From Mariprofundus sp. (GTDB lineage: Bacteria; Pseudomonadota; Zetaproteobacteria; Mariprofundales; Mariprofundaceae), in NCBI GenBank assembly GCA_027019785.1, contig JALUWF010000271.1, positions 1 to 39,673 of the forward strand: 39,673 bases of DNA, written 5' to 3'. How positions within the stretch are numbered: the stretch's first letter is position 1; each line of letters starts with the position of its first letter. Under the pieces are notes generated by a model. The model saw nothing but the letters and a program-made list of their open reading frames with translations, had not been told where the DNA came from and searched no databases. Positions 1 through 39,673 of the stretch are shown piece after piece. Both the position numbers and the translations under genes were made by a program.

Positions 1-90
1 CTGTAAATGCTCAAGCGTTACAGTAACTGAATATTATGCTTTTTATATTCGTGTGCATTCGTGGTTAATGGTTTTGACCGTTTTTTCTCC

Positions 91-3000
91 CTACTCAACC
101 GGCTGAAATTCGGAGGGGTCCTGCTCCGCCATGTGTTCATAGGTGGCCCAGCGCAGATCGACCGATTCCTGTGCCAGTTTCATCAGGTGTGCCGCTTGAT
201 CCGGATGGCTGCGTTGTAATAGCTTGTAACGCATCTCGGTATAGGCGTAATCCTTCACTTTCATGGTCGGCGATGGTGAATCGAGCACAAACGGCTTTTT
301 GCCAGCACGGCGCAATTCCGGATTGTAACGGATCAGCGGCCAGTAACCGGAAGCTACCGCCATATCCTGCTGGTGCAGTCCTTGTGTCATATCAATGCCG
401 TGGGCGATGCAGTGGCTGTAGGCCAGAATAATTGATGGGCCGGGATAATCTTCGGCTTCGCGCATGGCCAGCAGCGTCTGCTGCGGATTGGCGCCCATGG
501 CGATGCGCGCCACATAGACATTGCCGTAAGAGATCGCCTGCAAAGCCAGATCCTTTTTGCCGACCGCCTTGCCTGCCGATGCGAATTTCGCCGTGGCACC
601 AATCGGGGTGGATTTGGATGCCTGACCGCCGGTGTTGGAATAAACCTCGGTATCGAGCACCAGCACATTGATATTACGTCCCGATGCCAGCGCATGATCC
701 AGCCCTGCCGAACCGATATCGTAGGCCCAGCCATCACCGCCAATGAGCCAGACGCTGCGGCGCACCAGATGATCGACCACAGACAGCAGATTTTTGGCGC
801 GCGGGTCATGCATGCCTTCGAGTACCAGTTTCAGTTTTTCCACCCGCTGACGCTGTTGGGTGACTTCGTAACCGATGCTCTGATCGGCCTGGATCAGTTC
901 ATCAACAAAATAGATGTCGAGTTGATCGCGTAACTTGTCCAGTTCATGTTTGGCCATCTTCATATGGTGATCGGCGGCGATGCGCATGCCAAGTCCGAAT
1001 TCAGCATTATCCTCAAACAGAGAGTTCGACCAGGCCGGGCCTCTGCCATCCTTGTTCACTGTCCACGGCGTGGCCGGCAGGTTGCCGCCATAAATGGAGG
1101 AGCAGCCGGTGGCATTGGCGACCAGCAGACGCGGCCCGAACAGTTGCGTTAGCAGCCGCACATACGGGGTTTCGCCGCAACCGGCGCAAGCGCCGGAGAA
1201 TTCAAACAGGGGCTCCAGAAACTGGGTGCCGCGCACCGATGAATAGTCGATGGTGGCGCGATCATTGACCGGAATCGTTTCAAAGAAATCAATATCCTTA
1301 CAACCCTGCTCCATTAATGGAGCTTTCGGGGTCATATTGATGGCCTTTCTGGTTTTGCCCGGATCATTCAAATCGTAGGCCGGGCAGGCATGCACGCACA
1401 TTTCGCAGCCGGTACAATCTTCCAGATAAATCTCCAGCGTATAACGGGTTTCGGGGAATCCGCGTGCCGAAACCGGAGCGGATGGAAAGCCTTCATGCGC
1501 ACCCTCCAGATGATCTTCATGATAAAACTTGGCGCGAATGACGCTGTGCGGACAGACAAACGAGCAGTTGCCGCACTGAATGCAGACATCCGGTTCCCAC
1601 TTGGGTACGAAATCGGAAATGTTGCGTTTTTCCCACTGCGCCGTGCCGGACGGGTAGGTGCCATCGACCGGAATTTTGGACACGGGCAGATCATCGCCCT
1701 TGCCGGCCAGCATGGGCGCGGTGACCTGTTGCACAAATTCCGGCGCACGCACCGGTACCATCAGATCCATATCGCGGTGGCTGGTGATGGCGGCGGGGAT
1801 GCTCACCTTGTGCAGATGATCCAGGGCGGCATCCACCGCCTTGAAATTCTGCTGCACCACATCCATGCCCTTGCGGGCATAGGTTTTTTCAATGGCTTTC
1901 TTGATCTGGGCAATCGCTTCATCGCGGGCCAATACGCCGGATAGGGCGAAGAAACAGGTCTGCATAATGGTATTGATGCGCCGACCCATACCGGAATCGC
2001 GCGCCACGGTGGAGGCGTCGATAACATAAAAATCGATCTGTCTGTCAATCATGGCTTGCTGCACCGGCCTGGGCAGATCATCCCAGACCTGATCTGCCGG
2101 GGTCGGGCTGTTGAGCAGGAAGACGGCGTTCATGGCGGCCTTGTTGAGCATATCGACCTGGGTGATAAAGGAGGCCTTGTGGCAGGCGATGAAATTGGCC
2201 GAATCGATCAGATAGGGGGCGTGAATCGGGTCGGGGCCAAAGCGCAGGTGGGAAACGGTCTGCGAACCGGCCTTTTTGGAGTCGTAAACAAAATAACCCT
2301 GACAATGCAGCGGCGTATTTTCGCCGATAATCTTGATGCTGTTCTTGTTGGCCGATACCGTGCCATCGGAGCCAAGCCCGAAAAACAGGGCGCGGGTGAC
2401 GCTGTCCGGCTCGATGATAAAACTGTGATCGACATCGATGCTGGTGAAAGTGACATCATCGTTGATGCCGACAGTGAAATTGTTTTTCGGCTCGGTTTTG
2501 GCCAGTTCATCGAATACCGCTTTGGCCATGGCCGGGGTAAACTCTTTGGAAGACAAACCATAGCGACCGCCAATGACGCGCGGCAATCCGGCCAGCTCGC
2601 CCAGCATCACCGATTCGGACAGCGAGGCCAGTACATCCTGATACAGCGGCTCGCCGCGTGCGCCCAGCTCTTTGGTGCGATCCAGCACGGCGATTTTCTT
2701 CACTGTATCCGGCAGTGCGGCCATCAGGTGTTCCCGGCTGAAGGGGCGGAACAGGCGCACCGTAATGACGCCGAGTTTGGCACCCTGTTTATTCAATACC
2801 TTGATGGTTTCCTGCACTGTTTCAGCACCCGAACCCATCATAATAATGACGCGATCAGCATCATCCGCACCGAAATAATCGAACAGGTGGTATGCACGAC
2901 CGGTGAGTTCAGCCAGCTGATCCATGCTATCCTGCACCATGCCCGGTACGGCATCATAAAACTGATTGGCCGACTCGCGCCCCTGAAAATAGACATCCGG

Positions 3001-3675
3001 ATTTTGCGCTGTACCGCGAATAAACGGGTTATCGGGATTAAGCGCCCGCTGGCGATGGGCATAGACCAGCTCGATATCAATCATGGCGCGAATCTGATCA
3101 TCGGAAATCAGCTCGACCTTGTTGATTTCATGCGAAGTGCGGAAGCCATCAAAGAAGTTCATAAATGGAATGCGCGCCTTGAGGGTGGCGGCATGGGCGA
3201 TCAGCGCCGCATCGTGCGCCTCCTGCACCGAACACGACGCGAGCATGGCAAAGCCGGTCGAGCGTGCTGCCATCACATCCTGATGATCGCCAAAAATGGA
3301 TAGCGCCTGTGTGGCCAGCGAGCGGGCGGCGATATGGAATACGGTGGATGTTAGTTCGCCGGCGATTTTATACATATTCGGAATCATCAGCAGCAGTCCC
3401 TGCGATGAGGTGAAGGTGGTGGTCAGCGCGCCGGTCTGCAACGCCCCGTGGGTAGTGCCGGCAGCACCGCCTTCAGATTGCATCTCGAATACATCAGGCA
3501 CCTGCCCCCACACATTCTCCTGCCCGTCTGCCGACCACTCATCACACAACTCGGCCATGGAGGACGAGGGGGTAATGGGATAAATCGAGCAGATTTCACT
3601 GACCCGATAAGCGATATGAGCAACGCCCGTCCCGCCGTCAAAGGTGATCTGTTTCGCTTCGTTCTTATCTCTCAT
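91..3675 (-). CDS. nifJ: Pyruvate:ferredoxin (flavodoxin) oxidoreductase, single-chain
   Basis: This cytoplasmic enzyme interconverts pyruvate plus CoA and acetyl-CoA plus CO2, with electrons passing to ferredoxin or flavodoxin. The 1194-residue length is normal for the homodimeric fused form. The N-terminal pyruvate-binding domain carries the YPITPSSSMAE motif (residues about 32-42). An 8Fe ferredoxin insert lies near residues 690-760, with CIQCGNCSFVCP and CTGCEMCVHACP. The third cluster ligands start at CAGCGETP (about 828). The thiamine diphosphate domain has GGDGWAYDIG (about 977) followed by EVYSNTGGQ. The start is supported by an AAAGGA element just upstream. A GltD-like Fe-S flavoprotein on the same strand at 4514-6151 may exchange electrons with it through ferredoxin. 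The sequence does not show whether it runs oxidatively or reductively. The family call is very secure. Confidence 0.97.
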   Translation of the reverse strand: MRDKNEAKQITFDGGTGVAHIAYRVSEICSIYPITPSSSMAELCDEWSADGQENVWGQVPDVFEMQSEGGAAGTTHGALQTGALTTTFTSSQGLLLMIPNMYKIAGELTSTVFHIAARSLATQALSIFGDHQDVMAARSTGFAMLASCSVQEAHDAALIAHAATLKARIPFMNFFDGFRTSHEINKVELISDDQIRAMIDIELVYAHRQRALNPDNPFIRGTAQNPDVYFQGRESANQFYDAVPGMVQDSMDQLAELTGRAYHLFDYFGADDADRVIIMMGSGAETVQETIKVLNKQGAKLGVITVRLFRPFSREHLMAALPDTVKKIAVLDRTKELGARGEPLYQDVLASLSESVMLGELAGLPRVIGGRYGLSSKEFTPAMAKAVFDELAKTEPKNNFTVGINDDVTFTSIDVDHSFIIEPDSVTRALFFGLGSDGTVSANKNSIKIIGENTPLHCQGYFVYDSKKAGSQTVSHLRFGPDPIHAPYLIDSANFIACHKASFITQVDMLNKAAMNAVFLLNSPTPADQVWDDLPRPVQQAMIDRQIDFYVIDASTVARDSGMGRRINTIMQTCFFALSGVLARDEAIAQIKKAIEKTYARKGMDVVQQNFKAVDAALDHLHKVSIPAAITSHRDMDLMVPVRAPEFVQQVTAPMLAGKGDDLPVSKIPVDGTYPSGTAQWEKRNISDFVPKWEPDVCIQCGNCSFVCPHSVIRAKFYHEDHLEGAHEGFPSAPVSARGFPETRYTLEIYLEDCTGCEMCVHACPAYDLNDPGKTRKAINMTPKAPLMEQGCKDIDFFETIPVNDRATIDYSSVRGTQFLEPLFEFSGACAGCGETPYVRLLTQLFGPRLLVANATGCSSIYGGNLPATPWTVNKDGRGPAWSNSLFEDNAEFGLGMRIAADHHMKMAKHELDKLRDQLDIYFVDELIQADQSIGYEVTQQRQRVEKLKLVLEGMHDPRAKNLLSVVDHLVRRSVWLIGGDGWAYDIGSAGLDHALASGRNINVLVLDTEVYSNTGGQASKSTPIGATAKFASAGKAVGKKDLALQAISYGNVYVARIAMGANPQQTLLAMREAEDYPGPSIILAYSHCIAHGIDMTQGLHQQDMAVASGYWPLIRYNPELRRAGKKPFVLDSPSPTMKVKDYAYTEMRYKLLQRSHPDQAAHLMKLAQESVDLRWATYEHMAEQDPSEFQPVE

Positions 3676-3777
3676 GTCAGATATCCTTTCTCATAACACT
3701 CATTGTTAAAATCACAATTTTTACCACAAACCACACCGCATTTCACCGAGTAAAAACTAAACGCTCTGATCCATGTA

Positions 3778-4020
3778 TCAGGTGTTTTCTTTGATGGAAT
3801 CGAGATACAATGTATCAGGGCAGATATCCTGCTCATGAGGCCATGCCACTGTGCCATCTGTTACTTTTGCTTGCGCAAAGTAATGGCTGTCTTTTAACTC
3901 TTTGAAAACACCAAAATCAAGCAACTTAGAACAATCATAAAGGCCATGTTCACCATTCGTAAAAACAAGGCTTAGTTGATAATTATTATTGACCGATACT
4001 TTATTAACTCTTGGATTCAT
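3778..4020 (-). CDS. DUF2442 domain protein
   Basis: This is a small 80-residue protein with the DUF2442 pattern: PRV near the N-terminus, a central FTNGE and a C-terminal WPHEQDICPDTLY. Its function is unknown. The start is preceded by a GAGGT element. It begins 4 nt after the stop of the DUF4160 gene, so the two are almost certainly cotranscribed. DUF4160/DUF2442 pairs recur as mobile-looking cassettes and have been suggested to resemble toxin-antitoxin modules. That role is inference and nothing in this sequence proves it. The coding region is visibly richer in A+T than the flanking oxidoreductase genes, which hints at separate acquisition. Confidence 0.85.
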   Translation of the reverse strand: MNPRVNKVSVNNNYQLSLVFTNGEHGLYDCSKLLDFGVFKELKDSHYFAQAKVTDGTVAWPHEQDICPDTLYLDSIKENT

Positions 4021-4024
4021 TGTG

Positions 4025-4294
4025 CTACCTCAATGGATCAATTTTATAAGGATGCTCGCCAGATACAGCCAGCTCCCAATCAGCCATAAGTTCATCTTTG
4101 TGAATTTCAATCCACGCTTGAACAAGCTTCATTTTGGATGATGGTATGCTTCCTTCAAGAGTACCGCCTTCTGGAATGGATACAACAACCTCTTGCCCTT
4201 GATATTTAACATGGATATGAGGTGCTTGGTGCTGTCTATTATCCAGGAAGTACATATAAATGATGATTCCATAAAATGCAGATATTGAAGGCAT
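4025..4294 (-). CDS. DUF4160 domain protein
   Basis: This 89-residue protein matches the DUF4160 pattern: MPSIS-FYG at the N-terminus, APHIHVKYQG (about 24-33), a central LEGSIP and a C-terminal W-E-x-H-K-D-E-L helix. No enzymatic motif is known for the family. A strong AAAGGAG element lies 6 nt before the ATG. It is the first gene of a two-gene unit with the DUF2442 gene. The unit sits between the PFOR gene and its probable redox partner and interrupts what would otherwise be a metabolic operon. The family assignment is confident; the biological role is not known. Confidence 0.85.
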   Translation of the reverse strand: MPSISAFYGIIIYMYFLDNRQHQAPHIHVKYQGQEVVVSIPEGGTLEGSIPSSKMKLVQAWIEIHKDELMADWELAVSGEHPYKIDPLR

Positions 4295-4513
4295 GCTATT
4301 CTCCTTTGACTCTACTCAGTAACCCCTACTGTGAAGCCCTTGTATATTACCTAGATACTGCAAGTGCTCGCACATACATAGCACAAGCTCTTGATTCATC
4401 TGGACTATTGAAAAGACACTCATCACCAATAAGGTGACAACGTGTTTTTTCAATACGCCAGCTAAACCAATATCTCACACTCTGCACGCACGATCACCTG
4501 CAGGATCTAGGTA

Positions 4514-6151
4514 TTACTCTTTTACCATCTCAATGGCATGGCAGGGGCATTGTTCGAAGCAGGAGGCGCAGCCGGTGCATTTGTCGTAGTCGTAGAGATA
4601 GCGTTTGCCCTTGCCGAGCTTGATGATGGCATCCTCCGGGCAAGCGCCGTAGCAGCCGTCGCATTCAAAGCAGTTGCCGCAGGAGAGGCAGCGTTTGGCT
4701 TCAAACAATGCCTCTTTCTCACTATAACCCTGCAAAATCTCCTCAAAACCGCCCAGCCTGTCTTCGGGGGAAATCTCGCCCTGCTTGCGTTTCGAGGCTT
4801 CGGTGCTGTACCACAGTTGCAGCTTATCATGCTCGATAATCGGGTGTTTGGCAGCCGGTTGATAGGTGTCGCCCCGCAACCATGCATCAATATAACGCGC
4901 TGCTTTTTTGCCGTGGCCGGTGGCAATGGTCACCGAACGCTCGCTCGGCACCATATCGCCGCCAGCGAATATGCCAGCCGCACCCGTCATCATATTCGGG
5001 CCGACAATGACGGTGCCATCGCGGTGGAATGCAATGCCTTCGACGTTTTTGAGGAAACCGGTATCGGTGTCTTGTCCGACCGCCATAATCAGCGCATCGG
5101 TCTCCAGTGTTTCGGTCTTGCCGGTGGGTTGGGGACGGCCATTTTCATCCAGCTCCATCACCTCCACTGTCATGGTGGTGCAATCGATCTCTTTAATGGT
5201 ACGCAGCCAGTTGATTTTCACGCCTTCTTCAATGGCTTCATCGGCCTCGAAATCATGTGCAGGCATACTCTTTCGGTCGCGACGGTAGATAATCACCGCT
5301 TCTTCCGCGCCGAGACGTTTGGCGGTGCGTGCCGCATCCATGGCGGTATTGCCGCCGCCGTAAATGGCTACGCGACGACCGAGTTGCAGGTCTTCTCCAT
5401 TTTCCACGCTTTTCAGAAAGCTGACCGCATCCATCATTTTGCGCGCATCGCGACTGGGGATTTCGATGTTTTTGCTCAGATGCGCGCCAACGGCGATAAA
5501 TACCGCATCGAAGTTGCCTGCTGTTTTTTCCGCTTCGACATCTTCAACGCGGTAATCCAGCGTGATTTTCGCGCCCATATCCACCACGCGCTGAATTTCG
5601 TCGTTCAGTTCCTGACGTGGCATGCGATAAGCCGGGATACCGAAATGAATCATGCCACCGGCGACAGGCCCGGCTTCAAGAATTTTCACCTCATGACCCA
5701 ATCGAATCAGGTGGTAAGCAGCCGATAAGCCACTCGGGCCGGCTCCGACAATCAGCACGCGTTTGCCGCCCGGTCTGGGTGTAAATTCCGGTTTCCAGCC
5801 TTTTTCCATGGCCAGATCGCCGAGAAAACGTTCCACGGCATGGATACTGACCGTGTCATCGGTGTAATTACGATTACAGTCGGTTTCGCAAGGGTGATAA
5901 CAGACGCGCCCGTGAATGGCCGGGAAGGGATTGTTCTCCAGTAACTTCTGCCAGGCCGCTTCATATTCGCCCTTCTGCGCCAGATCCAGCCAGCCCTGAA
6001 TATCTTCGCCGGCCGGACAGGCATGATTACACGGCGGCAAAAAATCCATATATACCGGTTTTTGCATGCGATGCGCGCCGGTGCCGATACCGTGCTGGGT
6101 CAGATCCAGATTGCCGGTCATATATTTTTTTGATGTCGATTTCGATATCAT
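4514..6151 (-). CDS. GltD-like NAD(P)/FAD oxidoreductase with C-terminal 2x[4Fe-4S] domain
   Basis: This protein resembles the glutamate synthase small subunit (GltD) and NfnB-type flavoproteins, which pass electrons between NAD(P)H and Fe-S proteins. The N-terminal helical domain has a Cys set (CNHACPAGEDI, then CYHPCETDC). The FAD site is VLIVGAGPSGLSAAYHL and the NAD(P) site is VAIYGGGNTAMDAARTA. A GGDMVPS segment closes the FAD domain. The C-terminus has Cys-rich motifs (CLSCGNCFECDGCYGACP, then CTGCASCFEQCPC). No glutamate synthase large subunit is nearby, so it is probably not glutamate synthase. Proximity to PFOR suggests pyruvate-ferredoxin-NAD(P)H electron transfer, which is inference. 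The frame is also open to a GTG at 6193, but a TATAGT box overlaps that codon, so the ATG at 6151 (MISKS) is preferred. Confidence 0.88.
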   Translation of the reverse strand: MISKSTSKKYMTGNLDLTQHGIGTGAHRMQKPVYMDFLPPCNHACPAGEDIQGWLDLAQKGEYEAAWQKLLENNPFPAIHGRVCYHPCETDCNRNYTDDTVSIHAVERFLGDLAMEKGWKPEFTPRPGGKRVLIVGAGPSGLSAAYHLIRLGHEVKILEAGPVAGGMIHFGIPAYRMPRQELNDEIQRVVDMGAKITLDYRVEDVEAEKTAGNFDAVFIAVGAHLSKNIEIPSRDARKMMDAVSFLKSVENGEDLQLGRRVAIYGGGNTAMDAARTAKRLGAEEAVIIYRRDRKSMPAHDFEADEAIEEGVKINWLRTIKEIDCTTMTVEVMELDENGRPQPTGKTETLETDALIMAVGQDTDTGFLKNVEGIAFHRDGTVIVGPNMMTGAAGIFAGGDMVPSERSVTIATGHGKKAARYIDAWLRGDTYQPAAKHPIIEHDKLQLWYSTEASKRKQGEISPEDRLGGFEEILQGYSEKEALFEAKRCLSCGNCFECDGCYGACPEDAIIKLGKGKRYLYDYDKCTGCASCFEQCPCHAIEMVKE

Positions 6152-6280
6152 AGGCTCGAACTCACGGTTATAGGGATTGGTGTGAAAGCGCACTATAATC
6201 CAAACAGTCGCGAAAGCGTATAAACAATCCTGCCATCCGGATCTTGGCTTCAGGACTGGCCTGCAATATCACGATACGAA

Positions 6281-7210
6281 TCAGGGTGAACTGACCGGTG
6301 GCTGGATTCGATGCATGGAAGGATGCATGAGCGCGGATGCTCGTAGCATTCGAGTCCATGCGCGTATCGCCGGACTCTCTCTGCGGTCGCAGTGATGCAC
6401 CAGATGCAGCGGCCGATACAACCGCATGTTGGCGACATCAATTCTAACCAGCGCCCCGGTATCCAGTTCACATTGAATGGCCAACCCCGACACCGCAGCA
6501 ATACCCGCATCCGCACGGACTGCGGATTTGACTGCATCCGTGCTGGCAAGCGTCATCTGATGGTTCAGTGTGATATGGTGCCGCGTCATATAATCTTCCA
6601 GCACGGCGCGCGTGCCGGAACCTTCCTCCCTCAGCACAAAGCTATGGCAGGATAAATCGCTGATATCCACCATCTGCCTGCCTGCCAAAGGGTGTTGTGG
6701 TGATGCAATAATGAATAGTTCATCGCGCATGAATACATCAGAAAGCAACTCCGCATGATCGACAAAACCTTCTGTGAGCCCGACTGCGATCTGATCTTCC
6801 AGTAACTGATGCTGGATAAAATCCGTGTTGCCTATCGCCAGATCAATATCTACGCCGGGGTGTTGCCTGTGATAATCGGTGAGCATAGGAGGCAGGAGAT
6901 AGTTGCCTATGGTGCTGCTGGCCCCTAGCGACAATCGGCCTGAAGCCAGTGAACGAATATCCTGCATGGAGGATTTGGCCTGCTGAGCCAGCGAAAAAAT
7001 ACGCCGTGCATCCTCTGCCAGAATGCGACCGGCTTCGGTAAGGCGCACGCCTCTGGGCAAGCGGTCAAACAGGATTACCCCAAGCGCATCCTCCAGCAGG
7101 TGGATCTGCCGGGATATGGCCGGTTGGGTAATATGAATGTCCTTTGATGCCTGGTTAATGCTGCCTGCCTTGGCGACAGCATGGAAGACGGCGAGATGTT
7201 TCAGGTTCAT
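6281..7210 (-). CDS. LysR-family transcriptional regulator
   Basis: This 309-residue protein has the LysR N-terminal winged helix-turn-helix (residues 2-60: NLKHLAVFHAVAKAGSINQA, then TQPAISRQIHLLEDALG and LFDRLPRGVRLTEAG). A periplasmic-binding-type effector domain runs from about residue 90. It is transcribed away from the DsrE/cytochrome operon starting at 7450. LysR regulators usually control the divergent neighbour and themselves, so this operon is the likely target. The 239-nt intergenic region is AT-rich near the LysR start and holds a long inverted repeat. The effector cannot be read from sequence. It resembles the CysB/CbbR-like part of the family only in a general way. Confidence 0.93.
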   Translation of the reverse strand: MNLKHLAVFHAVAKAGSINQASKDIHITQPAISRQIHLLEDALGVILFDRLPRGVRLTEAGRILAEDARRIFSLAQQAKSSMQDIRSLASGRLSLGASSTIGNYLLPPMLTDYHRQHPGVDIDLAIGNTDFIQHQLLEDQIAVGLTEGFVDHAELLSDVFMRDELFIIASPQHPLAGRQMVDISDLSCHSFVLREEGSGTRAVLEDYMTRHHITLNHQMTLASTDAVKSAVRADAGIAAVSGLAIQCELDTGALVRIDVANMRLYRPLHLVHHCDRRESPAIRAWTRMLRASALMHPSMHRIQPPVSSP

Positions 7211-7325
7211 GGCATAACATTAAAGCATAAGTCATATACAAAACAAGCAATTTTAAACATATAAAGATCACGCAGTGTTCGCTGCGGCGTTTCGGCGTCA
7301 TTAACATGAAACAAACAACGCACTT

Positions 7326-7385
7326 GCATGGACTTTTTCCACCCTGTGATAATGTTTCATATCACGGGGTGGAAAAAGTCCATGC
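7326..7385. repeat. Near-perfect 26-bp inverted repeat (long hairpin)
   Basis: The arms are 7326-7351 and 7360-7385, separated by the 8-nt loop ATGTTTCA. The left arm starts GCATGGACTTTTTCCACC and the right arm is its reverse complement with one mismatch in 26. It lies between the LysR gene and the DsrE-like gene, 65 nt before the latter's start. If transcription starts upstream, it would form a very stable leader hairpin. No T-run follows, so it does not look like an intrinsic terminator. It could be a regulatory hairpin, a protein-binding palindrome or a small mobile-element relic. Confidence 0.8.
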
Positions 7386-7449
7386 GCGTTAGGCCAGAGC
7401 ATTCTCGCAGCGCTCTGTGCCACAACAAACCAAGAAGGAGCATTATAAT

Positions 7450-7998
7450 ATGTCTGTTTATAAACTACGAATGATGATCGTCGCGCTGGCTTTGATCGCC
7501 ATTCCATACCCGGCCATGGCCGGCAGCCAGCAGTTTCCTGTAATCAAACACTTCGGCGGCGCATTTTCACTACCGCATACCGCCGAACAGCCCGATGCAA
7601 GCAAGGCGTACAAGGTAATTTTTGATGTAACGAAAGGTGCTGCGAAACCATCCAAGGTCAATCCCGGCGTATTTCATGTCGCCAAGGCAGTGAATATTAT
7701 GGTTTCTTCCGGCGTACCATTGTCCAATTTACATTTTGTCGCAGTCTTGCACGGCAAGGCAACCGTTTCCGTGCTGGATAATGCGCACTACAAGGCAAAA
7801 TTCGGCGTAGATAATCCAAACATCGCCCTGTTTAAGTCGCTGCGTAAAGCTGGCGTCACAGTGGATGTGTGTGGACAGTCCATGCTCAAGGAACATTATC
7901 AGCTCGCATGGGCCAACCCATACGTCAAACCCGCATTATCAGCGATTACCACGCTCATTATCTATGGCAATCAGGGCTATGCTTATGTCAAGCAATAA
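7450..7998 (+). CDS. Periplasmic DsrE/DsrF-like protein
   Basis: This 182-residue protein has a clear Sec signal peptide (MSVYKLRMMIVALALIAIPYPAMA, cleavage after AMA). The mature part has the DsrE-like fold pattern: YKVIFDVT, then HVAKAVNIMVSSGVP with NLHFVAVLHG, and a late VDVCGQSM carrying the single conserved cysteine. DsrE/TusD-type proteins carry sulfane sulfur on such a cysteine, but most are cytoplasmic, so this would be an exported version. The ATG at 7450 is chosen over one at 7417 because AAGGAG (7435-7440) lies 9 nt before it and the signal peptide then starts correctly. It is first in a plus-strand unit with a solute-binding protein and a four-haem cytochrome. Sulfur transfer is a family inference. 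Confidence 0.82.
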   Translation: MSVYKLRMMIVALALIAIPYPAMAGSQQFPVIKHFGGAFSLPHTAEQPDASKAYKVIFDVTKGAAKPSKVNPGVFHVAKAVNIMVSSGVPLSNLHFVAVLHGKATVSVLDNAHYKAKFGVDNPNIALFKSLRKAGVTVDVCGQSMLKEHYQLAWANPYVKPALSAITTLIIYGNQGYAYVKQ

Positions 7999-8995
7999 AC
8001 AGTCAAGCAATAAACAGTCAAACAATAAACGCTACGGTATCATGCCACATCGCTGTCGCGCATGGGTTACAAGCTGTTTCGTTGCCGCACTGTTCATCGT
8101 TTCGGCAAGTGCAGCCATGGCGGATTCATTCAATCCGCCATGGAGCAAGCCTGCTGTAAATGGCGCCCCCTTTACTGTGCCGGGAGTGGATAACGCGCCT
8201 GATTTTCACGGTGACGTGAATAACCCTGATCTTACCGTATTTTTTGCCGGCAACCAGTATATGGCGGTCAATGCACTGATCACAGCATTCCGGCACTTGC
8301 ATCCGCGCTATCAACATATATTCGCCGAAACATTGCCGCCCGGCATTCTGGCGCGTCAGATCAAGGAAGGTGGACTGGTGATGGGCAATATGCGCATCGC
8401 ATTGAAGCCGGATATTTTTACCGCCGGCCATGGCCGTATCCGTCAATTCAATCAACACGGCTGGTTCTCAAAAACAGCGGATTATGCACGTAACCACCTG
8501 GCAATCATGACCTACAAAGGAAATCCTTTGCATATTTCCGGCTGGCAAGATCTGGCGCGCCGCAATGTGCGCCTGTGCATGCCCAACCCGAAAACCGAAG
8601 GCATTGCCGCGCACGCGATTATTCCTGCCATCACTCAGGCCGGCGGCAAAAAGCTGGAGCAGGTCATCTATGATACCAAGGTTCGACAGGGAACCACTTA
8701 TCTGACTCGCATTCATCACCGCCAAACACCATTGGCGATCATGCGAAAACAGTGTGATGCCGGTGCAGTATGGTTCACCGAGGCGCGCTTCCACAGCCAA
8801 CTTCCCGACCATCCCGTCAGCATGGTGACACTACCGGATGATCAGAATCATACGGTCACCTATGCTGCGGGGATTATGCGTCATGCGCCGCATGCCAAAG
8901 CAGCCGAGGCATTTCTCCGTTTTCTGACCGGGCCTGAAGGGCAGGCGATCTATCAGCATTACGGTTTTCTGCCGGTGACGGGATCAAAGCCATGA
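7985..8995 (+). CDS. Periplasmic solute-binding protein (ModA/PBP-like), orphan
   Basis: The protein belongs to the type-2 periplasmic binding-protein superfamily. It has LTVFFAGNQYMAVNALITAF at the mature N-terminus, a central ISGWQDLARRNVRLCMPNP and a C-terminal AEAFLRFLTGPEGQAIYQHYGF typical of molybdate/sulfate-type binders. The secretion signal is RAWVTSCFVAALFIVSASAAMA. The start at 7985 has AGGG 8 nt upstream and overlaps the DsrE gene end. An alternative ATG at 8042 gives a tighter signal peptide but lacks an obvious ribosome-binding site. No ABC permease or ATPase is nearby, so it may deliver or sense an oxyanion for the adjacent cytochrome rather than feed a transporter. The stop overlaps the next start (ATGA). 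The ligand is unknown. Confidence 0.82.
   Translation: MSSNKQSSNKQSNNKRYGIMPHRCRAWVTSCFVAALFIVSASAAMADSFNPPWSKPAVNGAPFTVPGVDNAPDFHGDVNNPDLTVFFAGNQYMAVNALITAFRHLHPRYQHIFAETLPPGILARQIKEGGLVMGNMRIALKPDIFTAGHGRIRQFNQHGWFSKTADYARNHLAIMTYKGNPLHISGWQDLARRNVRLCMPNPKTEGIAAHAIIPAITQAGGKKLEQVIYDTKVRQGTTYLTRIHHRQTPLAIMRKQCDAGAVWFTEARFHSQLPDHPVSMVTLPDDQNHTVTYAAGIMRHAPHAKAAEAFLRFLTGPEGQAIYQHYGFLPVTGSKP
7989..8033 (+). repeat. 15-bp tandem duplication across a gene overlap
   Basis: The unit CAAGCAATAAACAGT occurs at 7989-8003 and 8004-8018, and a degenerate third copy follows at 8019-8033. The first copy contains the stop codon of the DsrE-like gene. In the frame of the solute-binding protein it encodes SSNKQ-SSNKQ-SNNKR ahead of the signal peptide. 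It looks like replication slippage and leaves both reading frames intact. Confidence 0.9.
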
Positions 8996-10482
8996 GTATG
9001 CGTCGTATCGGGGCGTGGGTGGCCAGCATGATGCTGGCCGCCGCCCCTGCACTGGCCCATGCAGCAGCGAGCAGCGAGCAGCAACAGGGCATGACGATTT
9101 TTCAGCACGGCGGGCATGGCATTCAGGCCTGCGTGAGTTGCCACGGCTCGCAGGCCCGAGGCGGCATGGGGCCAAGACTGGCTGGTCTCGGCCGCGCCTA
9201 CATCATCCGGCAACTGCATGATTTCTCCAGCGATACAAGACATAACCGGGCCATGGAAACTGAGGTAAAACACCTGGATGCTACAAGCATGCGCCAGGTG
9301 GCGACATGGATTGCAACCCTGAAACCTCACCGGTCATCACAAAGCCCACGTATTAAATCATCGATATCGAAACTGATCACGGAGGGTGACTGGTCACGCA
9401 GTATTCCTGCCTGCATTGATTGCCATGCCGGCACGTTGATGGGCGATAGCGATGAAATCCCTGCACTGGCCGGTCAGCAGCATGGCTATATCGCCAAGCG
9501 CCTGCGCTGGTTCAAGGCATTGAAAACACCATTCGGCCCACCTGCGCGCATCATGTCCAATGTCGCCAGTCAACTTTCGGATCAGGAAATCACCGATCTT
9601 GCCAAGGCTCTGTCATCGCTGAACGGAACAACAGTTTCGAGTCTAAAAAAAGAGTACAGTGGTGATTTAACAAGGCATACCGGCATCAAGGAAAGCAAGA
9701 AAATCTCGCCTTCTCCGGGAGCGGCACTTCCGATATCCAAACCGCTGGCGGAAGCTATCCAGCACGGCGAACAAATTTTCATGAATACGCCTGTGCAGGC
9801 CAGGGCGTATGTCGGTAAAAACTCCCGTTTAAGCTGCGTACATTGCCACCTGAATCGCGGCCGGCTTGCTACCGCTGCGCCGATGTGGGCGGCGGCCATC
9901 CGTTATCCGCTGTATCGCAAGAAAAACCATCGCGTCAATACTCTGGCGATGCGCATTCAGGGCTGCTTTCGTTATAGCCTGAACGGCGCGCCGCCTCCGC
10001 CAAACAGTAACACCATGGTCGATTTGATTGCATATATTCATTGGCTGGGTAGCGGGCAAGTCATGGGTAGTCAACCGATTGCACATGGATTCCCGCCCAT
10101 CGCGAAGGCTGCGCAAAGGCCCGACAAATTACGTGGAGCTGATCTGTTTCGCATGCGTTGCGCGTTGTGTCACGGCTTGAACGGACAAGGCAAAGTGCGC
10201 GACAAAAAGGTGCTGTTTCCGCCATTGTGGGGTGCGCACTCCTTTAACTGGGGCGCTGGTTTGCATCGTGTAGACAAGGCGGCCGCTTTTATCAAGGCCA
10301 ATATGCCATACGGCGCCGGCAACAGTCTGAATACGCAGGATGCCTGGGATATTGCCGCTTTCGTGGAATCACATCCGCGTCCCGAAGATCCTCGCTTCAC
10401 CGGTAATATCGCAGAAACCACCCGACGCTTTCATCCACACCGCGATGTAGATTTCTATGCGACCTCACATCCGCAAGAGTAA
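8992..10482 (+). CDS. Four-haem cytochrome c: c4-like N-half plus TsdA-like C-half
   Basis: This is an exported 496-residue protein with a signal peptide ending ALAHA-AA (about 24). It has four CXXCH sites: CVSCH 47-51, CIDCH 141-145, CVHCH 282-286 and CALCH 390-394. The first two lie in repeated class I cytochrome domains like diheme cytochrome c4/c553. The second half looks like thiosulfate dehydrogenase TsdA: a CVHCHLNRGR site, then RIQGCFRYSLNG about 40 residues on, with Cys325 where TsdA supplies the cysteine ligand to its catalytic haem. That matches TsdA spacing (His53/Cys96 in Allochromatium). It may therefore oxidise thiosulfate or reduce tetrathionate, with the N-half acting as a built-in electron acceptor. 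The start overlaps the upstream stop by 4 nt. The TsdA-like assignment is inference from the motif. Confidence 0.87.
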   Translation: MSMRRIGAWVASMMLAAAPALAHAAASSEQQQGMTIFQHGGHGIQACVSCHGSQARGGMGPRLAGLGRAYIIRQLHDFSSDTRHNRAMETEVKHLDATSMRQVATWIATLKPHRSSQSPRIKSSISKLITEGDWSRSIPACIDCHAGTLMGDSDEIPALAGQQHGYIAKRLRWFKALKTPFGPPARIMSNVASQLSDQEITDLAKALSSLNGTTVSSLKKEYSGDLTRHTGIKESKKISPSPGAALPISKPLAEAIQHGEQIFMNTPVQARAYVGKNSRLSCVHCHLNRGRLATAAPMWAAAIRYPLYRKKNHRVNTLAMRIQGCFRYSLNGAPPPPNSNTMVDLIAYIHWLGSGQVMGSQPIAHGFPPIAKAAQRPDKLRGADLFRMRCALCHGLNGQGKVRDKKVLFPPLWGAHSFNWGAGLHRVDKAAAFIKANMPYGAGNSLNTQDAWDIAAFVESHPRPEDPRFTGNIAETTRRFHPHRDVDFYATSHPQE

Positions 10483-10548
10483 TATGGCCATGCACGTTTT
10501 GGCGTGGATCGGCTATATCTAACCATAAAACAGAGGAGCGTTTGATCC

Positions 10549-11082
10549 ATGCAAATTACTGTACAGGAACTCAATGACCGGATTCATCAAGGCAAGGTGT
10601 CGTATATCGTCGATGTTCGCACCAGCGCCGAATATGCATCGGAGCGCCCGGATATTGCCGTGTTGCGCAACCATCCAAATGAATTTATTGAACAGCTCAA
10701 CCTACCCCGCGATAACGAAATTTACCTGTTTTGCCGTTCGGGTCGTCGTTCGGAACTGGCACAGCAATATCTGCGCAACCACGGCTACAGCAACACCATC
10801 AATATCATGGGCGGGCTGCTGGCCTGGAAGAATGCAGCCCTTCCTGTCACCAAAACTCCCGGTATGTTTCCCATTATGCGTCAGGTACATCTGGCCGCTG
10901 GACTGTTGGCACTCACGGGCGCGCTGGGCGCTCTGTTCTGGAAACCTGAAATGGCCTGGCTCGCTGTTCTGGTTGGAACAGGGCTTGCCATATCCGGTGC
11001 AACCGGCTTTTGCGGCATGGCCAAGCTGCTTGGAATCTTGCCATGGAATAAGGTTCAGGAGACACCCGGAGAGCAAGCATGA
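10549..11082 (+). CDS. Rhodanese fused to two-TM DUF2892 domain (YgaP-like)
   Basis: The protein has 177 residues. Residues 1-100 form a rhodanese domain with DVRTSAEYA and the active-site loop CRSGRRS (Cys62), followed by the typical G-Y-x-N-x-x-x-MGGLLAWK. Residues about 105-165 form two hydrophobic segments (VHLAAGLLALTGALGALFW and MAWLAVLVGTGLAISGATGF) as in the E. coli membrane sulfurtransferase YgaP. It would hold persulfide sulfur at the inner membrane with the rhodanese domain facing the cytoplasm. A good AGGAG lies upstream of the ATG. It follows the cytochrome gene by 66 nt on the same strand, which supports a sulfur-compound role for this unit. Confidence 0.9.
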   Translation: MQITVQELNDRIHQGKVSYIVDVRTSAEYASERPDIAVLRNHPNEFIEQLNLPRDNEIYLFCRSGRRSELAQQYLRNHGYSNTINIMGGLLAWKNAALPVTKTPGMFPIMRQVHLAAGLLALTGALGALFWKPEMAWLAVLVGTGLAISGATGFCGMAKLLGILPWNKVQETPGEQA

Positions 11083-11087
11083 TATGA

Positions 11088-11249
11088 CTTCCGCTATTCA
11101 CCGATGATTCTGATGACGTTGATGATGATTTGATTGACATCATCACCTGTAAATTCAATCATCGTCCACGAAAGTTCTCGGGCTTTAAAAGCCCGTATGA
11201 GGTGTTCTTTGGTTCCTCACAACGATTTACAGATTTATATGAATATTAG
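11088..11249 (+). pseudogene. C-terminal remnant of an IS30-family transposase
   Basis: A short open frame ends with the TAG at 11247 and reads through CKFNHRPRKFSGFKSPYEVF near 11148-11207. This is the characteristic LNxRPRKxLGxxTPxEVF end of IS30-type transposases. The frame is closed by a stop at 11085-11087, and nothing upstream in the rhodanese gene belongs to a transposase, so only the tail survives. It lies directly upstream of an efflux module and supports past insertion-sequence activity at this boundary. No matching terminal repeat pair could be identified. Confidence 0.8.
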
Positions 11250-11505
11250 AGAGCCAATTGCAAAACTCGTGAGCGGTTCATTATAAAAAAATAACGATGC
11301 ATGATCCCAGGTTCATCCTGGCATACGGAAACCTATGATGGGACAGAGGGAGAGGGGAATGGAGATGAAACATCTGTCGACAACACGATTGGGATCCGTC
11401 GTTGCACTTTTATGGGAAACAACTACATGACTTGCCCATGACGCCTCGCCAGATGGGAGTGAACGCGGGCAGGACCCTCAGAATCATTGAGAACACCCCT
11501 AAGCC
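11250..11505 (+). other. Leader region before the efflux module
   Basis: This stretch between the transposase remnant and the efflux operon has no full-size gene. It contains a short perfect hairpin (CCAGG/CCTGG with a TTCAT loop, 11307-11321), a G-rich segment near 11341-11364 and two very short open frames. One is a 21-codon frame starting at 11365. The other runs 11438-11509, and its stop overlaps the MFS start codon in an ATGA arrangement. No convincing -35/-10 pair was found. Confidence 0.4.
11365..11430 (+). CDS. Possible 21-residue leader peptide
   Basis: The open frame starts MKHLSTTRLGSVVALLWE and ends with TGA at 11428. A purine-rich AGGGGAA segment at about 11352-11358 could serve as ribosome-binding site. 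It lies 75 nt before the MFS gene. Short leader peptides do control some drug-efflux genes, but no pairing alternatives or arrest motif could be shown here. It may be a chance frame or the decayed start of another gene. Confidence 0.2.
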   Translation: MKHLSTTRLGSVVALLWETTT

Positions 11506-13065
11506 ATGATCGACCTAAAACGCTATTCTCGTATATTGCCCACATCGCAGTTCGTTCTGCTCAACCTCACCCTAGGTGTGGGAACCTCTCTGATCCTTTT
11601 GAATGCTGGAGCCTACCTTCCCATGCTACCGTACATCGCCGGAAGCGCTGGGGAGAGCATCGCCTACGCAGTCTGGGGGCAGAGCGACTATTTCACTGCA
11701 ATGGGCGCGGCCCTGCTGATCGCGCGCCCGCTCATGCTTCGGTTTGGACCGAAAAATGTCGTAATCTTCGCCTACCTTCTTTTCGCTACGGCGTGCATCA
11801 CCGCTCTCATGACAATTCCATTCTTTTTTGTATATACCTGCACCCGCATTGTACAGGGAATTGCAGCCGGACTTAGTATCACCCCCTCATTCTTCCTGCT
11901 TCTTGAATACTATCGCGAAGACCGACAAAAAACCGCCATCTACCTTTGGGGGCTTACGCTTTTCATGCCCTTTTCCATCGGCCCGGTCCTGGGTGGGTGG
12001 CTCGCCTACGAAATGGGGGACTGGCGCTTACTGTTCATCTTTTCTTTTTTTACCGCCTTGCTTGTTGCGGGAATTCTCTGGGCCTTGCTTGCCGACTGGG
12101 AGGATAAGGTCGATACCTCTTTTCATATCTCATCACCCATGCGATTGTTTATCCTTTTCTTCATTTCCGTACTCACTTTACAGGAGTTTTTCGATGTTGG
12201 CTTGCTGAGTGACCTGTCGAGTAGATTTCCGATTTTGTGGTGGCTGTTTTTCGCATCCGCCCTGCTCGCATGGTTCTTTTGGTATGAGAATGGCCGCTCA
12301 AACAATCCTCTCGTGCGTTTCTCCCTGTTCACTCACCCGAATTATGCTTTCGGTATGCTCATCCTGAGTCTGGCATTCATGTGCTTCCAGGCCGCTATCG
12401 TGGAATATATCCTTCGCCTACAGGGAGTCGAAGGCTACACGGCATGGCACGTCGGATTAATTTTTTTACCACTCTTTGTTTTTTCCAAGCCGCTCAGCAT
12501 CCTGGCGTCCAATCTGATCCACAAAGGTTACGACCCTCGTTTTCTGGCCTGCATCTCCCTGATAACTTTCGCCATTTCATTCTGGTGGATTTCAGGGTAC
12601 ATTCGTCCCGCCTCATGGGAAGAACTGCTGTGGCCCCAGTTTCTGGAGGGGGCTGCGCTGGGGCTGTTTTTCGTTCCGATGACAGCGGTCGCGCTCAGTC
12701 ATGTTCCCAAAGCCGATCATTTGCATGCCGTGGACCTGCTCAACACCATCCGCAACATAGCTGCCGGGGTCGCTATAACCCTTGCGGATATTGGATGGGA
12801 TCGCCTCACGGAATTTGAACGGAACCATCTTACCTCTCCTGATTCTTCCAATGCATGGCGCTTCACCTCGCTGTTCAACGATAATCATCTTCTGCACGAA
12901 CAAATTAGTCTCCACGCATCTTTATTGGCGATCAACGATCTTTTCTATGTGTTATCTCTGGTCTTTGCTATCCTCGCAGTCCTGATCTGGTTTGCCCGGC
13001 CCTCTCCTCAAAAGGAAGCCGACTCGGACATGCCCCTGCTCGAAGCCCTCGGAGAAGAACCATGA
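11506..13065 (+). CDS. MFS drug-efflux transporter (EmrB/DHA2-like)
   Basis: This 519-residue inner-membrane protein is hydrophobic throughout. It has the MFS proton-antiporter pattern: a motif-A-like LIARPLMLRFGPKNV loop after the second helix and a motif-C-like GPVLGGWLAYEMGDWRLLFIF segment. The length suits the 14-helix DHA2 family. It is the first of three overlapping genes encoding the inner-membrane pump, outer-membrane channel and periplasmic adaptor of an EmrAB-TolC-type tripartite system. Its stop overlaps the OMF gene start by 4 nt. The substrate cannot be predicted. Many TTT/TTC-rich runs and less GC-rich codon use differ from the neighbouring housekeeping genes. The start is the ATG in ATGATCGACC, which lacks a clear ribosome-binding site and may be translationally coupled to a short upstream frame. 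Confidence 0.92.
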   Translation: MIDLKRYSRILPTSQFVLLNLTLGVGTSLILLNAGAYLPMLPYIAGSAGESIAYAVWGQSDYFTAMGAALLIARPLMLRFGPKNVVIFAYLLFATACITALMTIPFFFVYTCTRIVQGIAAGLSITPSFFLLLEYYREDRQKTAIYLWGLTLFMPFSIGPVLGGWLAYEMGDWRLLFIFSFFTALLVAGILWALLADWEDKVDTSFHISSPMRLFILFFISVLTLQEFFDVGLLSDLSSRFPILWWLFFASALLAWFFWYENGRSNNPLVRFSLFTHPNYAFGMLILSLAFMCFQAAIVEYILRLQGVEGYTAWHVGLIFLPLFVFSKPLSILASNLIHKGYDPRFLACISLITFAISFWWISGYIRPASWEELLWPQFLEGAALGLFFVPMTAVALSHVPKADHLHAVDLLNTIRNIAAGVAITLADIGWDRLTEFERNHLTSPDSSNAWRFTSLFNDNHLLHEQISLHASLLAINDLFYVLSLVFAILAVLIWFARPSPQKEADSDMPLLEALGEEP

Positions 13066-14474
13066 AGACACTCATACTGTTTGCCCTGTTGCTGGCAGGC
13101 TGTGCGCCGGATATCCGGTCTGGAGCGCCCCTGCTAGCCAGTATTGCACTACCCGATACTCTGGTGAAATCAAATCCGGCAGTAACAGCCGTCGCTGAAA
13201 CGATGTTGCCCGAGAAATGGTGGCACGAGTTCCATGATCCTGTCCTGGACCATCTCGTGGGTCTTGCGCTTGCCGGTAATCCGGGATTAAAGGAAGCCAG
13301 CGCACGTCTACGTAAAGCGCAAGCTGCGGTAGTCGAGGTTCGGTCCAGACTGTTGCCGCATGTTGGCAGCCTTGGCCAGCTTATCCGGGGGCGAGACTCG
13401 CTACATGGCAATCACAGCATCTACAATGGAAAAACATCGACGATTACCAGCGTTTTTCCACTTTCCATAAGCTATCATCTGGATTTCTGGAAACAGGATG
13501 AAGAAAGGATTCTTGCCAGCCTTGCTTCGCAACAGACGACGGCCGCGCAATACCGACAGAGCGCCCTGATGCTCAGTTCAGCCGTGATCAAGACCTATTT
13601 TGCCATGAATATATCAAAAAATATCGAAACCGCGCAGGCAGACATCGTCCACCTGTCAAAAAGTGCAGCACGCCTGCGCGATACCGCATACCATGCCGGG
13701 ATTCAGTCGGAAAACCCATCCCTTGCTCAGAGTGCCAGCCTTCTTGAGGCAAAAGCCATCCTTGCTTCCCTGCGGAAACGGACCGAAATACTGCATTTCG
13801 CCCTTATGGATTTGCTGGGTAAAGGACCGGACGACAAGGTTCCTGATTTATCTGTAACAGGCAGTATACCCAAGCGTTTCGTAATCCCGCAGCGCATTGA
13901 TCTCGCCCTTGTCTCGCAGCGACCAGACATCCAGGCGGCCCTATGGAATGTCAGGCGACAATCACACCTGGAGAAAGTCGCCCAGAAGGCGTTCTACCCG
14001 AACATCAATCTACTGGCGCTGGCCGGGCTTAGCAGTGTCGGACTGCCTGATCTCCTGAGAGCGGAGAGTGGCACCTATGCTTACGGCCCCGCTGTGCAGT
14101 TGCCGCTCTTCGAAGGAGGAGCATTGACAGGCAGACTGCATAAAAGTGAGGCTGCCTACGACGTAGCCGTCCATGCCTATAATCAGAATATAGTAACTGC
14201 GGCACGCCAGATAGCGGCAGCATTGGCAACGCTACAGTACACCCGCATTCAGCTTGATGACAAAGCAGCCTCACTGAAATTGAGAACATCTCAAGCCAAT
14301 GTTGCGGAATCCGGATTCCGTTCCGGCATAACCGGAAAACTGCCCTATCTGGAAGCTGCGATTCGCGCGAGGCGTGCAAAAATGGTTCATATGGAGGAAA
14401 GACTCAACTGGTTGAATAGTATTACGGACGCAGCCGCCTCGCTGGGCGGCGGCTTCGGGAAATGGTCAACATAA
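13062..14474 (+). CDS. Outer-membrane efflux lipoprotein (NodT/OprM family)
   Basis: This is a 470-residue TolC-like outer-membrane channel. It starts with a lipoprotein signal (MKTLILFALLLAGC), with the lipobox cysteine at 14, as in OprM/NodT proteins. The early WWHEFHDPVLDHLVGLALAGNP segment is the classic OMF repeat start. A second repeat contains RIDLALVSQRPDIQAA and PNINLLALAGL. Long heptad-like helices fill the rest. It forms the exit duct for the MFS pump encoded just upstream and overlaps both flanking genes (4 nt and 13 nt), showing tight translational coupling. The substrate is unknown. Confidence 0.93.
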   Translation: MKTLILFALLLAGCAPDIRSGAPLLASIALPDTLVKSNPAVTAVAETMLPEKWWHEFHDPVLDHLVGLALAGNPGLKEASARLRKAQAAVVEVRSRLLPHVGSLGQLIRGRDSLHGNHSIYNGKTSTITSVFPLSISYHLDFWKQDEERILASLASQQTTAAQYRQSALMLSSAVIKTYFAMNISKNIETAQADIVHLSKSAARLRDTAYHAGIQSENPSLAQSASLLEAKAILASLRKRTEILHFALMDLLGKGPDDKVPDLSVTGSIPKRFVIPQRIDLALVSQRPDIQAALWNVRRQSHLEKVAQKAFYPNINLLALAGLSSVGLPDLLRAESGTYAYGPAVQLPLFEGGALTGRLHKSEAAYDVAVHAYNQNIVTAARQIAAALATLQYTRIQLDDKAASLKLRTSQANVAESGFRSGITGKLPYLEAAIRARRAKMVHMEERLNWLNSITDAAASLGGGFGKWST

Positions 14475-15628
14475 AGATGGCGGATATTACCCACTCAAAA
14501 ACAAGGCACCACAGACTTCTGGGAGTATTTTTTCTGGCTGGTCTGGTTATTGCGGGCATCATCTCCTATTGGGCTCTCTTCCTGAGGGCTGAGGTCGAAA
14601 GCAACGATGCCTATGTTTCAGGGAATATCGTATCTGTTCAGGCGCTTGTTCCGGGTATCGTCTCCCGGGTCAGCGTGGACAACAGCATGTTTGTCCGCAC
14701 TGGCCAGAAGCTTCTGAGCGAAGAAAACAACCTGACCGAAACAACAATGAAAAAAGCCGGGGCTGTTTTGGCCGAAGCCGTGCGACAGACGAAAAGCCTG
14801 TTCGCGCAAATTGATGTAGAGCTGGCTGAAATCACTATCCTGGAAACGCGGAAAAAGAAGCTGGAAGCTGATTTCGAACGTTACAAGATAGCCGAACCTG
14901 GCGGGGCGGCCTCCAGTCAGCAGGTTTCCGATACGCGCGCCGATATCGCGGTCATCGGAGGTAAGATCGCAAGGGCAGAAGCGCTGCTGCGCAAAGCGAA
15001 GGCTCTTGTCGCTGGCAGTTCCGTTATCGGAAACCCGCTGGTACAGAAAGCCCGGGCGAAGTTCATCGAATCCTATATTCGTTACCGACGCTCTAACCTG
15101 TTTTCCCCCATAAAGGGTTATATTGCCGACCGGCGCGTACAGGCTGGAGAGCAGGTAAAAAAAGGGCAGAGATTGATGTCGATCGTGCCGCTCGACGATT
15201 TATGGATCACAGCCAATCTGAAGGAAACAAGACTCGAACAGGTGCGAACCGGGCAGTCGGTGAAAATCCATGCCTATGTTTATGGCAGTGACATAACGTA
15301 CCATGGCAGAGTCATTGGTATCGAACCATCGGGAGGCAGCATCTTCAGCCTTTTTCCGCCGAATAACGCCACAGGTAATTATATTCATATTGTCGAACGC
15401 GTACCCGTGCGAATCAGCCTTCTCCCGGCCGAATTGCGATCCCACCCATTAAGGCCGGGTATGTCGGTTACAGTCATCATCAATACCCATGATTACCGTA
15501 GTATGCCCGTACTTGTAAGTGATGTTCATACAAGTGGAGTGAGCTATGCAACACCCATCTACGAAAATGAGCTACGTGCAGCGGAGCATGCCGTCGATAA
15601 AATCGTCGAGAAAAATTGCAAAATTTAG
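14462..15628 (+). CDS. HlyD/EmrA-family periplasmic adaptor
   Basis: This 388-residue membrane-fusion protein has one N-terminal transmembrane helix (LLGVFFLAGLVIAGIISYWALF). The split lipoyl domain follows, with VESNDAYVSGNIVSVQALVPG and the return half LFSPIKGYIADRRVQAGEQVKKGQ. A coiled-coil hairpin sits between, and the C-terminal barrel has IHAYVYGSDITYHGRVIGIEPS. It links the MFS pump to the OMF channel. The start at 14462 overlaps the OMF gene by 13 nt. An ATG at 14477 (MADITHS) is an equally possible start. No gene follows on this strand before lspA, so it ends the module. Confidence 0.92.
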   Translation: MVNIKMADITHSKTRHHRLLGVFFLAGLVIAGIISYWALFLRAEVESNDAYVSGNIVSVQALVPGIVSRVSVDNSMFVRTGQKLLSEENNLTETTMKKAGAVLAEAVRQTKSLFAQIDVELAEITILETRKKKLEADFERYKIAEPGGAASSQQVSDTRADIAVIGGKIARAEALLRKAKALVAGSSVIGNPLVQKARAKFIESYIRYRRSNLFSPIKGYIADRRVQAGEQVKKGQRLMSIVPLDDLWITANLKETRLEQVRTGQSVKIHAYVYGSDITYHGRVIGIEPSGGSIFSLFPPNNATGNYIHIVERVPVRISLLPAELRSHPLRPGMSVTVIINTHDYRSMPVLVSDVHTSGVSYATPIYENELRAAEHAVDKIVEKNCKI

Positions 15629-15739
15629 CAGTGCCATTCCATATCAAGTGCAACACGACCTTTTACATAATCAATTTTGTAGAGACTAAGCCCCAAAACG
15701 CATATCACATAAGACTGGCAATGCTTTGGCTCGTTGCAG

Positions 15740-16216
15740 TCAGGTTTTTTTGAAACTGGTGAAAATCAGCAGTACGACAGCCACCGAAATGCAGGCGTCG
15801 GCGATATTGAAGGCGGGCCAGTGATATTCGGTAGAATCGGTGCGCACATACCAGTCGATGAAATCGACCACATAGCCCAGCTGAATGCGATCCCATATAT
15901 TGCCGACGGCGCCGGCCAGAATCAGCGCCAGTAGCCAGGATGTGATGCCGGCGCGCATGCGCTCCTGCCACCACCAGAACAGTACAGCGATGGCAATGCC
16001 GATGGTGACGCCGAGCAACAGCCACAGGCGAACGGCATCGGGAAGATCGGCAAACATTGAGAATGCCACGCCCGGATTATGGGCGCGGATGATGTTGAAA
16101 AAACCGTCAATGACCGTAAAGGGGTGAAAATCGGGCTGCTGAATCCACCATTTGGACAGTTGGTCGGCAGTGATCAGCAGAATGAACAGTCCGATCTGTT
16201 TGTGGGTGCGGGTCAT
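15740..16216 (-). CDS. lspA: Lipoprotein signal peptidase (signal peptidase II)
   Basis: This inner-membrane aspartyl protease cleaves the signal peptide of prolipoproteins after diacylglyceryl modification. It has 158 residues and four hydrophobic segments. All conserved boxes are present: TADQLSKWW near residue 17, NPGVAFSM (47-54), GNIWDRIQLGYVVDF (105-119) with catalytic Asp118, and FNIADACISV (136-145) with catalytic Asp140. The window encodes likely substrates, namely the NodT-type lipoprotein and the small lipoprotein after mutS. The gene stands alone, convergent with the efflux module and divergent from mutS. A T-rich run over its 3' end encodes the FKKT tail. Confidence 0.97.
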   Translation of the reverse strand: MTRTHKQIGLFILLITADQLSKWWIQQPDFHPFTVIDGFFNIIRAHNPGVAFSMFADLPDAVRLWLLLGVTIGIAIAVLFWWWQERMRAGITSWLLALILAGAVGNIWDRIQLGYVVDFIDWYVRTDSTEYHWPAFNIADACISVAVVLLIFTSFKKT

Positions 16217-16334
16217 GTAGGCGTCCTTGGGTTAAGATGAAATAAACAATGCGCGTTAGGGCAATTAGTCTGTCAGCAAAATTCTGCGGGCATGGGTGAT
16301 GAAGTCAATCATCAGTGTGGGTTGCAATTAAAGT

Positions 16335-16362
16335 TTGGCAGTAATCTTGCGATAGGTATAAT
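16335..16362 (+). promoter_or_regulatory. Predicted sigma-70-type promoter
   Basis: TTGGCA at 16335-16340 and a perfect TATAAT at 16357-16362 are separated by 16 nt. Transcription would start near 16369. It can drive mutS through a long leader of about 185 nt, or a small RNA covering the hairpin just downstream. Confidence 0.65.
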
Positions 16363-16376
16363 ATCAGCCATAACAG

Positions 16377-16450
16377 CTGAGCACTATTGGCCCGGGCGAA
16401 TATGCCATCCTCCCCTTCCCCCTTCCTGATGCATATTCTCCGGGCCTCAG
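16377..16450 (+). ncRNA. Candidate structured leader or small RNA before mutS
   Basis: The arms 16389-16405 and 16431-16446 pair almost completely (GGCCCGG with CCGGGCC, and GAATATGC with GCATATTC, around a small internal mismatch). A possible outer CTGA/TCAG extension reaches 16377 and 16450. The 25-nt loop is nearly all C and T and contains CCTCC, which resembles an anti-Shine-Dalgarno sequence. It begins about 20 nt after the predicted start of the TTGGCA/TATAAT promoter. No intrinsic terminator was seen, so it may be a mutS 5'-UTR element rather than a separate RNA. On the opposite strand the loop would be GGA-rich. Confidence 0.35.
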
Positions 16451-16554
16451 TGTTTGTTCGCGCCCATGAGCGCAGATGTACAAAGTTACTCACGCAAAGC
16501 CTCCGTACAAAGTCATCGCTTAAGCATCCATGAACTGCATGCTACATTGCGGGC

Positions 16555-19161
16555 ATGGCAAAGAACGCTTCGAGCAAGACTTCCACATCCCCGCATACGC
16601 CCATGATGCAGCAGTATCTGAAAATAAAATCCGAGCATGCCGATTGCCTGCTGTTTTATCGCATGGGCGATTTTTACGAGATGTTTTTTGAAGATGCGGT
16701 GGAAGCGTCAAAAATTCTTGATATCACGCTGACAAAGCGTGGAAAATCTGGCGGTGAAGATATCCCCATGGCCGGCGTGCCGTGGCATCAGGCCGAAAAC
16801 TACCTGGCCAAACTGGTGGCGGCAGGCAAGCGGGTGGCGGTTTGCGACCAGATGGAACCGCCCGATGGTTCCAAGGGGCCGGTGCGCCGGGCAGTGGTGC
16901 GGGTGGTGACAGCCGGTACGATTACTGAGTCGGAACTGCTGGATCAGTCCCGTTCAGCGCCGCTGGTAGCTTGCTACCGCCATGGTGAGCGCTGGGGGCT
17001 GGCGGCGGTTGATCTTTCCTGCGGTCATTGGCATCTGCTGGAGGGCGAGGGTGAATCGCGACTGCAGGAACAGTTGGCGATTCTTGCACCGGTTGAGCTG
17101 TTATTGATGCATGCTGAAGAAGCGCCAATGGATATACCGGTATCGCGGCCGGGCGACTGGAGTTTCTCGGCTGACGTGGCGCGCGAACAGTTGCAACAGC
17201 AATTTGGCGTTTCCGATTGGCAATCACTCAATCTGGAGGGGCGCGACAACGCTGCTGCGGCTGTCGGCGCAGCGCTGGTCTATCTGGGACAGACGCAGAA
17301 ATGCGCCCTGGAGCACCTGTCGCTGCCGGTATTTGTCGAGCAGACCGAGGGCATGCGTATTGATCAGCGTAGCCGCCGCAATCTGGAACTGTATTGCTCA
17401 CTGGCGGGCGACCCGAAGGCCGGCATGATCGCCGTGCTGGATGTGACCGCCACACCGATGGGGGCGCGCAAACTGCGCGCCTGGATTGATCGACCCCTGA
17501 CCGATCTGGATCGCTTGCGAGAGCGCCAGAATGCTGTGCAGAGTCTGCTGGATGACAATCAAACCTTGCAGGCGCTGCGCAGCCTGCTCTGCGGGGTACG
17601 TGATATGGAGCGTATGCTTACCCGTATTGTGTTGGGGCGGGCGACGCCGCGCGATTTTCGCGGACTGGCGGAAGCGCTTATGGCGCTGCCCGGCCTGCAT
17701 GCGCAGCTTGGTGATCGTTCCGGGCTGCTGGGCGACACGGCTCTGGCTTTGCATGGGCTGGAGGCATTGGCCGAAGCATTGGATAGCGCCATCATCGAGA
17801 TGCCGCCGCCGCATTTTCGCGATGGCGGTGTCATTGCCGCTGGTTACGATGCCGAGCTCGATCGTTTGAGAGGCTTGGCTAAAGACGCCGGCGACTGGTT
17901 ACGCGATTATGAGGCGCGCGAGCGCCAACGCACCGGACTGGTCAATCTGCGGGTGAAATATAACAAGGTGTTCGGCTATTTCATCGAGATTTCCAAGGCG
18001 CAGGCCAAAGATGCGCCGGTGGATTATGTGCGCAAACAGACGCTGGTAAATGCCGAACGCTTTATCACTGATGAATTGCATAGTTTTGAAGCGGAAATTC
18101 TCGGTGCGCGCGATGCCGCTCTACAGCGGGAAGATGACTTGCTGGAGGCGTTGCGCCAGCTTGTGGCCGGGCAGGCAGCGTCGATTCAGCGGGCAGCGCA
18201 GGCGGTGGCAAGGCTGGATGTGATCGGCTGTTTTGCATACCTGGCGCAGACGCATCGTTATGTGCGTCCCGACGTGCATAGCGGACGTGCCATGAAGGTG
18301 GTCGGCGGTCGTCATCCGGTGGTGGAGATGCATCTGTCCGATGATGCTGCGTTTGTCGCCAATGATACCCATATGGATATGAAATCACGCCGTTTTATGC
18401 TGCTGACCGGGCCGAATATGGGTGGCAAATCCACCTATATGCGGCAAGTGGCATGGATTGTCTGGCTGGCCCATACCGGCTGTTTTGTGCCGGCTGAGGA
18501 GGCTCGCATTCCGCTGACCAAACGGTTGTTTACGCGTGTCGGAGCCGGTGATGAGCTGGCCAGCGGGCGCTCCACATTCATGGTGGAAATGATGGAAACA
18601 GCGACCATCCTCAATCAGGTGGAGCCACGTTCTCTGGTGATTATCGATGAAATCGGGCGCGGTACCAGCACCTGGGACGGTCTGGCCATTGCCTGGTCGG
18701 TGGCGGAATGTTTGATTAAGGCAGCAGATGTGTTGACCCTGTTCGCTACCCACTATCATGAGCTGACCGAATTGCCGGACGAATATGAGGCAGCTTTTAA
18801 TGCATCGGTCACCGTACGCGAGTGGAATGGATCGGTCATTTTTATGCATCAGGTGGTGGAAGATGCAGCCGATCAGTCGTACGGTATCGCCGTGGCGCAG
18901 TTGGCCGGCTTGCCAAGGGATGTGGTGAAACGGGCGCGCGAACACCTGTTCCGGCTCGAGCATGGTTCCGAACTGGCGGCTGAGACAGGCAAGGTGCAGC
19001 TGGGGTTATTCGCCGTAGCGGAAAAACGGCAGCAGCAGGATGAACTGGAGCGTTTAAGATCTCTGCATGATAAACTGGCGGAGTTGGATGTGGATGCCAT
19101 GCGACCGCTGGATGCGTTGACGTGGCTGGACAGATTAAAAAAAGAGGTTGATGAGCGATGA
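16555..19161 (+). CDS. mutS: DNA mismatch repair protein MutS
   Basis: MutS recognises mismatches and small loops in DNA and starts repair with MutL. The 868-residue length is typical. The mismatch-reading motif is in [10 protein letters not shown] (Phe40, Glu42). The N-terminal HTPMMQQYL segment aligns with the E. coli start and supports the ATG at 16555. The ATPase has Walker [12 protein letters not shown] (about 619), the [15 protein letters not shown] signature and Walker [14 protein letters not shown]. The C-terminus has a helix-turn-helix dimerisation region ending at [10 protein letters not shown]. The final codons overlap the following lipoprotein gene (ATGA). mutS heads a plus-strand run of housekeeping genes through the HIT gene. 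Confidence 0.98.
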
Positions 19162-19475
19162 AAAGAAACGGGTTGATAGTATGTGTAGCAGCCGCCTTGC
19201 TGGCCGGTTGTACATGGGTGAAGCCGACAGCGGATGCGCTGAATGTTCGGGTGGCCTATCTGAGTCAGGTGAAGGAGTGTAAACAGCTGGGCCGTGCGAC
19301 GGTATCGGTGCTGGATAAGGTGCTGTTTGTATCGCGCAATGAGGAGCAGATGGCCGATGAACTGGAGACGCTGGGGCGTAATGCGGCGGCGGAGATGAAA
19401 GGTGATACGATAGTCTCCATGAGTAAAATTGTGAATGGAGAACGAATTTTTAATGTCTATCGTTGCCACGACTGA
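19158..19475 (+). CDS. Small lipoprotein, DUF4156-like
   Basis: This 105-residue protein has a lipoprotein signal ([18 protein letters not shown], lipobox LAGC with Cys18). The mature part has [14 protein letters not shown] and two further cysteines, one near the C-terminus (NVYRCHD), so a disulfide is possible. This resembles the DUF4156 family of small envelope proteins distantly related to RcsF, whose role is not established. It starts inside the mutS stop (ATGA) and its end overlaps the glnD start, so it is translated as part of the mutS-glnD unit. Confidence 0.75.
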
Positions 19476-22020
19476 TAAGGCGACAATTCTGGCGCTGTTC
19501 GATGCCGTAACTGAAGCATTCGATGCGAATTTCAGCGGCGCTGAACTATCCGGATTGATGTGCCGCAATGTGGATGTCCTGCTGATCGACTTGTGGAAAA
19601 AAAAGGCACCGTTGGCATCCGGATGCGTGGATCTGGTGGCGGTCGGCGGATATGGGCGGGGTGAGCTGGCCCCCTGTTCGGATTGGGATCTGTGGTTTTT
19701 AATTCCGGAAGTCTGCTCCCCTGAAGCGGAGCAGGAGATGCAGGCATTTCTGCTGGCCTTATGGGATATGGGGGCGAAAGTCGGGCATGCAGTGCGCACG
19801 GTGAAGGAGACGCTGCTGCATGTGCATGAGGACTGGTCATCGGCGACAGCGGCAATGGAGTCGCGACTGCTGTATGGCAGGGGTGAAATCTATAACCGGC
19901 TGCAGGATAAACTCGGCCTGTTTTTTAAAAAACAGCGCAAGGCGTTTGTCGATGCCAAACTGGCTGAGTTGAGTGCGCGTTATGAACGCACCGGTGGTAC
20001 GGCGTTTTTGATGGAGCCTGATATCAAGGAGAGCAGGGGCGGCCTGCGTGATGTGCAGACGGTGTTCTGGCTGGCCAAGGCATGGTACGGCTGTGACGAT
20101 GTTGATGGGCTGGTTGAAAAGGGGGCGATTTCGGCCAGAGAGCGCCAGCATCTGCTTAGCGCCCAGAATTTCCTCTGGCGTTGCCGGGCGGCTCTGCATC
20201 TGGAAGTCGGGCGCGCTTCTGATCGGCTCGGTTTCGAACAGCAGGCCGTGCTGGCTGAACGTATGCATTATCAGGCGTCGGAGCATCGTCCGGCTGTCGA
20301 TGCCTTTATGAAAGATTATTTTCGTCATGTGGGGCGCATTTCACGTATCACGGGACTGATGCGTATGCATTTTAATGAGCAGCTACATCCACAACGCTTC
20401 ACTCGTAAACGTAATATCGGCGATGGCTTTACCCTTGAAGGGCAGCTGGTTGGGATTCACCACGCCGATGTATTTAAAGAAGACCCTATGCGGTTGCTGC
20501 GTATTTTTCATGTTGCTCAGCATGATCGCCGGCTGCTCTCCAGTCAGGCGTTGCGCCAGGTTCGGGCGGATGTGCTGTTGATCGATGATAATTTCCGCAA
20601 CAACCCGGAAGCGCACGGACTATTTCTTCAAATTCTGCGTAGTAATCGCAATGTGCACTGGGCCTTGCGCGCTATGAATATCACCGGCGTGCTGGGGCGC
20701 TTTATTCCCGAATTCCGGGATGTGGTGGGGCTGGGACAGTTCAACCGTTACCACGCCTATACGGTGGACGAGCATACCCTGCGTGCTGTCGGCGAAGCAC
20801 GGAATTTCTGGCATCGGGAACGCAATATGCGTTTGCCGCTGGCGCATGACGTATGTCTCAAAATCAAGCGCCCCGAGTTGCTTTATCTGGCATTGATCTT
20901 TCATGATATTGCCAAGGGCATGCATGGCGATCATTCGGAAAACGGTGCTGTGATTGCACGTCGTTTTTGCCAACGCATCGGTCTGAATCGCGATGCGGCC
21001 GAGTTGGTTGAATGGCTGGTGCGCGAGCATCTGCTGATGGCGGTCAAGAGCCAACGCTTCGACCTCTCCGATCCGGCAGTGATCCGCGCTTTCGCCGCAC
21101 GGGTGGGGGATAAGGAGCGATTGAATTACCTGCTGTTATTGACTGTCGCCGATATTGCCGCCGTGGGGCCGAATATCTGGAATGACTGGAAAGGGACGCT
21201 GTTGCGTGAAATCTACCATGCCACGACTCTCTGCCTGCAAGGTGAACAGGCCGGTGGTGAGGCGGGCGAGCAGCGCTATCGTACCCGGCTGGAAACAGTG
21301 CTGGAAAAAGCACAGGGGGATCAGCCGGCATTGCAGCGGGCGCTGAATCTGTTGCCAATGTCGTGTGTCATGCATTTTTCTCCCCGACAATTGCGTCACA
21401 TCATTGAACTGCTGGCGGTCAATCCGGATGATGTCGCCCGGCTATGGGTGGATCAGGAACGCTCTGAAACGCTGGCCTGCGTGGTAGCCGGTGAACGTGT
21501 GGGGCTGTTTGCAGTGCTGGCGGCTATTCTGACCTCTGGTCACGGCAGTATTGTGGCGGCACAAGCCTATAAACTGGGTGATGGCCGCGTGCTCGATCTG
21601 TTTTATCTGCAGGGGGCCGACGGCATGCCCTTTGATGTCGCCGCTGATCTGGAACGGCTGGAATCCCGTATCCGGAATATCCTGCAGCGAGAGCAGGTCG
21701 GTAGTGTCAAGGTGGAAAAACAGTTTAAGGTGAATGTCTTGATGCGGCGTGTACCGGTGCGTGTGCGTGAACTGCCGGAGGCTTCATCACGGGAGACGGC
21801 CATCGAGGTGTCCGCTGCCGATCAGCCCCGCCTGCTGGCGCGTCTGGCGGAGTGCATCAATACCGAAGGTTATGCGCTGCACGGCGCATCGGTCTCGACA
21901 TTCGGTGAGCGGGCGGTGGATGTGTTTTTTGTGACAGGTAAGCAATCGGAACAGCTTTCGACGGAGCAGGTAACGGTGTTGTGCAAGCAGCTGGCCGAAG
22001 TGGTAACGCTGCCGGAGTAA
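19453..22020 (+). CDS. glnD: Bifunctional [PII] uridylyltransferase/uridylyl-removing enzyme
   Basis: GlnD senses glutamine and adds UMP to, or removes it from, PII proteins. It thereby controls nitrogen assimilation. The nucleotidyltransferase domain has GGYGRGELAPCSDWDLWF (residues 65-82, catalytic Asp77 and Asp79). The HD hydrolase domain has LIFHDIAKGMHGDHSENG (about 480-497). Two C-terminal ACT domains follow, near 680-760 (VAGERVGLFAVLAAIL) and 785-855 (AADQPRLLARLAECI), the glutamine sensors. The 855-residue length is usual. The ATG at 19453 is preferred over an in-frame one at 19435 because GGAG lies ahead of it. It overlaps the lipoprotein gene by 23 nt. No glnB, glnA or ntr gene is in the window. 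Confidence 0.96.
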   Translation: MSIVATTDKATILALFDAVTEAFDANFSGAELSGLMCRNVDVLLIDLWKKKAPLASGCVDLVAVGGYGRGELAPCSDWDLWFLIPEVCSPEAEQEMQAFLLALWDMGAKVGHAVRTVKETLLHVHEDWSSATAAMESRLLYGRGEIYNRLQDKLGLFFKKQRKAFVDAKLAELSARYERTGGTAFLMEPDIKESRGGLRDVQTVFWLAKAWYGCDDVDGLVEKGAISARERQHLLSAQNFLWRCRAALHLEVGRASDRLGFEQQAVLAERMHYQASEHRPAVDAFMKDYFRHVGRISRITGLMRMHFNEQLHPQRFTRKRNIGDGFTLEGQLVGIHHADVFKEDPMRLLRIFHVAQHDRRLLSSQALRQVRADVLLIDDNFRNNPEAHGLFLQILRSNRNVHWALRAMNITGVLGRFIPEFRDVVGLGQFNRYHAYTVDEHTLRAVGEARNFWHRERNMRLPLAHDVCLKIKRPELLYLALIFHDIAKGMHGDHSENGAVIARRFCQRIGLNRDAAELVEWLVREHLLMAVKSQRFDLSDPAVIRAFAARVGDKERLNYLLLLTVADIAAVGPNIWNDWKGTLLREIYHATTLCLQGEQAGGEAGEQRYRTRLETVLEKAQGDQPALQRALNLLPMSCVMHFSPRQLRHIIELLAVNPDDVARLWVDQERSETLACVVAGERVGLFAVLAAILTSGHGSIVAAQAYKLGDGRVLDLFYLQGADGMPFDVAADLERLESRIRNILQREQVGSVKVEKQFKVNVLMRRVPVRVRELPEASSRETAIEVSAADQPRLLARLAECINTEGYALHGASVSTFGERAVDVFFVTGKQSEQLSTEQVTVLCKQLAEVVTLPE

Positions 22021-22060
22021 GAAAATGATGAAATAATCAGAATATATTTTCACAAAAAGG

Positions 22061-22084
22061 TCATTCCCGCGCAGGCGGGAATCC
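22061..22084. repeat. Small dispersed palindrome (ATTCCCGC type)
   Basis: ATTCCCGC and GCGGGAAT form an 8-bp perfect stem around the loop GCAG (22063-22082), followed by TCCAGTGT. This is the widespread bacterial repeat with the core ATTCCCGCGCAGGCGGGAAT, usually scattered between genes. It sits between glnD and the patatin-like gene and could act as a weak hairpin terminator or an mRNA stabiliser. Confidence 0.8.
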
Positions 22085-22109
22085 AGTGTGTTCATCAAGA
22101 GGTTTTCAT

Positions 22110-23030
22110 ATGCATCTACTCGAACGTATTTTTGAGGCGAGACAGCGAAAAAAGAGCGGTTTTGTGCTGGCGCTGGGCGGTGGTGGTGGGCGCGGACTGG
22201 CGCATCTGGGCGTGCTGGACATTCTGGAGCAGCAACACTTAAAACCCGATGCCATTGTCGGCAGCAGTATCGGAGCCATGTTCGGGGCTATGTATGCGAT
22301 TACGCCGGATGCAGGTACGGTGATCCGGCGCGCTGAGGAGATTCTGGCATCCAAGCTTTTTGCCAGCCTGGATCTATCCATGCTGGAAACAAATGGTGCT
22401 CAGGATCAGAGCTGGCTGGGTCGTATGAGTTCCGCTGCCAAACAAGCTCTGCTGTACACGCGAGCGGCAACCGAACGGTCGGTTGCCGATATCGATATTC
22501 TGACTGATATCGTATTTTCATTTTGTGGCGGCGAGTCTTTTGAAGATGCAAAGATACCCGTTTATGTCACTGCAGTATCCTTTCCTTCAGGCGAGTGCCA
22601 CATCTTTTCAGCCTCTTCCGGCGTTAAGTTGCCCTGCGCGGTCGCTGCAAGCATGGCGATACCTGGCGTGTTCGAACCGTTGAATATTGATGGTGTCCAA
22701 TATGTTGATGGCGGCGTTGCTTCCGATTTACCGGCCAAAGAAGCTCAGATGGTCGCCAATGCGGAACAATTGGTGCTGGCTGTGAACGTTGGTGCGCGAC
22801 CGGGTGAGGATGTGGAGCCCTCCAACGTATATGGCATGCGTGACTGGTCTGCGCAGATTCAGGCATTGTACTTGCGTAAGTACAACAAGGCTTTCGCCGA
22901 TGTGCTGATTGAACCGCTGGTCGGCTTTACGCAATGGCAGGATTTCTCCAATCCAGAACAGGAAATTGAAAAGGGCAGGCAGGCTACACTGGAGAAAATT
23001 CCCGAGTTGATCGAAAAGTTGAACGTGTGA
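22110..23030 (+). CDS. Patatin-like phospholipase (RssA/NTE family)
   Basis: This 306-residue serine hydrolase has a Ser-Asp dyad. The oxyanion loop is GGGGGRGLAHLGVL (23-36). The nucleophile elbow is GSSIG (51-55, Ser53). The catalytic aspartate is in YVDGGVASDLP (about 200). Family members hydrolyse acyl chains of phospholipids or lysophospholipids; the actual substrate is unknown. There is no signal peptide, so it is probably cytoplasmic or peripheral. The ATG at 22110 has AAGAGG 6 nt upstream and is preferred to a GTG at 22086 that lies in the end of the repeat. Its stop touches the nucleotidyltransferase gene start. Confidence 0.9.
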   Translation: MHLLERIFEARQRKKSGFVLALGGGGGRGLAHLGVLDILEQQHLKPDAIVGSSIGAMFGAMYAITPDAGTVIRRAEEILASKLFASLDLSMLETNGAQDQSWLGRMSSAAKQALLYTRAATERSVADIDILTDIVFSFCGGESFEDAKIPVYVTAVSFPSGECHIFSASSGVKLPCAVAASMAIPGVFEPLNIDGVQYVDGGVASDLPAKEAQMVANAEQLVLAVNVGARPGEDVEPSNVYGMRDWSAQIQALYLRKYNKAFADVLIEPLVGFTQWQDFSNPEQEIEKGRQATLEKIPELIEKLNV

Positions 23031-23032
23031 CG

Positions 23033-23716
23033 ATGCAGCGAGCAGAGCGCGCCGTGATTCTGGCAGCGGGCATGGGGACAAGGTTGAAATGGATGACCCG
23101 CCATCGCCCCAAGGCATTGATGCAGGTGGCTGGCGATCCGGTTATTTTGCATGTGATTCGGCGACTGGTGGCGCAGGGGATACACGAGATTGCGGTCAAT
23201 GCGTTTCATCATGCCGATCAGCTGAGCGATTATCTGGGCGACGGTTCGAGTTTCGGCTGCCATATTGTCATCAGCGATGAAGAGGCATTGCTGGATTCCG
23301 GTGGCGGAGTGAAAAAGGCGCTGTCAAAACTGCCGGGCAGCGGCCCTGTGCTGGTGCATAATTGCGATGTGCTGGCCGATATTGATCTGATGCGTCTGGT
23401 TAAGTTGGCGCCGGTTGGCGGCTGCAGTCTGGCGCTGGTACACAATCCTGCCCATCACCCGGATGGCGATTTCTGCCTGCATCAATCAGGCATATCGGAT
23501 CAGGGCGATGATCGTTTCACGTTTGCCGGCGTATCGGTATGGGATAGCGCGCTGTTTGAGAGCTATGAAATGGATACGGCGTTTTCCCTGACCCGACCTA
23601 TTCATGAGCAAATTACCAGAGGGATGTGCAAGGGGTTGCTGCATACAGGCTACTGGTTTGATGTCGGGCGTCCTGTCGATATGATGCGAGCCGGACGCAG
23701 TTTGAGCTGCAAATAA
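23033..23716 (+). CDS. Nucleotidyltransferase, MurU-like sugar-1-phosphate NTP-transferase
   Basis: This 227-residue enzyme has the nucleotidyltransferase signature [24 protein letters not shown] (residues 7-30) and the metal-binding VHNCDVLAD. It joins a nucleotide to a sugar 1-phosphate. Length and motifs fit MurU (N-acetylmuramate-1-phosphate uridylyltransferase, cell-wall recycling), but the partner kinase AmgK is not adjacent, so the substrate is uncertain. The ATG at 23033 is used; a GTG at 23027 overlapping the upstream stop is also possible. The stop codon shares one base with the start of the DUF188 gene (TAATG). Confidence 0.82.
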
Positions 23717-24189
23717 TGCACATCTGGATTGACGCTGATGCCTGCCCGAAAGTGATCAAGGAAATCTTGTATCGTGCTGCCGTGCGGGTTCGCCTGCCGT
23801 TGACACTAGTGGCCAATACGCAGTTACGCCATCCTAAATCCGAATATATCAATGCCATCCGGGTTGGCGCAGGCGCGGATGTGGCGGATGCATATATTAT
23901 CGAGCATGCCGAGCCGGGTGATTTGGCCATTACCGCCGATATTCCGCTGGCGGCAGGATTGATTGAAAAAGGTGGCTTCGCCCTGAATCCAAGGGGCGAG
24001 ATGTACACGTCTGATAATGTGCGATCAGCGCTGAGTATGCGTAATTTTATGGATAATCTGCGTGGCGAAGGGGTATTGACAGGCGGCCCGGCAGCATTCA
24101 GCGCCGCCGACAAGCAAGCGTTCTCCAATCAACTGGATCGTTTTTTGACACGCTACTTTTTACGCATCAAAACGAAGGAGATATCATGA
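23716..24189 (+). CDS. DUF188 family protein (YaiI/YqxD)
   Basis: The 157 residues match YaiI/YqxD throughout. It begins [22 protein letters not shown], with the conserved [14 protein letters not shown] follows near residue 76, then [12 protein letters not shown], and a C-terminal Phe-rich helix. The fold is PIN-like with acidic residues that could bind metal, but no activity is established. It is tightly packed: it shares one base with the preceding gene and overlaps the HIT gene by 4 nt, so the three form one translation unit. Confidence 0.93.
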
Positions 24190-24599
24190 TTTTGCATGAG
24201 CAATTAAAGCAGGACTGTTTTATCATTGGACGGTTTCCGCTGTCAGTGGTGCTGCTGATGAATGACAGCCAATACCCGTGGTTTATTCTGGTGCCGCAGC
24301 GAGCAGGCGTTGGTGAAATCCATCAGCTTTCTGAGTTTGATCAGCAACAGCTGATGCGTGAATCCTCACAGCTGGCATCATGTATCGAAACAGCATTCAA
24401 GGCGGATAAGATCAATATTGCGGCGCTGGGCAATGTAGTGCCGCAGTTGCATATCCATCATATTGTACGCTATACCACCGACCCGGCCTGGCCGGCTCCG
24501 GTATGGGGTAAACTCAAGGCTCAACCCTATGGTGATGGGAAAGCAGATGCGATCATGGCCAAATTGAGCCGGAACTTGTCGCTGAAGACTGATGCATAA
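24186..24599 (+). CDS. HIT-domain nucleotide hydrolase-like protein
   Basis: This 137-residue protein carries the histidine triad region [10 protein letters not shown], followed by [13 protein letters not shown]. The first histidine of the usual HxHxH motif is Gln here, while the second and catalytic histidines remain. This variant is common in this subfamily. Family members hydrolyse or transfer nucleotides from dinucleotides or aminoacyl adenylates; the substrate of this branch is unknown. It starts in ATGA overlap with the DUF188 gene and ends the plus-strand run, facing the convergent mrp gene across about 145 nt that holds an inverted repeat. Confidence 0.9.
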
Positions 24600-24648
24600 C
24601 CATGTGCCAGATAAGTAGGGCATAATTGCGAGCCACTTGAAAAAGTCG

Positions 24649-24698
24649 AGCATGGCAATATATCTTCCCACTTTGGGATATTCCCATGTTGCCATGCT
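24649..24698. terminator. Inverted repeat between convergent genes, possible terminator
   Basis: AGCATGGCAA (24649-24658) and TTGCCATGCT (24689-24698) are perfectly complementary, with a 30-nt interior that may form a smaller TCCCA/TGGGA hairpin. It lies between the converging HIT and mrp genes, where a bidirectional terminator is expected, but no long T-run follows on either strand. Confidence 0.4.
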
Positions 24699-24744
24699 GT
24701 TTGGCATGGCGCTTGTGTAGATGTTTACGTCAATCCCTTTCTCG

Positions 24745-25821
24745 TCAACCCTCAGTCATGATCGGGATGTCTATTTTACGGCGGTTGAGGATGCTTATTC
24801 TGCGAGCCACTTCACCGGCCAGTGTCTGATAGGCTTTGGCCTGATCGGAATCGGGCATGGCGGCTACGATGGGCGTTCCGGCATCGGAATTTTCGCGAAT
24901 GGCGATATCCAGCGGAATCTGCGCCAGTACATCCGTGTTGTAGGCTTCGCCCAGTTTTGCAGCGCCGCCTTCGGCGAAAATGTGGCTGGATTCACCACAG
25001 TGCGGACAGATAAACTGGCTCATGTTCTCGACAATACCGATGGCCGGCACATTCACCTTCTGGAACATTTCAATGCCTTTGCGGCAATCCAGCAGGGCAA
25101 TATCCTGCGGCGTGGTGACTAGCACAGCACCGGTAACAGGCACTTTCTGGGTGAGTGTCAGTTGCACATCGCCCGTACCCGGCGGCATATCGACAAACAG
25201 GTAATCGAGATCGCCCCATGCCACATCTCTGAGCAGTTGCGTCAGGGCGCTGGCCACCATCGGCCCGCGCCAGACGACAGCCTCGCCCTCGGGCATCAGA
25301 AAACCGATGGAAATAGTTTTGATGCCGTAATTTTCCAGCGGGGTGAGAATATTTTTGTCATGGTCAATGGCGGGCATGTATCCGGCCAGCCCTGTCATGC
25401 GCGGTATGGAGGGTCCGTAGATATCGCCGTCGAGCAGCCCGACGCGGGCGCCGGTCTGGGCCATGGCGATGGCCAGATTGACAGCGGTGGTGGATTTTCC
25501 AACGCCACCCTTGCCGGATGCGACTGCAATAATATTGGCAACGCCGGGCAACAGATCTTTTTCCGGTTCGGCCTGCTGCACCTTGGAGGACATGGTAATA
25601 TCAGCGGCATTGATGGCAGGAATGGCCAGAACAGCTGCTTCAGCCTGCTGGCGAAAAGCCTCCTTAACAGGGCAGGCGGGCGTCGTCAGTTCAATCGTGA
25701 ATGCGACCTTGTCCCCCTGGATGCTGATGTTTTTTACAAAGCCGAGCGACACGATATCCTTGTTGAAATCAGGATCGATGATGCTGGAAAGTGCTTTGAG
25801 AATATCAGCTTCGGTTGTCAT
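24745..25821 (-). CDS. apbC: Mrp/ApbC iron-sulfur carrier P-loop ATPase
   Basis: This cytoplasmic ATPase binds and delivers Fe-S clusters. Its 358 residues comprise an N-terminal MIP18/DUF59 domain (LKALSSIIDPDFNKDIVSLG, residues 9-28) and a MinD-like ATPase with the deviant Walker A ASGKGGVGKSTTA (101-113). DMPPGTGDVQLTL and VENMSQFICPHCG follow. The CPHC pair is the expected Fe-S binding site at the dimer interface. A GGAGG element precedes the ATG. It stands alone, divergent from the SAM-riboswitch operon, which includes a siroheme/Fe-S sulfite reductase, so Fe-S supply to that enzyme is plausible but unproven. Confidence 0.95.
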   Translation of the reverse strand: MTTEADILKALSSIIDPDFNKDIVSLGFVKNISIQGDKVAFTIELTTPACPVKEAFRQQAEAAVLAIPAINAADITMSSKVQQAEPEKDLLPGVANIIAVASGKGGVGKSTTAVNLAIAMAQTGARVGLLDGDIYGPSIPRMTGLAGYMPAIDHDKNILTPLENYGIKTISIGFLMPEGEAVVWRGPMVASALTQLLRDVAWGDLDYLFVDMPPGTGDVQLTLTQKVPVTGAVLVTTPQDIALLDCRKGIEMFQKVNVPAIGIVENMSQFICPHCGESSHIFAEGGAAKLGEAYNTDVLAQIPLDIAIRENSDAGTPIVAAMPDSDQAKAYQTLAGEVARRISILNRRKIDIPIMTEG

Positions 25822-25887
25822 AACGCGCCTCCATGGTGGGCGGCATCGTCGTAAGACTGAGTAAAACTGTCAAGTTATGATTGGCGC

Positions 25888-25915
25888 TTGCGTTTTATAA
25901 AAACGGTATGATAAT
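25888..25915 (+). promoter_or_regulatory. Predicted promoter for the SAM-riboswitch operon
   Basis: TTGCGT (25888-25893) and GATAAT (25910-25915) are spaced by 16 nt. The predicted start near 25922 is about 11 nt before the riboswitch stem, which is the expected geometry for an aptamer at the very 5' end of the transcript. The boxes are imperfect. Confidence 0.45.
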
Positions 25916-25932
25916 TCGGAGCACATATTAAA

Positions 25933-26098
25933 TCCGGCTTATCCAGAGCGGTGGAGGGTGCAGGCCCTATGATACTGCGGCAACCGGCCAAAGAGTGCGT
26001 TTTTGTAATGTTTTTTTGTAAACAAAGCGTGACTCCGAGGAGAATGGTGCCAATGCCTGCCTGAGAGGAGTACCTCAAGGGAGCGATAATGCGGGTTG
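25933..26098 (+). promoter_or_regulatory. SAM-I (S-box) riboswitch aptamer
   Basis: The conserved S-box segments appear in order: CTTATCCAGAGCGGTGGAGG from 25938, GGCCCTATGA at 25963-25972, GCGGCAACC at 25977-25985, a variable arm, and GGTGCCAATGCCTGC at 26046-26060. A GAGG/CCTC hairpin follows. P1 closes with TTATC (25939-25943) against GATAA (26085-26089). SAM-I riboswitches bind S-adenosylmethionine and switch off methionine and sulfur genes. Here it precedes a gene that looks like threonine synthase, which is an unusual target. A terminator hairpin follows at 26134. The assignment rests on visual consensus matching. Confidence 0.88.
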
Positions 26099-26133
26099 TT
26101 CGTCTGATGCATGCGTGCACTCTCTTGATACAA

Positions 26134-26160
26134 CCTTTGCTTTATCGCGGAGGTTTTTTT
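26134..26160 (+). terminator. Riboswitch-controlled intrinsic terminator
   Basis: CCTTTGC (26134-26140) pairs with GCGGAGG (26147-26153, two G-T wobbles) around a TTTATC loop, followed directly by seven T. A competing antiterminator can form between GGTTGT (26094-26099) and ACAACC (26130-26135). That would disturb both this stem and the base of P1, so SAM binding should favour termination. It lies 36 nt before the ThrC-like start. Confidence 0.8.
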
Positions 26161-26195
26161 GTTTTTGGGGTTAGCTGATATTGGAGATGAGGCAG

Positions 26196-27443
26196 ATGAA
26201 CATTGTTCGTGCATTGAAATGCAGAGAATGCGGTCAGGAATACGATATCCAGCCCACCCACGTTTGCGAGTTCTGCTTCGGGCCGCTGGAAGTGGTCTAT
26301 GACTATGAGAAACTCGATGGCTATTTCACCCGTGAATTGATCGAATCGCGTCCGCAAACCATGTGGCGCTACAAAGAACTGTTGCCGATCAATGGCGAAC
26401 CGACGGTGGGTGCACAGAATGGTTTTACGCCACTGGTGCGCGCCAGGAATCTGGAAAAAGTGCTAGGCGTATCCGAGTTGTATATCAAAAACGATTCGGT
26501 CTGCTATCCAACCCTGTCATTCAAGGATCGTGTGGTTTCTGTGGCACTGTCCAAAGCCGTCGAGTTCGGCTTCAAGACTGTCGCTTGCGCTTCAACAGGC
26601 AACCTAGCCGGTTCGGTGGCGGCCAATGCGGCGGCGGCAGGACTGGAATCCTATGTGTTTATTCCGCACGATCTGGAGCAGGGCAAGGTGCTGGGCGCGG
26701 CTATTTTCGGTACGCGTATTATCGGCATTAAGGGTAAATATGACGATGTGAATCGTCTGTGTTCAGAAGTGGCCGGGAAATATGGCTGGGCTTTTGTGAA
26801 TGTGAATGTACGTCCGTTTTATGCCGAAGGCTCCAAATCGCTCGGTTATGAAGTGATGGAGCAGATGGGGTGGAAAGCTCCTAAACATGTGGTCGTGCCG
26901 ATGGCATCTGGCTCATTGTGTACCAAGATTCACAAGTCGATCAAGGAATTCATCCAGTTGGGACTGATCGAAGATAATGGTACGGCCATGTATGGCGCGC
27001 AGGCCACTGGTTGTTCTCCAATTACTAAATCGGTGAAAGACGGCACGGATCTGATTCACCCGGTGATTGCCGATACCATTGCCAAATCACTGGCCATTGG
27101 CAACCCGGCGGATGGTTATTATGCCAATCGCGTGATTAACGAAACTGGCGGCTGGGCTGAAGATGTGTCCGATGAGGAAGTGGTGGATGCCATGAAACTG
27201 TTGGCGGAAACCGAAGGGATATTCGCTGAAACGGCTGGCGGCGTCACGCTAGGCTGCGCCAAAAAACTGATTGAATCTGGCAAGTTGCCGCGTGATGAAT
27301 CGATTGTACTGTGTATTACCGGGAATGGATTGAAAACGCAGGAAGCTATTGTTGATGCGGTCAATAAACCGCGCATCATTGATGCCAGCCTGAAAGATTT
27401 CGATGCGCTGGCTGAAGCCGATGGCTTCGAAGCCGCCGTATAA
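26196..27443 (+). CDS. Threonine-synthase-like PLP enzyme, candidate homocysteine synthase
   Basis: This 415-residue fold-type II PLP enzyme is homologous to threonine synthase. It has an N-terminal zinc ribbon (CREC at 9-12, CEFC at 24-27). The PLP lysine is Lys110 in LSFKDRVVSVA, the phosphate-binding loop is ASTGNLAGSVA, and the C-terminus has LCITGNGLKT. Threonine synthase acts on O-phosphohomoserine. The gene lies under a SAM riboswitch and next to a CysO-like sulfur carrier, a NIL domain, CysK, MoeB and sulfite reductase. That suggests it replaces phosphate with sulfur from a protein thiocarboxylate to give homocysteine. The family is certain; the new reaction is inference, and ordinary threonine synthase remains possible. 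The ATG at 26196 has GGAG 10 nt upstream. Confidence 0.9.
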   Translation: MNIVRALKCRECGQEYDIQPTHVCEFCFGPLEVVYDYEKLDGYFTRELIESRPQTMWRYKELLPINGEPTVGAQNGFTPLVRARNLEKVLGVSELYIKNDSVCYPTLSFKDRVVSVALSKAVEFGFKTVACASTGNLAGSVAANAAAAGLESYVFIPHDLEQGKVLGAAIFGTRIIGIKGKYDDVNRLCSEVAGKYGWAFVNVNVRPFYAEGSKSLGYEVMEQMGWKAPKHVVVPMASGSLCTKIHKSIKEFIQLGLIEDNGTAMYGAQATGCSPITKSVKDGTDLIHPVIADTIAKSLAIGNPADGYYANRVINETGGWAEDVSDEEVVDAMKLLAETEGIFAETAGGVTLGCAKKLIESGKLPRDESIVLCITGNGLKTQEAIVDAVNKPRIIDASLKDFDALAEADGFEAAV

Positions 27444-27460
27444 TACCATTCAAGAAGAAT

Positions 27461-27537
27461 GAACCACAAAGACACGAAGGCACAAAGTAACCTTATAATG
27501 GTTTGGTTTTCTTTGTGTATCTGTGCCTTTGTGGTGA
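27461..27537. repeat. Long hairpin repeat, copy 1
   Basis: Imperfectly complementary 25-nt arms, 27463-27487 (ACCACAAAGACACGAAGG start) and 27511-27535 (ending CTTTGTGGT), flank a loop with TAACC..GGTTTGG. It is the same family as the hairpins at 28088 and 30036. It fills the gap between the ThrC-like and MoaD-like genes. Confidence 0.85.
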
Positions 27538-27561
27538 ATAAAAAATGAAAGGAGATGATAA

Positions 27562-27840
27562 ATGAGTGTATCTGTACGAATCCCGACTCCGCTGCGTAAG
27601 TTGACTGGCGGTGCTGATGAAGTGGCCATTGAAGGCACCAATGTCGGCGAAATTATTGAGAATCTGGAAGCGGCGCATCCGGGCTTGAAAGAGCGTTTGT
27701 GTGATGATGACGGCGAAATTCGCCGTTTCGTGAATGTCTATGTGAATGATGAAGATGTACGTTTTCTGGAAGGGCGCGGCACTGTGCTGAAAGATGGCGA
27801 TGAAGTGTCCATCGTGCCGGCTATCGCAGGCGGTTGCTAA
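27562..27840 (+). CDS. CysO/MoaD/ThiS-like sulfur carrier ending Gly-Gly-Cys
   Basis: This is a 92-residue beta-grasp sulfur carrier. It looks most like mycobacterial Cys[19 protein letters not shown] in the middle and [14 protein letters not shown] near the end. Such carriers are adenylated at the C-terminal glycine by a MoeB-like enzyme and converted to a thiocarboxylate that donates sulfur. Here an extra cysteine follows the Gly-Gly, so the tail must be trimmed before activation. Extra tail residues removed by a JAMM-type protease are known for other carriers (for example QbsE), but no such protease is in this window. AAAGGAG lies 7 nt before the start. The stop shares one base with the NIL gene start. 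Confidence 0.93.
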
Positions 27841-28079
27841 TGCAGTTGCGCGTGTATCTCACGTTTGACGAATCAACTGTGCGCGAGCCGTTGATCTGGA
27901 AACTGGCCAGAGAGTTCGATGTGGTGACGAATATCAGAACGGCTGAAGTAAAAGATCACATGGGGCTGGTTGGTCTGGAGATCGATGGCGAGGATGCTGT
28001 GGTGGAAGCGGCAACGAAATGGTTAGCTGATCAGGGCGTGAAAGTGGCTCCGATCGAACAGGACGTCATCGAAGGCTAA
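27840..28079 (+). CDS. Free-standing NIL-domain protein
   Basis: This 79-residue protein is essentially one NIL domain: [22 protein letters not shown], then DVVTNIRTAEVKDHMGLVGLEIDG, and a final helix plus strand. NIL domains form the regulatory end of the methionine importer ATPase MetN, where they bind methionine, and also occur in proteins of archaeal and anaerobic homocysteine synthesis. A solo NIL protein here fits a methionine-linked role such as sensing methionine or assisting sulfur transfer. That is inference. It overlaps the carrier gene stop by one base (TAATG), so both should be made in fixed ratio. Confidence 0.88.
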   Translation: MQLRVYLTFDESTVREPLIWKLAREFDVVTNIRTAEVKDHMGLVGLEIDGEDAVVEAATKWLADQGVKVAPIEQDVIEG

Positions 28080-28087
28080 AGGGCTAT

Positions 28088-28163
28088 TAACCACGAAGAC
28101 ACAGAGACACAAAGTAACCCTTTTAAGGTTGGTTTTCTTTGTGCCTCTGTGTCTTTGTGGTGA
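28088..28163. repeat. Long hairpin repeat, copy 2
   Basis: The 25-nt arms 28090-28114 and 28137-28161 are complementary except for two positions, with a 22-nt loop that itself contains an AACC/GGTT pairing. It is the best-conserved member of the family also found at 27461 and 30036. It fills the gap between the NIL gene and the cysteine synthase gene. Confidence 0.9.
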
Positions 28164-28190
28164 AAAAAAAGGTTGTGAATGGAGTGGGAT

Positions 28191-29123
28191 ATGGCGATAT
28201 ATAATAATGTAGCGGAAACGATCGGCAACACGCCGCTGGTTCGATTGAACCGGATTGGTGCGGATCTGGATGCGGAAATCATTGTCAAGTGTGAGTTTTA
28301 TAATCCACTGAGTTCGGTCAAGGATCGAATCGGCAAAGCCATGATTGAAGCGGCTGAAGCCGATGGCAGTCTCAAGGCAGGTGGCGTGATTGTCGAGCCG
28401 ACCTCCGGCAATACCGGTATTGCGCTGGCCTTCGTGGCGCGTGCAAAGGGTTATCGCTGTATCCTGACCATGCCGGAATCGATGAGTCTGGAACGGCGTA
28501 AGCTACTCAAATTGCTGGGTGCTGAATTGGTGTTGACACCAGCTGAAAAAGGCATGAAAGGCGCCATTGCCAGGGCCGCTGAAATTGTCTCGGAGACTGA
28601 TAACGCTTTTATGCCGCAACAGTTCGAGAATCCGGCCAACCCAGAAATTCATCGCCAAACCACAGCACAGGAAATATGGAGTGATTGTGATGGCAAGGTG
28701 GATGCCATTGTCGCTGGCGTAGGCACTGGTGGCACCATTACCGGTGTTGCCGAAGTGATTAAACAGCGTAATCTGGATTTCAAGGCGTTTGCTGTAGAGC
28801 CTGCCGCTTCGCCGGTGATTTCCGGCGAAGCGGCAGGTCCGCACAAAATTCAGGGCATCGGTGCGGGCTTTATCCCGAAGAACCTGAATGTCGATATTCT
28901 CGATGGCGCGGTTAAGGTAACCAATGACGAAGCGTTTGAAATGGCGCGTCGTTTGTCCAATGAAGAGGGTATCCCCGGCGGCATCTCCTCCGGCGCAGCC
29001 GTTGCGGCAGCTTTGCAGGTAGCGGCACGCCCGGATATGAAAGGCAAACGCATCATCGTCATTTTGCCCTCCATGGCCGAACGCTATATGTCCACCGACC
29101 TGTTTAAGGGCATTGAAGTATAA
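28191..29123 (+). CDS. cysK: Cysteine synthase (CysK/CysM family)
   Basis: This 310-residue fold-type II PLP enzyme makes cysteine from an activated serine and sulfide or a carrier thiocarboxylate. Key motifs are [11 protein letters not shown] (PLP lysine), [12 protein letters not shown] (substrate loop), [10 protein letters not shown] (phosphate loop), [13 protein letters not shown] and the C-terminal GGISSGAAV. The GAGFIP segment favours the CysK type that uses O-acetylserine. Adjacency to a CysO-like carrier recalls mycobacterial CysM, which uses O-phosphoserine. Which acceptor is used cannot be decided by eye. The ATG at 28191 has GGAG 7 nt upstream. Hairpin repeats lie on both sides. Confidence 0.93.
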
Positions 29124-29125
29124 AA

Positions 29126-29200
29126 CATGTAAGACGTGAAATGTGAGATGTAAGATGTTTGTTTTTACACATCTCACGTCTCACATCTCACATCTCACGG
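29126..29200. repeat. Hairpin repeat of a second family (GTGAGATG type)
   Basis: The left part (29130-29158, GTGAAATGTGAGATG core) is largely complementary to the right part (29169-29197), built from CATCTCAC units. About three mismatches occur in the central 23 pairs. It is also internally repetitive. It lies between cysK and the moeB-like gene, and its 3' edge abuts the moeB ribosome-binding site, so it could influence translation of that gene. Confidence 0.8.
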
Positions 29201-29207
29201 AGTTTTC

Positions 29208-30029
29208 ATGATTGATTTTACGGAAGAACAGATTGAACGTTATTCGCGGCATATTATTTTGCCGGAAGTGGGCGCGGAAGGGCAGTCCAAACTGCTGGAA
29301 TCCAAAGTGTTTATGATTGGCGCTGGCGGGCTGGGCTCTCCCGTGGCCTATTATCTGGCCGCAGCAGGCGTCGGCACCATCGGCATCGCCGATGCCGATG
29401 TGGTGGATTCATCCAATTTGCAGCGCCAGATCATTCATAATCAGGATCGCATTGGCATGCCCAAGGTGGAGAGTGCGCGCGAAACTATGCAGGCGCTAAA
29501 CCCTGATGTGAAGGTCAATACCTACAATTACTTCATTACCGAGGATAATGTGCGCGAAATCATCCGCGATTACGATTTGATTATCGATGGTTGTGATAAT
29601 TTCCCAACACGATTTCTGGTCAATGACGCCTGCTATTTCGAGAAAAAACCGCTGATTTCAGGCGCTATGTTCCGTTTTGAGGGGCAGGTCGCCACCTTTA
29701 AGCCGCATCAGGAAAAGGGGGCGCCATGTTATCGTTGCCTGTATCCCGAGCCACCGCCGGCAGGTCTGGTGCCTTCGTGCTCCGAGGCTGGCATTCTGGG
29801 CGCACTGGCTGGTGCAGTCGGCACGATTCAGGCTGTCGAGGCGATTAAGGAATTACTTGGCATCGGTGAGTCACTGGCTGGTAGATTGATGGTATTCGAT
29901 GCCCTGCGCATGGAATGGAAGAAGCTGAAGTTGCACAAAGATCCGGCTTGCCCGCTGTGCGGCGAGAATCCAACCATCACCGATCTGGTGACTTACGAAC
30001 AAGCCTGCGAACTAAAATTCGGGCAATAG
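29208..30029 (+). CDS. moeB: MoeB/ThiF-like adenylyltransferase (carrier-activating enzyme)
   Basis: This 273-residue E1-like enzyme uses ATP to adenylate the C-terminal glycine of MoaD/ThiS-type carriers. The nucleotide site is MIGAGGLGSPVAYYLAAAGVG (residues 36-56). DADVVDSSNLQRQIIH and the DGCDNFPTRFLVND segment follow. Zinc is bound by the pairs CYRC and CPLC. It has no C-terminal rhodanese domain, so sulfur must come from elsewhere. The next gene, a sulfite reductase fused to a TusA domain, is the obvious source. It probably activates the carrier encoded at 27562 rather than molybdopterin synthase, because no other molybdenum-cofactor gene is present. GGAG precedes the start. Confidence 0.93.
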   Translation: MIDFTEEQIERYSRHIILPEVGAEGQSKLLESKVFMIGAGGLGSPVAYYLAAAGVGTIGIADADVVDSSNLQRQIIHNQDRIGMPKVESARETMQALNPDVKVNTYNYFITEDNVREIIRDYDLIIDGCDNFPTRFLVNDACYFEKKPLISGAMFRFEGQVATFKPHQEKGAPCYRCLYPEPPPAGLVPSCSEAGILGALAGAVGTIQAVEAIKELLGIGESLAGRLMVFDALRMEWKKLKLHKDPACPLCGENPTITDLVTYEQACELKFGQ

Positions 30030-30035
30030 ATTTTT

Positions 30036-30108
30036 TAACCACAAAGGCACAAAGGCACAAAGTAACTTTTAATTTGGTTTTCTTTGCGTCTTTGTGTCTT
30101 GGTGGTGC
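30036..30108. repeat. Long hairpin repeat, copy 3
   Basis: The 25-nt arms are 30038-30062 (ACCACAAAGGCACAAAGG start) and 30082-30106 (ending CTTGGTGGT). They pair with a few mismatches around an A+T-rich loop with TAACTT..GGTTT. It is the third member of the family at 27461 and 28088. It separates the moeB-like and sulfite reductase genes. Confidence 0.85.
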
Positions 30109-30124
30109 ATAGAGGTTTTCTATC

Positions 30125-32473
30125 ATGACAGAGTTTCAATTTACGCAAACAGCCGATGTGGATGAATTCGAGGCCGGTTATAAGGCATTTCGGGCCGGTA
30201 CGATGTCCGAAGAACGCTTTACGCCGTTCCGCTTGCAGATGGGCGTCTATGGTCAACGCCAGGAAGGTGTGCAGATGGTGCGCATCAAATTGCCTGGCGG
30301 CTTATTGACGCCGGAACAACTCGATGTGATTGCCGATTGTGTGGAAGATTATACGGGCCAGTTGCCAACCGATGGCACTGTGAGCGTAGCGCCGACCAAG
30401 GTGGCGCATGTTACAACGCGTCAGGATATTCAGGCTAATTTTGTGGCGCTGGATGATGTCGTTTCATTTTTGCGTCGTCTCGATGCGGTCGGGCTGACCA
30501 CGCGTGAAGCCTGCGGTAATACCGTGCGTAATGTGAGCGCCTGTTTTCTGGCTGGCGTATGTCCGGCAGAGCATGCCGATGTGACTGTGCATGCACGTCA
30601 ATTTGCAGAATTCTGTTTGCGCCATCCCTTGACCCAGCAGTTCCCGCGCAAATTCAAGGTGGTGTTTTCCGGTTGTGATACGGATTGCGGTCTGTCCGGC
30701 ATGCATGATGCAGGATTTATAGCTACCCATAGAGATGGTAAGCCGGGCTTCAAAGTTTGGGCTGCTGGCGGATTATCGTCCCAGCCGATGAGTGCGATTC
30801 TGCTGGAAGAATTTATTGAAGAGTCTGAGCTGTTTGTGGTCGGCGAAGCGTTGATGCGCATGCATTTCAAATATTCCGAACGCAAACGCCGCGCCCGCGC
30901 CCGCATGAAATATGTGGCGCAGAAGCTGGGTGTGGAAGGCTTTATCGAAGAATATCGCAAGCAGCGGGCAGTCATTGAAAAAACACACGGTGATGATCTG
31001 TTCGGCGAGGCGCATTGGCGGATGCCAACGGCATCGCTGCCTGAATCACCAAGCGGGGTGGTTGATCAGCATGACGGCAAGCACGCCGTGCTGCTGAACC
31101 TGTTTCGCGGCGATATGACGCCTGCCCAGTGCCGGGCGGTGGCCAGCGCATCGCGTCTGGCAGAGGGCTCCAGTCTGCGCGCCACTGCCGAGCAGGGAAT
31201 TATCATTACCGGTGTGGATACTGCCGATGTGGCGGCTGTGCAGTCCGCCTTGAATGAAGCCGGGTTGCAGACAAAGGATGCACGCGGCATTGCTGATATT
31301 GTGGCATGTCCGGGCACGGAAACCTGTCGTTTGGGCATCACCTCAAGCCGTGGCCTGGCGGCGGCCTTGCAACCATTGATGGCAGATTTCAAAACGGATT
31401 CAACACTGGCCGGAATTACCGTCAAAGCATCAGGTTGTCAGCATTCCTGCGCCCGTCACCATATTGCCGATCTCGGATTTCACGGTCTGGCCAAGAAAAT
31501 CGACGGCCAGGCGGTGCCGCATTATCAGTTGCATATTGGCGGTTCCGGCAAGGGCGGCGAACATCTGGCCTTTGCGACCGATCCGGTACCCGCTGTGCGC
31601 GCTCCGGAAGCGGGCATCACCGTACTCAAGGCGTATAAAAATGACCGCAAAGCAGATGAAAGCGTGCATGACTGGGCTTCGCGTATCGGGCAGCAGGCGA
31701 TCAATGCTATTCTGGCGCCGTTTGCCGGTCAGTCGGGTGAAGTGGACGGTTTGATTTACGATTGGAGCGAAAACGAAGCATTCAATACCAAGGGTAACAA
31801 GAAGGGCGAATGCGCCGGGGCTGTGCTCTCGATGTCCGATGCGCTGATTTCCGAAGCGCAATATGAGTTGCTGATTGCGCGTGCGCATATCGATGCGATG
31901 TTCTGGGCCGAAGCGCTGACGGCGTTGCGGAGTTCGGCTATTTCGGCGGCGCGTGCATTTCTGGTGCCGTTCGGCGAAGCGCCGGAAGAAGATGCGCAGG
32001 TATTCGGTTTGCTTGCCGTGAATGCGGCTGCTGATAGCGAACTGATGGCTGGCTTTCAGGCTGTGCAATCGGCGCTGATGAATATTGATCTGGCCGATCC
32101 TGCGGCTGGTGTGACCCATCTGCGTCATGTGCAGTCGGACTGGCTGAAACTGGCAGGCGTGCGTTTTGCTGCGGTGCCGGAAGCTGTTGAAGCTGAAGAA
32201 GAAGCATCTGATGATGTGCAAACTGATGCAGCAACTGATGATATCGTGCTACTCGATCTCTCCGGCGTGGCCTGTCCGATGAATTTTGTGAAAACAAAAA
32301 TCAAGTTGTCCATGCTGCCGGTTGGTGCGCAGTTGGATGTGATTCTCGATGATGGTGCGCCGATTGAAAATGTACCGCTATCGCTCGAAGAACAGGGGCA
32401 GAAAGTGCATGCCAAGGAGAAAATTTCCGACACCCAATGGAAGATTCGGGTTGAGAAGATTTCCGCTATCTGA
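30125..32473 (+). CDS. Siroheme sulfite reductase fused to TusA domain
   Basis: The 782 residues begin with a nitrite/sulfite reductase region. The first ferredoxin-like half contains LTTREACGNTVRNVSAC and FSGCDTDCGLSGMHDAGF. The second half holds the siroheme-[4Fe-4S] ligands Cys395 and Cys401 (CPGTETC) and Cys438 and Cys442 (GCQHSC). A middle region (about 500-690) has no recognised motif. Residues about 708-782 are a TusA/SirA domain with LLDLSGVACPMNFVKTKIKL, its sulfur-carrying cysteine near 715. The enzyme would reduce sulfite to sulfide, and the tethered TusA could hold the sulfur as persulfide for the neighbouring carrier system. The electron donor is probably ferredoxin, because no flavin domain is present. 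The fusion is unusual. Ammonia-forming nitrite reduction is less likely given the operon. Confidence 0.9.
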   Translation: MTEFQFTQTADVDEFEAGYKAFRAGTMSEERFTPFRLQMGVYGQRQEGVQMVRIKLPGGLLTPEQLDVIADCVEDYTGQLPTDGTVSVAPTKVAHVTTRQDIQANFVALDDVVSFLRRLDAVGLTTREACGNTVRNVSACFLAGVCPAEHADVTVHARQFAEFCLRHPLTQQFPRKFKVVFSGCDTDCGLSGMHDAGFIATHRDGKPGFKVWAAGGLSSQPMSAILLEEFIEESELFVVGEALMRMHFKYSERKRRARARMKYVAQKLGVEGFIEEYRKQRAVIEKTHGDDLFGEAHWRMPTASLPESPSGVVDQHDGKHAVLLNLFRGDMTPAQCRAVASASRLAEGSSLRATAEQGIIITGVDTADVAAVQSALNEAGLQTKDARGIADIVACPGTETCRLGITSSRGLAAALQPLMADFKTDSTLAGITVKASGCQHSCARHHIADLGFHGLAKKIDGQAVPHYQLHIGGSGKGGEHLAFATDPVPAVRAPEAGITVLKAYKNDRKADESVHDWASRIGQQAINAILAPFAGQSGEVDGLIYDWSENEAFNTKGNKKGECAGAVLSMSDALISEAQYELLIARAHIDAMFWAEALTALRSSAISAARAFLVPFGEAPEEDAQVFGLLAVNAAADSELMAGFQAVQSALMNIDLADPAAGVTHLRHVQSDWLKLAGVRFAAVPEAVEAEEEASDDVQTDAATDDIVLLDLSGVACPMNFVKTKIKLSMLPVGAQLDVILDDGAPIENVPLSLEEQGQKVHAKEKISDTQWKIRVEKISAI

Positions 32474-32491
32474 ATATAGTCCGACAACCTG

Positions 32492-35137
32492 ATGACTCCC
32501 ATTACTGATCTGCATCCGTTTGCCAATCCGGGGCGCACCAAGCTGTCGCTGGTGAGTCGGGGGGTGGCCTTGCCGGATGGTTTGCAGCAGTCATCCAAAT
32601 GGATTTCGCAGGCCAATGCGATTGAAACGGTGCTGGATATCCGTCTGCCGACAGGTCAGATGTGTACCGTGCCGGTCGGCCAGCCCTATACGGAAAAGAG
32701 TACGTTTTCGCTGCATCATCAAGGTGATAAAACAGAACTGCATTGCGCCGGCGAGGTGTCTCCGGTCACGCTGCTGCCAGCGCCCGGATTTTATCAGAAA
32801 ACCACCCGCAGCGGCGCCCGAATGGGCAGTTTCGCGGCCTTGCATGATCGGCTGCTTATTTTACACCCGTTTCTGGGTTGCGGTTTTTTCAATAAGCCTG
32901 ATCAGGCCTGCCAGTATTGCCAGTACGATTCAATGCTCAATGAGGCGGAGCCGCCGCTGCGCGACCCGCTGGAACTGGTCGAGGCGGTGCGGGCGGCACT
33001 GGCCGAGCGGGAAGTGGATACGGTTTATCTGTATAACGGCTATTCTCCGTCGGATGATGTCGGGTTGCGACGGCTGGTCGCTGTTATCGCCCTGTTGCGC
33101 AAGCATTTGGGGCATAGGCAAATTGCTGTAGAGACTGTTGCGCCATCCGATTTAAACGCTATTGATGAGTTGTACGAGGCGGGGCTGGATGTGTTTGTCT
33201 GCAATGTCGAGGTGCACGATGCTAATCGATTCGCCCAAATCTGTCCGGGCAAACAGGCCATTGGCGGTCAGCAAGCCATCTACAGAGCGCTGAATTATGC
33301 CCGTTCGGTATTTCGACCGGGCGCAGTGGTGAGCCATCTGATTGTCGGACTGGAACCATTGAACTCAACGATTGAAGGCATGAAACAGTTAATCGGGCAA
33401 GGCATTGTGCCGATGCTATTACCGTTTCGCCCGCTGCCCGGAACTGCCTTGAGCGATTGCCCGCTGGCCAGCCTCGACGATGTCGAGCAGGCCCTGCTGG
33501 TGCAATATGAATTGCTGGAGGCCACTGGCATGCCCACGCATCGATTGCGGGCTATGGGACGCGTACTGACGCCAATGGAAAGCGGTCTGCTGGTGGGTAA
33601 GGAGCCGTATCTGCCCGAGCAAGTGGCGACATCCAGCGTGGGGCGCCGTCTGTCCGGCTGGCTGGATGGACTGCGTCGCTATTTGCGATCAAATGGCAAG
33701 ATTGATGCGCGAGAACGGCAGGCAAGGACACAGTCGATACACTGGCTGCTGGCCAAACAAGGCGTACCGTTTCTGGCCATGGCGATTTTTTCGATGCTCG
33801 GCTTGTGGGTCGGTATGCACGATGCGCCAACCGGTTTAACCGAACAGGGGTGGCGTGCGCTGCTGATTTTCCTGTTTTGCCTGGCTCTGTGGGTGAGCGG
33901 ACTGATTCCGCTGGCTGTGACATCGCTGTTGGGGCTGGCGCTGTTGCCTATAACGGGTGTCGTACCAGCTGTAGAAGCCTATAGCATGTTCGGCTCTCCG
34001 GCAGTGTTTTTCATTTTGGGCGCGTTTATGCTGGCGGCAGGGGCGCGGGCGACCGGATTGTCCGAGCATATCGCATTGACCCTGATTGACAGGTTAGGGT
34101 CGGGACCGAAACAACTGTTGCTGGTGATGCTGTTTTTGCCGGCCACGATGGCCTTCGTGATGCCTGAGCATGCCGTGGCGGCGATATTTTTACCGATTGT
34201 ATGGGATATCGTGCGTAATCTGGGATTGAAAATTGGTGACCGCTATGCTCAGTCGCTGTTTTTTGCGGTGGCGTGGGGCGCCATTATCGGCGGCGTGATG
34301 ACGTTGCTGGGCGGTGCTCGCGGCCCGTTGGCGCTGGGCATGGTGCAGCAAATTTCCGGTCATTCATTCACCTTTATGGACTGGACACTGGCTGCTGCAC
34401 CTCTGGTGGTGTTGATGCTGGCGGTAGCCATGCTGCTGTTACTGGTGATTACACCATTTGACGGCGTCAACATAGCGAAGGCCCGGCAGTATATTGAAAA
34501 GAGGCAGTTGGAGTTGGGTAATCTGGAACCGCGCGGCTGGCTGATGGGCGTTTTGCTGGCATCTACGGTGGTGGCCTGGATGGTTGGCGGCCATTCCACA
34601 TCACTGGCGGCCATTGCTCTGCTCAGTGTGGCGGCGATGTTTGCCCTGCGACTGGTTAGCTGGGAAGAGATTGAACATCAGGTGAGCTGGAGCGTGGTGC
34701 TGATGTATGGCGGTGCAATTGCAGTCGGTTCCGCATTGAGCGTGAGCGGCGCAGGCGCATGGTTGGCCATGCAACTGTTCCCTCCGGGGCTGACTGGCTT
34801 ATCGCTGATTGTGATGCTGGTGCTGGCGACACTGTTGCTGACCGAAGGCGTCAGTAATGCGGCGGCGGTGGCGATTCTGTTGCCAGTGGCCATTCCGGTT
34901 GGCGTTGCGGCGGGGGTTGATCCGCTGACGCTGGCGCTGGCAGTCGGCATTATTGCCGGTTTCGCTTTTATGCTGCCGATGGGTACGCCGCCCAATGCCA
35001 TGGTGTATGGTACCGGCTTTGTGCAACGGCTGGCGATGTTGCGATTCGGCGCTGTGTTGTCTGTATCGGCACTGATTTTGTTTGTGGTGCTTGTGCAGGC
35101 GTGGTGGCCGATGATTGGTTTTGGAACCGGTGGGTGA
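32492..35137 (+). CDS. Radical-SAM domain fused to SLC13/DASS anion transporter
   Basis: This 881-residue protein joins two unrelated parts. Residues about 110-370 look like a radical SAM barrel, with a cluster motif CX9CX2C (Cys130, Cys140, Cys143 in FLGCGFF...ACQYCQYD), then VYLYNGYSPSDD and LIVGLEPLNSTIEG. Residues about 425-881 are a full SLC13/DASS transporter of many hydrophobic helices, with SPAVFFILGAFMLAAGARATG, GVSNAAAVAILLPV (second substrate loop) and GTPPNAMVYGTG. The first loop has MPEHAVAAIFLP in place of the usual Ser-Asn-Thr. The gene follows sulfite reductase by 18 nt and precedes cysD, so sulfate or another sulfur anion is a likely cargo. The radical SAM reaction is unknown. 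No good ribosome-binding site is seen. Confidence 0.85.
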   Translation: MTPITDLHPFANPGRTKLSLVSRGVALPDGLQQSSKWISQANAIETVLDIRLPTGQMCTVPVGQPYTEKSTFSLHHQGDKTELHCAGEVSPVTLLPAPGFYQKTTRSGARMGSFAALHDRLLILHPFLGCGFFNKPDQACQYCQYDSMLNEAEPPLRDPLELVEAVRAALAEREVDTVYLYNGYSPSDDVGLRRLVAVIALLRKHLGHRQIAVETVAPSDLNAIDELYEAGLDVFVCNVEVHDANRFAQICPGKQAIGGQQAIYRALNYARSVFRPGAVVSHLIVGLEPLNSTIEGMKQLIGQGIVPMLLPFRPLPGTALSDCPLASLDDVEQALLVQYELLEATGMPTHRLRAMGRVLTPMESGLLVGKEPYLPEQVATSSVGRRLSGWLDGLRRYLRSNGKIDARERQARTQSIHWLLAKQGVPFLAMAIFSMLGLWVGMHDAPTGLTEQGWRALLIFLFCLALWVSGLIPLAVTSLLGLALLPITGVVPAVEAYSMFGSPAVFFILGAFMLAAGARATGLSEHIALTLIDRLGSGPKQLLLVMLFLPATMAFVMPEHAVAAIFLPIVWDIVRNLGLKIGDRYAQSLFFAVAWGAIIGGVMTLLGGARGPLALGMVQQISGHSFTFMDWTLAAAPLVVLMLAVAMLLLLVITPFDGVNIAKARQYIEKRQLELGNLEPRGWLMGVLLASTVVAWMVGGHSTSLAAIALLSVAAMFALRLVSWEEIEHQVSWSVVLMYGGAIAVGSALSVSGAGAWLAMQLFPPGLTGLSLIVMLVLATLLLTEGVSNAAAVAILLPVAIPVGVAAGVDPLTLALAVGIIAGFAFMLPMGTPPNAMVYGTGFVQRLAMLRFGAVLSVSALILFVVLVQAWWPMIGFGTGG

Positions 35138-35151
35138 ATCCTGGGGTTATA

Positions 35152-35160
35152 TGCTATAAT
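35152..35160 (+). promoter_or_regulatory. Extended -10 promoter for cysDN
   Basis: TGCTATAAT is a perfect extended -10 box (TGnTATAAT) in the 76-nt gap after the radical-SAM/SLC13 gene. The -35 region is poor, as is normal for extended -10 promoters. It would start transcription near 35167, about 47 nt before the cysD ATG, so cysDN can be expressed apart from the SAM-regulated genes upstream. Confidence 0.6.
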
Positions 35161-35213
35161 GCCGGCCATAATATTTATGTGCGCAAGATGTAAAATAAAT
35201 GCAGGAGACATGC

Positions 35214-36152
35214 ATGTCAGAACGTAACATATCAGAACGTAACATACCTGAACATAAACTGACCCAGCTTAAGGCGCTGGAGGCGGAATCGATTCATATC
35301 ATCCGCGAAGTGGTAGCCGAGTTTCGTAATCCGGTGATGCTGTATTCGGTCGGCAAGGATTCCAGCGTGCTATTGCATCTGGCGCGCAAGGCATTTTATC
35401 CGGCCCCGTTACCGTTTGCGTTGTTGCATGTCGATACAGGTTTCAAATTCAAGGAAATGTATGAATTCCGTGATACCTTCTGCAAGGAAATCGGTGCGAA
35501 TCTGATTGTGCGTAAAAATGAGGAAGCCATCGCCAAGGGTATGAATCCGAAAGAATTCGGGGTAGCGCGTTGCTGTGGAGCACTGAAAACCAAGGGTCTG
35601 CTCGATGCGCTGGAAGAGGGCGAGTATGACGCCGCATTTGGTGGTGCGCGCCGTGATGAAGAGCGCAGCCGAGCCAAGGAACGCGTGTTTTCCATGCGCG
35701 ATGAGTTTGGTCAATGGGATCCGAAGAATCAGCGTCCCGAACTGTGGAGCTTGTACAATGGCCGGATTCATGAAGGAGAAAGCGTGCGCGTATTTCCGAT
35801 CTCCAACTGGACGGAAATGGATATCTGGCTATATATCCGCGAAGAGGAGATTCCGATTGTGCCGCTGTATTTTGCTAAAGAGAGATTGATGGTGGAGCGC
35901 AAGCATCTGCTGATCCCCTATTACGAAGAAATGAAGGATCAGTTGCTCGAAGGCGAGGAGCCGAAGATGGTGATGTGCCGTTTTCGTACGCTCGGATGCA
36001 GCCCGTGTACGGGCGCTGTGCGCTCCGATGCCACCAATATGGATGAGATTGTCATCGAGGCGGCCGCAGCACGCCGCTCGGAGCGTGAAACACGCATCAT
36101 CGATCACGGCTCCAACAGCATGGAAGACAAGAAAAAAGAAGGTTACTTCTAG
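35214..36152 (+). CDS. cysD: Sulfate adenylyltransferase subunit 2
   Basis: CysD is the catalytic, PP-loop half of ATP sulfurylase, which with CysN makes adenosine 5'-phosphosulfate from sulfate and ATP. The 312 residues include the PP-loop [55 protein letters not shown] and the CysD-specific C-terminus [12 protein letters not shown]...KKEGYF. The ATG at 35214 is chosen because AGGAGA lies 5 nt upstream; an earlier ATG at 35199 precedes that element. The N-terminus carries a 15-bp tandem duplication giving SERNI twice. Neither cysC nor cysH is in the window. Confidence 0.97.
35217..35246 (+). repeat. 15-bp tandem duplication in the cysD start region
   Basis: TCAGAACGTAACATA is repeated exactly at 35217-35231 and 35232-35246, with a diverged third unit after it. 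It encodes [15 protein letters not shown] at the extreme N-terminus of CysD and keeps the frame. It looks like recent slippage in a region that tolerates length change. Confidence 0.9.
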
Positions 36153-36166
36153 GGTTTGATTGATGC

Positions 36167-36289
36167 GCAAAAGGGCTCCTGCCCTTTTGCTTGAACGGCA
36201 GAAGAAAAGCGTGGTTTTCTTCTGCCTCACGAATCAGCAGAAGCTGATTCGCCGCCCCTCGTGGGCGGTAGTGGAGCTCCCGGACGGGG
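36167..36289 (+). repeat. Array of consecutive perfect hairpins between cysD and cysN
   Basis: Four hairpins follow one another. The first is GCAAAAGGGC/GCCCTTTTGC (36167-36190, loop TCCT). The second is GGCAGAAGAAAA/TTTTCTTCTGCC (36197-36226, loop GCGTGG). The third is CGAATCAGC/GCTGATTCG (36230-36251, loop AGAA). The fourth is CCGCCC/GGGCGG (36252-36268). A weaker TCCC/GGGG stem ends at 36289. The stem sequences are unrelated, all stems are perfect, and the spacers are at most 6 nt. The frame of cysN stays open through the array, but a sound ribosome-binding site and start lie after it, so it is probably non-coding. No T-run marks it as a terminator. Confidence 0.85.
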
Positions 36290-36315
36290 TCTGGGAAAGT
36301 TTTGAGGATGAAGTG

Positions 36316-37596
36316 ATGACTAAACTTAATATCAAGGTAGCTGAAGAAATCGAATTGCTGCGACTGGTGACGGTGGGCAGCGTGGATGATGGTAAATCAA
36401 CCCTGATCGGGCGTCTGTTGGTGGATACAAAGGGCGCATTTGAAGATCAGCTGCTGGCCGTGCGCAAAGAGAGGGGGGCGGAACAAATTGCATCCGCTGC
36501 CGAGATTGATCTGGCCATGCTGACCGATGGTTTGTCCGCCGAACGCGAGCAGGGCATTACCATTGATGTGGCCTACCGCTATTTTGCTACGCCGAAGCGC
36601 AAGTTCATTATGGCTGATTGTCCGGGGCACGTGCAATACACCCGTAATATGGTGACCGGCGCATCCACTGCTAATGCTGCGATTATCCTGATTGATGCGC
36701 GCAATGGCGTCATGCAGCAAACCAGACGCCATACCCATATTTTGGGCTTGCTGGGGATTTCACATCTGATTGTGGCAATCAACAAAATGGATCTGGTCGA
36801 TTACGATCAGACTGTATTTGAAAGTATCCGTGACGAGATGGATAAATATTGTGCCAAACAGGGCGTGAAGGATCTGATTTGCCTGCCAATGTCGGCGCTT
36901 GATGGCGACATGGTCGCTGTGCGCGGTGATAATATGCACTGGTATGATGGCAAAACGCTATTGGAAACTCTGGAAAGTTTGTCTGTGCTGGGCGATGTGG
37001 ATACGCAACCATTCCGCCTGCCGGTGCAACTGGTCAACCGACCGCAGACGGCTGATTTGCCGGATTATCGCGGTTTTATGGGCACGATTGCTTCCGGTAC
37101 GGTAAAAGTTGGTGATGCGGTCAAGGCGATTCCCAGTGGCAATACCTCGACCGTAAAAGAGATTGTCACCTTCGATGGTAATCTGGAAGAAGCCTTTGCA
37201 CCGCAAAGTATTACGCTGACTCTGAATGATGAGATTGATGTGTCGCGTGGCGATATGCTGGTGCATCCGGGCCAGGAAACCGCCAACAACAAGGAGCTGA
37301 CAGCCAATGTCTGCTGGATTGGCGATGAACAGCTCTCGGCGCGCAAGAAATATGTGCTCAAGCATACCACCAACAGTGTCAAGGCGATGGTGGCCAGCAT
37401 TGATTTCCGTCGTGATATTAATACGTTGAACAGGGATGAGGCGGATGAACTGGTGATGAATGAAATCGGTCAGATCACGTTCCAATTACAAAAACCGTTG
37501 CACTGCGATAGTTACGCTGACAATCGTATAACCGGTAGTTTTATTGTGATCGATACGTTCACCAATAACACCGTTGGCGCAGGCATGGTTCTTTAA
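36316..37596 (+). CDS. cysN: Sulfate adenylyltransferase subunit 1 (GTPase)
   Basis: CysN is the EF-Tu-like GTPase that activates CysD for APS synthesis. The 426 residues have the G1 loop VGSVDDGKSTLIGRL (residues 20-34), switch region EREQGITIDVAYRYF, G3 ADCPGHVQYTRNM and G4 NKMD. Two beta-barrel domains follow. The length shows there is no fused APS kinase (CysC). The ATG at 36316 is chosen because GAGG lies 8 nt upstream and known CysN proteins start close to this point. An upstream ATG at 36160 would add 52 residues encoded by the hairpin array, which look random. Confidence 0.96.
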   Translation: MTKLNIKVAEEIELLRLVTVGSVDDGKSTLIGRLLVDTKGAFEDQLLAVRKERGAEQIASAAEIDLAMLTDGLSAEREQGITIDVAYRYFATPKRKFIMADCPGHVQYTRNMVTGASTANAAIILIDARNGVMQQTRRHTHILGLLGISHLIVAINKMDLVDYDQTVFESIRDEMDKYCAKQGVKDLICLPMSALDGDMVAVRGDNMHWYDGKTLLETLESLSVLGDVDTQPFRLPVQLVNRPQTADLPDYRGFMGTIASGTVKVGDAVKAIPSGNTSTVKEIVTFDGNLEEAFAPQSITLTLNDEIDVSRGDMLVHPGQETANNKELTANVCWIGDEQLSARKKYVLKHTTNSVKAMVASIDFRRDINTLNRDEADELVMNEIGQITFQLQKPLHCDSYADNRITGSFIVIDTFTNNTVGAGMVL

Positions 37597-37620
37597 GACC
37601 ACTTGACCACAGGCCAACTT

Positions 37621-37646
37621 TTATCCGATATGTTTTCATCGGATAA
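37621..37646 (+). repeat. Perfect 9-bp hairpin in the ffh leader
   Basis: TTATCCGAT (37621-37629) and ATCGGATAA (37638-37646) pair perfectly around the loop ATGTTTTC. It lies between cysN and ffh and ends just before the ffh ribosome-binding site (AGGAG). No T-run follows, so it could be a weak terminator for cysN or a leader structure that affects ffh translation. Confidence 0.6.
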
Positions 37647-37658
37647 CAGGAGTGAAAC

Positions 37659-39038
37659 ATGTTTAGTCGATTAAGTGAAAAATTTGGTGATATTGCGCAT
37701 AAGCTGCGCGGCGCGGCGCGTGTTTCAGAAGCCGATCTGGATGCCACGCTGCGAGAAATGCGCCTGGCTATGCTGGAAGCCGATGTGGCATTGCCGGTGG
37801 TGCGCCATCTGATGAGCGAGGTCAGGGAGCGGGCCCTGGGGGCGGACGTGGCCAAGAGCCTGCAGCCAGGTCAGGTGATCATCAAGATTCTTAGCGATGT
37901 ATTGACCGACCTGCTCGGCGGACAGCACCGCGATCTTGATCTCTCCAAAATCCCTTCGGTGATTCTGCTCTGCGGTTTGCAGGGCGCCGGTAAAACGACT
38001 ACGGCAGGTAAGCTGGCACGTCTGCTGGTTTCTCAGGGCAAGAAGGTGGCATTAACATCGGTGGATGCTACCCGCCCGGCTGCGCGCGAGCAGTTGCAGG
38101 TGCTGGCCGGTCAGGTGGATGTGCCCTATATCGCCGGTGACGGCGCTACTGCGGCTAAAATGGCCCACTCAGCAGTGTTGCAGGCCGGGCGCGATGGCCA
38201 ACATGTACTGATTCTTGATACGGCAGGTCGTCAGGTGGTGGACGATGAACTGATGGCTGAAATCAAGTCGGTGGCGGATGCTGTCGGCGCAACAGAACGG
38301 CTGCTGGTGCTCGACTCCATGACTGGTCAGACAGCCCTCTCGATCGCCGAGCAGTTTCATGTCGCTGTGAGTATGTCCGGCTGTATCCTGACCAAGACCG
38401 ATGCCGATGTGCGCGGTGGTGCGGCTTTGTCAGTGGCGCACAGCACGGGCGTACCGATTCGTTTTGTCGGTACAGGCGAAAAAATCGATGCGTTTGAACA
38501 TTTTGATCCATCCCGTATGGCCGGTCGCATTCTTGGTCAGGGTGATGTTGTCGGACTGGTGGAGAAGATTCAGTCCAACGTCGATCAGGAAGTGGCGGCC
38601 AAAGCTGCCGACAAGATAAAAAAAGGGCAGTTTGATCTGGGTGATTTTGCCGAACAACTGGGCCAGATGCAAAAAATGGGCGGCATGGCCGGCATGCTCA
38701 AGATGATGCCGGCCATGAAACTGCCGAAGGAAGCGCTGGAACAGGTGGATGACAAACCGGTCAGGCGCATGCAGGCGATGGTCTATTCGATGACGCCAAA
38801 AGAGCGTAAGTATCCCAGGCTGCTGAACGGTAGCCGCAAACGTCGCGTGGCGGCCGGTTCGGGCACATCTGTGCCGGAGTTGAATCGCATGCTCAAACAG
38901 TTTGCCCAGATGCAGAAGATGATGAAGCGCATGCGGGGCGGCAAAGGGCGGCGCATGATGGCGCAGATGATGGGTAAATTTGGAGGAATGGGGGGTGGTA
39001 TGGGCGGCGGCATGCCTCCCGGCATGCCAAAGATGTGA
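37659..39038 (+). CDS. ffh: Signal recognition particle GTPase Ffh
   Basis: Ffh binds signal sequences at the ribosome and, with 4.5S RNA and FtsY, targets membrane proteins. The 459 residues show the N domain, then the G domain with GLQGAGKTT (106-114), DATRPAAREQL, DTAGRQ, TKTDADVRGGAA and GTGEKIDAFEHFDP. The Met-rich M domain follows, with QKMGGMAGMLKMMP, SMTPKERKYPRLLNGSRKRR, GSGTSVPELNRMLKQF and a Gly-Met-rich tail. TKTDAD replaces the commoner TKLDGD, a mild variation in the G4 region. AGGAG precedes the ATG. The usual follower rpsP is not seen. Confidence 0.97.
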   Translation: MFSRLSEKFGDIAHKLRGAARVSEADLDATLREMRLAMLEADVALPVVRHLMSEVRERALGADVAKSLQPGQVIIKILSDVLTDLLGGQHRDLDLSKIPSVILLCGLQGAGKTTTAGKLARLLVSQGKKVALTSVDATRPAAREQLQVLAGQVDVPYIAGDGATAAKMAHSAVLQAGRDGQHVLILDTAGRQVVDDELMAEIKSVADAVGATERLLVLDSMTGQTALSIAEQFHVAVSMSGCILTKTDADVRGGAALSVAHSTGVPIRFVGTGEKIDAFEHFDPSRMAGRILGQGDVVGLVEKIQSNVDQEVAAKAADKIKKGQFDLGDFAEQLGQMQKMGGMAGMLKMMPAMKLPKEALEQVDDKPVRRMQAMVYSMTPKERKYPRLLNGSRKRRVAAGSGTSVPELNRMLKQFAQMQKMMKRMRGGKGRRMMAQMMGKFGGMGGGMGGGMPPGMPKM

Positions 39039-39090
39039 TGAGTGAGAATCGTTATTCGGAGATGGACGTTTCCCGAGTGTCATGGCCGCC

Positions 39091-39098
39091 AAAGGAGG
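39091..39098 (+). other. Strong Shine-Dalgarno sequence without a gene
   Basis: AAAGGAGG lies 52 nt after the ffh stop with near-ideal spacing to position 39104, but ATC stands there instead of a start codon, and the frame that follows closes after about ten codons. It may be the remains of the leader of a gene formerly following ffh, cut off where the convergent CPBP protease gene now ends. Confidence 0.3.
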
Positions 39099-39108
39099 AA
39101 ACCATCGG

Positions 39109-39564
39109 TTACAGGGGTTTGAATATCAGAAAATAACCCAGATTGTAATAGATATGAAGTAGAATCGAAGGCAGTAGCCAGCCATCAAAGCGGTCGCGAA
39201 AATACCCGAAAATTAGTGATGGCGGGAAAACCAGCATGGTCATGATAAACGGATGGGCGTACAGATGTGTCATAGCAAACAGCAGGCTGGTGAAGATATT
39301 GGCGTAAGTGATGCCCGCATATAATGGCTTGAACATGGTCTTTCGCAGCAGTTTGCCTTGAACAAAACCCCGAAAAACAACCTCCTCAAGCACGGGGTAA
39401 ATCAACACAAGCAGTAGAAATGTCACAGGCGCATGGATTGGCCATGCGATGTCTGGTTGTGGATGGCTCAGAAACCAGAGCGCACCCCATACCGGAAGTG
39501 GCATGAGCATGGCAATCAACCATGGGGCGCATAACAGCGGTTTTTCGCTTCGGTTAACGAACAT
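39109..39564 (-). CDS. CPBP-family intramembrane glutamic protease
   Basis: This 151-residue membrane protein has about four hydrophobic helices and the CPBP (CAAX protease/bacteriocin-processing) motifs: EEVVFRGFVQ (motif 1, Glu-Glu-x3-Arg), FAMTHLYAHP (motif 2, Phe-x3-His) and LLHIYYNLG (motif 3, His-x3-Asn). Family members cleave substrates within the membrane. The very short length resembles small CPBP proteases tied to C-terminal sorting signals such as the JDVT-CTERM type, but no such target gene is in the window, so the role is open. It converges on ffh. A palindromic repeat lies upstream at the window edge. Confidence 0.85.
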   Translation of the reverse strand: MFVNRSEKPLLCAPWLIAMLMPLPVWGALWFLSHPQPDIAWPIHAPVTFLLLVLIYPVLEEVVFRGFVQGKLLRKTMFKPLYAGITYANIFTSLLFAMTHLYAHPFIMTMLVFPPSLIFGYFRDRFDGWLLPSILLHIYYNLGYFLIFKPL

Positions 39565-39615
39565 GTTCTATTCCACTCCCGACTCTTGAGTAACAAAATG
39601 GAGCCAATTATACCG

Positions 39616-39673
39616 GAAGTGCGACTTCAGTCGCGCCTTAACTCACTATTTAGCACGGCTAAAGCCGCACTTC
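39616..39673. repeat. REP-like palindromic element at the window edge
   Basis: GAAGTGCG (39616-39623) and CGCACTTC (39666-39673) are perfect outer inverted repeats. Inside are two palindromes, GCGACT/AGTCGC (39621-39634) and CGGCT/AGCCG (39656-39667). This two-palindrome layout resembles dispersed REP/BIME elements. It ends exactly at the window boundary and may continue beyond. Confidence 0.7.

Follow-up and report, generated by a model that had tools for sequence, protein, structure and literature searches.

The window analysed here, the whole stretch of 39,673 nucleotides, contains a gene that joins a radical SAM (rSAM) domain to a transporter of the DASS/SLC13 family in one uninterrupted reading frame. 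Our reading of its product, to which we give an even chance of being right, is that of a two-function membrane protein that would combine sulfate-type import with a radical SAM enzyme in a zetaproteobacterial sulfate-assimilation operon. The sequence itself shows two domains with conserved residues in cluster and pocket, genes that are joined or overlap, control by a SAM riboswitch and membership of a sulfur operon. The gene and its parts are as follows.

32492..35137, + strand: rSAM-SLC13 fusion gene (881 aa; single open reading frame, Pfam and NCBIfam domains, fused in 58/66 relatives)
32492..33691, + strand: rSAM half (residues 1-400), a beta-rich N-terminal part followed by a BioB/LipA/HydE-like barrel
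33647..33736, + strand: variable basic linker (~residues 386-415), delimited by junction comparison, the split site of relatives, model confidence and charge
33737..35134, + strand: DASS/SLC13 transporter half (residues 416-881; PF00939, TIGR00785, Foldseek)

The frame opens with an ATG codon and runs through 881 codons (32492-35137, + strand) with zero internal stops. Its N-terminal half matched the Pfam domain Radical_SAM (PF04055, residues 138-291, E 1.7e-8, 35.2 bits against a cut-off of 29.5) and the NCBIfam model variant_rSAM (NF045502, residues 62-322, E 3e-52, 177.8 bits against 125), and its C-terminal half matched Na_sulph_symp (PF00939, residues 437-876, E 1.8e-61, above cut-off) and dass (TIGR00785, E 2.9e-78, 263.6 bits against 198.6). 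The original prediction of one 881-residue chain with an rSAM and an SLC13 domain, and neither stop nor frameshift between them, was thus borne out. Both NCBIfam models also matched all complete fused homologues scanned (49/49). In the genome from which the window comes, the fusion is a single-copy gene; the sole further match was partial, weak and confined to the transporter part.

An alignment of the rSAM domain, scanned against ~85,000 named species genomes, retrieved 66 loci, all of them zetaproteobacterial according to record title or tree position, including those of the isolates M. ferrooxydans PV-1, M. erugo, M. micogutta, strain KV and strain EBB-1. The junction lies within one frame in 58 of them, seven (L106, L118, L134, L146, L151, L153 and L154) have an adjacent pair of genes on the same strand, and the remaining one (L143) is cut by a contig end. 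In L134 the two split genes are ~270 nt apart; in the other six pairs they either overlap by a few bases or are spaced by 2 nt. The same fusion and neighbouring split versions of it, for which a search had been proposed, were therefore both found among the 66 loci; homologues always encoded as two genes with an intergenic gap, named beforehand as the outcome that would speak against the fusion, were not. A search of 61 genomes recovered both halves throughout the Zetaproteobacteria, mostly in one frame, and they co-occur in every zetaproteobacterial locus with both sides visible. In two genomes with an apparent transporter only (G227 and G138), the gene is on a short contig that breaks off at the expected place of the rSAM part. 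A quick maximum-likelihood tree places all split rows inside a single well-supported clade of 19 and requires no more than two state changes. Fusion therefore probably came first and splitting later, although the long outgroup branch makes the root of this tree uncertain. The pairing of the two families is itself old within the Zetaproteobacteria.

Pairwise dN/dS (rSAM half 0.04-0.10, transporter half 0.04-0.15) indicates strong purifying selection on both halves, and the conservation of the rSAM half equals or exceeds that of the transporter half. An erroneous joining of two genes during assembly or annotation could be suspected, since most source genomes are MAGs and frame or stop errors occur in L130, L131 and L154. 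However, the same open junction is present in independent isolates and in dozens of unrelated assemblies, and dN/dS is low across the whole frame, which leaves such an error a vanishingly small probability. With 58/66 loci fused, cultured isolates included, we excluded an assembly artefact: the fusion is real, far beyond chance or assembly error.

The linker between the halves has ~20-30 residues and varies in length and sequence among relatives. In the full-length AlphaFold2 model, the junction consists of a basic helix (residues 382-401) followed by a segment of low confidence (402-413, pLDDT <50). The N-terminus of SLC13 proteins is generally cytoplasmic. Because nine K/R against three D/E (residues 381-415) precede the first membrane helix, the N-terminus of the fusion is also expected to be cytoplasmic, and the rSAM half should therefore be able to reach SAM. 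Four features stand out in the rSAM half.

32879..32920, + strand: CX9CX2C [4Fe-4S]-cluster motif (C130/C140/C143), invariant in 51/51 sequences, with the spacing found in Nit1C rSAM proteins
33200..33202, + strand: C237, an extra invariant cysteine (51/51; Met in Nit1C relatives) at the end of barrel strand 234-237 of the AlphaFold2 model
33242..33244, + strand: C251, an extra invariant cysteine (51/51; Met in Nit1C relatives) in a CPGK motif
33554..33580, + strand: segment MGRVLTPME (residues 355-363), conserved here and missing from the Nit1C relatives

The cluster motif lies within LGCGFFNKPDQACQYC, and the CX9CX2C spacing claimed from the sequence is literally that of C130-GFFNKPDQA-C140-QY-C143. 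C237 and C251 may have a catalytic role or serve a further Fe-S site. The segment MGRVLTPME lies partly within a stretch (356-371) with pLDDT <50 in the full-length model; the strong conservation of such a low-confidence stretch may reflect a partner or ligand missing from the model. The AlphaFold2 model of the rSAM half (pLDDT 85.5, pTM 0.84) had as best Foldseek matches HydE (best E 3.4e-9), lipoyl synthase (LipA 5exi, rmsd 2.8 over 238 columns), PylB and biotin synthase, and a sequence search of the PDB with the rSAM profile gave zero matches. The domain match above cut-off, the barrel fold and the three cluster cysteines place this half in the radical SAM superfamily.

Among the sampled Pseudomonadota genomes, its nearest relatives outside Zetaproteobacteria were Nit1C/MSMEG_0568 proteins in nitrilase clusters and one CX3CX2C protein. 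The Nit1C/MSMEG_0568 rSAM family (TIGR04043, of which NF045502 is a superset) resembles the fusion in its NF045502 score above cut-off, its CX9CX2C spacing and its similar core motifs. However, Nit1C rSAM proteins are stand-alone and encoded in a nitrilase gene cluster, whereas the rSAM of the fusion belongs to a sulfur operon in nearly all zetaproteobacterial loci; they carry a C-terminal CxxCxxC that the fusion lacks; and C237, C251 and MGRVLTPME are specific to the fusion, with Met at both cysteine positions and no such segment in the Nit1C relatives. We rejected membership of the Nit1C family (96.4 bits with TIGR04043 against a cut-off of 303.7, and no nitrilase cluster context). A 2005 study tied Nit1C rSAM to COG2516 biotin-synthase-related proteins (PMC1199592). 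With lipoyl synthase, biotin synthase and HydE the fusion shares the barrel fold, but it has CX9CX2C instead of the CX3CX2C of that group, an identity of at most 20% and no LipA auxiliary motif (CX4CX5C). A role as lipoyl synthase was rejected, a canonical LipA being encoded elsewhere in 8/8 genomes checked and the auxiliary motifs missing. So were LipS1/LipS2, whose criteria (CX3CX2C plus auxiliary-cluster cysteines) were compared with PMC9585515: the fusion has CX9CX2C and two further invariant cysteines only, and scored 23 against 270 bits with the LipS2 model. The genome scan, which finds exact GLD[IV]F[VI]CN or MGRV[LM]TPM peptides only, returned no close relative outside Zetaproteobacteria, and a plasmid search returned none above 31% identity. 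A relative annotated as MSMEG_0568 family radical SAM protein is carried by 420 plasmid records, 369 of them from Klebsiella (e.g. NZ_CP095422). Judged from these comparisons of sequence, the rSAM half is a new subfamily, distant (24-27% identity) from the Nit1C/MSMEG_0568 enzymes and with a predicted BioB/LipA/HydE-type fold.

The family model above cut-off and the fold, with Foldseek matches to NaDC3, NaCT, NaS1 and VcINDY, place the C-terminal half in DASS/SLC13. It is like VcINDY, NaS1 and the bacterial DASS sulfate permeases in TIGR00785 and fold, and unlike them in its fusion to rSAM and in the first two of these motifs.

34163..34171, + strand: PEH (558-560) replacing the first Ser-Asn-Thr motif of VcINDY (49/49; VcINDY alignment; common to the SLC13 protein of G041, a genome outside Zetaproteobacteria)
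34310..34321, + strand: GGAR (607-610) replacing the GSP(PN) segment of VcINDY (49/49; common to the G041 SLC13)
34853..34861, + strand: SN(A/S/T) (788-790), the second SNT motif, largely kept (sequence conservation)

The two Ser-Asn-Thr motifs of a VcINDY-type Na+ symporter are thus not both present, the first being PEH in 49/49 sequences. Because Arg and His residues fill the Na+ sites in DASS exchangers (PMC7553777), canonical two-site Na+ coupling in the transporter half is doubtful. The PEH/GGAR subfamily of SLC13, possibly with altered cation coupling, also includes a non-fused relative (L049). Sulfate transporters of the bacterial DASS type are established (PMC5840216), and the operon context makes the same function the likeliest one for the transporter half. 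The neighbours in the window are the following.

25936..26092, + strand: SAM riboswitch (S box, RF00162; 58.3 bits)
26181..27443, + strand: threonine synthase-like PLP enzyme (thrC; TIGR00260 above cut-off)
27562..27840, + strand: ThiS/MoaD/SAMP-type sulfur carrier (NF041918 above cut-off)
28179..29123, + strand: cysK (TIGR01139)
29208..30029, + strand: MoeB/ThiF-type E1-like adenylyltransferase (moeB; PF00899, NF004281)
30125..32473, + strand: sulfite-reductase-type protein with a C-terminal TusA domain (SiR-TusA; PF01077, PF03460, PF01206)
35199..36152, + strand: cysD (NF009214)
36160..37596, + strand: cysN (TIGR02034)

A SAM-regulated sulfur operon beside the fusion had been part of the original prediction, and the riboswitch (25936-26092) and the downstream cysD and cysN confirm it. 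A terminator-like hairpin (26132-26155) follows the riboswitch. The gene order thrC, SAMP, cysK, moeB, SiR-TusA, fusion, (cysH), cysD, cysN, preceded in the window by the SAM riboswitch, is kept in nearly all zetaproteobacterial loci. In these, cysH usually lies between the fusion and cysD; the clade of the window has no cysH there (35138-35198), and the genome of the window has a gene of the PAPS-reductase family (cysH) on another contig (G000:C342:9861-10382). A further TusA-like ORF (~72 aa), missing from the window, separates cysH from cysD in many zetaproteobacterial loci (e.g., L107 7955-8170, L116 4435-4650). The set formed by riboswitch, thrC, SAMP, cysK and moeB (25936-26200 onward) resembles protein-thiocarboxylate pathways for cysteine or homocysteine.

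With a SAM riboswitch at the operon head, a SAM-binding fold placed by fusion on a nutrient transporter and invariant cluster cysteines, the rSAM half might alternatively be a regulatory sensor of SAM (or of iron/redox), in which cluster-bound SAM would gate the sulfate permease as a fast protein-level partner to the riboswitch. We consider this unlikely: the conserved enzyme-like pocket and the two extra invariant cysteines exceed the needs of sensing, the halves are separate proteins in seven genomes, and a linker so variable in length and sequence is poorly suited to tight allosteric coupling. Rather than a pure SAM sensor, we favour radical chemistry that is anchored to the membrane and serves sulfur assimilation.

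The genome G041 has the operon thrC-SAMP-cysK-moeB-cysH-SiR/TusA-sat-SLC13, without rSAM; its sat (ATP sulfurylase) was named by sequence and place, not by family scan. The SLC13 protein encoded directly after sat is 37-42% identical to the zetaproteobacterial transporters and has the same PEH/GGAR. The transporter thus has its place in the sulfur operon with or without the rSAM. Its position beside ATP sulfurylase there makes a role as sulfate permease the most likely one, and the lack of rSAM in that operon makes the rSAM half most likely a lineage-specific addition. An essential role of the rSAM in sulfate assimilation was rejected, as the similar operon of G041 does without it. SiR and TusA are united in one chain across the zetaproteobacterial loci and also in the G041 operon. 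No sulfate ABC permease (CysT/CysW) above cut-off was detected in the 22 genomes tested, and SulP-family proteins occur in all 22; we rejected the SLC13 half as the only sulfate importer on this account.

Several of these traits could also indicate the uptake of an organosulfur anion (sulfonate or similar) that the rSAM half would cleave or rearrange to free sulfite for the neighbouring sulfite reductase: the transporter half is of a dianion family, the SiR-TusA gene immediately precedes the fusion, and the change from SNT to PEH could mean an altered substrate. In addition, isethionate sulfur assimilation in R. capsulatus involves an rSAM protein named after NifB (PMC11423573), which may or may not be related to this domain. 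However, cysDN (usually with cysH too) directly follow the fusion and are required for sulfate, not for sulfite release, and the G041 relative stands beside ATP sulfurylase without rSAM and with the same PEH motif. This makes the release of sulfite by the fusion improbable.

There might also be no working link between the halves. An rSAM gene captured in the operon and fused through co-translation could catalyse an unrelated house-keeping reaction and be merely tethered to the membrane, which would agree with an operon that does without rSAM in G041, with separate genes at seven loci and with the variable linker. We see little chance of this, since both halves are always together where visible, the fusion persists across the order with a single clade of splits, and 6/7 split pairs keep overlapping or touching frames.

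The reading that we prefer remains a protein with both import and radical chemistry. It is supported by the fused or adjacent halves, the sulfur operon, the sat-SLC13 arrangement of G041, the lack of CysT/CysW, the invariant cysteines, the conservation of the rSAM half and its HydE/LipA/BioB fold. Against it, a SulP protein is present in every genome checked, so that sulfate may also, or even mainly, enter by another route than the SLC13 half; the rebuilt first cation/substrate half-site (SNT to PEH) makes substrate and coupling ion uncertain; the operon outside Zetaproteobacteria lacks rSAM, which is unneeded for sulfate assimilation as such; and no stand-alone relative has an established reaction, Nit1C, the nearest named group, being uncharacterised. 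In such a protein, the SLC13/DASS half would supply CysDN, CysH and SiR-TusA with an imported divalent oxyanion, sulfate being the likeliest, and the rSAM half, a cytoplasmic and probably active enzyme of the BioB/LipA/HydE type, would be kept on the transporter's inner face by the short basic linker. The radical reaction might then take place near uptake, on a small molecule or a protein of the same pathway, and would benefit from the closeness of enzyme and transporter. More tentatively, and with a chance well short of even, the two activities may be directly coupled, either because the rSAM acts on the anion delivered by the SLC13 half (or on its immediate derivative) or because radical chemistry gates the transporter.

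No fusion between a radical SAM enzyme and a secondary transporter has, to our knowledge, been described. The superfamily of each half is already known. The open-access literature searched, a scope that leaves out most subscription journals, contained neither the fusion nor the rSAM subfamily nor the remodelled SLC13 half-site. IspH-UbiA (PMC4746011) likewise unites an Fe-S enzyme and a membrane protein in one chain but differs in enzyme, partner and pathway. Conservation across the sampled Zetaproteobacteria in a sulfate operon with a SAM riboswitch suggests that sulfur assimilation includes a radical step yet to be discovered or a new way of controlling transport. Sulfur metabolism would provide a functional anchor for one branch of an rSAM family whose other named branch, Nit1C, is without known reaction. 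If true, a transporter-coupled rSAM would represent a novel type of radical enzyme at the membrane, specific to the iron-oxidising Zetaproteobacteria. Elsewhere in the window (7417-10482), genes for a DsrE-family protein, a solute-binding protein and a cytochrome c with a SoxA/TsdA domain stand in a row, adjoined by a LysR-type regulator, in what looks like a sulfur-oxidation or thiosulfate locus.
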